DNA of 64,000 bases, taken from NCBI GenBank assembly GCA_933228675.1, contig OW121741.1:60386863-60450862 (forward strand). The letters are read 5' to 3'. This document shows positions 1 through 64,000 of the stretch, piece after piece. The notes under the pieces were generated by a model. That model worked only from the letters and a program-made list of their open reading frames with translations. It was not told where the DNA came from and searched no databases. This DNA is from Stomorhina lunata. Lineage: Eukaryota; Arthropoda; Insecta; Diptera; Rhiniidae. A program made the translations under genes and the position numbers. Position 1 is the first letter of the stretch. Each line of letters opens with the position of its first letter.

Positions 1-2
1 GA

Positions 3-1421
3 CACTTTCTCGAAGGTCGAGAATTTATTATTTTCACAGATCATAAACCTTTAGTCAATGTTCTCAATTCAAAATCCGAAAAATCACCTCGTCAAACACG
101 ACATTTAGAATTCATTTCTCAATTCAGTAACGATATTCGACATATTTCTGGAAAAGACAATATAGTCGCCGATTCACTATCCCGTTTGCCCGAAATAAGT
201 GCAATTGAGCAACCCAATATAAACCTAGAAAAATTATTTTTAGAACAACAAAGAGATGAAGTTCTCCAAAATATAATTGCTCTTCCAAAATCAAAATTCA
301 GCTTAAAAGAAATACATATTTCTGATAAATATAAATTATGGTGTGATATGTCCGGTGATACCTATCGCCCTTATGTCCCAGTTTCCCTGAGGAGAGATAT
401 ATTTCGAACCCTTCATTCACTTTCACATCCCGGTATAAGAGCTACTAGGAAACTAATAGTAAATAAATATTTCTGGCCTTATATGAAAAAAGACATTAAT
501 AACTGGACAAAAGAATGTATAACATGTCAGAAATCTAAAATAAATGTTTATACTAAATCTGTTATTAAACCCATTGGAATTCCCAAATGTAGATTTGAAC
601 ATATTCATATGGATATTGTTGGGCCTCTTCCTGTTTCAAACAATTTTAAATATATTTTAACAATCATAGATAGATTTTCTCGTTGGCCTGAAGCTTATCC
701 TCTGAGAGATATAACAACTTCCACTATTGCTAAAATATTTGTCTATAATTATGTATCACGATTCGGAGTACCTTTGAATATTACCGTCGATAGAGGTTCT
801 CAGTTTACTTCTCACCTTTTTAACGAAATCACAACACTTATCGGATCACACAAGATTCATACATCACCATATCATCCTCAGGCTAATGGAATGGTCGAGA
901 GATTCCATCGCCAACTCAAAACATCAATATTAACGAGTAATAATCCACAGAGATGGTCAGAAATGTTACCGCTAATTTTATTGGGATTAAGAACCTCTAT
1001 TAAAAATGATTTAAAGTGTTCACCAGCTGAATTAGTCTATGGACAATGTTTGAAAATTCCAGGTGAACTTATTGTTGAATCAAAAGAAAATGTTTCTAGC
1101 GATTTTTTGCTTTCAAAATTAAGAGAACATTTTTCAGAAGTGAGATCAAAAGTAATTTATCACAACATAGAAAAATCTTACATTCCTAAATCTTTATCAA
1201 ATTGTGATTACGTATTCCTTAAAGTTATACAACCATCTAAACTATCAACTCCCTTTGAAGGACCATTTAAAGTAATATCAAGAAATGACAAAACATTTAC
1301 AATTCAATATGGTAACTTAGTTCGAACTGTGTCAATAGATTTATTGAAACCAGCGTTCATAAATAAAGAAAATCAAGAATTAGTTGATAGTGCCGATAAA
1401 ATCACTTATAAAATTATTTAA
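3..1421 (+). CDS. Ty3/gypsy pol, 3' part: RNase H end plus integrase (CsRn1-like)
   Basis: The frame is open from the left window edge, so the 5' part of the element lies outside. It begins in the RNase H C-terminus (FTDHKPL, then an ADSLSR end) and runs into integrase. The HHCC zinc domain has the form H-x3-H...C-x2-C (HSLSHPG..., CITCQK). The core holds D in HMDIVGPLP, D in VDRGSQF and E in NGMVERFH, so the DDE triad is complete. The C-terminus (EGPFKVI) fits the usual integrase tail; no envelope frame follows. YHPQANGMVERFHRQLK and the direct run into the LTR resemble the CsRn1/Kabuki group of insects; that clade assignment is inference. No stop or frameshift is seen in these 473 codons. 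Confidence 0.9.
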   Translation, partial: HFLEGREFIIFTDHKPLVNVLNSKSEKSPRQTRHLEFISQFSNDIRHISGKDNIVADSLSRLPEISAIEQPNINLEKLFLEQQRDEVLQNIIALPKSKFSLKEIHISDKYKLWCDMSGDTYRPYVPVSLRRDIFRTLHSLSHPGIRATRKLIVNKYFWPYMKKDINNWTKECITCQKSKINVYTKSVIKPIGIPKCRFEHIHMDIVGPLPVSNNFKYILTIIDRFSRWPEAYPLRDITTSTIAKIFVYNYVSRFGVPLNITVDRGSQFTSHLFNEITTLIGSHKIHTSPYHPQANGMVERFHRQLKTSILTSNNPQRWSEMLPLILLGLRTSIKNDLKCSPAELVYGQCLKIPGELIVESKENVSSDFLLSKLREHFSEVRSKVIYHNIEKSYIPKSLSNCDYVFLKVIQPSKLSTPFEGPFKVISRNDKTFTIQYGNLVRTVSIDLLKPAFINKENQELVDSADKITYKII

Positions 1422-1435
1422 TTTTTTTTTTTTTT

Positions 1436-1670
1436 CTGAGAGGGGAAGCTATGTAGCGTCTTTAATGTCTTTAAATTTACTTTATAAATATTCTACTTGT
1501 TATAAAATTTTATATTATTATTATTTTTTGTTTTGTATAGATTTCTATCATTTTTGTGTTATAAAAAATTTGATGTTTAATATTATAATTTCTAAAATAA
1601 AAACTCAATTAATTTTTATAAAATAATAAATATTTAAATAAAAAATATAATAATAAAAATATCACTAAAA
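1436..1670 (+). mobile_element. Polypurine tract and start of 3' LTR of the gypsy element
   Basis: A purine tract (GAGAGGGGAAG, 1438-1448) lies 16 bases after the pol stop and is followed by TGTAGCGTC at 1452, which fits an LTR 5' end starting with TG. The following 200 bases are very AT-rich. The 3' boundary is not determined because the 5' LTR is outside the window; the end given is a guess. Confidence 0.5.
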
Positions 1671-1710
1671 GCCCAATACTCAATAACCAGTGGCTAGCTG
1701 AGTTATGAGG

Positions 1711-1816
1711 TGAACCGCCGCTTTTTTTTTTAAATTTATTTTTTCAAGTGAGGATTGAACTTGGGACCTCTGGTATGTTATGCGGATTACTAACCTGCTA
1801 TACCACAGCGGTTCAC
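1711..1816 (-). other. tRNA-like sequence bounded by a 9-bp inverted repeat
   Basis: On the minus strand GTGAACCGC is followed by a box-A-like TGGTATAGCAG, then a box-B-like AAGTTCAATCC about 45 bases later, as in tRNA-derived pol III promoters. GCGGTTCAC closes the unit after an AT/poly-A stretch, giving a 9-bp stem. The anticodon arm does not fold convincingly, so this is either a decayed tRNA pseudogene or a tRNA-derived SINE head. Confidence 0.4.
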
Positions 1817-1983
1817 AACTTTTGTAACTAATCTTTTTTATATTCCACTTGTTTTTATACACTGTTTCACAAGGAAACTGTCTATGATGCCTAAAGCTTA
1901 ATTATTTCAATAAAATGTAAAAAATATTATATTTTTCAATAGTATTTCATTCTGTGAATACCAATATGGTAGTAACATTTATT

Positions 1984-2028
1984 GAGGCCCTGTGCTCCAC
2001 TGGGAGTCAAGGATAACAGAGAGAGAGT
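1984..2028 (+). mobile_element. 5'-truncated RTE-like LINE tail
   Basis: This 45-bp piece matches the 3' end of the LINE fragment at 24662-24853: the last codons (ALCSTGSQG, here with one change) and the tail CAAGGATAACAGA followed by GA repeats. Flanks GTAACATTT and GTAAAATTT suggest a decayed target-site duplication. Confidence 0.6.
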
Positions 2029-2290
2029 AAAATTTTAAAGTTAACTCTTGTTTTCGAGATATCGCGATTTTTATGTTTTGGGTATATTTTATTTTCAAAG
2101 ATCCTTGCAGAGTCCCGGAAAGTTGGCCTAACACATATTCAAATCCAATAAACAGTTTCTGGATGTTCAATGGAAAATTTTAAAATATATCTCCTACAGT
2201 AGAGCTAACTTGTGAAAGATTTTTACATTTTCAAACTCAGCGACCCAAATTTAGTAAAGTTTCAATTTTGTGGAACAATAAAATTTAAGT
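2029..2290. other. AT-rich stretch, nothing recognised
   Basis: Between the RTE tail and the first Helentron-like module I see no coding frame, terminal repeat or similarity to other parts of the window. Confidence 0.5.
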
Positions 2291-2299
2291 TTATTACAT

Positions 2300-5200
2300 T
2301 CTCAGTTTGCATTCAAAATTATACCGATCGACTCAGAATCGGGAGGAGAATCAATTAAGCGATGTCCGTCTGTCTGTCTGTCCGTCCGTTTGTCTGTCTG
2401 TTGAAATCAAGTTTCTGAAGCCCCTGGAACCTACATAAATTATATATCAGATTTTAAGAAATGAACGCTATTAAATTTCATTAAAATCGGTTTATAAACA
2501 CCGAAAATATCGAAAAAATACCAAAAATTAGACTTAAATTTTAAAATTTTTGATTGAAACACACTTTTAAATAACAAGAGAAAAAAGATACTTCTGGTAA
2601 TGGTTCCCCAAAGCACTCTGTAAAATCTTATCAAAATCGGTCCATAAACAACTGAGATATCGCCAAAACACTAAATTTAATGTAACGCCAATTGCCCAAA
2701 GTATTAGAGAATGTTTGTTGAAAAAATGAAATGCAGAAATAGGAAAAATTATAATCCTTTAGCATGGACATACATAAATTTTATATCAGATTTTAAGAAA
2801 TTTCCCCGTCAAGCACGTTATTAAATTTTATCAAAAGTGGTCCATAAACAACTGAGATATCACCAAAAACACTACTTATGCTGTACAGCAAATTGCCCAA
2901 AGTATGTCTAAGAAATTTGTTTACATTTTGTAAGTATTTTTCAGCGATATCTCGCGTGTTTATGGGCCGACAGCGTTATTTGTGGAAGGATTTCCTAAAA
3001 TCTGATATATAAACTCTACAAATCTGATCATGAATACCATTCAAATTGTACTGATCGACTCAGAATCGGCAGGAGAATCGATTTCGCTACGTCCGTCCGT
3101 CCGTCTGTCTGTCTGTCCGTCCGTCTACCTGTCTGTCCTTTTTTCTGTTGTAGTCAAGTTTTTGGAGCTCCTGCTTTGTCTCAGGTGTTTATTTTGATAA
3201 AATTTAATAGCGTTCTTCGCAGGGGATTACATACATTTTGGTATATTCGGTAATTTGTGGTAGATATAATTTAGTGTTTAAGCGATTTTTCAGGTGTTTT
3301 GACCGACAATGATGAAATTCATTGTGGGACGATAAATAAATAGTATACCATAGATTATAAATAGATATGAAAGAATCAGCTGTTCCATATGACAACTCAC
3401 TCGTGTAGGTTGTGTGTAACTGCCGCCATATTGAAGAATGAAAAATCAAAACAAATCCAAACATATTATTTACCTTTAAATTACACAAAATCAATTGCTT
3501 GAACAGCAGAAATTTTCCAAAAACAAGATTTTTATAATTTTTTTAAACATTTTGGTCATATTTTATTAACTAGAACATAATTTGTTTTCTATAAAACAAA
3601 TATTTTTTTTTCCATTTTTAACGTTTTTTTTTATTAAGAAATGAAAATAAACTTTGTTGCTTTTTTTAGTTTCAAAAATATACTACTTTTTTTAGATCTT
3701 ACAACTAAACGTACCTTGCAGCTTGGAAAGTCGAATAGTGAAGATTTTAGCATGTTAATATTAATTTTAGAAATTACAACTAATAATTTTATTACTAATT
3801 TTTAGTACATTTTGAAAAATTGCCCTATAAAAATAATCAATTTTTAAAAATTATCCCATACTTATTGTAAATTTTTGAGAAATTTCCTATTAAAATAGTA
3901 AAATTTATTTATAAAAGTAATAAATTAAAAAAAAAATGCTATAAAAATAGTAAATTTTTAGAAAAAATCCTATAAAAATAGTTAATTTTTGTAAAACTTT
4001 CTATAAAAGTACTAAATTTTTGAAAAATTTTTTATAATATACTAAATTCTTCCTATAAAAATAGTAAATTTTTTAAAAATTTCCTATAAAAATAGTAAAT
4101 TTTTTAAAAATTTCCTATAAAAATAGTAAATTTTTTAAAAATTTCCTATAAAAATAGTAAATTTTTTAAAAATTTCCTATAAAAATAGTAAATTTTTTAA
4201 AAATTTCCTATAAAAATAGTAAATTTTTTAAAAATTTCCTATAAAAATAGTAAATTTTTTAAAAATTTCCTATAAAAATAGTAAATTTTTTAAAAATTTC
4301 CTATAAAAATAGTAAATTTTTTAAAAATTTCCTATAAAAATAGTAAATTTTTTAAAAATTTCCTATAAAAATAGTAAATTTTTTAAAAATTTCCTATAAA
4401 AATAGTAAATTTTTAAAAAAATTCCTATAAAAATAGTAAATTTTTGAAAAATTTCCCATAAAAATAGTAAATTTTTAAAAAATTTCCTATAAAAATAGTA
4501 AATTTTTAAAAAATTTCCTATAAAAATAGTAAATTTTTGAAAAATGTCCTTTATAAATAGTAAATTTTAAAAGAAAAATTCTAAAGCAATAGTAATTTTT
4601 TTAAATTTCCTATAAAAGTAGTGAAAAATTTCCTATAAAAATAGTATTTTTTTTAAATTTCCTATAAAAATAGTAAACTAAAAAAAACATCCTATAAAAA
4701 CAGTAAATTTTTGGAAAATTTCCTATAAAAATAGAATTTTTTTTAATTTTTTATATAAAAAGGGAAAATTTTAAAAATCTTATTTTAGTCACTTTTTTAT
4801 AGGAAATTTTTCAAAAACTGTGGTTCCTAAGCCAGATTTTATATTTTGTTTAAAACTATTGAAACATTAATTAATCTTCAAAATTATGTACAAATATTTC
4901 ATTAAAAGTACCTACTTTTTTAAGAACATTTAAAACAACTATGTTTAAAAACCAACTGTGTGGATTTCATTTTTCACTAACACTACTAAAAAAATTTTCA
5001 AATACAATGATAGATTCAGGTTTTTTGACAGCAAATTCAGGTTTATTTGACAGGCTTTCCCTTTTATGATTTTCTATGTAGCATACCTTCCAGGAGCTCC
5101 ACAAATCTGATTTTAGAAGGCAGACAAACATTTATCTTAATTTTGTGTCTGACTTTTGAACATTATTATAATATTTGAGAATGTATTATATATCAAGTTA

Positions 5201-5715
5201 TAAGCAATCTTCCTAGGAAGTACAAAAAATGCAGCTAAGTACATGATATTTGTTCAAAACCTACATTTGTATGTATGTATCTCACATATCAACTAAAATT
5301 TAATTTTATTAATTGCAATTGGGAGAAATACGTTCACGTTTGACAATTGCTCCCGTATAACTTCGCCCAAGGCAATCTCTTAGTAGCTAATAAATGACAA
5401 ATTATAATAGATACAAATATAACATTTACTATAAAGACTTTGCACAATATCGTTATTTAGCACGATAGCGCCTAAAACAAACTTTCTTCAATATTTAACA
5501 AAAGTATTTCTGATCTCTTGAAAAGTTCGGTATTGAAAATGGGCGAACTCGGTTCACATTTAGTGAAATCGCCTATATAACCCCAGCCGGGAATCACTTT
5601 AATGCTGATAAATTAAATTACATTAAAATTGCACAAAAAACTAGAGCAAAACTTTCCACACATCCATCGGACAGATCGGAGGAACAATACATCAAAATAT
5701 TTATGGTCTAGATCA
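2300..5715 (+). mobile_element. Helentron-like (mini-me/DINE-1-type) repeat, copy A
   Basis: Two CGATCGACTCAGAATCGG cores each precede a GTCT/GTCC microsatellite (2360-2400 and 3090-3140). They are followed by modules shared with copies at 52.8, 60.0 and 62.6 kb: repeated 'GGTCCATAAACAACTGAGAT' units, CCTTCCAGGAGCTCCACAAA and GGTTCACATTTAGTGAAAT. Compared with copy B, a segment of about 1.7 kb (3343-5080) containing the minisatellite is extra. The terminal hairpins seen in other copies are absent, so this copy is truncated at both ends. The Helentron label rests on structural resemblance of the family, not on an autonomous partner. Confidence 0.6.
3830..4790 (+). repeat. 31-bp AT-rich minisatellite
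   Basis: Tandem units built on TTTCCTATAAAAATAGTAAA plus a T-run and A-run, period 31 bp. About twelve units from 4045 to 4430 are essentially identical, while units on both sides degenerate in sequence and length. The array sits inside Helentron-like copy A. Confidence 0.9.
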
Positions 5716-6150
5716 AAGTAGTTAAGCTAGTTGCTGAAATCTGGAAATTGAACTCACACGTATACTTACGCTCTTTCGTTTAATCAAATCAGCATGTTTA
5801 GCGGTGCAGACTAAATACACTTGCAGAAACTGTGTATCTTATTTGGGATTGATTCAAGATAAGAGGAAACGAATATTACTAAAATTTTTTAGGAACAAAC
5901 AATGGAAAGCAAAATGATATAAAATGTAGTAAAATTTAAAAAAATAACAGATTTTATTATCCCTACAAACATATTTTATAAAAATAATGTGAAAGATTGT
6001 TTACTTGTGCGTTCATAATTTGGACCAAAAGTTAAAGCCGCATTCTAATTTTAAGTTGAACTATTTTAAGGAAATATATTTAATCGTCATCGAGACAGCA
6101 GTTAAAAACATGAAATTAGTATAGCGAAATTATTGGATAATATTAATGAT
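5716..6150. other. Unassigned AT-rich sequence
   Basis: After the Helentron-like similarity stops there is no recognisable frame, repeat or terminus until the hAT relic. Confidence 0.5.
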
Positions 6151-6170
6151 GTCACCCAAAAAAGTATTTT

Positions 6171-6450
6171 ATGCTACGAAATGCTTTTGATGACATGCAA
6201 TGTCTTATTTGTAATAGGACGTTTAAAAAAAATAAGAAATTTATTTTAAAAAAACATTTTGAAGATGTTCACAAAAATAAATTTAAAATTTATAAAAAAA
6301 AAACTGTTTATTCACAAGCTGAAGAAATGGGTACTTAAGTCTGAAGAAAATTATAATAAGTTTAGATATTGTCAAAAAAGGAAGGCCATTTTCAGATGGG
6401 ACATTTGTTAAAAATATTTTAGGTAAAGTTTTGGAAAACTTAATATATAT
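6171..6450 (+). pseudogene. hAT transposase N-terminal relic (BED-type zinc finger)
   Basis: A 55-codon frame (6171-6338) encodes a zinc finger with C-x2-C (CLICNRTF) and, 14 residues on, H-x4-H (HFEDVH). Past its stop, another frame encodes KKGRPFSDGTFVKNIL, close to KKGRPFEDGELFKDL at the start of the hAT relic at 38.1-39.6 kb. In the GTF2IRD2/ZBED5-like hAT group these two segments occur in this order at the transposase N-terminus. The rest of the protein is absent here. Because the KKGRPF segment is also present in the other relic, this is a second copy. Confidence 0.6.
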
Positions 6451-6883
6451 TTCTCTCTATCAAATTCAATCATATTCACCGTAAATGTCATAATATATTT
6501 TCTATAAAGTTTAAAAAATGTCTAATATTTTTTTCCGATAGAAAATACTCGCAAAACCTTTTCTATATGAACAAAATTCTTTTAATTAGGAATAACAATT
6601 TGTTAAGTCAAATGCATATTACTTTTTTTTCTATAGACATAACTTATTAAAACATTTTCGGTAACACCCTTTTACATTTAAGAGTATTACTCAAATATGT
6701 ACATTCATTCATTTTACTTTCTTCCTTTTGTTAAAAACAGAAACAGAAAAAATGACACACATATGCAATCGTCACAATCTCGTTGACGACTAAATAAAAT
6801 GAATAGAAAATTGTTTTCTTCATGTGTTATTTTCTCATTCTCACTAATACTATAACATTGATCATCTATGATCTAGATCAGCC
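6451..6883. other. AT-rich stretch without recognised content
   Basis: No terminal repeats or conserved frame are visible; short open frames here lack composition or motifs of a real gene. Confidence 0.4.
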
Positions 6884-6922
6884 TTACTCAACCATTGCAC
6901 TCAGGAGCCGAGTACCGATAGG
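6884..6922 (+). repeat. Short dispersed repeat, second copy at 37209-37247
   Basis: CAGCCTTACTCA followed by CCATTGCACTCAGGAGCCGA and GTAC occurs at both places in the same orientation with one difference. It borders the BEL/Pao gag fragment here and truncates a zinc-finger frame at 37.2 kb, so it probably is the edge of an inserted element whose other end I cannot find. Confidence 0.6.
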
Positions 6923-6958
6923 ATTTTTAACATATATTCACATATATGTTAAAAATCC
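6920..6958. repeat. Perfect hairpin, 18-bp arms
   Basis: AGGATTTTTAACATATAT and its exact reverse complement are separated by 3-4 bases (TCAC). The perfect match in an otherwise decayed region is unusual. Confidence 0.9.
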
Positions 6959-7048
6959 TTGGTACTTAACGATTGTTTTTTACTTACCAAAGCATCAGAT
7001 TTTGCCTGCAACACCCTCACCTCCAGTTCCTTAAGTTTGATTTCATTA

Positions 7049-7450
7049 TTAAAAATTTTCGGCATCCGTCGCTTCGACTTCTTTTAACACTTGCAATTCC
7101 TCTTCCAGACACGGATTATTTGCTTCCTTGGCTGTTTTGCCGCCACAATCAATAGTAATAGCATCAACTATTTTTGATGCCATAATTTCTGCTGTTGTGT
7201 TTGCGGACACATCAATTTCCAGGAATTCGCAAACCCGAAGCAAGGCATTTTCCCCTAATTCTTTGGAGATGCAGTTCTGGTGGTTGAGTTTTTGTTGCTC
7301 GTTTTGTTGTAAGCCTTTGAAGTTTCTAAGCTCACGATTTATGAAGTTTTCCGTAACAAATTTACGGAACACTGCAAAGTGAATATCCTTTAAGTTCTGG
7401 GATTTCCAAGAATCAATATTGTCCAGTTGTTTTTGTGTCCACTGCCACAT
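7049..7450 (-). CDS. BEL/Pao gag N-terminus (partial)
   Basis: An open frame of 134 codons starts at ATG 7450 (MWQWTQKQL), about 70 bases downstream of an LTR that matches the 3' LTR of the BEL/Pao element at 52.4 kb. The protein has a helix-rich N-terminal half and a charged C-terminal half. After the stop a shifted frame continues as a coiled coil (NEIKLKELEVRVLQAKSDAL). There is no zinc knuckle, so this can only be the start of gag. Identification rests on the LTR and leader context rather than on motifs; the protein alone I would not have named. Confidence 0.5.
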   Translation of the reverse strand: MWQWTQKQLDNIDSWKSQNLKDIHFAVFRKFVTENFINRELRNFKGLQQNEQQKLNHQNCISKELGENALLRVCEFLEIDVSANTTAEIMASKIVDAITIDCGGKTAKEANNPCLEEELQVLKEVEATDAENF

Positions 7451-7522
7451 TTTTAACAACTTTGACTTTTATTTATGGACTGTGATACAACGCGAAAAAA
7501 AATTCGCCTCTAAGGACCACTA

Positions 7523-7658
7523 TGTAAAAGAATATTTTCTGTTTTATAATAAAATATTTAAATTTTCAATTTTAGTGTCTCTTTTATTCATCGTTAATTT
7601 TATAAGTGAATTCAAAATTATACATGAGTTTTGGCGTTGCCACCATTTATCAGCGACA
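7523..7658 (-). mobile_element. BEL/Pao LTR (5' LTR orientation), 136 bp
   Basis: On the minus strand it begins TGTCGCTGATAAATGG and ends TTTTACA. It differs from the LTR at 52360-52549 by one base and by absence of a 54-bp block. The sequence after it (TGGTCCTTAGAGGCGAA) fits the leader that follows BEL/Pao 5' LTRs. The 5 bases preceding it on the minus strand are ACGAG, identical to the 5 bases after the LTR at 52.5 kb. Confidence 0.8.
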
Positions 7659-7663
7659 CTCGT

Positions 7664-8010
7664 ATTTTGTCTGTCCATATGTTCGCGTTCAGTGTCCAAA
7701 AAAAAATTATAAATATAATAATAAAACATTAATAAAAATCATAAAGAAACCTGTGCAAAAATATACAAATAATTAAATATATTAAATATGTACATATAAC
7801 AATAAAATATTAAAATTAACAAACAGTGAACATAAATAAATAAAAACATCATAAATAACAAAAACTCTACAAAACCAGTTTTTTAACAACAAACACAATA
7901 AATCAATCACAACAACACCCAAATTCCACAAACTCTCTCACAACATCACCAATAACACCAACAATAATAAAATATCTCCGCTAGTCATAAGCAAATTTAA
8001 ATTTAATAGT
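7664..8010. other. A/C-rich unassigned sequence
   Basis: From 7740 the plus strand is strikingly poor in G (runs such as CACAACAACACCCAAATTCC). It may be a 5' untranslated or ORF1 remnant of the LINE that follows, but no coding frame supports this. Confidence 0.3.
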
Positions 8011-8013
8011 GTT

Positions 8014-8223
8014 GGCACTACTCACAAGTGCTGACACTGCGGCCCGTTTTTTTTATACACAATGACCAGGTCAGGGCTTTTATAGCCCTATTAGCAATTG
8101 TCATTGTGTTTTCATTTCCATCCCTTTTACTATAGAAATATCGGTGAATTAATTGTTGTCAAACTAATCAATGGTGAAGGTATAACACTGACCATTGAAT
8201 AGTACTACTGACAACAATTAATA
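8014..8223. repeat. Three consecutive stem-loops upstream of LINE ORF
   Basis: Stem 1: GTGTTGGCACT / AGTGCTGACAC (8014-8040, imperfect). Stem 2: CACAATGAC / GTCATTGTG enclosing AGGGCT / AGCCCT (8060-8108). Stem 3: ATTAATTGTTGTCA / TGACAACAATTAAT enclosing CAATGGT / ACCATTG (8150-8222). They end about 55 bases before the endonuclease frame. Confidence 0.7.
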
Positions 8224-8278
8224 TCGTTGATATTTTCTGTTGTAAGCGGATAATTGATTTGTATTTTAATATATTGCA

Positions 8279-9079
8279 ATGACAGATCGTTTTAACATAA
8301 ACTTCTGCAACATACGCGGGTTAAGAGCGAATTTCTTCTCCGTTTACGCACACATTTGTCTTCATCGCCCGGATATTTTCGCCTTATGTGAAACACAGGT
8401 ATCTGAGAATGCTGATCCACAGAATTTGTATATACCTGGGTATCACTTCCTATCGCTTTTTAATTTCCATCGGGGCATTGCAATGTACATTCGCGATGAA
8501 GTTGCGCACCAGAGCCAGCAATCGTTAGGCACGTATGATAACGAATTTAACTGTCTCTGGGTTAAGTTCAGAATCAGCGCGCATCTTTTACACTTCGGGT
8601 TTCTTTACAGAAGCCCAAACGCGGACAGGGACATAACGTTATCTTGTTTCGATGCCCTTTCCGATTCGATTTCGAAGATCCTCGAGAGTTGCCCGAACAG
8701 TGAAATCGTTATTGCTGGTGATTTCAATGTTTACAACTCGTCCTGGCTTCGCCATTCTAGCCACACAACTTCTGAAGGCCAATATGTTGAGTTATTCGCG
8801 GCGCACAATCACCTAGCGCAACTGGTGAATGAACCAACGCATATTCCATGTGTTGAAGGGCACCAACAAAACACCCTTGACCTTTTCTTGACTTCACACC
8901 CAGACAAGTATGAAGTCAAGGTTCTTGCACCTCTTGGAAATTCGGATCATTGTACCATTTCCGCCCCTTTTTCGTTCTCCGGACTTCGGAATGTTTCTCA
9001 ACCAGCCACGAAACTTTTAACTTTTTTATACGAAAAAGGTCGTTGGGCTGAGCTCAACGAATTTTTTAAGGCATTTTAA
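8279..9079 (+). CDS. CR1-like LINE ORF2, endonuclease part
   Basis: The 266-codon frame encodes an APE-type endonuclease: INFCNIRGL at the N-terminus, the metal-binding glutamate in LCETQVS, HRGIAMYI, AGDFNVYNSSW, the TLDLFL segment and the closing SDHCTI. This order is standard for CR1/Jockey-type LINEs. The domain cuts target DNA to prime reverse transcription. The frame ends just before a 646-bp insertion; a one-base shift in the TTTT run at the end accounts for the stop. Reverse transcriptase resumes at 9737. The INFCNIRGL start and absence of RNase H fit the CR1/Rex1 side of the tree better than Jockey, as inference. Confidence 0.85.
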   Translation: MTDRFNINFCNIRGLRANFFSVYAHICLHRPDIFALCETQVSENADPQNLYIPGYHFLSLFNFHRGIAMYIRDEVAHQSQQSLGTYDNEFNCLWVKFRISAHLLHFGFLYRSPNADRDITLSCFDALSDSISKILESCPNSEIVIAGDFNVYNSSWLRHSSHTTSEGQYVELFAAHNHLAQLVNEPTHIPCVEGHQQNTLDLFLTSHPDKYEVKVLAPLGNSDHCTISAPFSFSGLRNVSQPATKLLTFLYEKGRWAELNEFFKAF

Positions 9080-9090
9080 CTGGAAACTAT

Positions 9091-9736
9091 CCCAACAAAC
9101 GAAAATGATTGTAGAAATAACTTATGGAATGCTTACTAACCTAAGCGTTAAGCTTAGAAAAGTGTTGAGATTACCATTATAAAAGGTTTAGTGAAAATAG
9201 TTTAATAATGAATAAATTTACTTTCATAAATTGTATATTAAGCATTGAGGAAGAATAGTTTCTTAAACATGTTCACTAGAATTGCCTTCTTTCTCTTTCT
9301 TTTGATATCATATTATCCACAATTTCTTTTTCAATAATTCCATATTTTTTTATAAACACCTAGTCCTACAACATATGTATTTACTATAAGTCTTTTATTT
9401 TAAAATATTTAATTATTTTTTTTTTTTTTAATTTTACACAAAACACTTCACTGTTAGAAAAATACTTTACTTTTCACAGAAAAAAAAAACGCTAAGACTG
9501 AAAACTTTAACAAATAATACAAAATTGAGACAAAAAAAAAACGGTACTTTATTCTCAGAAACAACAACAAATATATACCGAGAATAAATAAGAAGAGAAC
9601 AAATTCCATCATATTTGATAAATTTTTATCATTCTAAGCTTTTATTAAACGTGCTTTTAAAAGGTTTTAGGAAATCTCGTATGATAAGTTTGTTCTACAA
9701 CTAATTAAAAATTTGCTTCCAAATTGGTTTGTTGGG
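9091..9736. mobile_element. 646-bp element splitting the LINE, TIR CCCAACAAAC
   Basis: The left end CCCAACAAAC (9091-9100) is the exact reverse complement of the right end GTTTGTTGGG (9727-9736). Removing it rejoins the LINE protein between endonuclease and reverse transcriptase. Flanks read AT on both sides (ACTAT / ATGTT), so a 2-bp target duplication is possible. The inside is AT-rich with long A and T runs and no gene. The superfamily is not clear. Confidence 0.7.
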
Positions 9737-11801
9737 ATGTTTTCTTTACAATAATGTCAGTGCCACGGCGGAAATTGTGTCTAATGTTATTAAGCTGGGA
9801 ATGAAAATGTTCATCCCAGCGAAAAATATTTCGATTAAACCAAAGTTGAAAACTTGGTTTAACCAGACGTGCAAACTTGCAGTCAGATCCCGAGAGGTTG
9901 CTTTCAGTATTTGGCGTAATAACAAAAATCCAGTTACTGATTTGCAACGCAAACAAGCAAGGCGTACGTGTGCCAAAGTACTAAGGCGTGAAAAGGCTCT
10001 GTACGAGCAACGCCTTCGTACTAAAATTCTTGCAGCTCCTCGGGGCAGCAAGAATTTCTGGTCATTCGTTAAACGTGTTAAGAATAATGCTAGTTCTTCA
10101 ATTTCTTCTCTTTTAAAGGATGGTCAAACATTCACAGACCCGGTTGATAAAGCTAACCTTTTAGCTGAATTATTTGCAAGCAATTCTCGCTTGCCGGAAA
10201 GCACCCAACCTCTGCCCGAGCTCGAAAGAATATCTGTTACTATGCCAAAGATATTCTTTCGCGCTCGTGCTGTAAAACGGGTTTTAGCGGATCTCAATCT
10301 CAAGTCTCCAGGGGCAGATGGCATTCCAGCACTGGTCTTGAAGCAGTGCTCTTCGACGCTTGCGCGTCCATTAGCTAACCTTTTCAGCACCTTGTACCAT
10401 GCCGGTACATTCCCTTGGTGCTGGAAGGTTGCTAATGTTACGCCAATCCCTAAAAAGGGTGAGGCTAACAACCCTGAAAATTACCGCCCAATAGCAATTT
10501 GTTGTGCACTCTCCAAAGTTTTGGAGAGTATGGTAAATCACCATCTTGTTAAATATCTAGAGTCTAACAACCTACTAAGCGACCGCCAGTTTGGGTTCCG
10601 TAGGGGCCGCTCTACGGGAGACCTGCTAGCCTTTCTATCAGAAAAATGGTGTCAATCAATACACCGTTTTGGCGAAAGTAAAGTTGTGGCTCTTGATATT
10701 TCCAAGGCTTTTGATAGAGTGTGGCACGGAGCACTTCTATCAAAACTTATTGCTTTTGGTGTCGGTAAAAACTTCTCTCGGTTTATATCGAGCTTCCTCA
10801 GAGATACGAGTTGTTATAGATGGGTTCTCTTTAAACGAGTTCAAGATTAATTCAAGGGTACCGCAAGGCTCTGTTCTTTCTCCTACTCTATTTCTAATCT
10901 TCATAAATGACCTTCAACGTCAAACTTCCAACCCTATCTACTCTTTTGCAGATGATAGTAACATTTGCCATTCATTTTCATTCAATCGTAGGCCAAGCCT
11001 CCTTGAGGTGGACGCTATGAGAAAAAACATGAATGAATCATTAAACCGCGATTTAGAAACAATTTCGGAATGGGGTCGTGCGAATAGAGTTGATTTTAAT
11101 GCGCGGAAAACTCAATGTTGTATGCTTAACGCACAAACGCACTGCAAACCATGTTACTTCATCTGTATTAATGGGTGGTGTACATATTGAGGAATCAGAT
11201 GCTCTTGATGTTCTAGGCATGAGAATTCAATGTGATGTCCGTTGGTCAAAGCATATCTTCCATGTGTCAAAAGAAGCATTCAAGTGCCTCGGTTTTCTAA
11301 ACGGTGCAAGAGATACTTCACTTCATCTGATCTCCTTACTATTTACACCACCTACATCCGACCGAAAATGGAATACAACTCTCATGTATGGGCCGGTGCT
11401 TCAAAGTCTATTTTGGAGCTTCTCGACCGAGTGCAAGAGAGGGCGAAAGTGCTCATCGGTGACAATAGGGTATCCAACTCTATTGATTCACTTGAGCACC
11501 GTCGCAGTGTGGGTTGTGTCACACTGTTCTGTGCTCTAACGAAATCAGGGAACTTGTTCCCGAAACTCGGACTTCTTTACGCAATACACGTCATTCTGCT
11601 AGGGCTCATTCCTTTGTGGTCGATTGGCCGGTAGACCGAACAACACACTACAGAGAAAATTCGTTCTTTAGCCGTACAGTTCGTATGTGGAATTCTCTCC
11701 CCGCAGAAGTTTTCCCTGCCAGTTGCAATATAGTTAAATTCAAATCAAATGTCCACAAACACTACTCCATCTATCCTCCTTCCCATAACCTATTTTCCTA
11801 G
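9737..11801 (+). pseudogene. CR1-like LINE ORF2, reverse transcriptase and C-terminus
   Basis: Reverse transcriptase blocks occur in order: SPGADGIPALVLKQ, ANVTPIPKKGE with ENYRPIAI, FGFRRGRSTGDLL, ALDISKAFDRVWH, VPQGSVLSPTLF, the catalytic YSFADDSN, then the thumb and a C-terminal WNSLPAEVF segment typical of LINEs without RNase H. The frame changes near 10805, 11155, 11310 and 11540, so this copy is inactive. A diverged fragment of the same family is at 56920-57330 on the minus strand. The element ends in an A-rich tail at about 11857-11873. Confidence 0.85.
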
Positions 11802-11856
11802 TTCCAACACAATGCATCGCATAAGTAGGGGTCATCCCCTGAGTGCTGGTTCTAAA

Positions 11857-11885
11857 TTAAAAAACAAAAAAAATTTTTTTTTTTT
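11857..11885. repeat. Abutting poly(A) and poly(T): tail-to-tail LINE junction
   Basis: AAAAAACAAAAAAA (the 3' tail of the plus-strand LINE) passes directly into a 12-base T run, which is the 3' tail of the minus-strand LINE beginning at 11874. No unique base separates them. Confidence 0.8.
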
Positions 11886-12020
11886 CATGTTTTATTTATT
11901 TATTGAATCTTCATTTACCATGAACTAACAATAAGTAATCAAATCTTAAAATCTAAAATTAATTATGAAAATCCATTTGGAACTTCATAATTCTTTGCGT
12001 GAGTAGGATTTTTTACATTA

Positions 12021-13735
12021 TTAATCCATCTTCTTTAGCTGCTGTACAAGTCGCTAGTATCCCTCCTTCTGAGCCGGATATGGCCGCGACCATTTAGTAT
12101 ATTTCGAGCTAGTGGATTTGGGTGACATGCCAATTTGTTGACATAATTAACAACACGCTTCGCTATTTCTGTTTTAACCAACGGAATTTCAAGGTCCTTG
12201 TGTAAGTTGGTGTTTTTAACGTACCACGGGGCGCCAGTAATTATTCTTAAAAGTTTATTTTGCCGCCTTTGAATTTTCTCAATATTTGAATCTGAGGCAG
12301 TGCCCCACAATTGAATTCCGTAACACCATATTGGCTTAATAATAGAGTTGTATAGAAGAATTTTGCAATCTAGGCTAAGTCTAGAGTTTTTACCAATTAG
12401 CCAATTAAGTTGGGCTGACTTTAGTTTAATTTGGGTCAATTTGGCATCTATGTGACTCTTCCACGTAAGCCGTCGATCTAAGTGAATACCCAGGTATTTC
12501 ACTTCTGATTGTTGGGGGATAGATTGGTTATTAATTGTAACTGGAGGGCACGAGTCTCTACGCAATGTAAAGGTGATATGAATTCATTTTTGTTCATTCA
12601 CTTTTATTTTCTATTAGAAATATGTGGTTCTGTAAATTCTTAGATGCTTCAACTGGGTTTTCATTAATACTTAGAATGGCAGTATCATCTGCAAATGTGG
12701 ACGTGTTTGTATATATATGTGTAGGCATATCAGAGGTGTATATGATATAAAGAATTGGCCCCAATATGCTGCCTTGGGGAACACCAGCTTCAATAGGTTG
12801 TGGAGTACTTAAGAAATCTCCTTCTTTAATAATAAATTTACGATGGGTGAGGTAGCTATCTAGGAGCATGTATATGTCTATGGGGAAAATTTGCTTCAAT
12901 TTGTAAATTAAACCTTCATGCCATACCTTGTCAAATGCTTGTGATACATCAATGAAGAGAGCAGAGCAATATTTCTTTTCTTCAAAAGTTTTTTGAATTG
13001 CAGATACAAGTCTATGCGTTTGTTCAATTGTACTATGCTTTCTTCTAAATCCGAACTGATGATTGGGAATGTATCCGATTTCATCCAAAATTTGAGTTAA
13101 TTTGGTAACTAACAGTTTTTCAAATAGCTTTGACATTAGATAGAAGACTTATAGGTCTATATGACTCTACTTTTGTGTGATCTTTACCTGGCTTAGGAAC
13201 CATAGTAATTAATGAAACTTTCCATTCTGGAGGATAATATTTTAGATGTAGAATTGCATTAAAAATAAATGTTATTATTCTTATTACTACTAAGGGTAGC
13301 TCTTTTAACATTTTATTGCTCACTTTGTCAAATCCAGGTGCTTTTTTGGGGTTCAAGTCAAGGATAGATTTTATAACCTCCCGAGTCTTATACCTTATCG
13401 TTGTTCTACGTTGCTGTACAACAGGGGGTAGCTCCATCATGTCATTTGATATGTTGGTGGTAAATACATTTTTCAGGTGGTTTACAAACAGATTACCTTT
13501 CTCTGAGTCGCTTCTTGCCCAGCCTCCACTCGTAGTTCTCAAAGGTGGTTTACGAATGATAGGACTTTTATAGCTTTTGGCAGCTCGCCATAGTGAATAA
13601 TCAGATTGTGGGGTCGCATCTAGTCCTTTTAGATAAGTTTCCAGGGATTCAGCTCTTTGGGATGCTAGTAATTTTCTTAGTGATTTTATGCAATTTCGGA
13701 ATCTGTTTTTAGATTGGGGGGATCTATGGATTTGC
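12021..13735 (-). pseudogene. Jockey-like LINE ORF2, 5'-truncated
   Basis: Reading leftward from 13735: the region before reverse transcriptase (SLWRAAKSYKSP), NPKKAPGFDKVSNKML, WKVSLITMVPKPGKD, ESYRPISLL, FGFRRKHSTIEQTHRL, FIDVSQAFDKVWHEGL, AGVPQGSILGPILY, the catalytic TFADDTAIL, then VKYLGIHLDRRLTWKSHI and the Jockey-type C-terminal HxC-free tail. Frame changes occur near 13125 and 12590. The endonuclease half is missing, as expected for 5' truncation. The 3' untranslated region and T-run extend to 11874. Confidence 0.9.
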
Positions 13736-13739
13736 CATA

Positions 13740-15129
13740 AATAAATAAAATAAATATTAAATATTTGTTTATGTCTAGTTTTAACAAAAAACTCGTTTTT
13801 TTTTCAAAAATTCATAACTCCAAAGATTTTACTCAAAAAAGTCACACTAGAAAATATTATTAATTTTTATTTATAAATATTTGTAAATAGAAAACAAACA
13901 TTTCAGAAAATAAACATTAAAAAAAAATATATAAAGCGTCTTTATTTTCTTCATTTAGTTATTTATAAAAGCAATATTTACTACATAATCATCATACTTT
14001 TAAAATTTCGCGAAAATGTAATTTTTTGGTCATAATTTGAGGAGGTGCTTGGTAAATTTTATTTATGTTCAAATTTAACAATTTCTTAATGCATATTATT
14101 GTCTAGTATATAGAGAATGTATGCTGGATTTTTTTTCGAAATTGTATGACATTAACCCTTTCTTTCCCGGGCTCAAAAGTAAAAATTGGATTTTTTAGTT
14201 TTTTATGACCAAATTAGGAAAACCTAAGAATTTATTAGTGAATTTCGGAAAATCTTATAAAAATAATTATTTGTATCATTAATTTCATAAAAATAATTAT
14301 TTTGTTATTGTTATGATAAATATTAAAAAATTAAAAATTTGAGCTTTGCCCCGGGAAAGAAAGGTTTAAAATAATTCAATTAAAAAAAAGAGTAGCTACA
14401 CTTTTTTTATATACTGAGCAATGATATTGATTAACAGTTTTATCAAAAATGAATAGAAATAAATTTAATAAGCACTTATAAAATAAAGACCAAAAAATAT
14501 AATTTTTTCGCCGAAAATCTGCGAATTAAAATCGCTGTTACGGCGAAACTGTTAAAAAATTGACCTCTGTTTTTCATTAATTTTATTTTTCTAGTTGTAT
14601 ATTTTAAATTACCGATGAAATAAGTTTTATATTCTTATATTTTCTAAGCAAAATTTTCGAAAATATAAAAAATGAGTTTTGAAACCGACCTATCGACCCT
14701 AGAATTCTTTCACAAAAACTTCTATAACTCAAAAATCGCACTAATGCGCAACAAAATATTTTGGGGTTTATTAGCTAAAATATTATAAGCCCATAAAATC
14801 ATTTTTTCCTGCACTCATCCGCAAAGTTTTTGAAACTTAATGTATATATTAAAATTACCACATTTTTAGAGCAATTTATTTTTTTATTTTTTAAATATTT
14901 TTAAAACATTTATCTAAATAAAAAATATCTTTTTAAATGCTCATATACCTGAAGTTAACGGATCCATTATACAACTTTTACTTATAACAGTTTTAATAAA
15001 AACTGTAATCACTTGAAATATCAATTTTTTTTCTTTTAATCAATTCGCGCAAAAATAACAAAAATTATTGAACTTTGAACACATATTGTAAATAAAATAA
15101 ACTACCAAGAACTTTTATTTTTGTAGTTA
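13740..15129. other. Long AT-rich stretch; only a small MITE recognised
   Basis: No coding frame, no LINE or Helentron similarity. The only structure I can support is the TTAA-flanked element at 14156-14365. Confidence 0.5.
14156..14365. mobile_element. piggyBac-type MITE, 210 bp, TTAA-flanked
   Basis: TTAA (14152-14155) precedes CCCTTTCTTTCCCGGG; on the right GGGAAAGAAAGGT is followed by TTAA (14366-14369). The arms match over about 15 bp apart from one terminal base, and extend to GCTCAAA/TTTGAGC. TTAA duplication plus a CCY start is the signature of piggyBac elements. Confidence 0.75.
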
Positions 15130-15489
15130 ATGTTGTAGAATTTGATCTACTTTCATATGGTACCAAATATGGTTGTGAAAGTTAAAGTTCATCTTTTGAA
15201 TTAATCGCCATTATTGAAGGCTTTCGCCCCAAAGTACGTCTACAGAAATTGCTAGAAATTCTCTTCTCTACTATATAAGGCCGATGGACGAGTATTGTGG
15301 AGACAGTTTTAATTAAAACGCGTATAAGAGATCAGTGTGATTAAGAATATTTGCAAAGCAGTTTTGTGAAGTTTGTTTACAGTTTTTGTGAAAGTGTGTT
15401 TTAAGTGATTAACTCTAAAGTTAATAAAAGTATTACTTTGTAAAACTATATAAAGTGTTTTAATTTTGTGTACGATTGTTTACACGATT
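15130..15489 (+). mobile_element. Possible solo LTR
   Basis: The segment runs from TGTTGTAG to TTTACA and contains a TATA box (TATATAAGG, 15282-15290), an arthropod-type initiator TCAGTG at 15332 and an AATAAA signal near 15424, the order expected for U3-R-U5. I see no target duplication and no second copy, so this may equally be a promoter remnant. Confidence 0.25.
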
Positions 15490-15779
15490 GTTTCCATGTA
15501 TTTAAAGGAAAAACATAACAATATATTTTTAAAAAGATATTAGACTGTCAATTTGACTAAATTATTTTCTGTGTAAATTCTAGAAAGAAAACCTTCATTT
15601 CTATATACATCAATTCAATACAAATACAGCCACAAAAGTTCTATAGTATTTTATTAAAAAATGATATCTTGATTTTGATTTCTTGGCGATATCTCTATTG
15701 TAATGATTTTATATCAGAACTGTACTGGGATGTATTTATTAAATGTAAGGTCTGAAAAGATTACCTACAATGGTTTCAC

Positions 15780-16670
15780 AACGTTCTAATGTCAGGCCGC
15801 AAATTCTTGTCATTTGCAGTTTGCTCATCTGATATCGGGTTTGTGGAGCTCCTGTAGGGAGTACTGACATCATGTTTTAGAATTTAAATAATAATCGGAA
15901 ATATCACCAAAACAACAGTCTCACTGTTTCGCAAATTGCCGAAAACTATATTTTTTGAAGAAATGTATTTACTCAGCACGCTACTAAATTTAATCAAAAT
16001 CGGTCCATAAGCGCCTGAGATATCGCGAAAATACTGAATAAGTTAAAAAAGTAAAAAGGGTTTTGGAGACATTCCAGGTTTTTGTGAACCGAATTTTATC
16101 ACATTTAATAGCTGAGTAGGAAGATTTCCTAAAATCTGATATGGAATTATACAGGCCCGTCATACATAAATTTATTTCCTTTACAATGTACAAAAGTCAG
16201 TCCACTGATTTCAGATATAAGAGTATAAAATATCTCCGCCTGCTGAAATCAAGTTTGTGAAGTTCCTCGGAAATACACCGACATAAAACATATATTAAGT
16301 TTTAGGGCGTACTTACTGAATACACATTAATAAATTTTATTAAAATCTGTCTATAAACACCTGAGCAATTGCAAAAAAAAATTATATAAAGTTTTCTCAA
16401 AAATTTTGAATTTGGCAATTTGCAACACATAGATTTTACTGTTTTAACCATATCTAAGATGTTTATTGACGAATATTCATTAAATTCAATAGGGTGCTTC
16501 GCGGGAGAATTTCCTAAAGTTTGATACATGGGCAAGACCTGCGTGACGGACGATACATTTGTACGGATTTTGTTGTACTTAAATACATCCCATTGTCGTT
16601 CTACACTAAATATCTCTGCACAGATTTCAGAGAATATAATTCCATCGATTGTACTATCGAATGACATATG
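15780..16670 (+). mobile_element. Diverged Helentron-like fragment
   Basis: It shares the TTTGTGGAGCTCCTG block, repeated AAAATCGGTCCATAA...CTGAGATATCGC units and 'GGAGAATTTCCTAAA' spacers with copies A-E, but lacks the CGATCGACTCAG core and both terminal hairpins. Confidence 0.6.
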
Positions 16671-17738
16671 TTAATTTACATTGTTTTGGAGGAAAAAGAT
16701 ATTCGCTTTTAAAGTGCTGTGACGGACGCTACAAAAAATGGAAGTGACTTTTTTTCAGTACGTGTTTCTGCAGTTTTCGTCAAATTGGTCATAGTAATAA
16801 AAAAAATTGTAAATACATTATAAATATAGGAAAATCCGAAGAAGCTGTTTTGCTTTTATAAAATATTTTTAAGTTTCCAATTTCACCAAAAATCCATTTA
16901 TTAACTGTTGCGGACGCTACGTGACGGACCATACAGTTTTTACTTGTTTTTTATGAGGAAAAAAATCATATTTTATATTTTGTTTAAAGGATTCGTTAAT
17001 CAATGAAAATAATGGTTTTATTTGTTTACGAATTTCATCTCCTTCCTTTTCATTTTTGGGCACAATTAAATATTTTACAAAACGGCTACCTACCTTATTT
17101 ACCTACCTACCTTATTTAAAGTTTTACACATTTTACATCTTATTTTTCGTCGAAAGAATGCTGTGGCTAGCTGTTAGTGTCCCAAAAATAAAAAAATAAA
17201 TTTCAAAAGCATCGAATTTGCCCCACTGTATGTTTTTTAACACCTAATACCTTAAATTTAATCTGTGGATATAGACAGTGTTATTTCTTTATGAATAAGA
17301 TAAACATGTGTTCGTAAATTTTGTATTTAATAAATATCATTTGTAAAAAATATTTACTGTGACGAATGCTAGATATTATTCTGTAAAATGCTATATAAAC
17401 ATCTATATATTTTTAGCCTAATGTAAAGCACACTATAAGTTCTCTTAACGAACCAAGTTCAATTGGAGAAAAAAGAAAAATTGCACTAGTGCAATTAAAA
17501 CAGGGAAGAATGTTATATTCGTCTGTGACGAATCTTATATACCCACCATCAAGTTGTGTTAAATTTATAAATATCTCTCATATATCTACGAGGGTGCAGC
17601 TAATTCTAAATGTGTTACGCTAGTTGGTATTGTTAGTAAAATATTTGGACTAAATTCGGTTGCAGGAGCTTTATAGTTCAACATTTAAAAGTAAGTGGTT
17701 TCCCTAGTATTTACTTTGAACAAAATTCGGTATCGTAA
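16671..17738. repeat. Region with recurring GTGACGGACGCTAC-like motifs
   Basis: GTGACGGAC or a near variant followed by GATAC, GCTAC or CATAC occurs at 16541, 16721, 16910, 16921, 17360 and 17523, and once more at 29518. The spacing is irregular and no frame runs through. It may be one diverged element; I could not define its ends. Confidence 0.4.
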
Positions 17739-17743
17739 CCTGG

Positions 17744-18803
17744 GGGTCAATTCTGGTTCTATGAAACGATGAAATGAAAAAAAAGTTTTCATTTAAGTTT
17801 TCACAACTAGTTTTCATAATACTTTTTCACCAACACTTATTTTCTGATTCTCGTTTGTATTATGAAAAAAGTGTTTCATTCCATTCGTTGCTATGAAACT
17901 TTATCAACTGTTTTATGATAATTGCAAAGCAAATGTCAAACGTAAAACAGGAAACAAATAGTGTTGGTCTCGGCAACATCAATTTGCGTAATTATTAATT
18001 TTTATTAAAATTATTAATTACCAATTTCAATTTTTGTAATTATTAATTTCGGTTAAAATTATTAATTGCCACAGCATCTTCCGTCGGCGGTAATCCTATA
18101 GCAATAACACGCGGTCGACGAAAAATAAATAAAATTGGCTATTAAACAAAAAAGCTTAAACAAAGGGCTTGACTATGTACAACAGCACTTACATCGTTCA
18201 ATAATACAAAACTATATCTTACTCTTCTTTTCACCACCTTTTGCTTCTCTACTATTCCCTTTCCAAAGAAGGTAACCCAATTCGTATATACTCTTTATAC
18301 AATTGTATAGGCAGTATTTGCCTGAGTGTTACTTCTCTTAAAAAAAATATATACCTAAATTATTACCATTAGTACCGCCTAAAGCGGTAAGCCTCGTCGT
18401 CAGTTCCACTTTTCGTCTAGAATTTTTTTCTGTCATACATTTATAGATTAGTGACCAGTTTTTTAATAATAATATTTCATACTAATCGTTAGCAATATCA
18501 ATATTTTCTTCCAAAAAGTAAATTAAATAATAATTTGTCTTATTTTTGATTTTTCACATAAAATTTTTCAGTGAAAAAATTCTTTTCATATGAAAAAATT
18601 TTGACAGTTGGTTTCACTGTTTCACAAAACAAGAATCGCAATTGTTATGAAACGATGAAAAAATCTCGTTTCGTTTCAGTGATTTTTTCATATGATAATG
18701 ATTTGACGTTTGTTTTCATTTTTTTACTAAATTAGAATCGCTACTTCTATGAAAACATGAAAAAACTTTTCATTTCATCGTTTCATAGAACCAGAATTGA
18801 CCC
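17744..18803. mobile_element. 1060-bp MITE with about 50-bp TIRs
   Basis: GGGTCAATTCTGGTTCTATG... on the left is mirrored by ...CATAGAACCAGAATTGACCC on the right for about 50 bp. CCTGG duplicates lie at 17739-17743 and 18804-18808. The paralogous repeat at 24583 reads GTAACCTGGTATGG without the insert, giving a clean empty site. Inside are many TTTCAT/ATGAAA subterminal motifs and no gene. Confidence 0.9.
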
Positions 18804-18808
18804 CCTGG

Positions 18809-18903
18809 TATGGTTTTACATTAATATGTTGTTAAATGCTTTTCGTTTAGCTTAATATTTAGTTAGGATAAACATAATGATAGTAATACGACAGGCTCAT
18901 ATA
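18809..18903 (+). repeat. Dispersed repeat that hosts several insertions
   Basis: TATGGTTTTACATTAATATG through ACGACAGGCTCATATA is repeated almost exactly at 24592-24650 plus 24866-24897. Together with its left part (17731-17743) it is the target of the 1060-bp MITE and, at its right end, of the Tc1-like element starting at 18904. Confidence 0.8.
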
Positions 18904-19419
18904 CAGTTTGTCAAGTAATTGTTTGCATTAAACAAAAATAGTGAAAATGCAATTTAAATTTCGAAAATTAAACATCAAATCGTTTAAATTTGTTTATTTT
19001 GTTTAACACATACCGTTAATGTAACTGTTTACCACAAAAAGTCATAAAAAATTGAAATAAATACATGCATTGTAACAACAACAATACAAAACGAAATATA
19101 CCCAATTAAAAAGGCGTCAAATAAATGTTTGCACAATGAGTAAAAATTTTTTATTTTATGATGTTTTAAGAGTGTTATCCAATGAAATTAAAGTTATCAA
19201 AAGTATTGTAAAAAAATGTGTTCATTAGTTGTCCTATATTTAAAAACAATGCCTGCAAAATTAATTTCGAAAGTCATTATAGAATAAGCGTATTTCCATC
19301 ATTATAAGGGCAAATCAATCAATGAGTCTAAAAATAGAATCGGATGCAGCTCATTGTCTGAGAAAAGTACCCCTTGTTCCAATTGGAATGTTGACGGGGA
19401 ATTATATATATATATATAT

Positions 19420-22159
19420 CGTCACATTAAAGACCAAACAACCTATCAGCAAATTTTTCAAAATTGAGTTTTTTATTTAATATTATTCCCTATATCACAA
19501 AGCATATGTATGCAAAATTTTTTCTAATATTAGAAATAACCAAGCTATTACCAAATACCCTATCAGCAAGTGTAAAATTTTCTGAAACCAAATAACCTAT
19601 CAGCACTCATGCTAAAGAAATCAGAGTAATCATTTATTTGAATTTTTTTTTTTTTTTGAAACACAGTTACTTTTTATTTGTTGTTCTTTGTGTTTTATTA
19701 CATTTTATTTATTATTAGAAGTGAAAAGAACATTAAAAAAGTGTTAAAACACAATAAAATGTATTCCATAAATGAAAATAATCTTGAGGCAGATATGCAA
19801 GTTCCTAAAAAAGTCAACAAAAATGAAGAAAGAAAGAAAAATCGTATGAACGGTAAGGAATATAAAGGTTTTTCAAAAGGCAAAATCGTTTGCAGGAAGC
19901 CAAGAGAAATGAAACCTGGGTGCACATCAAAATGTTGTGAAAAGGCTTCAAATCGACATTGTTCTATTTTTTCTGAAAAATTACGTGAAGAAATATTTCA
20001 ACCTTTTTGGCAGATGTCATGGGAACAGTAAAAACTTTACGTAACCAGTACTGTTGACGTTTTCGCAAAAAAGAGGACTTATGTGGAAAATTCTCGACGC
20101 TCAAATTCAAAAGCGTTCTTTTTGTACAACAAAACGAAGCGCTATCAAGTGTGCCGTAAAATGTTTTTGTCAACCCTCGAAATTTCGGAAACTATGGTAA
20201 GAGGTTGGATTAATTCCTGTGAACTTCATAATGCTGATAATAAGAAAATCTTGCAAGCTGAAAAACAAAGAAATACAAAAAAGGGCCAGGAGTATGAGGT
20301 TCGTTTAAATTATTTAAATAAATGGTTAGAAGGCATCCCAAAATTAGAATCGCATTACCGACGTCAGTACACGAAAAAAATATATTTCCAAACAGATTTT
20401 AAATCTTATGCATCTGTGTATGAAGCTTACTCCCAAGATTGTGATTCGCAAAAAGAAAATGGTATTTCACCTGTATCGTTTCCTAATTTCATGGATGTCT
20501 TGAAGAAAACAAAATTACTCAATTTTTAAGCCTAGAAACGATATGTGTGACACCTGTGTATCGTTTGAGTCAAAAAATATATTGCAAAAAGAATACGACT
20601 TTCACAGAATGCAAATAGAGGACATGAGAGAGGAAAAAAAAACATGATATTGAAAATGCTAAGGAGGGTTTACTATCGCTATTATGCATGGATATGCAAG
20701 CCGTAAAACTAATACCGCAGTTAAAGGCAAATCCATCGTACTACAAAATGAAACTCCAGGTCCACAACTTTACAATTTATAATGTTATAACTCATAAGTC
20801 TGAAAATTACGTATGGGATGAAACAGAAGGAAATCTAATTGCCTCTACCTTCGCCACAATTACAGTAAATCATTTAAAAAAAGAAATGCTCAATACGCCA
20901 AATGTACATCATTTTGTAATATATTCTGATGGGTGCTTCTATCAAAACAGAAATGTTGTATTGTCCAATGCCTTACTTTCGTTTTGTGTAGAAAATAATG
21001 TTACCGTTGAGCATAAATACTTAGTCGTGGGACATACCCAAATGGAATGCGATTCCACCCACTCATTAATACAAAGAAAAATCAATAATAAAAATATTAA
21101 TTTGCCCTCTGAATTAATTGAGCTGATGAAAGATGCACGAAAAAATCCATATCCACTTACTGTTCATCACTTATACCATGATTATTTCCAGGATTATGAA
21201 AATCTTCCAATGCGATACACTTCTATCCGTCCTGGTAATTTCTTTTATTTTATTGCCATTTAACTTTATTCTACCTAAATAAAATTATTTTTTAGGCAAA
21301 AGGATTGGCGACCCTAAAGTCAATATGATTCGTGCTTTGGCGTACGACCCAACAGGATCTATATATTACAAAATCAATATTAAAGACAATTATCAGCTTT
21401 TACCACAAACATCTGCTACACGTTTTGAAATTCGTTGTCCTAAGTTATTACATTCTGAAAGGTTAAAAATCTCCAAAAAGAAATGGAAACATTTAAGTAC
21501 AAGATTTAAAAACTTTGCTTCCGGCAGACTGCCATTACTTTTATGATAACATACCTTTTGAATAATTTTTTTGCGATAGCTTTATTTAAAGAAATGTTTT
21601 CTTTTTATTTAATTTAATTAATTTAACTTTTTATTTAGTTATTAACATTGCAATAAATAAAAAAGTAGATTTTTTTGTAAAACCACCTATAATTTTATTT
21701 AAAAATCAAAAACTTTATTTTAAAAGGCCGTGACGTACTAAATAAAGAGGAAAATAAATCATCAAAAATCATGATAAAAGTTTAATTTTGTTGCATAGTG
21801 TAATTTAAGCAAACATTAAGCACTTTTTGTTTAAACAAGTAAGAGAAACTATAAGTATTATTATTTAATGTAAATAATAATCATGTGTTCAAAGGAATGC
21901 CTAATTATTCATTCTAATTAGTATTGTTGATAGGTTGTTTGGTTTCAGGTTTTTACAATTCCAAATAACCTAAGCGCCATATCATAAGCTGTGTTTAGAA
22001 AAACAAAGCTTTCTCAACCGATATATACTTCTGGTTTAATTTTAATCATAATATATAATTTTCGGTTCAATATTGCAAATAGTTCCAATTTTATAACGTT
22101 TCTTCTCTCTCCTGTAAACTTTTGAAAACTGCTGATAGGTTGTTTGGTCCTTAAGGTGA

Positions 22160-22161
<2 letters not shown>
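19420..22161 (+). mobile_element. 2.7-kb DNA transposon inserted in (TA)n
   Basis: CGTCACATTAAAGACC on the left and its near-perfect inverse on the right (GGTCCTTAAGGTGACG) continue as a shared ACCAAACAACCTATCAGC block, so TIRs are at least 35 bp. TATATATA runs on both sides hide the target duplication. The AAACAACCTATCAGC motif recurs subterminally (19553, 19590, 21925, 21965). It carries the transposase remnant described separately. Confidence 0.9.
19759..21546 (+). pseudogene. Transposase of the 2.7-kb element (Sola-like, tentative)
   Basis: From ATG 19759 the protein begins basic, then has a cysteine cluster (CTSKCCEKA), a middle segment (YQVCRKMFLSTLEISETMV) and a CDTC-x-H zinc-like block at about 20550. 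The catalytic half carries acidic residues in CMDMQAVK, VIYSDGCFYQNRN and HTQMECDSTHS. The end is spliced: a 61-bp GT-AG intron at 21235-21295 restores RPG-KRIGDPK. Frame breaks near 20031, 20529 and 20650 make it inactive. I know this SDGC.xQNRN...GH.xxECD pattern from widespread, mostly unnamed insect proteins; the Sola label is a guess. A DDD catalytic set is inference. Confidence 0.6.
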
Positions 22162-22195
<34 letters not shown>

Positions 22196-23163
22196 GCAAA
22201 TCTGCCAGGGAAATCGCTAAAATGTTCCCCCGTATGGTTAGGACATACGTGGAAAGTGAAGGAATATTGAAATTAAAAGGTCTAAAATATAAAAATTTAA
22301 AGTAAAGTTATTAAAACCTTCTAGGAAAGCGGCACTCCAGCACTAAGAGCTTAAGTCCGAAGTGAAAAATGTTCATGGGCTAAGTGTATCCCAAGGAGCA
22401 ATCCGAAATATACAGGTAAAACCGTGGAATTCATCTACAGTGGAAAAATCCACTCCTTTTAACATAAAATATTGAAAATCACTTCATGCTTTCTATTTCG
22501 CACTTAGAATTAGCATTGGGGTACATTTTTTCTCTAGTCATGCTAAAAAATTATCATGATGGTTCCCCAGAAGTTTGGAAGCCGAGTTAAGTGCCATGTA
22601 ATAAACTTGAAGAGATTTTTAATAGTTTGCGTTGATAGCAGTATACTATTCCTAGCCACTGTAGATAAATATTTCAGGTTTACCGGTATATTTCGGATTA
22701 CTTCTTGGGATACACATAGCCCATGATCATTTTTCACTTTTAATAATTTTACTTTTAATTCATATTGTTTATTATTTTGGGCTGCATGGTTCCCTTTTAA
22801 TTCAAATATTCCTTCATTTTCATCACGGTATCTGATGTCTTAACCATACGGGAGAACACTTTAGCGATTTCCATGGCGGATTTGCCCATATAGTGATGGA
22901 AATATGCTAATTCTATAACGCCTTTTGAAATTAATTTTCCAGGCATTTTTTTTAAATTTACAACTAATGCACACATTTTTCTACAATACTTTTTATAACT
23001 TTAATTTCATTGGATAACACTCAAAAAACATAAAATTAAAAATATAACGGTAAATAAGAACATTTGTTGTTATTTTTACTTATTGCGCCAACTTTTATTT
23101 GATGCCTTTTAAATTGGGTATGTTTCTTTTTTTATTGTTGTTCTTGCAATGCATGTATTTAAA

Positions 23164-23512
23164 TCAACAATTAAGATTTAACTCTCCTTTTTCGACCTTG
23201 ATGTATTTGTTGCTGCTTATTAGTACTTCTGGTTCTATTGAATCATCCAGTAAGCATATCATTGCGAGCTCTTCCTCAAACTCAATGTCTTCTTTTCGAT
23301 CCAGATGCTCTGTTATTTTCCACCGCAACTTTTTTTCGTCTTAGGAATGTCTTATACCTCTCTTCGCACTGTCTTAGAGATTTGTCTGTAAATTTTGTTG
23401 AAATAAAAGCCCACATGTATCTTTCTGTTTTAAATTTTTTTAATGGGCCAATGTCAGCCATGCAATTGGCATAAAAGTCCAGAAGTTGACGCGTACCTCC
23501 ATCAGTCTAAAC
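23164..23512 (-). pseudogene. Myb/SANT (MADF-like) DNA-binding domain exon
   Basis: Read leftward from 23512 the frame gives TDGGTRQLLDFYANC, then MWAFISTKF, CEERYKTFLRRKK, i.e. a tryptophan-containing trihelix of the Myb/SANT or MADF type, ending at a stop at 23282. A shifted frame continues (EFEEELAMICLLDD) to 23164. A splice acceptor (T-rich tract then CCAG) directly precedes the exon, so an upstream exon is implied but not identified. Such proteins accompany Harbinger-type transposases and also occur as host factors; which one is open. Its right end overlaps the outer edge of the Tc1-like palindrome. Confidence 0.45.
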
Positions 23513-23934
23513 TGGAAAAAAATGTTTTTGTATTTAATTAAATAGTTGTTAATATCATACTCTACTTGATTTGAATTCTTTTGTGCGTTATGGGAGATTC
23601 TTTAATTTTTGCTTCAATTTTTTCTTTATTTTAATTCCTTTTATTAATTTGCTTTATAATTAACAGCTGATCGTTTGTTATTATTAAAGATGAGTGTTGT
23701 AAAAAACTATTGTGTACTGTCGTAAATTTACGATTATAATTGCTGAAAATTGATCAAAATCGTTAAACATAGTAAAACGCTTAATATACCAATGTTCGAG
23801 GGTAAAAAGGTTGTTCTTTTGAAACGTTGAAAAATATAGCACTTTGTTAGTGTTTGTGCAACATGAAAAATGTGTTACAATAATAACAGGCAAAATTTTT
23901 CGTCAGAAAATAAAACACTATTAGTAGTTTTTCT

Positions 23935-24358
23935 TGAGCACTTTCGGCAATTTGGGGAAAATCAAATGTAGTGTTTATGGTGATATTTCAGGTGTTTATG
24001 AGCCGATTTTGATGAAATTTATCAGAGAACTTCGCGGTAAGATTTTCTATAATATGATATATAAATTATGAAAGCCAGTATATCATAAGTATGGCTTTTC
24101 TTTTATTTTTTAAATGTACTTTTCAATGAAAAATTTTATATGTCGCACATAAATTTTGGTATTTTGGCGATATCTCAGGCATTTTTCAACCGATTTTGAT
24201 GAAAAGCAGCTACAAAAACAGACAGACGGACATTGCTTAATCGATTCTCTTGTCTATTCTGAGTCAATCGGTATAAATTTTGTAGGGTCTGCGACAAATA
24301 ATGAAAAAATTACAAACTGAATGACAAACTTATAACACCTATTGGTGAAGGGTATAAA
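23935..24358 (-). mobile_element. Helentron-like fragment with 5' end
   Basis: In reverse orientation: the 5'-terminal ACCCTTCACCAATAGGTG block (24337-24356), the CGATTGACTCAG core at about 24260, a short GTCTGTCTG run, and GGTGTTTATGAGCCG units. It is cut off after 420 bp. Confidence 0.7.
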
Positions 24359-24469
24359 AAGTTCGTTCGAAATCCACGTACTTATGTTACAAAAGTTAAT
24401 TTGCCTGTCGAAAACGCTTAAAATTGTCGTTTAGTGTTTTGCTCACGATATATACGCTATATCTTGACA

Positions 24470-24650
24470 AAAATGATTAAAAAAATGGAGTTAAAAAAAA
24501 ATTAGGTTTAAGGATTTTTATTTAAATATTTGTATTTTTTATACCTATTTTTTGCAGTTTAATATAAAAATTCAGTATCGTAACCTGGTATGGTTTTACA
24601 TTAATATGTTGTTAAATGCTTTTCGTTTAGCTTAATATTTAGTTAGGATA
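24470..24650 (+). repeat. Dispersed repeat, copies at 29.95-30.09 and 18.8 kb
   Basis: AATGGAGTTAAAAAAAATTA through TATTTTTTGCAGTTTAATAT matches 29990-30090; the continuation GTATCGTAACCTGGTATGG matches the repeat at 17731/18809. This is the same family seen intact around the later insertions. Confidence 0.7.
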
Positions 24651-24661
24651 AACATGCTGAT

Positions 24662-24853
24662 TTGAATCCACAAGGAAGCGGCCGTCGTGTTGGTGCACCT
24701 GCTAGAACGTGGAGAAGATCAATTGATGCGGAGTTACAAGCAGCAAACTATTCATGGAATGATGTATGCCTAACATCTCGCAATAGAGTCCGATATAAAA
24801 GGATGGTTGAGGCCCTATGCTCCACTGGGAGTCAAGGATAACAGAAGAAGAAA
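24662..24853 (+). mobile_element. RTE-like LINE 3' fragment with 12-bp target duplication
   Basis: The plus strand encodes the C-terminus of an RTE-like ORF2: RTWRRSIDAELQAANYSW, then RNRVRYKRMVEALC and a stop, followed by CAAGGATAACAG and a GAA-rich tail. AAACATGCTGAT flanks it at 24650-24661 and 24854-24865. The paralogous site at 18840-18890 is uninterrupted. It is severely 5' truncated, as usual for target-primed insertion. Confidence 0.85.
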
Positions 24854-24930
24854 AAACATGCTGATAGTAATACGACAGGTTCATATATTTTGTTCCTAAT
24901 GCATCTACCGTATATAAAGTCTGGACATTG

Positions 24931-26070
24931 CACAGTGGGAGAATACGGCCAAAACTCAATAACTTGGTCATTTCTTGACTTTTGTTCTTGAAATTTAAGT
25001 GTATATAAATAATATACCTTTAGTTAAACTGAAATAGTTTTTTATATATATAAATTATATTAATATTATTTACTTAAATAGGATAATATATGAAAAGAAT
25101 ACCTATCCTACGATACATGACTTGACAAAATCGGACATGTCCTTTCAGAGATATTGGGCTCATACTATGAGCTCAAAACCAGATTTTGTATGCTTCCAAC
25201 AGACCAAACCAAAAAACTTTTAAGCATTAAATGTTTTTATAAAAAAGATTAGGAGTTCTTGAATAATATAAAATTTGCAGATTTTACAATTTTTATTGCG
25301 TCCACAATTATGTGACCACCTATATACTTAAATAAAATTTAAAATTAAAAATTTTGTTGTTTTTTATCTTTATATAAAAATCTTGCATAGAATTAGAAAG
25401 GGAACTTAAAAAACTGGCATAAAAATATTACATCATACCTATATTTCACTTCAAGCAGTAATTTTTTTGCGATAAATTGCAAAAAATTGTGAAAAAGGGG
25501 TGTTACTAAAAACTTTATAATTCTTCAAATGGGATGGAAATGGATATGAAATTCATAGAGCTTATTAATGATTCAATTCAGCTATTAGAGGGTGTTGTGC
25601 TTCAACCTCTAAAAAGCTGTAAAAAAAATTCGCGGTCTATCAAACTTTGTATTTAATTTTTTTTAAATTTTTTTGATGGCTGTTTTAACTGCTAGAATTC
25701 TAGATGAAGCATAGGTCAAGAAATATTGAAAATGGCGCGATTGATTAGTAAAAGATATCTAATTTTTAATCCAAAAAATCAAAATTTTACACGGATTCCA
25801 AAATTAAGCGAATTTTACATATGCGTTCAAATATACAAATAATTTTATTAAGAACATATAAATAAATATTAAAACTTTGAGGAATTATTACAGCCTTAGT
25901 AGGCAATGCAGTATGGTAAAAATTTGGGATTCTTCTTCTTCTGTTATCCTTGACTCCCAGTGGAGCATTGCGCCTCAAAAAAAATTTGGGATTACATGTT
26001 TTGAAATGTCAGCTCTAATCTGACACAATTTCTTAAAAAATAAAAACATTTATGGGGGTTTTGGCCGTAA
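24931..26070. mobile_element. Non-autonomous Transib-like element, 1140 bp
   Basis: It starts CACAGTGGGAGAATACGGCC and ends in the inverse (GGCCGTAATTTCCAACTGTG). CATTG is duplicated exactly on both sides (24926-24930, 26071-26075), a 5-bp target duplication as in Transib. CACAGTGG and GGCCAAAAC also occur in the TIRs of the coding Transib at 48655-52263, with shorter spacing. No gene inside. A second copy, split by later insertions, is at 57437-57690 and 62335-62605. It is itself interrupted by a 48-bp RTE tail. Confidence 0.75.
25932..25979 (-). mobile_element. 48-bp RTE LINE tail with target duplication
   Basis: The inverse of the 3' end at 24810-24850 (CTTCTTCTGTTATCCTTGAC, then CTCCCAGTGGAGC) is flanked by AAAAATTTGGGATT at 25918-25931 and 25980-25993. 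It is one of three copies of this LINE tail in the window. Confidence 0.85.
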
Positions 26071-26107
26071 TTTCCAACTGTGCATTGGTGCAATATTAAT
26101 ATGCTGC

Positions 26108-26169
<62 letters not shown>

Positions 26170-26171
<2 letters not shown>

Positions 26172-26974
26172 GTGGCAAGATGGAAGAGTAGCTTAAGTCG
26201 ACATACGAGAGAATTGAGTTAAGGCGTTTATTGCATTACAGAAGCCAAGGCGCTTAAATTGGCTTAGTCCGTATTAAAAAATTCGAGTTTTTGTCAATTT
26301 TATGTACGTTTACTTTTTAGCTTAAGTGTTTTGAATCAATAATAAATTGATCAAAACAACTTATGTACACATATTTTTTTGTACATATTCATATTTTTCT
26401 TTCGTCATATAAACAATTTCGCTTAAGTTCATTTAAGCTGTATAAATGTTGACATTAAAAAATAAAATCATTATTTTCAAGCAACTTATATTTACATAAA
26501 ACTACACAATATATACTTTTGATTTAAAGAGAACCGCTTGAAATTACTTAAGGTCCAGTTCAAGGCAAATTTCAGTTTCGAAAAAAAACTTAAGTAGAAA
26601 AAACGCGAAATCTTTTGAATTTAACAATATATTTTTTAAATGTTGACCTTAAAAAATAAAATCATTATTTTCAAGCAACTTATATTTACATAAAACTACA
26701 CAATATATACTTTTGATTTAAAGAGAACCGCTTGAAATTACTTAAGGTCCAGTTCAAGGCAAATTTCAGTTTCGAAAAAAAACTTAAGTAGAAAAAACGC
26801 GAAATCTTTTGAATTTAACAATATATTTTTTAAATATTCTAAACTATTCTTTACTAATAAACATGTTACCAATATATTAATTCATAAATTATTCACAGAA
26901 GAAAAATTACACAAAATTGATAATATCTCAAAACTTAAATTTTCGACTTAAGCTATTCTTCCATATTGCCACAG
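26170..26974. mobile_element. 805-bp MITE in (TA)n, TIR CTGTGGCAA
   Basis: CTGTGGCAAGATGGAAGA and its inverse at 26955-26974 share 28 of 31 bases including AGCTTAAGTCGA. TATATA runs lie on both sides, so a TA or longer AT target is likely. CTTAAG recurs at least ten times inside. There is no gene; a 194-bp tandem duplication occupies the middle. Confidence 0.85.
26451..26838 (+). repeat. 194-bp tandem duplication
   Basis: GACATTAAAAAATAAAATC starts a unit repeated from 26645 with a single substitution near the start (ATT to CTT) and otherwise identical through ACAATATATTTTTTAAAT. The near identity implies a recent duplication inside the MITE. Confidence 0.95.
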
Positions 26975-27853
26975 ATATATATAGAGCTTATTCATGCAAA
27001 ATTTAGTGCCCATAGCTGTCATAGTTTCTAATTTAATAGCTTTTAACTTGCCTTTGCTACATTTTTTTTTTTGTTTTTTATATGAAAGCTATAGTCAAAT
27101 ATAGACCGATTCCTATAAAATTGATATACTGGCCAATAGTTGCATAAAACTTCTCTATTCTAAATTTATTACAATTGTATTCAATTTATCAGCATTAATG
27201 TGTTTCCCGGATCGGGGTTATATGGAAGCTCTAACTAAATCGCGTTTTTATCTGACGGACAGTCGGACGTAAACCCCCTTTCTTTTTGATTCTTGTGATT
27301 CCGAAAGTTTTTTATATGGGAGCTATGGTCAAATGGTGACCGATTGTGACAAAATTTTGCACACTGGTTGGTATTGACATAAGACTTCTCTGTGATAAAT
27401 TTAGTGGCCAAAGCAATTACAGTTTATCATTTATTGTCATTTAAGAGTGTTATAGGTGGAATTTAGGCTGTTTCCGTAAGTTTTTTGTGTGGGAGCTATG
27501 GTTAAATTTGAACCTATTTGGATGAAATTTTATATGCTGCCTATTACTTATGTAAAACTTCTATATACCAAATTTCATCATCATTATATTATAATTTGTC
27601 ATTTAGACGAGGTTATACGGGAGCTATGGTCAAATGTGAACCGATTTTACCCGATTTTAATAAAAAAAAAATTCCAAGAAATGCCAAATTTCAGTGACCT
27701 TTATCCTTTCGTTAAGATTTTATCGTGCCGACAACAGACAGGCGGACATCGCTCAATCGTCTTAGAATTTCATAAAAATTCAGAATATACTTCAATTTTG
27801 GTTTTTGAGCCAATATTAAGGAAATTACAAACGGAATGACAATCTCAATATAC
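26975..27853 (-). repeat. Degenerate 'GGGAGCTATGGTCAAAT' repeat block
   Basis: Five diverged units of GGGAGCTATGGTCAAAT plus GTGAACCGATTTTG occur near 27087, 27220, 27312, 27490 and 27612. The block ends with CAGACAGGCGGACATCGC and AAATTACAAACGGAATGACA, which match the 5' part of Helentron-like copies in reverse orientation. So it is probably a reverse-strand relative of that family. The Tc3-like transposon begins at its edge. Confidence 0.6.
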
Positions 27854-27855
27854 TA

Positions 27856-29478
27856 CACTGATGCATATTCCTATAAACGCATTTAATTTTTTTCTCAATT
27901 TTTGTTTTATCTTTGTTGTTCTCATTCAAAAGTAAAACTGAACTTATTAACAGAGAGGCAATTTAACGGCACTTTTTTAATGTAAACAAAATTTTTTTCT
28001 TAGTCTTGTTGTTTGCTTTATTTATGCGATCAAATGTTCTTGGTGCTATTTTAGGTGGAATATTTCTATAAACGCGGACGTAAAAATTGCTTTAAAAAAA
28101 AATACCAAAAATAAAATCTTATAGATTTTTGATTCTTTTAAATAAAGGTATGTTTTTAATGACAATATCTCAATTTTACGACAAAATTTTCTCATTTAAT
28201 TGATAAATTTAACAGTTATAAAGATGCCCAAAGGAACTTTTTTGTCCGATCAAGAAAAGATCCAAATTAAATTTTTTCATGACCAAGGATGCTCCAATAG
28301 AGAAATTGGTCGTAAAATTAAACGTTCCGAAAGTGTGGTGCGCAATTTCTTTAAGAAAGGACAGATTTATGGTGTTCGGAAGCCTACAAAGGGAAATACA
28401 AAATTAACAAAAAGACAGATTAATCTTATAAAACAAGAAGCAACCCGTAACAAATTGAATTCTACACAAATAAAGAACAAACTAAATCTTCCTGTGACTT
28501 CCAAACACGTTGCTCACATTTTACGAAAAGATGAAAACATAAAATGGAAGAAGCCCAAGTGTAAGCCAATGCTCAAAAAGCATCATAAAGAAAATCGTTT
28601 AAAATTCGCACGAAAATACATGAAATGGGCAGAGGAGTGGAAAAATGTAATTTTCTCGGACGAAAAAAAATTTAATTTAGACGGTCCTGACTCATACTCA
28701 TGTTATTGGCACGATTTGAGATCAAACGATGTGCGGTTGTCGAAACGTAATTTCGGCGGTGGCAGTGTCATGGTTTGGGCCGCATTTTCTGCAGTTGGCA
28801 AATCTAAAATTTGTTTTGTTCCAACAAAAATGAACACCACAATTTATAATGAATTGTTGGAAGATGCTCTTCTCTCTTTTATGGATGAAAAAATGGATGA
28901 AGATTGCATATTCCAGCAAGATAATGCTGCAATACACGTTTCAAAACAGTCTAGATCGTGGTTTAACGAACACAGCATACCTCTGTTGGACTGGCCGGCT
29001 TGCAGTCCGGACCTAAACCCAATGGAGAACTTGTGGGGATACATGGCCCGTAAAGTTTATTCCAATAATGCCCAAAACGAAACCATAATGACATTAACAG
29101 AACTAAAACTTAAAATAAAGCAAGCTTGGGAAGAAATTGATTCCGATCTTCTTAAAAAATTAGTGGAATCAATGCCAGACCGTATTTTTGAGGTAATCAA
29201 AAACAAAGGATCATCCACCCATTATTAATATTACTATAGAGACTGATAAATTTAATTGCGTTTATAGGAAAATACCCTTAAAAATGGCAATTTAACTCTA
29301 AAATTAAGTTAAAAAATATACAATGAAATACAAATAACGTTTTTAGTTAACAATGTTTTAAATGAAGTCTTAGTTGATTTAATAAAAATATTATTTTCCC
29401 ACTAAATATGTTCTTGTCTAATTTTTTCAAAATTTAAAAAAAAAAACTTATGTGCGTTTATAGGAATATGCATCAGTG
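27856..29478 (+). mobile_element. Structurally complete Tc3-like transposon, 1623 bp
   Basis: TA duplicates flank TIRs whose first 27 bp (CACTGATGCATATTCC, then TATAAACGCA) are identical at both ends. A related motif (ATTTCTATAAACGCGG at 28062; GCGTTTATAGGAAAAT at 29256) lies about 200 bp inside each end, as expected for a second transposase binding site. It encodes one transposase with no stop. All parts needed for an autonomous element are present. Confidence 0.95.
28224..29228 (+). CDS. Tc3-like transposase, DD34E
   Basis: Cut-and-paste transposase of the Tc1/mariner superfamily, 334 residues, the usual length. ATG 28224 is chosen because MPKGTFLSDQEK resembles the start of Tc3 transposases; an upstream in-frame extension has no ATG. 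Residues 10-55 form the first helix-turn-helix (CSNREIGRKIKRSESVVR), followed by a second HTH (TSKHVAHILRKD). The catalytic residues are D in VIFSDEKKF, D in FQQDNAAIH and E in LNPMENLWG, 34 residues after the second D. GGGSVMVWAAF and WPACSPDLNP are typical of the family. It acts in the nucleus on the 27-bp TIRs of its own element. No break is seen, so the copy may be young or under recent selection. Confidence 0.95.
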   Translation: MPKGTFLSDQEKIQIKFFHDQGCSNREIGRKIKRSESVVRNFFKKGQIYGVRKPTKGNTKLTKRQINLIKQEATRNKLNSTQIKNKLNLPVTSKHVAHILRKDENIKWKKPKCKPMLKKHHKENRLKFARKYMKWAEEWKNVIFSDEKKFNLDGPDSYSCYWHDLRSNDVRLSKRNFGGGSVMVWAAFSAVGKSKICFVPTKMNTTIYNELLEDALLSFMDEKMDEDCIFQQDNAAIHVSKQSRSWFNEHSIPLLDWPACSPDLNPMENLWGYMARKVYSNNAQNETIMTLTELKLKIKQAWEEIDSDLLKKLVESMPDRIFEVIKNKGSSTHY

Positions 29479-29479
29479 T

Positions 29480-30380
29480 ATTATTTTTAATAGTTAGTAT
29501 AAAAAACCTTAATTTATGTGACGGACGCTACACACTGTGAGCCCTTTTTTACTTGACGTTATTTATATCACTCCAATTTTTTTTGATGGGGTCTTTTACA
29601 TCTAATTGTATAAAATTAAGCAGATTTAAAGCTCCTACTGAAACTTGATACCTAAATGGATGTTTTTGCGATTTTTATGAACTTTTAAAAAACCTTTTAT
29701 TTTAAAAAAATTATAACGATTAGAAATGGGTGCAAATAAAAATCTTCCATTAACGAAGAGGGCAATCAAAAATTGTATCCATTATACATTCTAAAGGATC
29801 AATATATGGTAAAATTTTCCATAAACAAAAATACGTGATTTTGACAGTTTTAAAATTTTGTCCTTGGTTTAATGTTTTTCGCATTTGGCTTTTAACTCAA
29901 AAACAAAATTTCGAAAAATTAGCTGTTAAAGATAAACAATGCATTTCGTCAGTTTCTTAGTAGTTTTTCTTGAGCACTTTATTAAAAAATGGAGTTAAAA
30001 AAAATTAGGTTTAAGGATTTTTATTTAAATATTTGTATTTTTTTATCTATTTTTTGTGGTTTAGTATAAAAATATTACATCCGCACATTTTCCCAAGTTG
30101 GTAAAAATAATGGGGAAAAACATACTTGGGTATAATAAAGGAATAAATAAAATTAATACAAAAGATGAATGGAATGAAGCCGCACTGTCGCACAACAAGA
30201 CCGAAAGCCATGCTTTTAAACAGTTTGCTTTGACAGTTGAAGTGGCTACGGTAAGTTTATTGGTGTTACACTTTATTGTTTAGTATAAGAAACCTTTCGG
30301 CCTTAAACTTGCTCATTGCAGCTCCCCGAAGCAATATCTTGTTGTTGAATCTTGTACTCCTGCAAAAAAAATATTTCAGG
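29480..30380. other. Repeat remnants and a possible orphan exon
   Basis: GTGACGGACGCTACAC at 29518 belongs to the motif family at 16.5-17.5 kb, and 29950-30095 repeats 24470-24560. At 30109-30248 an open stretch (KTESHAFKQFALTVEVAT) ends at a consensus splice donor (ACGGTAAGTT); I do not recognise the protein. Confidence 0.35.
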
Positions 30381-30389
30381 TACCCCTTC

Positions 30390-31000
30390 ACCAATATGTG
30401 AAAGGGTATTATAAGTTTGTCATTCAGTTTGTAATTTTTTCATTATTCGTCTTAGACCCCATAAAAATTATACCGATCGACTCAGAATCGCCAGGAGAGT
30501 CGATTTAGCCATGCCCGTCTGTCAATCTGTCTGTTGAAATCAAGTTTGTGGAGCTCCTGGTGGTTGTACCCAGACTAATTATACATCAGATTTTAGGAAA
30601 TTTCCCTACGCAGCACGCTATTTAATTTCACCCGAAATATCGCTCAAATACTAAACTTCGATGACGAATTTTAAAAAATTAAAAAAATACGGTTTTTAAA
30701 AAAAAAATTTAAATTCCCATCGAATTTTGAATTTTGGCGATATCTCTGGTGTTTATAGACCGATTTTGATAAAAATTTAACAGCATGTTGCGTTGGAGTA
30801 TTTTCTAAAATCTGACATATAATTCAAAATTTTTTTTAAAATACTGTTTAAAAAAAAATTAAATATGTCAATTTGCGTATATCGATATCTTTTGCTTTGA
30901 CGATATCTCGCTTACGATTCACCGATTTTGATAAAATTTAATAGGTTTTTTGCGTTGAATGATTTCCTAAAATTTGATGTACAGTTAAAAAATTAGTTTA
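30390..31000 (+). mobile_element. Helentron-like fragment with 5' hairpin
   Basis: CCCCTTCACCAATATGTGAA leads into GGGTATTATAAGTTTGTCAT, the CGATCGACTCAGAATCGC core at 30476, a short GTCTGTC run, and the TTTGTGGAGCTCCTGG block. Similarity fades after several CGATATCTC units. Confidence 0.75.
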
Positions 31001-31924
31001 ATTGAAGATTATTGCTCTTCTAAAAACTTTTTACATTCCTATTATACGAGAACGTGGATCCAAATACAGTGGAGGCTGGAAAAAGTTAAGTAGTTTGTTT
31101 TGGGGGCGATTAACTTTTCCGAAATCTTAACTTTTCCTTAGTATAAAAATACAAATACATATACACTCACGAGTACCAGAATAGGTTCACTTTTTTAGTA
31201 ATAAATATAAGCTTGCTGCTCTTAAGATAATTCATTACCAGAATTGTTATGTACTTTTTCTGAAAGGCTGAATAGTCGAGATAAAGAGTTTCAACAAAAA
31301 AGGTTTGAAAAAAATTTGACAGTTGAAATATATGCATCATTTTGTAATTAGTGCAGAAAAATATAAATTATTCTTGAATAGGTTCACTAAATAAATTTTA
31401 GTTTTGTGGTTATTTGTGGAAATTTTGAGCACAATAAAATAAAACTCTAGAAGTATTTTCTATCGGTTTTAATTAAATTTGGTCCATGGTATTTAATAGG
31501 ATATGGAAGAGAAGACAAACATTGATCCCAGTGGAGATTAAAGTTTCTACAACAAATTTAAAAACATGATTCATTCAAGAAGTAACAAAAAATGAGGAAA
31601 AAACTCTAAGCGGAAGCAAACTTTGGACCAAGAAAAAATTAATTTTAGTGGTAGTATTTCTACATATAGAAACTAACAAGAAGACCTTAACTCATGTATA
31701 AATGTATTGAGGATTGAAATGAAAGAAGTAAAAATGATCTTTGAAACAGAAAAACAAAGGTAACCAAACATTAGTGGTACAATATGAAAATTGGATTTTG
31801 CTACGCCTATCCGACCGCCGATCGAAAATCAAAAATCAGACTTCGTAGTGTCACCCGCCGGGGTATTCTCAAGATTCCTTGAAAATTTCGGCCCAATCGT
31901 TTTGGAGTCCACACGTTACATACT
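31001..31924. other. Unassigned AT-rich sequence
   Basis: The short inverse pair AAAAGTTAAG / CTTAACTTTT (31077, 31131) and a repeated AATAGGTTCACT (31181, 31379) are the only structure I see; no gene. Confidence 0.4.
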
Positions 31925-32086
31925 TAAACACATCCATTTTGATATATATAGTTTCTGATTACTTAGTTGAGCCCAATACAAATGCTTGATATGTATTTTA
32001 ATTTTCTTTTGTTCATACTAATGTAATTTCCTAGCCTTGGTATGCTAGTATTATATGCAAAGAGTCTTTAAAATTAAGAGTCGGAA
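31925..32086 (-). mobile_element. Helentron-like 3' part, gives the empty site of the rosa mariner
   Basis: In reverse orientation it matches 56262-56360 and 54985-55015 (ACTTAGTTGAGCCC..., TATTATATGCAAAGAGTC). Here the two parts are contiguous (GCATATAATACTAG), showing where the mariner at 55016-56259 inserted. Confidence 0.8.
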
Positions 32087-32880
32087 CCCAGTAAGGAAAA
32101 GTAGCAAGGCCTACACCTTCCAGGTCTTCAAACAGGCCTCCTCTTCCTTTCTAAAAAATCCCCAACACATGCAAGCTGGCCTGCTATAAAGGGCATTTTT
32201 GAATGCGTTTATCTTCCTTTCCTCAATGCTGGTAATCTCGTTGCCCAAAACAGGTATCGTAGCAGGCATACATTGGAAAGGCAGGCGAGATTGGCTTAAC
32301 GTTTTTCTCACTGTTTTTTCTAAAAAAAATTATTTTTCTCCGCAAACACCATCCGATTTGCCTTTCGCAAGCAGGCTTGATATCACCCCTATGTTGGGAA
32401 AGTCGAATGGAATGTGACAGAATTTTGCTTATTTCCTCTCCACATTTTTATTCAAAATACTCAAGACCTGATAATCTTGCTGCCTAAAGCAGGTCTCGTA
32501 ACAGGCATACATTGAAGAGGCAAATAAGAATGGTTTAACATTATATTCTCTATCCGATTTGCCTTTCTCAAGTAGGCCTGATATTTGAACTATATTGGGA
32601 AAGCAGACGGGAATGTGAAAAAATTTCACTTTTTCCTCTCCACATTTTATATTTTAAACGTTTAAGACATGATAAACTCGCTGCCCATGGCAGGTCTGGT
32701 AGCAGGCATACACTAAAAAAGCAGATAAGAATGGCTATTCTCTATGTTTTCCCTAAAATTGTTTGTTATTCTCTCCAAGCACCATCCGTTTTGCCTTTCG
32801 CAAGTAGGCCTGATATCACACCTATGATGGGAAAGTTGAAATGTATGTGGAAGAAATTCGTTTTTTTCCTCTCAACAACA
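32087..32880. repeat. MITE relic and three tandem 205-240-bp units
   Basis: CCCAGTAAGGAAAAGTAGC (32089 on) repeats the 71-bp element at 43225. From 32215, three units share 'GCAGGTCTCGTAACAGGCAT', 'CCATCCGATTTGCCTTTC', AGTAGGCCTGATAT and 'TTTTCCTCTCCACATTTT', each about 75-85 percent alike by eye. No frame is conserved across units. Confidence 0.75.
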
Positions 32881-33309
32881 ACGCATAGTTGTTGTTAATA
32901 TATTTATAACGGTAAAATCTGGTTTTTCGCTTCAAACAACTCAAAAACTTATTGTTTATTAGTCATTGAATAAAGTTCTAAGTGGAAAGTGAATTAAAAC
33001 AAAAAGTGCGTAAGTTTTTAAATATATAAATAAATAAAAACATAAAAAACTGAAAAATAAGAAAAGGTAAGAAAATTAAAAAAAAATCAAATATATATAT
33101 GAATAATAACATAACTCAAGTGCTTTATTCGGCTATGCCGAATATATACATATTCCCTTCAATAATTTTAGATCTGTAAAAAAACAAATAAGATTGATTA
33201 ATTCTGACAGAATGTTCTTAAGTGCGCTACATATAATAAATCTAAAATAATAAGTTTTCAATTTTATATCTGTCATGCCCTTTTGCATTTCAGATTATTC
33301 TATTTTAAA
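32881..33309. other. AT-rich 5' region of the Tnp2-like gene; Helentron hairpin
   Basis: ATTCGGCTATGCCGAAT at 33128-33144 is the 3'-terminal hairpin motif of the Helentron-like family. A splice acceptor (TTTTGCATTTCAG, 33282-33294) lies 15 bases before the ATG of the next gene, so an upstream exon is likely. Confidence 0.5.
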
Positions 33310-35145
33310 ATGGATATGAGCAGAAGTACAATAAAAAGACATATTCGTAAGGAAAGGGAAAGAATATTAAAAAAATTTGAAAACAATAATCAACCAAATT
33401 TGTTGTGAGAAGTTGAAAATTTAGAACATACAATTGAGGAGACTTTACCTATTAAAACATTAAGGGAGAAATTGAGAGACTGGTACAAAGAATTTCATCC
33501 TACAATTGAATGTGTTGACCGCCTCCTGGCAATTCTTTCATCAGAAAATCTTGACGTTCCGAAAAGTTTTAAAACATTAAGAAATTCTGATAAAGAAAAC
33601 ATAATAATTAGAACTGTAAATCCGGGGTCATATTATCATTTAGGACTTGCAAAACAATTAAAAAAACTATCACAACATATAATTAAAGATGTCGAAAAAC
33701 TGTATGTGGACATTGGGGTTGATGGCCTACCACTTTTCAAAAGTTCAGCAACTTCTCTTTGGCCAATTATGGGTAAAATCGTAAATATGCCAAAAGTACA
33801 ACCTTTTTTGATTGGATCATACGTTGGTAGTAAAAAACCGGGAGATGTAGATAACTATCTTCACGATTTTATTTATGAGTTGCAATCTCTTAGTGAAAAT
33901 GGTATATGTTTGTATGGGAAATATTATAAAGTAGAAATCAGAGGATTCATTTGCGATACTCCAGCGAGATCGTTTTTGTGTAGCATAGTTGGACATACTT
34001 CATACATTGGATGTTGTAAATGCTACCAAAGAGGCAAAAAAATAAATAATGTTGTGACATACTCTTGTAAAGCATCGACTTTACGAACTGATGATGATTT
34101 TTTTAACAGAACGCATAAAGAATTTCATAATGAAACTGAAAGTGGTAGTCATAGATCCCTAGAGAAGCTGGGAATAAAAATGATATCCCAATTTCCACTT
34201 GATCCAATGCATTTGGTGGATTTGGGCGTTGCAAAAAAGATTATGATTTATTTATTAGAAAACAAAACAAAAACTGTAATGACCACGTCACAAAAAGTAA
34301 TGCTTTACAAGAAATTGCTGGAGATGGGTTCGTATATCCCAGCAGAATTTCAGCGAAAGCCACGAGGAACTGAAGAAATATGTAGATGGAAAGCTACTAA
34401 GTTCAGGCAACTTATATTATATTATGGACCAGTAGTTTTAAAGGAAATTGTAGATGATGATTTATATTATGAAATTCTTTTATTGCATGTGGCATATAGG
34501 CTATTGTCAACACCCAAGCACTTTGCTGCAAATATAAACACTGCAAATGAACTGCTTGAATTGTTTGTTGAAAACTTTTTAACCATATTTGGCGAAAGCA
34601 GCATAACATTTAATGTACATGGTCTTCTACATTTGAGCGAATGCGCAAATAAATATGGTGTAGCACCTAATTTTTCAGCCTATGCTTTTGAAAATTTTTT
34701 GCAATATATAAAAAATAGAATTCGCTGCCCCAAAAATATTTTGCAACAGCTAAAAAATATGTTTGGCGAAGCACCACTTCAAGTAAAAGAGCAACAAATT
34801 GGATTCAAAAAATCGCGTAAGAACAAAACTTTAAGTTATATTGCCGAAAATTTTATTCTCACTACTTCTTTCCCAAATAACTATTGCCTCTTGGAGCCTT
34901 TTATACCTTTAAAGATAACAGGATTCGTAGACGAAAACGGAGGTTTTGTGAAAGGAATAAAATTTAAAAATTTGAGAAACTTTTTTGAGGAGCCCGTAGC
35001 TTCATTAAGCCTTGGAATACAAATTGGCGATATTATTGACGAAGATGAAGAATTTTTTGAAATAAAAAGTATTTACTGCAAAATGGTAGCTTTTCCCATT
35101 GACTCGTCATTTGTGTTAATACCAATGCTCCATTCTTGTCAATAA
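33310..35145 (+). pseudogene. Tnp2-like (CACTA/EnSpm-type) transposase with one in-frame stop
   Basis: From ATG 33310 (MDMSRSTIKRHIRKERER) the frame is broken once by TGA at 33406 and then open for 570 codons. Residues after the stop include VDIGVDGLPLFKSS, the run LIGSYVGSKKP, IRGFICDTPARSFLC, C-x2-C zinc-like GCCKCY, and FPLDPMHLVDLGVAKK, then a long helical half with HGLLHLSECANKYG and a C-terminal beta-rich end. I associate this pattern with animal transposases related to plant Tnp2; the two aspartates in IGVDGLP and FICDTPA are candidate catalytic residues (inference). CACTA-type termini were not found. The next gene downstream encodes a DUF4806-like protein, often the partner in such elements. 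Confidence 0.65.
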
Positions 35146-35392
35146 TTATAGGTATGTAGTATGTTCGTAAGTCATAATCTAAGTAATTGTTTTCAGTAAA
35201 ATTACTAATGCAAAAAAACTTTCCTATCCTTATATTTAACTAACCATTCATTAATGTCAGATCAGATTATTAGAATAAACTTTTTGGCAGCAAATGGGCG
35301 ATAAAAACTTTTCGAAATTGCTCATTGAATAATTATCGTTTATTTATAGGCTAACAAATATATACATTTTTTATTAATTCAATAAAACCAAG

Positions 35393-36160
35393 ATGGCCGA
35401 TAGAGCAATTCTGAATTTGGAATTGAAATTAAGTGGTAAGTAAATTTAGGCTTCAAAATTTTAAAGTATTGATACTAATGGCTTATTTTTCTTTATATAT
35501 CGTCAACTGAAATAATCTTTTGCTTCTAAATTATTTATACGAACTTTTTAATATCGCTAATAAAATTGATATATCTATAAACAAATTTTCAGAATGAATT
35601 TTTTAATATAGTTCATTATAATTAACCAAAAAATTAGTTTTGAATTTTTCGGCTATTACATTAGCATTTCATGTGGCGATATACAGAAGAGAAAGCAAGT
35701 AGATAACGTTATTTCTTTTGTGTCATTTTAAAAATTAAAATGTTGCATATAGTTTAGTAAGTTCTAAAGTTGGAATTATTATGTACAAATAATTGTTTAC
35801 AATTTCAGAAATTGACAATAAATTGACGACCTTAACAAATAATGTTAGCCATCAAAATATAGTCTTATCGAATGAGTTAGCTGAAATCAAGATTCAATTG
35901 CAACAACTAAACAGTCAAAGGTGTCCGAAAAAGGAATTGTTAAGCTTTTTCCAATAAAAACCTCTGAAGAATTATTAGAATTGGAAAATAATATAACAAA
36001 ATATGATGAAACTACAGTCGTACAAGACATAAGAAGCAGAATTCAAGGAGGTGGCTTAATCAAAAAACTGCACAACTCAGTTGGAAAACAAATAATAGAA
36101 AAGTATAACTATGATGGCGTTCAGAACAAGTTGTCCTTCAAAACTTATGTAATATTGTAA
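35393..36160 (+). pseudogene. Two-exon gene: coiled coil plus DUF4806-like domain
   Basis: Exon 1 (35393-35435) encodes MADRAILNLELKLS; a GTAAGT donor and TTTCAG acceptor bound a 373-bp intron (35436-35808). Exon 2 continues in frame as a coiled coil (EIDNKLTTLTNNV..., EIKIQLQQL). One base of frameshift near 35915 then leads into KLFPIKTSEELLELENNI... SRIQGGGLIKKLHNSVG, the shape of a DUF4806 domain, ending at 36160. The correct phase across the intron supports a real spliced gene. The single shift could be decay or a sequencing error. Function unknown; the domain is common in second genes of insect transposons. Confidence 0.6.
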
Positions 36161-36597
36161 TATTTTTTTTTTGATCACTTCGTTAAGTATATTTTTTAAC
36201 AGCAAATGTAACGTAAAACCATTATTTACGAAAATTTAAAGAAAAAAATCATAACTTCTTTATTTGACAGTCGATTTAACTTTTGTTTTCAATGGATATT
36301 AGATGCGAATTCGGCTTTTCTGAAAATATTTTCCGTTTGAAGATCGCCCATAAAATGGCTATTTTATAGCGCTTAAAATAAAAAAAAAAATGCAATTTTT
36401 TCAACAAATTTTCATTTTCTGCCGGATCCCAATTTTTTGTTGGGCAACAAATTTTGGTTTTATAAATTTTATTTAAAAGTACATTTAGTTGGCTTTTTAA
36501 AATGTATAAGTAGACTTCGAGTTTCTCATCGAAAGGTTGCGCAATTTAGTATTATTAGTAATAAAAATAAATTAAAAAAATTAATATTTCTTTAAAA
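36161..36597. other. AT-rich, nothing recognised
   Basis: No terminus of the Tnp2-like element or promoter motif could be identified between the two genes. Confidence 0.4.
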
Positions 36598-37293
36598 ATG
36601 TGTGATAAAAGTAATAATTTTTGTTTCATTTGTGGACTTTTTGTGGACAAAAAACATAAAATTGATTTATCGGTTAATGAACATGTTATTTCACTATACG
36701 AAGAGTACTTTAGTCGTTGTTTTGTTCGTGGATTGTGGTATGTACCCTCTGTTTGCTGTTCATCGTGCTATTCGACACTTAGATCTTGGAAAATGCAAAG
36801 TGGCTCCACTGCAATGCCTTTCGTTAAACCCGTTGCTTGGCTTCCACAACGTGTACATAGACCAAATAATTGCTATTTTTGTTTAACTTGCACTAAAGGT
36901 TACCACTTTAAAATAAGAAAATTAATTAAATACGCAGACGTTGACCATGTTATTAAATCAGTATTGCGTCAAAATAAAGATTTAATCAAAGAAAACACAG
37001 CAGAATTATCACCAGAGTCAATTGAGCCTGAAACATTTCCAACCCTTTATGAAAGGCCAGCATCAGAATTTATCCCACCAGAAGCTGAACTAAGAGAACA
37101 ACGCTTAATTTCATCAGGAGAATTTCATGACCTGGTACGCGATTTAGAACTGTCAAAGAGACAGACGGAACTTTTAGCGAAAGCACAAAAAACAGCAATA
37201 TGGTTTATTGCAGCCTTACTCAGCCATTGCACTCAGGAGCCGAGTACTAGTCGGGTTTTTTACACGTATTCACATACGCAACACGAACAGTAA
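36598..37293 (+). CDS. Zinc-finger protein N-terminus, unnamed transposon-associated family (truncated)
   Basis: ATG 36598 opens a frame with CFICGLF (C-x2-C), VPSVCCSSCYSTLRSW (C-x2-C) and NNCYFCLTC, then a low-complexity acidic stretch and LVRDLELSKRQTELLA. Large families of arthropod proteins begin this way and continue with FIDGSTKSLKAVLLHNG-type sequence, which in this window appears at 41.1-42.2 kb. At about 37200 the frame runs into the repeat also present at 6884, so the last 30 residues are foreign. About 60 residues of the expected middle are missing. I do not know a function; many copies across genomes suggest a mobile origin. Confidence 0.6.
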   Translation: MCDKSNNFCFICGLFVDKKHKIDLSVNEHVISLYEEYFSRCFVRGLWYVPSVCCSSCYSTLRSWKMQSGSTAMPFVKPVAWLPQRVHRPNNCYFCLTCTKGYHFKIRKLIKYADVDHVIKSVLRQNKDLIKENTAELSPESIEPETFPTLYERPASEFIPPEAELREQRLISSGEFHDLVRDLELSKRQTELLAKAQKTAIWFIAALLSHCTQEPSTSRVFYTYSHTQHEQ

Positions 37294-37571
37294 CGAAATT
37301 CACATCAATGAGAGAAGAGAAAATACAAATTTTATTCATAGACAACAACAAATGCATGACTTAATTTTCAACCCGTGTTGCCATCGTTTGATTTTTTGTA
37401 TTATTGTATGGACGAATTTATAAATTTAGTGGTTTTTAGTAATTTTGTACATATTTTTGAAAATTCTAATTATATATTTATAATTCATAATTTCCCAAAT
37501 ATGTATGGTACAGTGGCTCATAGGTCACTTTATGCAGCAACATTTTTAAGTTAAAATTTCGGTATTAATAA
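37248..37571. other. Unassigned sequence after the 38-bp repeat
   Basis: No frame or terminal repeat seen between the truncation of the zinc-finger frame and the foldback element. Confidence 0.4.
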
Positions 37572-38051
37572 CACTGCTCTGCAAAATTTAATTTTTTGTC
37601 TTCCCATTTAATAAAACTATGTGGACTATATGGATTTTGATGCGCTAAACTCAGATCCGTTGTCGGTTTTTTTCCATCAGATCTGAATTTTTTTATGGGC
37701 GTGGCAAATTTTTCCCAAAATTGCATTTATTTTAGTCTAACATAATTTTTTTGTATCTCTTATCGTTTTGGAGTTATTTAGAAATTAATGGAGAAAAAAT
37801 TTTTTTTCGTGCGAAGTTCGTAATTTTTTTCAGGTTCAGGTGTTTTAATTTTAAAAATCGGATGAGTCGTTCTCGAGTTAGGATGAAATAGGTCTCCGTA
37901 CTTGAATAATTTAGGGGGAAAAATTTGCCACGCCCATAAAAAAAATCCAGATCTGATGGAAAAAAATCGACAACGGATCTGAGTTTAGCGCATCAAAATC
38001 CATATGGTCCACATTGTTTTATTAAATGGCGGATTTGGCTGCAGAGCAGTG
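37572..38051. mobile_element. Foldback element, 480 bp with 145-bp arms
   Basis: CACTGCTCTGCA... GATTTTGATGCGCTAAACTC... GGGCGTGGCAAATTTTTCCC is mirrored by the right arm with a few substitutions. The loop is about 190 bp. Flanks are AT-rich, so the target duplication (TAA on both sides) is uncertain. Confidence 0.9.
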
Positions 38052-38078
38052 TAATTAAATGGGTTAATATTTCAAAGT

Positions 38079-39560
38079 TCATTTTACACACTTTATTACT
38101 TCATCTATGTCTATTTCTTTTCTATAACATTTTATTTTTAATAATGTTTCTAAATGACTGTCAGTAAGTTTGTTTCTGTACTTATTTTTTATATGTGACA
38201 TGGCCAAAAATTTGGATTCGCACATGTATGTGGTAGTAAACATTGAGTACAGGTATAAAATTTGATCTCTGCATCCTACGTACTTAATTGGACATATGTT
38301 TTTCCAAAAATCGAGTCCTTTTTGTATTGGGATTGTTATATCAGAGCGCATTGCAGATAGTTCGAGCTGTATATTTCCTGGAACATTTTCCATGGAACAA
38401 GTCATTGGGTCTATGGCCCAATTTAGTTGAAATATGTCCTGAAATCTTTTTTTCAAAATTTTCCAACAATTCATTGAGCTCTTTATGATATAATTTCAAT
38501 TTTTCATTGGCCGGAAAATTTTGACATATTTCGTAAAGATTTTTAAAATTTGACAAATCTTGTGCTGCCAATTGTTCCCGAAGAATTTTGAGTTTTCTTG
38601 AAAAGTCCTTGATTGCGAATAACAAATCCCAAATATATTTATTATTTCCTTGAAGGACTAAATTTAGGTTATTAATTAAAAGAAAAACGTCCGATAGGAA
38701 TGCCACATCAGACAAGAAATCAGGGTTAGTAATTGCGTCCAATAAGTCTGTATCTTTATCTTTTGCTTGAGATCTTAAAAATAGCGCAATTTCATTTCTA
38801 AGGCAAAAAAGTCTCTCCAGGCATTTTCCGCGACTTAGCCACCGTACGTCGGTAAATAGCAAAACGTCATTATATTGCGCTTCAATTTCTTTCAGGAAGG
38901 CTATAAGTTTTCGGTGGCTAAGAGCATTATGTCCCCCTCTTAAACGGTTTATAATTTTTACCGCCATTTTCATGGAATTGTTTAAGCCTATACTTTTGGC
39001 GAACAATGCCTGTTGGTGTATAACACAATGGAATGACTTTTATTCCAGCGTGATTTATTTTACCGACTAAACCATTTTTTGCGCCAACCATAACTGCCGC
39101 GCCATCTGTGCATATTGCAGACAGTTTATTTTTATCTATAAGAGACAACACATTTTCTTCAAATGATGAATATATAGCTTCCCCTGTGACATTGCCATCA
39201 AAGGAATGAAGCTTTAAAATTTCATCAAATGAGTTGAACGTGTTGTCCGTGGTTCTAATGCAAATTATCATTTGGCTGGCGTCGGAAATATCAACACTTT
39301 CATCCAAGCAAATAGAAATAAATTTTGCCATATTTATTCTTTGTAAAGTTTCATTTTTAATATAAGCCCCAATGTCCTCAGTTCTTCTCATTTTAGTAGA
39401 GTCAGATAATGGTACTTCATTTATAATTTTATGCATAACTTGGCCAGTTTCACCAAATAGAGGCATTATAGATTGGCATAAATCCTTAAAAAGTTCTCCA
39501 TCTTCAAAAGGACGCCCTTTTTTTGCTAAGCCTAAGATTTGTATTATTTCACACTTTTTC
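38079..39560 (-). pseudogene. hAT transposase relic, GTF2IRD2/ZBED5-like
   Basis: Reading leftward from 39560: KKGRPFEDGELFKDL, ISICLDESVDISD (first catalytic D region), SAICTDGAAVMVG (second), a histidine-rich LC.IHQQAL region crossed by a frameshift near 38985, LLFTDVRWLSRGKCLERL, then a second frame change near 38400 and the C-terminal dimerisation segment SHIKNKYRNKLTDSHLETLL. This order is that of hAT transposases of the GTF2IRD2/ZBED type. The N-terminal BED finger is missing here; a separate fragment holding it is at 6171. The relic lies inside the split zinc-finger gene. Confidence 0.85.
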
Positions 39561-40049
39561 GCTCAAAATTTTGAATGAAATATATCGTCGCAAGAATTTT
39601 TTTGTAAAAGTTTTATCAGAAAAAAATACTGCGTCGATTTACGCCGTCTGCGTTTTGAAAGATACCGGTATCTTATTTGTCGTAAACCTAATAAAAACTA
39701 TTTTTGAGATGAAATTTTATCTGCCAATATATAAAGCGAAAAAAAAATAAAATAAGTTTTTAAAATCATGTTCCTAAGTTGTATAGTTTTTGAGATATGA
39801 ATAAAATTAATTATACTTTCATACAGGTTTTTTGCCTTTGGTGAACATTTTATGTTTTGTCAGTTACAGCGTTCTTTAATTCTTGCGTCGATATAAACAA
39901 AAATTTATTTCACATATTTTATAAACGTGAAAACTAAGTTTGCCTTCATATATTATAATCAATTTGATTTTGTAATCAACGGCAACACCTTTGAATTTTC
40001 AATCGTTAATGTGAGATTATTACGGCAGTTTTATGAAAAATACCTTTAA
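39561..40049. other. AT-rich, nothing recognised
   Basis: Upstream of the hAT relic I find neither a BED finger nor a terminal repeat. Confidence 0.4.
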
Positions 40050-40790
40050 ATTTCTACAGAATTGTATAATGCTTTATGAGTGTTATCCATTAAAAATAAA
40101 GTTATAAAAAGCTTAAAAATTAATTGGTTTTCAAAGGAGTTAAAAAATAAGCGTGTTTCCCTTCGCCAGGGGAATCGCTAAAAACGGAGAAATATTAGAA
40201 GTAAAAGGGTTACCATGTAGCCCAAAATAAAAAGAAATACGAATTAAAGCAAATATAATAATAAAACCGTCTAGGAAAAGTGACACTCTAGCACTAGGCG
40301 CTTAATTCCTAAGTGAAAAATTATCAAGGACTTAATGTATCCCAAGAATCAATCTGAAATATACTGGTAAAACAGAAGTATTCATTTACAGTGGCTAGGA
40401 AAAATATACTGCTATCAACGCAAAATATTAAAAAAAATCTTTAAGGTTGCTACAGGGCACTTAACACTGCTTCTTAGCTGCACTGCTTCAATACTAATTG
40501 TAAGTGCGAAATAGAAAGCATTAAGCGATTTTCAATATTTTATCTTGAAAGAAGTAGGTTTTCCTAGCCACTGTAAATGAATAATTTATAATTTTACTTT
40601 TTTATTTTGGGCTGCATAGTCACGCTTTAAATTCCAATATTCCTTCTATTTCATTACGGGATATTATGTCCTAACCATACCGGAGAACATTTCTGCGATT
40701 TCCCTGTATATTTCTTTTTGTATTGTTGTTAAGCATGTATCTATTTTTTCAACGTCTTTTTGTAGTAAACAGTTAATTTAACGGTATATG
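40050..40790. mobile_element. Tc1-like palindrome, second copy
   Basis: It repeats the arms of 22190-22930 (GGGGAATCGCTAAAA, GAAGTAAAAGGGTTACC, TGTATCCCAAGAATCAATC) and, past 40700 in reverse, the outer arm at 18960-19110 (GGTATATGTTAAACAAA). The core 40389-40573 has TIRs CAGTGGCTAGGAAAA and flanking TA. Confidence 0.7.
40389..40573. mobile_element. 185-bp core with Tc1-type TIRs, also at 22436-22670
   Basis: CAGTGGCTAGGAAAA and its inverse are bounded by TA. The same core lies at the same relative place but inverted in the palindrome at 22.2-22.9 kb, so core and arms have moved together or the core flipped. Confidence 0.7.
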
Positions 40791-41114
40791 TTAAACAAAA
40801 GAAACAAATTTAAAAGATTTGCTGTTTAATGAATTATTTGTTGTTTGTGCAAAATAGACAATGAAATCTTTATTTTAATATTTCATGTTATTCTTTTTTT
40901 GGTATAAAAAGTCGTCAAAATGACGTCAAGTCTGGCAACATTATTTGTGAGCTGTTGTTTTCATAAAATATTAAATTTTATTCAGTCTATGGTTTGCTGT
41001 CATTGGAGTAGGGACATATCGCGCTGTTTGAAAAAACAATCACTAACACATGAAAAATCCACAAATACATTATAATAATATATTCTCTCCCGTTGAGTAC
41101 CCCTGGTTTATTGT
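40791..41114. other. Unassigned; possible remnant of the missing middle of the split gene
   Basis: Only the last codons before 41115 read as family sequence; upstream frames contain stops. Confidence 0.3.
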
Positions 41115-42221
41115 AATAATGTAAATTCTTTGTTTGATAAGCTAGGACACAATCATATTTCACAAGACTGGCGATTATTCATCGATGGATCAACGAAAAG
41201 TAAATATGATTTACACTTACATCGAAAAACTTTTTCAAAATTTCTGTTTTGTATATACAATATATATAAATTTTAGGCCTGAAAGCAGTACTTTTACATA
41301 ACGGGAACTTATTTCCATCAGTTCCTTTGGCTTACGCTACTGACATCAAGGAATCGTACGAGAGTATGTCTGAAATTTTGAATTTAATAGACTACAATTC
41401 TCATAACTGGCAAATTGTTGCTGATTTTAAAGTATTGACCATTTTAAATGGTATGCAAGGTGGCAACACAAAGTTTCCATGCTATTTTTGCGAATTGAAC
41501 AGCCGTGCAACTGAGCAACATTATATTCAGAAAAATTGGCCTCCTCGTACAGCGTTTGTTGTTGGTGAAAAAAATAGTATAAACATTCCTTTAGTCAACC
41601 CAGCAAATATAATTTTACCACCTTTACATATTAAGCTGGGTTTAATAAAACAGTTTGTCAAAGCACTTGACAAAAATGGTTGAACATTTAAATATCTTGA
41701 AAGTTTTCCACGAATAACATGTGGCAAGCTTAAAGAAGGTAAGCACGTATTTTTTGTGATGCAGACATTAAAAATATTAAAATATATATTCTACAACAGG
41801 TATATTTGTCGGTCCACAAATAAGACAACTAATGAGAGACCAAAATTTCTTAGAACAAATGTCGTATTTAGAAAAAAATGCATGGGAAGGCTTTGCTGCA
41901 GTGTGCAAAAACTTTCTTGGGAACAAAAAATGTAAAAACTACGAAGAAGTGGTTAGTAAAATGCTTTCTTCCTACCATTCGATGGGTTGCAAAATGTCAA
42001 TCAAACTGCACCATCTCCATGCTCATTTAAATATGTTCCCGTCAAATTTATGACAAATGAGCGACGAACAAGGTGAGAGATTTCACCAAGAAATTTTTAA
42101 AATAGAACAGCGCTATGTTGGAAAAAACAAAATAAGTATGCTTTCTAACTACTGTTGGTCCATTAAGCGTGATACGAGCACAGAAAATTATAATAAGCAG
42201 GTGAAACGCAAGCATTTCTAA
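41115..42221 (+). pseudogene. C-terminal part of the split zinc-finger/transposon-associated gene, three exons
   Basis: The reading is LVYCNNVNSLFDKLG...WRLFIDGSTK, a 77-bp intron (41200-41276), SLKAVLLHNGNLFPSVPLAY... GMQGGNTKFPCYFCEL ... PPLHIKLGLIKQFVKALDKNG, an in-frame TGA (41681), a 61-bp intron (41739-41799), then FVGPQIRQLM..., a TGA at 42051, and MSDEQGERFHQEIFKIEQRY to 42221. Both introns are GT-AG and restore the frame exactly. The FPCYFC and GERFH motifs are invariant in the many arthropod relatives I recall, most of unknown role. Two stops make this copy inactive. Start is arbitrary because the middle of the protein is lost. Confidence 0.7.
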
Positions 42222-43224
42222 GAAAAAACAAAAAAAAATTTGCATATCAAAAAACTAAAAATTTTCGGTTCGTTTTTCTTTAAATTTGCTTGTTCTTAAC
42301 CATTTTGGAAAGCCTATTTAATGAGGTTTTTAACGAAATAAAAAAAAATATATTTACTGTCACACAAAAATATACAGACAGACAGAAAATGAAAATTGAT
42401 AAAAAAGTTATTTTTGTTTGTAATATAAATGCCAATAAAATTGCCATTTCTTGGCTGATTTTTAAAAGGACATTTTTTTTAGTGAGGCAAGGCATGTATC
42501 CTTCAAAATGTAGAAAAAAAAATTTAAGTAGTTTTAAAAATAAAAAGTTACGATTTTTTAATTATGTAATTTATAAACATATTAACTTTATTTTTTTATT
42601 AAAAAAAATATTTAAACAAACACTATGATACAAAATAGAAGTAAGTTAAAATATGTACCTACCTCTGACTTGATATTATTTTTCTGATAGGTCTTTTTAG
42701 GCAGAACAAGACGCCGTCTTTGAAATATTTGAAAGTTGCGGTAAATAGGTGTTTACCAGCAATAGGGTCTTATTCTACTCGATAAGACCTAACAGAAAAG
42801 TAACAGAAAAGTATGACATCAAAGGCATTTTTTTGATATAGTGAAATTAATGAAAGTATTTTATTTAACTTAATAATTTTATTTAAAAAATATAAAATTC
42901 CATAAATAAAAGTGTAAATTATATTTAAAAAAAAGACAAAAATGGCCATCTTTTTAGGCCTTATTTTTTCGGTCTTCTCTCAGGCTTCCTACGTTGGGCC
43001 TCTCACCAGGCCTTCTACTTACAGCGCCTCATGATAGTCTCCAAATAGCAGCGAGATGGCAAGGCCTGCCCTCTAATGTCACCCCATGTTAATCTGAAAT
43101 TAACATTGCATGCGTAGTGGAGTACTTGGGCAGCCCTGGCGCATCCAAATTTAGGCATGTTTTCAGGCCTCGCAAGTGGATATTTTCCTTACTGGGATCT
43201 TATGCAGCGTTACCGACGAAATGT
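42222..43224. other. AT-rich region, then GC-richer repeat debris
   Basis: 42230-42900 holds only low-complexity open frames. From 42955 there are AGGCCT-containing repeats (CTCTCAGGCTTCC, CACCAGGCCTTCTAC) resembling the unit at 32.2 kb, and a TTTTCCTTACTGGG end at 43184. Confidence 0.4.
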
Positions 43225-43295
43225 CCCAGTAAGGAAAAGTAGCAAGGCCTACACCTTTCAGGTCTTCAAACAGGCCTCCTCTTTTCCTTACTGGG
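43225..43295. mobile_element. 71-bp miniature element, TIR CCCAGTAAGGAAAAG
   Basis: CCCAGTAAGGAAAAG and CTTTTCCTTACTGGG bound AGGCCT-containing sequence that is repeated, truncated, at 32089-32150. Confidence 0.7.
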
Positions 43296-43523
43296 GTAAA
43301 TCGAACAAAAAATGCGTTAAAAGTAATACAATAATATGAATACACATAAATTTCAGTATTGGCAATGTAGGCTGAATAATTTCATGTGTTTGTTGTTGTT
43401 TTTGAGAAATCTGAGCGACAACCTTTTTCATTGAAAGCTGCAAAGAGACTAAGTAAAATATTTTTGTTTTCCTTTCTCACTTATTAGAATTTGATTACAG
43501 TTCGTGTTGTGTCTGTGAATCAG

Positions 43524-44727
43524 TGTTGCCACCAACCAAATGTTAAATTACACATGGATCGTGACAAAATTACACATGAAATTTGGAATTACACATGATT
43601 TTTTTTTGGCAAAATACATGTTATTTTTTTGAATTTAATTATTTTTTTTTGTAAAAAATAAAAAAAATGATTTGTAGTTTTTTAAATTAATGTTCATCGT
43701 TTTTTATTTCATAACGCTTGAAAAGAAAACAATAAATGTATACTATTTCAAATCGTTACTTAGCACTTAAAAAAAACAAAAATGAAATACATAACGACTA
43801 TATTGAAAATCTTCCACCTCATGTTTAACATTTTTTGTGTAGGTTCAAAAATTGGTCCACCATTAATAAATTTTTGCAAAGTAGGAAACAATCTATCTCC
43901 AAGGAATTCTTTAAATCAAAAACTTTTATCCAGTAATCTTCTTGCTCCAAAGCCCAAAAGTTTCAAAATCGAAAAGTGCATGTCAAGAGTTTGCAAATCG
44001 ACATTGAAGAATGAAAATCTTTTTGTTAGACATATATGTCACCTTCTCCGAGAAAAGGGACCTAGTGTATGAAAATAAAGTTTTGAGAAAAACTAAAAAA
44101 ATAAAATTTTAATGTTTTTCTCATTTTTATTGATTTTCCCAAGTTCGTTTTGTACGTTTTTATGGCAAATAAATTTTTATCAGAAATCTAACTCATTTCA
44201 TCTTATTCTAAGCCCTTTTAGGTACCAGAATCCACTGCTAACTCTAAACCCGTTTTTTGACACACAAGGTTCCTTTTCTCGGAAAAGGTCACATATAATC
44301 ATTGAAGTTGAAAAGTTTGGGCAATTTTGGGGTCAACAATATCCGCAATTGAATAAATATCGTCACTTAAATTAAATATTGTTTTAATTTGACGAATATA
44401 AAATTCTCGAAAATCATGAAGTATAATTTTTTTCCCGAATTAGAGATTGTGGTCAAAGATTCATGAGCAGCAATACCAATATCACATATATATTTTAATC
44501 TGAATGGTTGATTTCCCATAAGCACTGGGATTTTAAAACATACACTCCTATGTAGTTAGAATAAAAAGTTTACATTATGGGACGCACATAAATTTAGTTT
44601 TTAAAATGCAAGTTTTGAAAACTGTTAGTACTCAAAAATGAATTACACATGCAGCGAATTACACATCGGCTACACATGAACATAAAAATTACACATGATA
44701 TGTGTAATTACACCTGAAGTGGCAACA
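43524..44727. mobile_element. 1.2-kb element with terminal TGTTGCCAC and repeated ATTACACATG
   Basis: TGTTGCCAC at the left and GTGGCAACA at the right are followed inward by clusters of AATTACACATG: 43553, 43575, 43592 on the left; 44640, 44655, 44690 and inverse copies on the right. GACC-bounded TTTTCTCGGAAAAGG-like stems at 44039-44064 and 44268-44292 form an inner inverted repeat. A 96-codon frame (43782-44072) shows no known motif. It sits immediately upstream of the BEL/Pao gag remainder. The superfamily is unknown to me. Confidence 0.6.
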
Positions 44728-44815
44728 TACAACAAAATCTGATCGAGTCTCAAGGTGGGTCAACGACCATAGTACAACGAATCAGCTAACGGAAGACCGT
44801 AGCAGACAGCAGACC

Positions 44816-45736
44816 GTGGTCAACAATAACCTTCAACATACAATAACAAATATGCTAGCAAGACAATCGCTCAACAACAAGAAACTCGAGTTCGACGGAT
44901 CATCTTCTCTGGAGTGGAGAAATTTCCTAATGCAATTCAAATCTTCCAGTAAAGAATACGGATTTTCAGCCGAAGAAGATGTACAGCGGTTAGACAAATC
45001 TCTCAAAGACAAAGCTCGTGAAAAGGTAGAAATAATTTTGATGTCAGCCAAAGAACCGTCAAGAATCCTAACAATATTAGACAACACATACGGCCGCCCA
45101 GAAAGTGTGGCAATAGAGTTAATGTCTCGAGTAAAAAATATTAAACCAATAAAGGAAATGGAAGATTTCGATGATTTTAACTGCGCCGTTCAAAATATTG
45201 CTTCTGCCCTGGAGTTTATAGAAAGCCACCTAATTGACAATCAAAAACTTCTAGCCATGGTGGTAGATAAGCTTACAGAAAGTTACCTACGTGAGTGGGG
45301 TGCATTTCTAAATGAAAAATGTATACGAGCCTCAGAATGTCAGTTCGAAGTATTTGCCGTATGGTCACAAAATTATATTTTATATTTTAAAACTTTTCGA
45401 ACCATCAATAGTCTTATTGACCCGAAGATAGATAACTCAGAATCTGACAAAAAACAAAGAGCTAAACCATCCTGTGATTTGTGTGGTGAAGAAAAGCACG
45501 GATTTGATAAGTGTAATGTATTTATCAAATCAGATATCAAAAAACGATAGGGCTTTGCAAATAAATACGAAGCGTGTTACTGCTGTCTAAAATTCCACAA
45601 GGGTCAATGCGAACATCGAGAACGCTGTACTATTGACAATTGTGAGAGATTTCATCATAATCTTTTACATAAACGTAGAGTTGAAAGCAATACCCCGGCT
45701 TTTAGTGGTTGCATCTCTGAAAGTAAGAAACATTGC
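44816..45736 (+). pseudogene. BEL/Pao gag, middle and zinc knuckles
   Basis: The frame is open upstream to the edge at about 44730, so the listed start is only the first usable codon. LEFDGSSSLEWRNFLMQF and DKAREKVEIILM are typical of the BEL/Pao gag core, which assembles the virus-like particle. CDLCGEEKHGFDKC, then CYCCLKFHKGQC and CTIDNCERFHH form the cysteine/histidine clusters. TAG at 45548 lies between the first and second knuckle. Gag and pol are in the same frame, as usual for this group. The protease expected next is mostly deleted: KKVAVKII leads directly into unrelated sequence. Confidence 0.8.
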
Positions 45737-46600
45737 TTGTTGAAAAAGGTCGCCGTTAAAATTATTCGTCCAACCGATGGGCCAGTTGAATCAAATATTA
45801 ATGCGTCAAGCTTTGTTTGCTGTCACTGCGAAAATGATGATCTACAACAAATGGTTAAGAACCAATTCAGCCTTGAAAATTTCGGCTCATGTCTCAGTAA
45901 AGTTGACAAGACCAAATCACTAGAGGATGTACTAGCGGTAGAAAAAATAAGTTCATCAATAATAAAAAATGGAAACGGGTTCCAGGTTAACTTACCTTGG
46001 AAAGAAGAAAACGTTATCCTACCACAAAGTCAACCCATGGCTAAACAACGACTTAAATGCCTTGAAAGAAAACTGATTCAAAATCCTGAAATTGGTAAAG
46101 AGTATCAAAAGGAAATTGACAAATTACTGACAAGTGGGTATGCTAGAGAGTTACCCGATAAAAACGTTCTGAAATCTCCAAAATTATGGTTTCTCCCACA
46201 CTTTGCTGTTACTAACCCCAATAAACCCTGAAAGGTTCGAGTTGTTTTTGACGCGGCGGCAGAATGTAACAACACCTCCCTAAACAAGACAAAATTCTTC
46301 ACCATTTATAGCTCAATTTGTAAAAAACCATAACGCCAAGATTTACCAGGATGAATACCCAAATGCCACCAAGTCGATTTTAGAAAACCACTACGTCGAT
46401 GACTATCTGGAATCAAAACCAACAATCGAGGAAGCCGTTACTACTATTAATACTGTCATAAAAATACACGCCCAAGCCGGCTTCGAAATTCGCAACTTTA
46501 TTTCGAATAATGAGAATATAATTAAACAGATTCCGCCACAGCTTAGGTTAAAACACAGTTCCATAGCACTAAGCAACAAACGTTTGTAAACAAAAGGTTC
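45737..46600 (+). pseudogene. BEL/Pao reverse transcriptase, internally deleted
   Basis: LWFLPHFAVTNPNKP, a TGA at 46229, then KVRVVFDAAAE mark the first RT blocks. About 70 codons (including the first catalytic aspartate block) are missing at about 46285, after which another frame has AQFVKNHNAKIYQ and HYVDDYLES with the YVDD catalytic box at 46392-46403. The polymerase would copy the element's RNA in the particle; this copy cannot. Confidence 0.85.
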
Positions 46601-46608
46601 TTGGAATA

Positions 46609-47521
46609 TTGTGGAACTCAGATAGCGATATTTTAACGTTCTCAACGCAGACGATGCATCGTATTGACACAAATATACTCAATGGAAAAGAGCTTCCTAC
46701 AAAACGTAAAGTGTTAGGAGTAGTAAACTCCGTATATGATCCACTGGGGTTGATCACACCTTTAACATTAAAGGGACGAATATTCATGCGTGATGTTTGG
46801 GATTCTGGCATCCATTGGGATGACGTTATCAAGGGTGAACTGGTAAATAAATGGCAAGACTGGTTAAAGTTTTTGAATTCTATTGAAGGTATACACATTC
46901 CACGATGTTATTCACACAACATAACAAGAGCTAAACGAATTGAACTTCACATCTTTTGCGATGCTAGCAGCAAAGCCTACTCATCAGCAGCGTATTTGCG
47001 AATCTGCTATAGCGATAACGATAAGATGAAATACGATGTATCTCTCATAGCATCAAGGGCAAGAGTATCACCCCTTAAACACATCACCATACCCAAACTG
47101 GAAACACTTGCAGCAGTTTTGGGATGTCGTTTGGCCGAAACCATACAAACGGAAATCAAAATTGAAATTCATCAACGCTTCTTTTGGACGGATTCTCAAA
47201 CAACAATATCGTGGATATAGTGATAGTCCAATGCAAACTTTTGTGGCAAATCGTATTAGTGAGATATGTGAAAAATCCAAAAGAATGGAATGGAACTGGG
47301 TGCCGACAACAGAAAATATCGCTGACATTATAACTCGCGCAAATGTTCCACAACAAAAGCTTCAAAGATGGTTCTCTGGATCCAAATTCCTCGAAGAAGA
47401 CTCCAACAATTGGCCAAAACCCAAAACGCCTGCCGTTGACACAACATGCGAGTCTGTGATGTTGGTGCAGCAAACTATCTCCTATGATGAAGAAGAAAAT
47501 CAATATTCGAGGATATGTTAA
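46609..47521 (+). pseudogene. BEL/Pao connection and RNase H domains
   Basis: VLGVVNSVYDPLGLITPLTL and WDDVIKGELVNKW lead into RNase H: LHIFCDASSKAYSSAAYL, ITIPKLETLAAVLGCRL and FFWTDSQTTISWI. A stop and a small deletion at 47218 shift the frame; NRISEICEKS... WVPTTENIADIITR continues to 47521. The D-E-D set (FCDAS, KLET, WTDSQ) is present. Confidence 0.85.
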
Positions 47522-48624
47522 AGAGAATATCTACGTACAAAAGACTTATAAGAGTGACAGCCTGGGCTAAGCGTTTTATTAGCAACTTAAAGTATAAGAA
47601 ATCTTTCATTGAACTCGGATGCCTGAGCAATGAAGAATTACATCAAGCAAATAACATCTGGTGTAAATTCGTACAACAAGAACGCTATTCAGACGACTAT
47701 CAATTTGTAAAAACTGGTAAGAGAACACCAAATTTGCGTTTAACGAAATATAGTACGTGTGTGGATGAGAATGATATCCTGAGAATTTCTGGCAGAATTG
47801 AGAGAGCTAAGGACGTGACAACAGCTAACCCGATAATCTTAGATTGAAATCATAGATTTACAACTTTGATTATAAACGAACTTCATCTTCAGGCTAATCA
47901 TACTGGCGTCCAAGTGGTTGTGCATAAATTCAAAACTTTATATTGGATGCCAAAGATGAATTTATTTATAAAAAAGGCAATCAACAGCTGCTTGTGGTGT
48001 AGACGTAGAAAGGCAATACCTATGCAACCAAAAATGGGCTTACTCTCAAAGGAACGATTCCTTACTTTTCAAAAGCCTTTTAATGCGGTGGGAATTGATT
48101 ATTTTGGCCCATTTTATACAAAGGATGGCCGTAATACTGGAGGTAGATATACAAAATGTATCAGGAAAAGGTATGGAGTGCTCTTCACTTGCCTGACAAC
48201 CAGGACCCTTCATGTCGAAATAGCCCACTCTTTAACAACAGATTCCTGCATAATGGCAATAAGAAGAATGATGGCTCGGCGTGGAGAAATACAAGTAATA
48301 TGGTCAGATAATGGTACGAACTTTCGCGGATCATCCAGGGAACTGCTGGAGGCGCTTGAGGAGTTGAATGAGCACGATATTCAATCATCCCTGGCAAATA
48401 GAGGAATTGACTGGAAATTCATACCCGCAAATGCCCCAAACTTTGGTGGCGTTTGGGTACGCTTAGTTGGTTGCTTCAAAAGAGCACTTGAATCAGTACT
48501 GTCCGTCGATAGCAACCCAACTGACGAAACTTTGAGAACAGTATTTTGTGAGGCAGAACATCTCGTAAACAGTCTATCATATTATCTAGAATCCGACAAT
48601 CCAGATGACGACTTGGCTTTATGA
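47515..48624 (+). pseudogene. BEL/Pao integrase, catalytic glutamate replaced
   Basis: One TGA at 47845 interrupts an otherwise continuous frame. The zinc domain is H-x-ANHTGV ... CLWCRRRKA. The core has D in VGIDYFGPF and D in IWSDNGTNF, but the expected glutamate in the FGGxWERL block is valine (FGGVWVRLV; codon GTA at 48457-48459), so strand transfer would be lost. The last codons (DDDLAL) break at a small deletion 30 bases before the Transib insertion. Confidence 0.85.
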
Positions 48625-48654
48625 CATTCGGACATCGGCTAATTCGTACTGACG

Positions 48655-51600
48655 CACAGTGGTTCAGAATCGTTTTTCATTGGCCAAAACTCTGTAACTT
48701 TTTAACTATTAAAGATTTTTTAGTAGTTCTTTTTTTAATCAATAGATAACACCTGTAGCATTTTCGATTGTAGGTTTTATTAAGATCGGTACAGTGGTTC
48801 TTAAGAAATTTAAGCTTGAAATTCAATTTTCGATTTTTTTCATTTTTATTTTGTTTCAAATCTGCCAACTCATTTTTGACCCACTTCCTCTTAACCGATT
48901 TGGCTCAAATTTGGGCCACAAGTCGTCCTTGGATAGCAATTTAATATTTTGTTATCCTTAGGGTGCCCCTTTTCTCGTTGAGGTATTTACAGTATTTTTA
49001 TTAGGGTGGCCTTAATTTCAATTTTTGCTTAATAATACTTACATATTACCTAGTTTTTTTTTTTAAATAAAAGAATGTAACATAATTTTTCTTTAAATAT
49101 TTATTTATTTGTAGTCATAAATAGATTGTAGATAAATAAAATAATATTTAATATTGATATTTGTATACTTTATTGCACTCAAATGTTAAATGCAAATTAT
49201 AATTATTGTTTATTTGGCTGGAATATTTCTTGTAAATATTTTATATTCTGCTCTGTATTACTGCTGTCCTGTAGCAGTGCTTTAACTTCGGCACTTAGGT
49301 CCGAAGGATTTACTTTCCATTGACTTCGAATGCTAGAGATGAATGGATCTGACGTTGCTAATAATATGTGAAATAAGTCTTCATTTGTAGAACTTCGTGA
49401 CGTTTTTCTGGTATTATGTTCTCTGTAAAATCTGTAATCCTTATTTCTTTTTACCTGGGCTTCCTCTGATAAATCTCCAATTGGTAATAAATGGTGCTTA
49501 ATGACATCTTCTCCATGATAAAGAACTTTGTGCACTGTTGCTGACATATTTCTGTAATTGTATTTGGATGTATATATAGCAACAGTTTCCTTGGCATAAT
49601 CACCAAATTTTTTAGCATTAATTTGTTCATTGGACGCAAGTACTTCAGTAATTGTTTTAAATCTTGAAATAAGATCTATATCAAGACCTGTTATATCAGA
49701 TGTAGTTTCGGGATCCAAAAAGAATCTTCTTGCGGTATTGCCGTCATTTGTATTGCCTGATCCTTGTTTTGGTTGATCTATAATTAACCCGTGTTTGAGA
49801 AATGCATCATGAACTTGTTTCTTTTTTTAATTTTCTTTTCTCTTTGTTGGTGTCATTATTTCTTACTGATCCTGAAGATCCGAAGTCCAAATCATAGCTA
49901 ATTTTCAGTATATGTTCCATAAATCTTATTCTCGTATGTAGCGGTGATAATCCAAATTCAAATGCATCAATACTATCTAGTGACTTTGTAGGTTCTTGGT
50001 TTAACTGACTTGATGTTGCTTTACATATAATACAGCTGGATGAAGCTTTTGTATCAGTCAAAGCCTGGGCAGCTTTTCCGTCTATCATTGAAAGTATTAA
50101 TTGATAATTCAATTTAATAGTATGTTCATCTATCTCTAACTCTAATAGCTTTAGTGTTGAAATTTGAGCTCTGATGTCACTTATTTCATTCTTAATGGTA
50201 TCATGAGTTTCCTTTTTAAATTCAAATTTTATTGGTCTGCAGTACTTTGTGGACGATGGAGTATGATTTTTCCAAATAAAATTTGTTTGCATTGTGCTGG
50301 ACGAAGGTTCCGAGTCTTCTAAGTTTTTTATTAATCGCAATGGCACAAATGACACCATGAACATATCTGTGTCAGAAATATCTTCACATAAAAATTGTTT
50401 ATATTGTTTTTGTCCTGAAGATCCATCGCATCCCCATTTACAAAAGAGAGTTAAATTGCAGTTTCCATGTTTTTTTAAATCACTTCCTTTAAGTGATTGC
50501 AGCAACGTTTCAGCTGTATGATCAAGTAGAGCTTACAGTTGTACCCGTGCAGGAATTGGTGTGATTTTCATAGATTCCTTTGGAGGATAGCACTCCTTTT
50601 TAGCTGCAAATATGTGATGATATGACGGGTATAAATTTAAGCCTTTTTCGATCGCACGCAATCTGAGTTGAGTATACTGGTGTTTTGTTAGCTTTAAATC
50701 CAGAAATAATGCAAGTGCTTCCTCGTTTGTAAACTGTTTTTCCTCGTTTGGTGTTGGAATGCTTTTAAGAACCCGTTTTGTTCTCACCGGACTAGCAGAA
50801 AGGACTTTCTGAATGATATCCACTTTCGCTAATTGTTTTTCAGATCGAAGTTTATGCAGAAAACTATCTTTAATGTTTTCACACCCGATTTCTTCATTAA
50901 AATACTTCAGTTTTCGTCTCTTAGATCTATCGCTACAGTTATCTAACGGTTTTTGTGGTCTTCCACAACTCCCATCATTTGTTGTGTTTCAATGTAGAGA
51001 CTATTTATATTCAGTTTTGTTTGAATATGGCTTAGAACACCATCTTTATTTTTAAAATATTCTTCGGCCAATTCTTTATAGCTGAAAGTCTCCATATTTT
51101 AATTTAGCCGAAAATAATGTACTTTTAAAGGGCTTTGAAATAAAACTTCCAAATATTTATCAACCTTTTTAAATCGAATACTTGTTCGAAACTAACATTT
51201 ATTTCCAAATTATTGTCCTTATATCATGCTATGATATTATTATACTCTACCTAGGTAGCTGTCCATAAAATCAAATGGAAAATTGTACCTGTTCAAATTC
51301 ATCCTGTATTTCACTGAAAGATATTTTAAAAATTTTTTCATGGAATTTTTAAAATGCAGTGAATAAATTTAGGAAGTTTTATTTAATGTCATAAAAGACC
51401 AATTATAATAATTTTTAAGTATAATAAAACCCTTTAACGCTGATGAGTAACAGGCTAGGTAACATTCCTTAAAAAATGGAAAATTTTAACTGTTAAAATT
51501 CATTCTGTACTTTACTGAAATACATTACAGGTTTTTTCCCTATAATTTTTTAGCAGGTAATTAAAATATCTGTGCAAAATGAAATATTTTCAAAATTCTT

Positions 51601-52263
51601 TGAAAAATTCCCTAAAAAATTCAGGGAAGTTTTTTTTGAATAAAAATTTAAACCACTAATAACTTTCCTCTTATTAAAATAACTATCTGCAATTTGTATT
51701 TATGACAGTGAATGATTTCTAAAGTAAATTTACTAGTAATTTTGCTTGTAAAAATGTTGCGTATTTTCCGGGCGGGTACAAAAGTATATATAGGCTTAAA
51801 AGGAACACTCTTGGCTTTCTTTGGGTGGTTTCGATTTTTGTTTCCATTTGTTTCTACAAAAGTTATACACTACTAAACTTGAAATTTTATGAGTATATGG
51901 TGATTTTAAATTTTTTACATAACACCTTAACTACAAATTATACAGGGTGCGCAAATACCATTTGTTAAAACCAACAGTCCACCCAACATAACAAAAAAAA
52001 CTGCAGCCCATTAGCATTAATAGTTTTCAAGAAATCGTAATTAATATGAGATCAAAAATTACAATTTTTCTTTCATTTCTAAATTAACCAAAATTCCTTG
52101 TCTTTAGCAGCATGCCACGCCCACTACAGCGGGTATTTTGACCAAATTTTTTGGCCACCTTAGTTTTGATATGTTTTCTTTCTGATGGTATAAAAATTTT
52201 AAAAATCTATGTCAACAAAAAATATAGGTTTTGGCCAATGAAATTTGATTCTGAACCACCGTG
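48655..52263 (-). mobile_element. Transib transposon, 3609 bp, RSS-like heptamer ends
   Basis: The left end reads CACAGTGGTTCAGAATC and the right end, inverted, CACGGTGGTTCAGAATC; both continue to CATTGGCCAAAAC. CCAAAAC starts exactly 22 bases after the heptamer at both ends, roughly where the nonamer of a 23-type recombination signal would lie. Flanking 5-mers are TGACG (48650-48654) and CGACG (52264-52268), close to the CGWCG target preference reported for Transib. It encodes the RAG1-like transposase below and sits inside the BEL/Pao pol. 51096-52260 and 48700-49200 hold no gene. Confidence 0.85.
49203..51095 (-). pseudogene. Transib transposase (RAG1-core-like)
   Basis: Start ATG at 51095 (METFSYKELAEEYF). 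Order along the protein: a basic N-terminal region; LRLRAIEKGLNLYPSYHHI ... AKKECYP; WGCDGSSGQKQYKQ with the first candidate D; STKYCRPIKFEFKKET; ILSMIDGKAAQALTD with the second D; a C-x2-C pair (SCIICKATSSQLN) like the zinc ligands of the RAG1 core; GLSPLHTRIRFMEHIL; and LLPIGDLSEEAQVKRNKD with the candidate E, then RKTSRSSTNEDLF. RAG1 D600, D708 and E962 are the counterparts (family knowledge). Breaks: a frameshift near 50990, TAA at 50533-50535, and a frameshift in an A-run near 49780. All three candidate catalytic residues remain. Confidence 0.85.
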
Positions 52264-52359
52264 CGACGACACGTGAACCAACTCTGTAGACTTGGCATAA
52301 ATCATAGCGACATCGATCATCGTGTAGGCGAGTAGGAGCCAACACTAGGGGGTGGAATA

Positions 52360-52549
52360 TGTCGCTGATAAATGGTGGCAACGCCAAATACCTCAAAGTA
52401 ATACCTTAAAATTGCAACTATGTTTTTGTATACAATTTTTACACTCATGTATAATTTTGAATTCACTTATAAAATTAACGATGAATAAAAGAGACACTAA
52501 AATTGAAAATTTAAGTATTTTATTATAAAACAGAAAATATTCTTTTACA
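52360..52549 (+). mobile_element. BEL/Pao 3' LTR, 190 bp
   Basis: It begins TGTCGCTGATAAATGG directly after a polypurine tract and ends TTTTACA, both ends defined by comparison with the LTR at 7523-7658. AATAAA at 52486 may be the polyadenylation signal. ACGAG follows at 52550-52554. Confidence 0.85.
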
Positions 52550-52781
52550 ACGAGTAAAACAAAACGCGTACAGACGGGACAGACGTCAGAACACTACTTT
52601 GGAAATTAAACAAAAAAAAAAAAACATATTTTTTCAAAAGGCACATCAAATACGCTCTAATTTACAATTTAATTTATTAATTTATCGTTTTTAATTCCAA
52701 AGTTACAGCAAAAATAGTCAAATAAGACCATTTTATCCAAAATAGAAAAGAGCCCATAAAAGGTTAACAATTTATATTTTT
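52550..52781. other. Flank between LTR and Helentron-like copy B
   Basis: AT-rich with an A13 run near 52611; nothing else recognised. Confidence 0.5.
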
Positions 52782-55015
52782 TATACCCTTCATCAATAGG
52801 TGAAAGGGTATTATAAGTGTGTGATTCCGTTTGTAATTTTGAGTGATCGTAGACCACATAAAAATTATACCGATCGACTCAGGATCGGGAGGAGAATCGA
52901 TTAAGCGATGTCTGTCTGTTTGTCTGTCTGTCTGTCCGTCCGTCTGAGAATGGACCACATAAATTATATACCAGATTTTAGGAAATGAACGCTATTAAAT
53001 TTCATTAAAATCGGTTTGTAAACACCGAAAATATCGAAAAAAATACCAAAAATTAGACAAAAATTTTAAAATTTTTGATTGAAACATACTTTTAAATAAC
53101 AAGAGAAAAATCCTGGTGTACATGTGACAATATATTATATATATTGGTGTATCGCAAATTGCCCAAAGTACGCGTTAGAGAATGTTTGTTGAAAAAATGA
53201 AATGCAGAAATAGGAAAAACCATCCTCCTGGAGCACGGGCATACATACAATTTATATCCGATTTTAGGAAATTCCCCCGCCAAGCACATTATTAAATTTT
53301 ACAAAAGCGGCCCATAAACAACTGATATATCGCCAAAACACTACTTGTGATGTACAGTAAATTGCCCAAAGTACGTGTCTAAGAAATTTTGTTTACATTT
53401 TGTAAGTATTGTTTCAGCGATATCTCAGGTGTTTATGGACCGATTGTGATGAAATTTGAGAGCGTTCTTTGTAGGAGGATTTCCTGATATATAAACTCCA
53501 CAAATCTGATTATGAATACCATTCAAATTGTACCGATCGACTCAGAATCGGCAGGAGAATCGATTTCGCGAAGTCCATCCGTCCGTCTACCTGTCTGTCC
53601 TTTTTTCTGTTGTAGTCAAGTTTTTGGAGCTCTGTTTTGTCGATATTTTAGATGTTTATTTTGATCAAATTTAATAGCGTTCTACGCATCGGATTACCTA
53701 AATTCTGATGCACTCGGTAATTTTTGGTAGATATAATTTAGTGTTTAAGCGATATTTAGGTGTTTGATATTTAGGTGATCGACAACGATGAAATTCAGGG
53801 TGGGACGATATCCTAAAATTTTGTGTAAAATGCATATGGGTATACCTTCCAGGAGCTCCACAAATCTGATTTTAGCAGACACACACTGCATTTATCTTAA
53901 TTTTGTGTCTGACTTTTGAACATTATGATAATATTTGAGAATGTATTATATATCAAATTATAGGTAATCTTCCTAGGAAGTACAAAAATGCAGCTAAGTA
54001 CATGATATTCGTTCAAAACCTACATATGTATGTATGTATCTCACATATCAACGAAAATTAAAATTTTTTAATTGCAATTGGGAGAAATCCGTTCACGTTT
54101 GACAATTGCTCCCGTATAACTTCGCCTAAGGCAATCTTTTAGTAGCTAATAAATAACAAATTATAATTATCTTTATACTAAATATCATCATCGTATTTAT
54201 TGTAATAGATACGATGATGACATTTAGTATAAAGACGTTGTACAATATCGTTATTCAGGGCGATCTCTTGAAAAGTTCGGCTTTGAAAATGGGCGAGCTC
54301 GGTTCACATTTACTGTTATCTCCCATATAACCCCGACCGGGAATCACTTTAATGCTGATAAATAAAATCACATTATAATTGCACAAAGAACTAGAGCAAA
54401 ACTTTCCACATATCCATCGGACAGATCGAAAGAACAATGCATCCCAAATATTATTGTTGAAGTATTCATCTTAATTAGTTAACTAACTTTAGATTAATAA
54501 GTAAATCTTCAATAAATTTTCCGCCAAAGCAGATATCCATTCAGTTAAAAGCTATATATTTCACGTATGTATCTAAAACTAAGAGTGTATACCTTATAAT
54601 TCTAAGGCTTGTATACATTGACAATCATTGTTAAAGCTTTGACCTAAATCAGTCCGCTAACTTCAGAGTTTTACATAACTAATCATTAACCTTTAATAGT
54701 TGGATAATTCGTATGAATTAAAGTACACAACTCTCACTGGGCACTGTGTTTTTGGGTTGCATGCCAGAATACTTAATCTTAATCTTAATCATCAAATCGA
54801 TGTGCTCTTGCAAATCTAAGGGCATCTACATTTTGAAGCATCTTTTCTGCATGGTTTATCTGGTCTATCGAACTTTATTAAATGTTCATAAAATAGACAC
54901 ATATCACTTTAGAATCCAAGTGACGCTGCCTTAGACATCAGCCACCTGCCCAACCTAACCTTTGGGTCCTTAACGTTCTCCGACTCTTAATTTTAAAGAT
55001 TCTTTGCATATAATA

Positions 55016-56259
55016 CACTGCATAAATAACCTTCCGATGTTTTTGGCTAAAAAAAATGAAAGACTTTGATTCTTCTTGTGGATTATTTTTATTTGGTCTT
55101 TTATTTTTTTTACATCAAGTCGAGAATATGATGTCATGCAAATGACCGCCGTCACAGTTGATTGTCATTTGAGCCCTTTTTATGGCATTTTCCATCATTT
55201 TCCGGCGATAGGTCCTCACACTCTTGACGGATATTGTCTTTAAGAGCTGCAAGAGTCTGAGGCTTGTTGACATAAACCCGCGACTTCAAAAAGCCCCACA
55301 AAAAGAAGTCTGCAGCGGTCAAATCAGGCGATCTTGCTGGCCAGTGCAAATCGCCAAAACGGAAGATTAGGCGCCCGGGAAATGCATCTTTCAGCATATC
55401 GGTTGTGGCACGTGCAGTGTGTGCCGTTGCACCGTCCTGTTGGAACCACATGTTTTCCAATCCCAATTCATCAAGTTGCGGCAAACGGAACTCGTTAATC
55501 ATTGCTCTGTAGCGCTCACCATTCACAGTAACCGTTTGGCCCGCTACGTCTTCGAAGGAAATAGGTCCGATGACTCCTCCAGCGAAAACAGCACACCATA
55601 CAGTGACTTTGAGCGGGTGTAGTGGCTCCTCTTTACGTACCCGCTAAGATGGAAATGGGCCTCATCACTCATCATTATTTTTGATGAAAAATCATCTTCC
55701 TCTTGGTGGTGATTAAGGATGGCTTGAGCGTATGTTAGACGCGATCGGCGGTCAGCAGCTAACAGGTGATGCACCGTCTGGACTTTGTACGGATACATCT
55801 TCAAATCTTTTACCAAAATTCGCTGCAAAGACCGTCGACTGATACCCATTTGCGTGGCACGTCGTCTGGTCGATGTCGACGGCGCTTCCATGACATCCTC
55901 GGCTACAGCAGCAATATTCTCTACAGAGGGACTCCGGGGTCTGCCACGCCTGGCAGCATCTCGTGTTGTGCCAGTCTCTTCGAGGCGAGCGGCTAAACGT
56001 CGCAGTATTTCACCAGTAGGCGTTGGACGGCCAGGAAATCTGAGACGAAATTCACGTTGTGCCAAAGTCACCGACCGATTATTGTTCAAATAAATAGTCA
56101 CCAATATTCCGCGTTCTGGAGCAGTGTAGAGTAACATTGTTTATTAACGTGTATTTTGCAAGTGTTTACTACACAAATGTCAAAACAGAATTGACATTAG
56201 GGGCCAATCGCAAAATTTAGAGCATTTTCTGATAGGAGGATTACTTTTGCGCCACCTTT
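55016..56259 (-). mobile_element. rosa-type (DD41D) mariner, 1244 bp
   Basis: TA duplicates at 55014-55015 and 56260-56261 bound it; the uninterrupted site (ATATAATACTAG) is present at 32046-32060 (reverse) and 62122-62133. Terminal repeats are diverged: GCATAAATAACCTTCC on the left against GCAAAAGTAATCCTCC read inward from the right. The transposase occupies most of it. Confidence 0.85.
55115..56137 (-). pseudogene. Transposase of the rosa-type mariner, two frameshifts
   Basis: N-terminal HTH region starts at 56137 (MLLYTAPERGILVTIYL), with a GRPR-like basic hinge (RRGRPRSPS) and a second HTH (TQMGISRRSLQRIL). First catalytic D in IMMSDEAHFHLS. Near 55642 a small deletion removes about a dozen codons and shifts the frame; it resumes as VTVWCAVFAGG with QQDGATAHT (second D) and WPARSPDLTAADFFLWG. 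Counting to the D of TAAD gives 41 residues, so DD41D, as in the rosa group of Ceratitis and mosquitoes. A second shift near 55200 precedes the C-terminus ending in a TGA at 55115. Confidence 0.85.
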
Positions 56260-56480
56260 TACTAGTATAACCAAATATTGCTAGGAATTACATTTAGTAT
56301 GAACAAAAGAAAATTAATATACATATTTGTGTGGGGCTCAACTAAGTCAGTAAACAGAAACTATATAATTATCAATATATTCTTACGATGTTGTACTTTA
56401 CTTTTGGAATACCATTGGTGAAGGGCATTCAAGATTCGGCAAAGCCGAATATACCACTCTTACTTGTTCAAAAATAAATA

Positions 56481-56915
56481 TTGGGCTTTTATGTATTTAT
56501 TAATATTTATCAATAAAAAATTACAATATTTTAATATTACGACTTTTATGAATTAATTGCCACTTTCTCTACCATTCACCCCACTGTGAGACGTAAACAA
56601 AGAGCTGCTGTCGTTGATTACACTAACAATATGGCTTACGAAAGTTCATGCAGGTTTCAATCAATGTTGCTATTTTGGCTATTTTCCCGTCAAATCTAGC
56701 TTTTTTCAAGAGCCTTTAGCGGGGAAAAATGTGTTTTAGCGGTTAGCGGAATTTCTAGGTTTTTTCCAACATCATTTAGCGATTTTATTTTAGAACATAC
56801 ATTTTTGCATATTTATCACACTTTTTCGTTTACTGGGGATGGCCCTTACTTACGCTATGTAAAAATAGGTTGTCGGAAGCAGAATAGAAGGAGTAGTGTT
56901 TGTGAACATAAGATT
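56481..56915. other. Unassigned sequence between copy B and LINE fragment
   Basis: AT-rich; AGCGGGGAAAAATG, GCGGTTAGCGGAATTTC and TTTAGCGATTTTA are loosely repetitive. No gene. Confidence 0.4.
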
Positions 56916-56919
56916 TGAG

Positions 56920-57330
56920 ATGCTCTAACGGTTTGACGTGTATTTGCTTAGAACCTTCTGGTTTCGGGAACGAGGTCCCCGATATCGTTAGAACACATTC
57001 CAAAGTAGTAACAATAGAAAAGGGTTATACATTCCACATTGCGGCGGTGCTCAAGTGAATCAAAAAAGTTGACATCGTGAAGGTCCAAAATAGACTTTGA
57101 AGCACCGCCACATACAAAAGAGTTGTAATCAATTTTTGGTCGGATATAGGTGCTGTAAGTTTTAAAGAGATCAGTATATCGTACACCGCTTTAAAAAACT
57201 TATGCATTTGAATGCTTCTTTCGACACTTGAAAGCTGTGCTTAGTTTAACGGACATCACATTATTTCTCATGCCTAGACCATTAAGAGCATCTGGTTCCT
57301 GAATATTTACACCATCCATGGATACAGTCA
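56920..57330 (-). pseudogene. CR1-like LINE fragment, second copy
   Basis: In reverse it matches 11200-11600 of the CR1-like LINE: GATGCTCTTAATGGTCTAGG, the IYTTYIRPKMEYN region, and GAACCAGAAGG-type sequence after it, with many substitutions and several shifts. It is truncated at both ends. Confidence 0.75.
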
Positions 57331-57436
57331 TGAATTGATCTTGATGAGAGAAGGTATTACCGACACCACAGTGTCAAACCACTTGTTCCAATTGGAATAT
57401 TGTCGTGGAAATTATTACAGCGTCAAAATACTTGAT
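57331..57436. repeat. Short repeat also at 19370-19400
   Basis: CTTGTTCCAATTGGAATATTG corresponds to CCTTGTTCCAATTGGAATG at 19376; a dispersed fragment of unknown type, itself holding the palindrome CCAATTGG. Confidence 0.5.
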
Positions 57437-57690
57437 AATTTCTTGAAATTTCTCTGTATTTTAATAATATACCTTTAGTTAAAATGAAATAGTTTTTTTA
57501 GGAAAATATTAAATCTGTGATCAAACTGAACTACTAAACAATCTTTGCTAACGATTATAAAAATTATTTTCTTAAATTGGACAATATATGTAAAGAATAC
57601 CTTTTCTATATTGGGCTCATACTATGAACATATAACTTCTAACAAATCTACAGAAAAACTCTTAACATCAAATATTTTTACAAAAAATAA
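57437..57690 (+). mobile_element. Left half of Transib-like non-autonomous element (second copy)
   Basis: GATAATTTCTTGAAATTTCT through TTAATAATATACCTTTAGTT and ATTGGGCTCATACTATGA match 24970-25250. The right half resumes at 62335, so Helentron-like copies C and D inserted into it. Confidence 0.7.
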
Positions 57691-60016
57691 TATAAACAAG
57701 AGTGGTATATTCGGCTTTGCCGAATCTTGGATACCCTTCAAAGTAAAGTACAAAGTCGTAAGAATATATTGATAATTATATAGTTTCTGATTACTGACTT
57801 AGTTGAGTCCCACACAAATGCTTGATATGTATATTAATTTTCTTTTTGTTCATACTAAATGTAATTCCTAGCAATATTTAGCTATGTCGGAAAACGAAAA
57901 GCTTTTCGGTGGCGTTATCATCTGGAATAGTTATGGACACAAAGGTTAGGTTGGGCAGGTAGAGAATGCTTATTTAAGCCAGCCAGTAGCTTCGATATAT
58001 GTGTCAATTTTACGAACACTTAATAAAAGATGCTTCAAAATGTATATAGATTTGCAAAGCACATCGATTTGATGAAGATTAAGTATTCTGGCATGCAACC
58101 CAAAAACACAGTGCCCAGTGAGGGTTGTGTACTTTAATTTGTACGAATTATGCAACTAGTAAAAGTTCTTGATTAGTTATGTAAAACTTTGAAGTTAGCG
58201 GACTGATTTAGGTCAAAGCTTTAACAATGATTGTCAATGTATACAAGCCTTAGAATTATAGGGTGTATATCTTAGTTTTAGATACATACGTGAAATATAT
58301 AGCTTTTTAATGGATGAAGATTTACTTATATTCTGAAGTTAGTTAACTAATTAAGATGAATACTTCATCAATAATATTTGGGATGTATTGTTCTTTCGAT
58401 CTGTCCGATGGATGTGTGGAAAGTTTTGCTCTAGTCCTTTGTGCAATTATAACGTGATTTAATTTATCAGCATTAAAGTGATTCCCGGTCGGGGTTATAT
58501 GGGAGATTTTACTAAATGTGAACCGAGCTCGACCATTTTCAATACCGAACTTTTCAAGAGATCAGAAATACTTTTGTCAAATGTTGTCCCTCTAGAAAGT
58601 TTATTTTAGGCGCTATCGCCCTGAATAACGATATTGTACAATGTCTTTATACTAAATGTCATCATCGTATCTATTATAATTTGTCATTTATTAGCTACAA
58701 AGAGATTGCCTCAGGCGAAGTTATACGGAAGCAATTGTCAAACGTGAACGGATTTCTCCCAATTGCAATTCAAAAATTTAAATTTTCGTTGATATGTGAG
58801 ATATATACATACATATGTAAGTATTTGAACGGATATCATATACTCAATTGCATTTTTGTACCTCCTAGGAAGATTACCTACAATTTGATATATAATACAT
58901 TCTCAAATGTTATCATAATGTTCAAAAGTCGGATACCAAATTCAGATAAATGCAGTGTGTCTGTCTGCTAAAATCAGATTTGTGGAGCTCCTGGAAGGTA
59001 TAAACATATGCACATCGACAAAACAGGAGCTCCAAAAACTTGACTACAACAGAAAAAAGGACAGACATTTAGACGGACGGACGGACAGACAGGTAGACGG
59101 ACGGACGGACAGACGTCGCGAAATCGATTATCCTGCCGATTCTGAGTCGATCGGTACAATTTGAATGGTATTCATAACCAGATTTGTAGAGTTTATACAT
59201 CCGATTTTAGGAAATCCTCCCATAAAGAACGCTGTCAAATTTCATCACAATCGGTAAATAGACACCTGAGATATCGCTGAAACGATACTTACAAGATGTC
59301 AACAAAATTTCTTAGACACGTACTTTGGGGAATTTGTTGCACATCACAAGTAGTGTTTTGGTGATATCTCAGTTGTTTATGGACCGCTTTTGATAAAATT
59401 TAATAACGTGCTTGGCGGGAGAATTTATGTATGTCCGTGCTAAAGGAGGATGGTTTTTCCTATCTGTGCATTTCATTTTTTCAACAAACATTCCCTAATG
59501 CGTACTTTGGGCAATTTGCAAAACAGCAAATTTAGTGTTTTGGCGATATCTCAGTGGTTTATTGACCGATTTTGATAAAATTTTACAGAGTGCTTTAGGG
59601 AACAATACCTACAATCTGATATATAATATACAAAAGGAGTATCTTTTTTCTCTTGTTATTTAAAAGTATGTTTCAATAAAAAATTTTAAAATTTTCGTCT
59701 AATTTTTGGTATTTTTTCGATATTTTCGGTGTTTATAAACCGATTTTAATGAAATTTAATAGCGTTCATTGCGGGAGAATTTCCTAAAATCTGATATATA
59801 ATTTATGTAAGTCCATCCTCCAGGGGCTTCAGAAACTTGATTTCAACAGACAGACGGACGAACAGACAGACAGACAGACGGACATCGCTTAATCGAATCT
59901 CCTAACGATTCTGAGTCGATCGGTATAATTTTTATGGGGTCTACGATCACTAATAAAAAAATTACAAACGGAATCACAAACTTATAATACCCTTTCACCT
60001 ATTGGTGAAGGGTATA
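57691..60016 (-). mobile_element. Helentron-like repeat, copy C (reverse)
   Basis: In reverse: the 3' end hairpin ATTCGGCTTTGCCGAAT (57709-57725) next to CAAGAGTGGTATAT, all internal modules, both cores (59140 and 59915) with GGAC/AGAC microsatellites, and the 5' hairpin ACCCTTTCACCTATTGG (59988-60016). It is complete by comparison with copies B and D. Confidence 0.75.
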
Positions 60017-60029
60017 CAAATTTTGTTGT

Positions 60030-62332
60030 TATTATACCCTTTCACCTATTGGTGAAGGAAAGGGTATTATAAGTTTGGCATCCGTTTTTTTATTTTTTTA
60101 TTAGTGATCGTAGGCCCCATAAAAATTATACCGATCGACTCAGAATCGGGAGGAGAATTAAGCGATGTCCGTCTGTCTGTCGGTCTGTCTGTCTGTTGAA
60201 ATCAAGTTTCTGAAGCCCCTGGAGGATGGACCCACATAAATTATAAATCAGATTTTTGGAAATTCTCCCGCAATGAACGCTATTGAATTTCATCAAAATC
60301 AGTCCATAAACACCCAAAATATCGGAAAAATACCAAAAATTAGACGAAAATTTTAAAATTTTTGATTGAAAAACACTTTTAAATAACAATAGAAAAAAGA
60401 TACTCCTGGCGCACTAGTGATAATATGTTATATATCAGATTTTAGGAAGTGGTTCCCTAAAGCACCCTGTAAAATCTTATAAAAATCGGTAAATAAACAA
60501 CTGAAATATCGCCAAAACACTAAATTTGATGTATCGCAAATTGTCCAAAGTACGCATTAGAGAAAGTTTGTTGAGAAAATGAAATGCAGAAATAGGAAAA
60601 ACCATCCTCCTGGAGCACGGACTTACATAAATTTTATATCAGATTTTATGAAATTCTACAGCCAAGCACGTTATTAAATGTTATCAAAAGCAGTTTATAA
60701 ACAACTAAAATATCGCCAAAACACTAATTTTGATCTACAGCAAATTGCCGAAAGTACGTGTCTAAGATTTTTTTTTTTAATTTTGTAAATAGTGTTTCAG
60801 CGATATCTCAGGTGTTTATGGACCGATTGTGATGAAATTTAACAGCGTCCTTTGCGGGAGGATTTCCTAAAATCTGATATAAACTCCACAAATTTGATTG
60901 TGAATACCATTCAAATTGTACCGATCGACACGATTTTGCGACGTCCGTCTGTCTGTTTGCCTGTCCGTCTGTCTACCTGTCTGTCCGCTTGTGTGTTGTA
61001 GTACAGTTTTTCGAGCTCCGATATCGATATCTCAGATGTTTATTTTGATGAAATTTAATAGCGTTCTTCGCAGAGGATTACCTAAATTCGGATGCATTCA
61101 TGATTTGTGGTAGATATAATAAAGCGATATTTCAGGTGTTTTGATCGACAATGATGAAATTCAGGGTGAGACGATTTCCTAAAACTTTGTTTGAAATGCA
61201 TATGGGTATACCTTCCAGGAGCTCCACAAAATCTAAATTTAGCAGACAGACACACTGCATTTATATAAAACATATAATATATATATGTATAACTTCGCCT
61301 AAGGCAATCTCTTAGTAGCTAATGACAAATTATAACAGATACGATGATGACATTTAGTATAAAGACGTTGTGCAATATCGTTATTAGGGGCGATATCGCC
61401 TAAAATAAACCTTCTAGAGGAACAACATTTGACAAAAGTATTTCTGATCTCTTGAAAAGTTCGGTATTGAAAATGGGCGAACTCGGTTCACATTTAGTGA
61501 AATCTCCCATATAACCCCGACCGGGAATCACTTATATGCTGATAAATTAAATCACATTCTAATTGCACAAAGAACTAGAGCAAAACTTTCCACACATCCA
61601 TCGGACAGATCGGAAGAACAATACACACCCTAATATTATTGATGCAGTATTAATCTTAATTAGTTAACTAACTTTAGATTAATAAGTAAATATTCAATAA
61701 CTTTTCCGACAAAGCTGATATCCATCCATTCAAAAGCTATATATTTCACGAATGCATCTAAATCTAAGAGTATATACCCTATAATTCTAAGGCTTGTATA
61801 CATTGACAATCATTGTTAAAGCTTTGATCTAAATCGGTCCGCTAACTTGAGAGTTTTACATAACAAATCAAGAACTTTTACTAGTTGGATAAAACGTACG
61901 AATTAAAGTACACAACCGTGTTTTTGGATTGCATGCCAGAATACTTAATCTTCATCAAATCGATTTGCTCTTGCAAATCTAAGGTCATCTATATTTGGAA
62001 GCATCTTTTCTGGTCTATCGAACTTTATTAAATGTTCGTAAAATATACACATATGTATATCGAAGCTACTGGCCGAATTAAATAAGCAGGTGATGACGCC
62101 ACCGACAAGCTTTTCGTTTTCATATAATACTAGTATAACCAAATATTGCTAGGAATTACATTTAGTATGAACAAAAGAAAATTAATTTTCATATCAAGCA
62201 TTTGTGTTGGGCTCCACTAAGTTAGTAATCAGAAACTATTTAATTATCAATAAATTCTTACGATTTTGTACTTTACTTTTGGTGAAGGGTATCAAAGATG
62301 CGGCAAAGCCGAATATACCACTCTTACTTGTT
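60030..62332 (+). mobile_element. Helentron-like repeat, copy D
   Basis: It begins with the 5' hairpin at 60033-60066, 16 bp after the end of copy C, and ends with GCGGCAAAGCCG (62300-62311) and ATACCACTCTTACTTGTTT. Cores are at 60131 and, partly lost, at 60920. It lies head to head with copy C, making a palindrome over 57.69-62.33 kb. The site CATATAATACTAG at 62121 gives the mariner-free version of copy B. Confidence 0.75.
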
Positions 62333-62334
62333 TA

Positions 62335-62605
62335 TCTTTATATATAAATTTTGCATAGAATTAGAAAGAAACCTAAAGAAAATGGCATAAACATATTGCA
62401 TCACGTCTATATTTTACTTTAAGTAGTAATTTTTTCGCGATAAATTGCATAAAATTGTAAAAAGACGTTATAATACTTAAAATGGGATGCAAAGGGATAT
62501 GCAATTCAAAGAGCTTTTTAATGATTCAATTTAGCTATTAAAGAGTGTCCGCTCCAACCTCAAAAAATCTCTAAAAATTCGCTGTTTATTAAACTTTGTA
62601 TTTAA
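62335..62605 (+). mobile_element. Right part of Transib-like non-autonomous element (second copy)
   Basis: TATCTTTATATATAAATTTT, GCATAGAATTAGAAAG, TTTCGCGATAAATTGC and AATGATTCAATTTAGCTATT match 25365-25655. Copy E begins right after this match, so the far end was displaced beyond the window or lost. Confidence 0.7.
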
Positions 62606-62610
62606 ATTTG

Positions 62611-64000
62611 TATACCCTTCACCAATAGGTGAAAGGGTATTATAAGTTTGTGCATCCGTTTGTAATTTTTTTATTAGTGAATGTAGACCCCATAAAAATT
62701 ATAACGAGCGACTCAGAATCGGGTGGAGAATCGATTAAGCTATGTCCGTCTGTCTGTCGGTCTGTCCGTCCGTCTGTCTGTCTATTAAAATCAATTTTCT
62801 GAAGCCCCTGGAGGATGGACCTACATAAATTATTCACCAGATTTTAGGAAATTTTCCCGCAATGAACGCTATTAAAATTCATTAAAATTGGTTTAAAAAC
62901 ATCCGAAATATCGAAAAAAAATACCAAAAATTAGATGAAAATTTAAAAATTTTTGATTGAAACACACTTTTAAATAACAAGAGAAAAAAGATACTCCTGG
63001 TGTACATGTGATAATATATTATATATCAGATTGTAGAAAATGGTTCCCCAAAGCACTATGTAAAATTTTATCAAAATCGGTTTATAAACCACTGAGATAT
63101 CGCCAAAACACTAAATTTGATGTATTGCAAATTGCCCAAAGTACATTAGAGAATGTTTGTTGAAAAAATAAAATGCAGAAATAGGAAAAACCATCCTCCT
63201 TTAGCACGGACATACATAAATTTTATATCAGATTTTAGGAAATTCTCCCACCAAGCACGTTATTAAATTTTATCAAAACCGGTTCATAAACAACTGAGAT
63301 ATCGCCAAAGCACTACTTGTGATGTGCAGCAAATTCCCCAAAGTACGTGTCTAAGAAATTTTGTTGACATTTTGTAAGTATTGTTTCAGCGATATCTCAG
63401 GTATTAATGGACCGATTGTGATGAAATTTGACATCGTTCTTTGTGGTAGGATTTCCTAAAATCTGATGTATAAACTCTACAAATATGATTATGAATACCA
63501 TTCAAATTGTACCGATCGACTCAGAATCGGCAGGAGAATCGATTTCGCGACGTCCGTCCGTCTGTCTATTTGTCTGTCCGTCCGTCCGTCTACCTGTCTG
63601 TCCGTCCGTCTACCTGTCTGTCCTTTTTTCTGTTGTAGTCAAGTTTTTGGAGCTCCTGTTTTGTCGATATCTCAGATGTTTATTTTGATGAAATTTAATA
63701 GCGTACTTCGCAGGGATTACCTAAATTCTGATGCATTCGGTAATTTGTGGTCGATATAATTCAGTGTTTAAGCGATATTTCAGGTGTTTTGATCGACAAT
63801 GATGAAATTTAGGGTGAGACGATATTCTAAAATTTTGTGTAAAATGCATATGTTTATACCTTCCAGGAGCTCCACAAATCTGATTTTAGCAGACAGATAT
63901 ACTGCATTTATCTTAATTTTGTGTCTGACTTTTGAACATTATGATAAGCTACTCTTAGTAGCTTATAAATGACAAATTATAATAGATACGATGATGACAT
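62611..64000 (+). mobile_element. Helentron-like repeat, copy E, cut by window end
   Basis: 5' hairpin ATACCCTTCACCAATAGGTG (62612-62640), core GCGACTCAGAATCGGG at 62707, GTCT/GTCC tract, second core at 63513 with an extended GTCC/GTCT/ACCT tract (63554-63625), and modules up to the window edge. No coding capacity; open frames over the microsatellite are artefacts of its reading in all frames. Confidence 0.75.

Follow-up and report, generated by a model that had tools for sequence, protein, structure and literature searches.

In the Transib/RAG1 group, the transposase nicks DNA at the heptamer border, seals the flanking DNA into a hairpin and integrates the transposon ends with a stagger of 5 bp. 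For HzTransib of Helicoverpa zea, the available text of PMC6941560 describes a hairpin on the flank with a blunt signal end and gives the catalytic positions of the enzyme. Transib ends with symmetric 20–22 bp spacers have already been described (PMC8355894, Fig. 2B legend), and the accessible part of PMC9435367 ascribes both symmetric and asymmetric ends to Subgroup II Transibs and reports an NBD equivalent with GRP for Transibs. It has been proposed that protostome RAGL proteins recognise only about 15 bp of the end (PMC7204232, in the section available). Target sites vary within the group, and hopper and transib2 of Drosophila melanogaster are listed with the target CCANTGG in the available portion of PMC3276498.

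The element described here lies in a 64,000-nucleotide stretch of the Stomorhina lunata genome (contig OW121741.1, positions 60,386,863 to 60,450,862 of the forward strand; hereafter, the window), which corresponds to C2:60386863-60450862 in the 728 Mb, 104-contig genome that was searched. It is almost certainly a Transib-superfamily cut-and-paste transposon that inserted at CGACG in a BEL/Pao retrotransposon, duplicated 5 bp and then decayed (Table 1). With HzTransib it has core transposase homology, both catalytic Asp positions and a 5-bp duplication in common. It differs in that the solved HzTransib chain aligns only from residue 84 of transposase piece N, which leaves the upstream GRP stretch unmatched, in that the duplication follows CGNCG in the S. 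lunata family and is GCTCG in HzTransib (according to the accessible part of PMC1852546), and in that the window copy lacks the catalytic Glu. A heptamer and a nonamer-like box equally spaced on both ends link it to the Transibs with symmetric 20–22 bp spacers, a likeness drawn from their description in the available part of PMC8355894 rather than base by base. Hopper and transib2 share a 5-bp duplication and a palindromic target with the window family; their CCANTGG differs from CGNCG, the comparison being one of target motifs alone (PMC3276498, as far as available). Core fold, catalytic layout and heptamer are common to RAG1 and the RAGL transposons, from which the window element is set apart by the absence of a RAG2-like gene and of 12/23 asymmetry and by a RAG1 Pfam match (piece C, E 0.0065) that falls below the cut-off. 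A RAG1-related transposon for which both ends, the target duplication and the empty site can be read in one genome is a clean and checkable case.

Table 1. Coordinates (window positions) of the Transib copy, its gene and its BEL/Pao host.
Feature	Position	Strand	Remarks
Whole Transib copy	48655..52263	-	3609 bp; transposase gene on minus strand
Left terminal inverted repeat	48655..48690	+	Heptamer CACAGTG; 3' end of gene
Right terminal inverted repeat	52228..52263	-	Heptamer CACGGTG; 5' end of gene
Left copy of target duplication, TGACG	48650..48654	.	Empty sites read CGACG
Right copy of target duplication, CGACG	52264..52268	.	Same five bases in L071 557-561 and L078 1938-1942
Transposase frame start (METFSYKELAEEYFKN...)	50989..51095	-	ATG 51093-51095, then frame change at ~145 bp gap
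Transposase piece N	50533..50988	-	GRP motif and beginning of core; HzTransib E 3.2e-10
Transposase piece M	49807..50532	-	First catalytic Asp (WGCDG), second (MIDGK), CIIC zinc pair; HzTransib E 2.6e-32; frame ends here
Transposase piece C	49203..49826	-	Zinc His pair (HKVLYH), LSEEAQ block, C-terminus; HzTransib E 4.2e-48
Codon of catalytic Glu (HzTransib E436 position)	49452..49454	-	GTA = Val
BEL/Pao internal region left of insertion	44708..48654	+	Gag-like DUF1759, Peptidase_A17, integrase
BEL/Pao internal region right of insertion, to polypurine run	52269..52359	+	Part of 98% identical stretch in L071
BEL/Pao 3' LTR	52360..52549	+	7 genome places, two in window (8 matches)

The termini define the element sharply. 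Read inwards, CACAGTGGTTCAGAATCGTTTTTCATTGGCCAAAAC from 48655 (+) and CACGGTGGTTCAGAATCAAATTTCATTGGCCAAAAC from 52263 (-) are identical at 32 of 36 bases, and the second-best site for this end match in a self-comparison of the 64 kb window reaches 22 of 36. The shared CACRGTG ends of the first-pass annotation are thus borne out, and the repeats open with the CAC..GTG heptamer that is expected of a Transib. A 17-base end pattern with the fourth base left open and up to 3 mismatches allowed matched twice in the window, against a mean of 0.20 in shuffled sequence, and two matches were reached in none of 100 shuffles. Similarity between the window and other copies stops just outside the left end in all seven copies first inspected, 2 bp beyond it in four and 4, 8 or 15 bp beyond it in the rest. 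CACAGTG opens the left end in 39 of the 39 copies fetched, which were recruited through that same end and are the left-end places besides the window among the best 40 of 777 candidates. In the 21 of these that have a right end, the heptamer is CACGGTG in 17, AACGGTG in three related copies and CATGGTG in one. The coordinates 48655-52263 are exact and the element is genuine. The same end pattern gave two matches in viral contigs (L001 and L002), which were rejected as chance: tblastn found no transposase there and returned matches only for L002, at chance level (best E 2.6). A protein scan of the viral contigs found no relative, and an Rfam scan of the window at gathering scores gave no match.

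Membership of the Transib superfamily, as proposed in the first-pass annotation, is upheld by the protein. The best solved relative of pieces N, M and C alike is HzTransib (PDB 6pqn), with the E values given in Table 1. The two catalytic Asps align to HzTransib D126 and D225 and the third position to E436, in a numbering set by an offset of 17 that fits both Asps. It is extremely improbable that the element is a RAG-like (RAGL) transposon or a RAG1 relative nearer RAG1 than Transib. HzTransib is far better by sequence (down to E 4.2e-48) and somewhat better by structure, and a second gene of the RAG2 kind is absent, the sole open reading frames of at least 150 aa within the element being the three transposase pieces. 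A transposase model (P0001; mean pLDDT 74.2, pTM 0.48) was used to seek a nonamer-binding domain. Foldseek aligned it to many RAG1 chains over 300–333 columns, at an rmsd of about 18–23, versus 204–211 columns to HzTransib. The VIA-align rows for the model cover mainly residues 4–64 and 167–375, so that residues 65–166, which carry the GRP motif, were barely aligned and are barely tested by this comparison. The window element is a further member of the well-known Transib group, and its relation to RAG1 is supported.

The transposase gene of the window copy is broken at several points. Piece N is closed by an in-frame stop (50533-50535), piece C lies in a different frame, and about 145 bp of coding sequence are missing; the extra stretch found in other copies is exactly 145 bp in 17 of the 21 that are measurable and 142, 146, 149 and 149 bp in the remaining four. 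The DDE triad and zinc ligands are present at family level, and the window copy itself reads D, D, V. The WGCDG, MIDGK, CIIC and LSEEAQ blocks claimed at first reading are all present, with the qualification that LSEEAQ is misleading as a sign of intact catalysis because the catalytic Glu just after it has been replaced: the block ends one residue before the catalytic position, and the next residue is V. Motif blocks spotted by eye may therefore persist although a neighbouring catalytic residue has been lost. The codon is GAA or GAG in 37 of the 39 fetched copies (from the best 40 of 777 left ends), that is, in all that cover it; L031 and L039 do not. Among copies inspected, the substitution of Val for Glu is confined to the window copy. 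In an alignment of 66 homologous proteins, the third catalytic column holds a residue in 61 (59 Glu, 1 Gln and 1 Tyr; five gapped rows were set aside), and the first and second Asp are kept in 26 of 27 and 18 of 20 rows with a residue, the window included. GRPQKP occurs in piece N of the window and in a number of fetched copies. We judge the window copy dead, given its stop, frame change, missing stretch of about 145 bp and Val in place of the catalytic Glu; to go by its sequence, it can no longer supply transposase.

The family is large, and the copy counts given here are lower bounds. For the left end there were 777 candidates, and the best 40 of them, that of the window among these, match at 99–100% over 101 bases. 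For the right end, 40 of 592 candidates were scored and gave 40 matches, window included, at 100% identity and one short extra match. A protein search with piece M, in which 150 of 1317 candidates were scored, yielded at least 155 transposase matches, counting the window. The locus had been introduced as a rare chance to see a RAG1 relative with both termini and its insertion site; these numbers tell against rarity, and with so many copies in the genome, the window element is an unremarkable representative of a known group. The 39 fetched copies form 28 flank clusters, so some of them belong to segments that were duplicated. Within reach of the left end, a right end was found in 21 of the 39 and not in the other 18. 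Identical 5-bp flanks border 17 of the 21 both-ended copies (11 of 13 when counted by cluster), and the other four, three related ones and one more, lack a perfect duplication. Among the fetched copies, L042 comes nearest to the window copy, with 98.4% identity across the first 2331 bases. No wholly undamaged transposase gene was seen among the 39, some of which have long open frames: in L029, which retains the two ends and is flanked by a perfect duplication, a 647-aa frame encodes D, D and E but its C-terminus is altered, and in L023 all three blocks lie in one open frame of 708 aa whose start region is gone, the first Met standing at frame position 254.

Several copies occur in unusual surroundings. 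Four (L044-L047) lie about 8.85 kb apart and three (L020-L022) about 8.35 kb apart, with shared flanks in each group, so that they are apparently tandem duplications that include the transposon. At C2:52.91-53.03 Mb (L060-L065 and L074), at least 22 transposase matches among the matches listed are mostly about 5 kb apart, which suggests that a Transib-bearing unit is repeated in tandem there. All six array units fetched (L060-L065) lack the segment with the catalytic Glu, and their open frames are 494–523 aa long. The array could be plain amplification or, more boldly, a source of repressor. In L037 (C1:75821348-75825848), an 893-aa open frame fuses a Rep/helicase, which we take to be Helitron-like, in frame with a C-terminal part of the Transib transposase.

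The insertion site can be reconstructed from the host. The flanks of the window copy, TGACG and CGACG as first annotated, agree at four of five bases, the left one differing by one base. Two related BEL/Pao copies, L071 (C2:65890500-65891420) and L078 (C1:83.06 Mb), have an empty site: there the left flank, over its final 32 bases, runs directly into the start of the right flank, and the two share five bases, CGACG. These empty sites establish both the nesting in BEL/Pao, as had been claimed, and the 5-bp duplication; the genome search for copies with the same ends and for an empty BEL/Pao site that the first-pass annotation had called for thus found both. A third BEL relative (C11:71377151) has its own deletion over the site and is uninformative. 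A search with the 200 bases preceding the left end found three further places in the genome, aligned over bases 1–169, 1–169 and 1–146; because about 300 bp present in L071 are absent from the window BEL/Pao copy near the site, the alignments do not run on into the final 31 bases. The host is identified by matches to Peptidase_A17 (E 2.8e-52), DUF1759 (E 6.7e-08) and Integrase_H2C2 (E 3.3e-10); an rve match (E 0.0002) is below its cut-off.

That the Transib arrived without transposition, carried in a duplicated or misassembled segment, is very hard to credit. Other family copies do sit in duplicated segments, such as the four about 8.85 kb apart, and the BEL host itself seems rearranged, but the left flank of the window copy forms a cluster of its own that none of the 39 fetched copies joins, and the two empty sites argue strongly for a true insertion. 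As to the host, its 3' LTR is in place, and a 5' LTR with the first internal part lies in inverted orientation at 6957-7658 (-). A related BEL/Pao copy, L069, matches window 7629-6957 (-) and continues at 44726 (+), with about 47 bp of L069 unmatched between, and ACGAG stands at both outer BEL/Pao ends, 7659-7663 (-) and 52550-52554. An inversion of about 38 kb therefore seems to have divided one BEL/Pao element between 6957-7658 (-) and 44726-52549 (+), unless the arrangement is an assembly error.

In a family of many copies, the target preference can be read directly. Among the 39 fetched copies (from the best 40 of 777 left ends), the left pentamer has C in 37, G in 37, any base, C in 37 and G in 35, that is, CGNCG, to which 22 of the 28 flank clusters conform by hand count. 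The 5-bp duplication itself, perfect in 17 of the 21 other both-ended copies from the same set, is the size expected of a Transib. Across the 64 kb of the window, the motif CGNCG is found 51 times. The statement that Transib prefers CGWCG accordingly holds in the form CGNCG for the family of this genome and fails as a general rule, given the CCANTGG listed for hopper and transib2 in the available portion of PMC3276498. Among the papers listed by a literature search, neither CGWCG nor CGNCG was found printed alongside Transib.

The internal layout of the ends bears on how they might be recognised. CCAAAAC starts after 22 bases at both ends, just as first noted. When ACAAAAACC was scored at spacers of 10–30, the highest scores at both ends fell at 21 (6 and 7 of 9) and 22 (6 and 6 of 9), with 4 and 3 of 9 at 23; spacers of 11–13 gave at most 1 and 2 of 9. 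The 12/23 arrangement of V(D)J signals is hence not seen, the best spacer being 21–22 at both ends. The ends had been proposed to act as a 23-type signal pair, a proposal that the lower scores at 23 do not support as it stands, and a 23/23 pair would not equal the V(D)J 12/23 arrangement anyway. In random segments of the AT-rich window scored at spacers of 20–23, a match of 7 of 9 turns up at a rate of 1.4% and one of 6 of 9 at 7.6%, which leaves the nonamer-like box suggestive at best. The two ends are, moreover, non-independent tests of the box, and its conservation among copies is uninformative, these having been recruited through these very ends.

It is nevertheless conceivable, although rather unlikely, that the ends form a bipartite, V(D)J-like signal pair, with a transposase that reads the heptamer and uses its N-terminal GRP motif to read the nonamer. 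The box stands at the same distance in both ends and scores 6 and 7 of 9 at spacer 21, the GRP motif occurs in piece N and in some relatives, and an NBD equivalent with GRP has been reported in Transibs (PMC9435367, in the part available). Set against this are the symmetric spacing of 21–22 rather than 12/23, box matches that chance can reach on ends that are not independent, the bare coverage of the GRP-bearing residues 65–166 of P0001 by structure comparison, and the proposal for protostome RAGL proteins of a recognition limited to about 15 bp of the end (PMC7204232, in the section available). A more speculative idea, to which we give slightly less weight still, is that a large and fairly young Transib family with differing heptamers, an equally spaced box and a GRP transposase may still read a symmetric bipartite heptamer-spacer-nonamer signal, as the forerunner of the V(D)J signal presumably did.

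For the Transib copy itself, family, ends, target duplication, empty site and lesions are direct observations, and a course of events that would connect them can be outlined. Transposase from an active relative, or from the window copy while it was intact, would have cut beside both heptamer ends. By analogy with HzTransib, this would have involved a nick at the heptamer border, a hairpin on the flank and insertion of the ends with a 5-bp stagger. The element would have entered CGACG in the 3' internal part of the BEL/Pao retrotransposon and duplicated the 5 bp. Decay probably followed, in an order that we infer, as a flank base mutated, about 145 bp of coding sequence dropped out, a stop codon and a change of frame arose, and Val replaced the catalytic Glu. 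The ends of the window copy look intact, and in principle it may be mobilised by the enzyme of other copies.

Other repeats and transposase genes occur in the window. A Tc1-like element (27847-29487) encodes a transposase in an open frame of 342 aa (DDE_3 E 7.5e-19), bounded by 47-bp inverted repeats that are 89% complementary. Transposase remains at 55152-56140 (-), presumably Mariner-like, extend over two overlapping frames, one of which matches DUF4817 (E 3.3e-08). A 578-aa open frame at 33409-35145 has a tnp2 transposase match below the curated cut-off (Transposase_21 E 4.1e-06). A minisatellite-like tandem repeat occupies 3803-4778, with many offset self-matches, a number of which are spaced in steps of roughly 31 bp.
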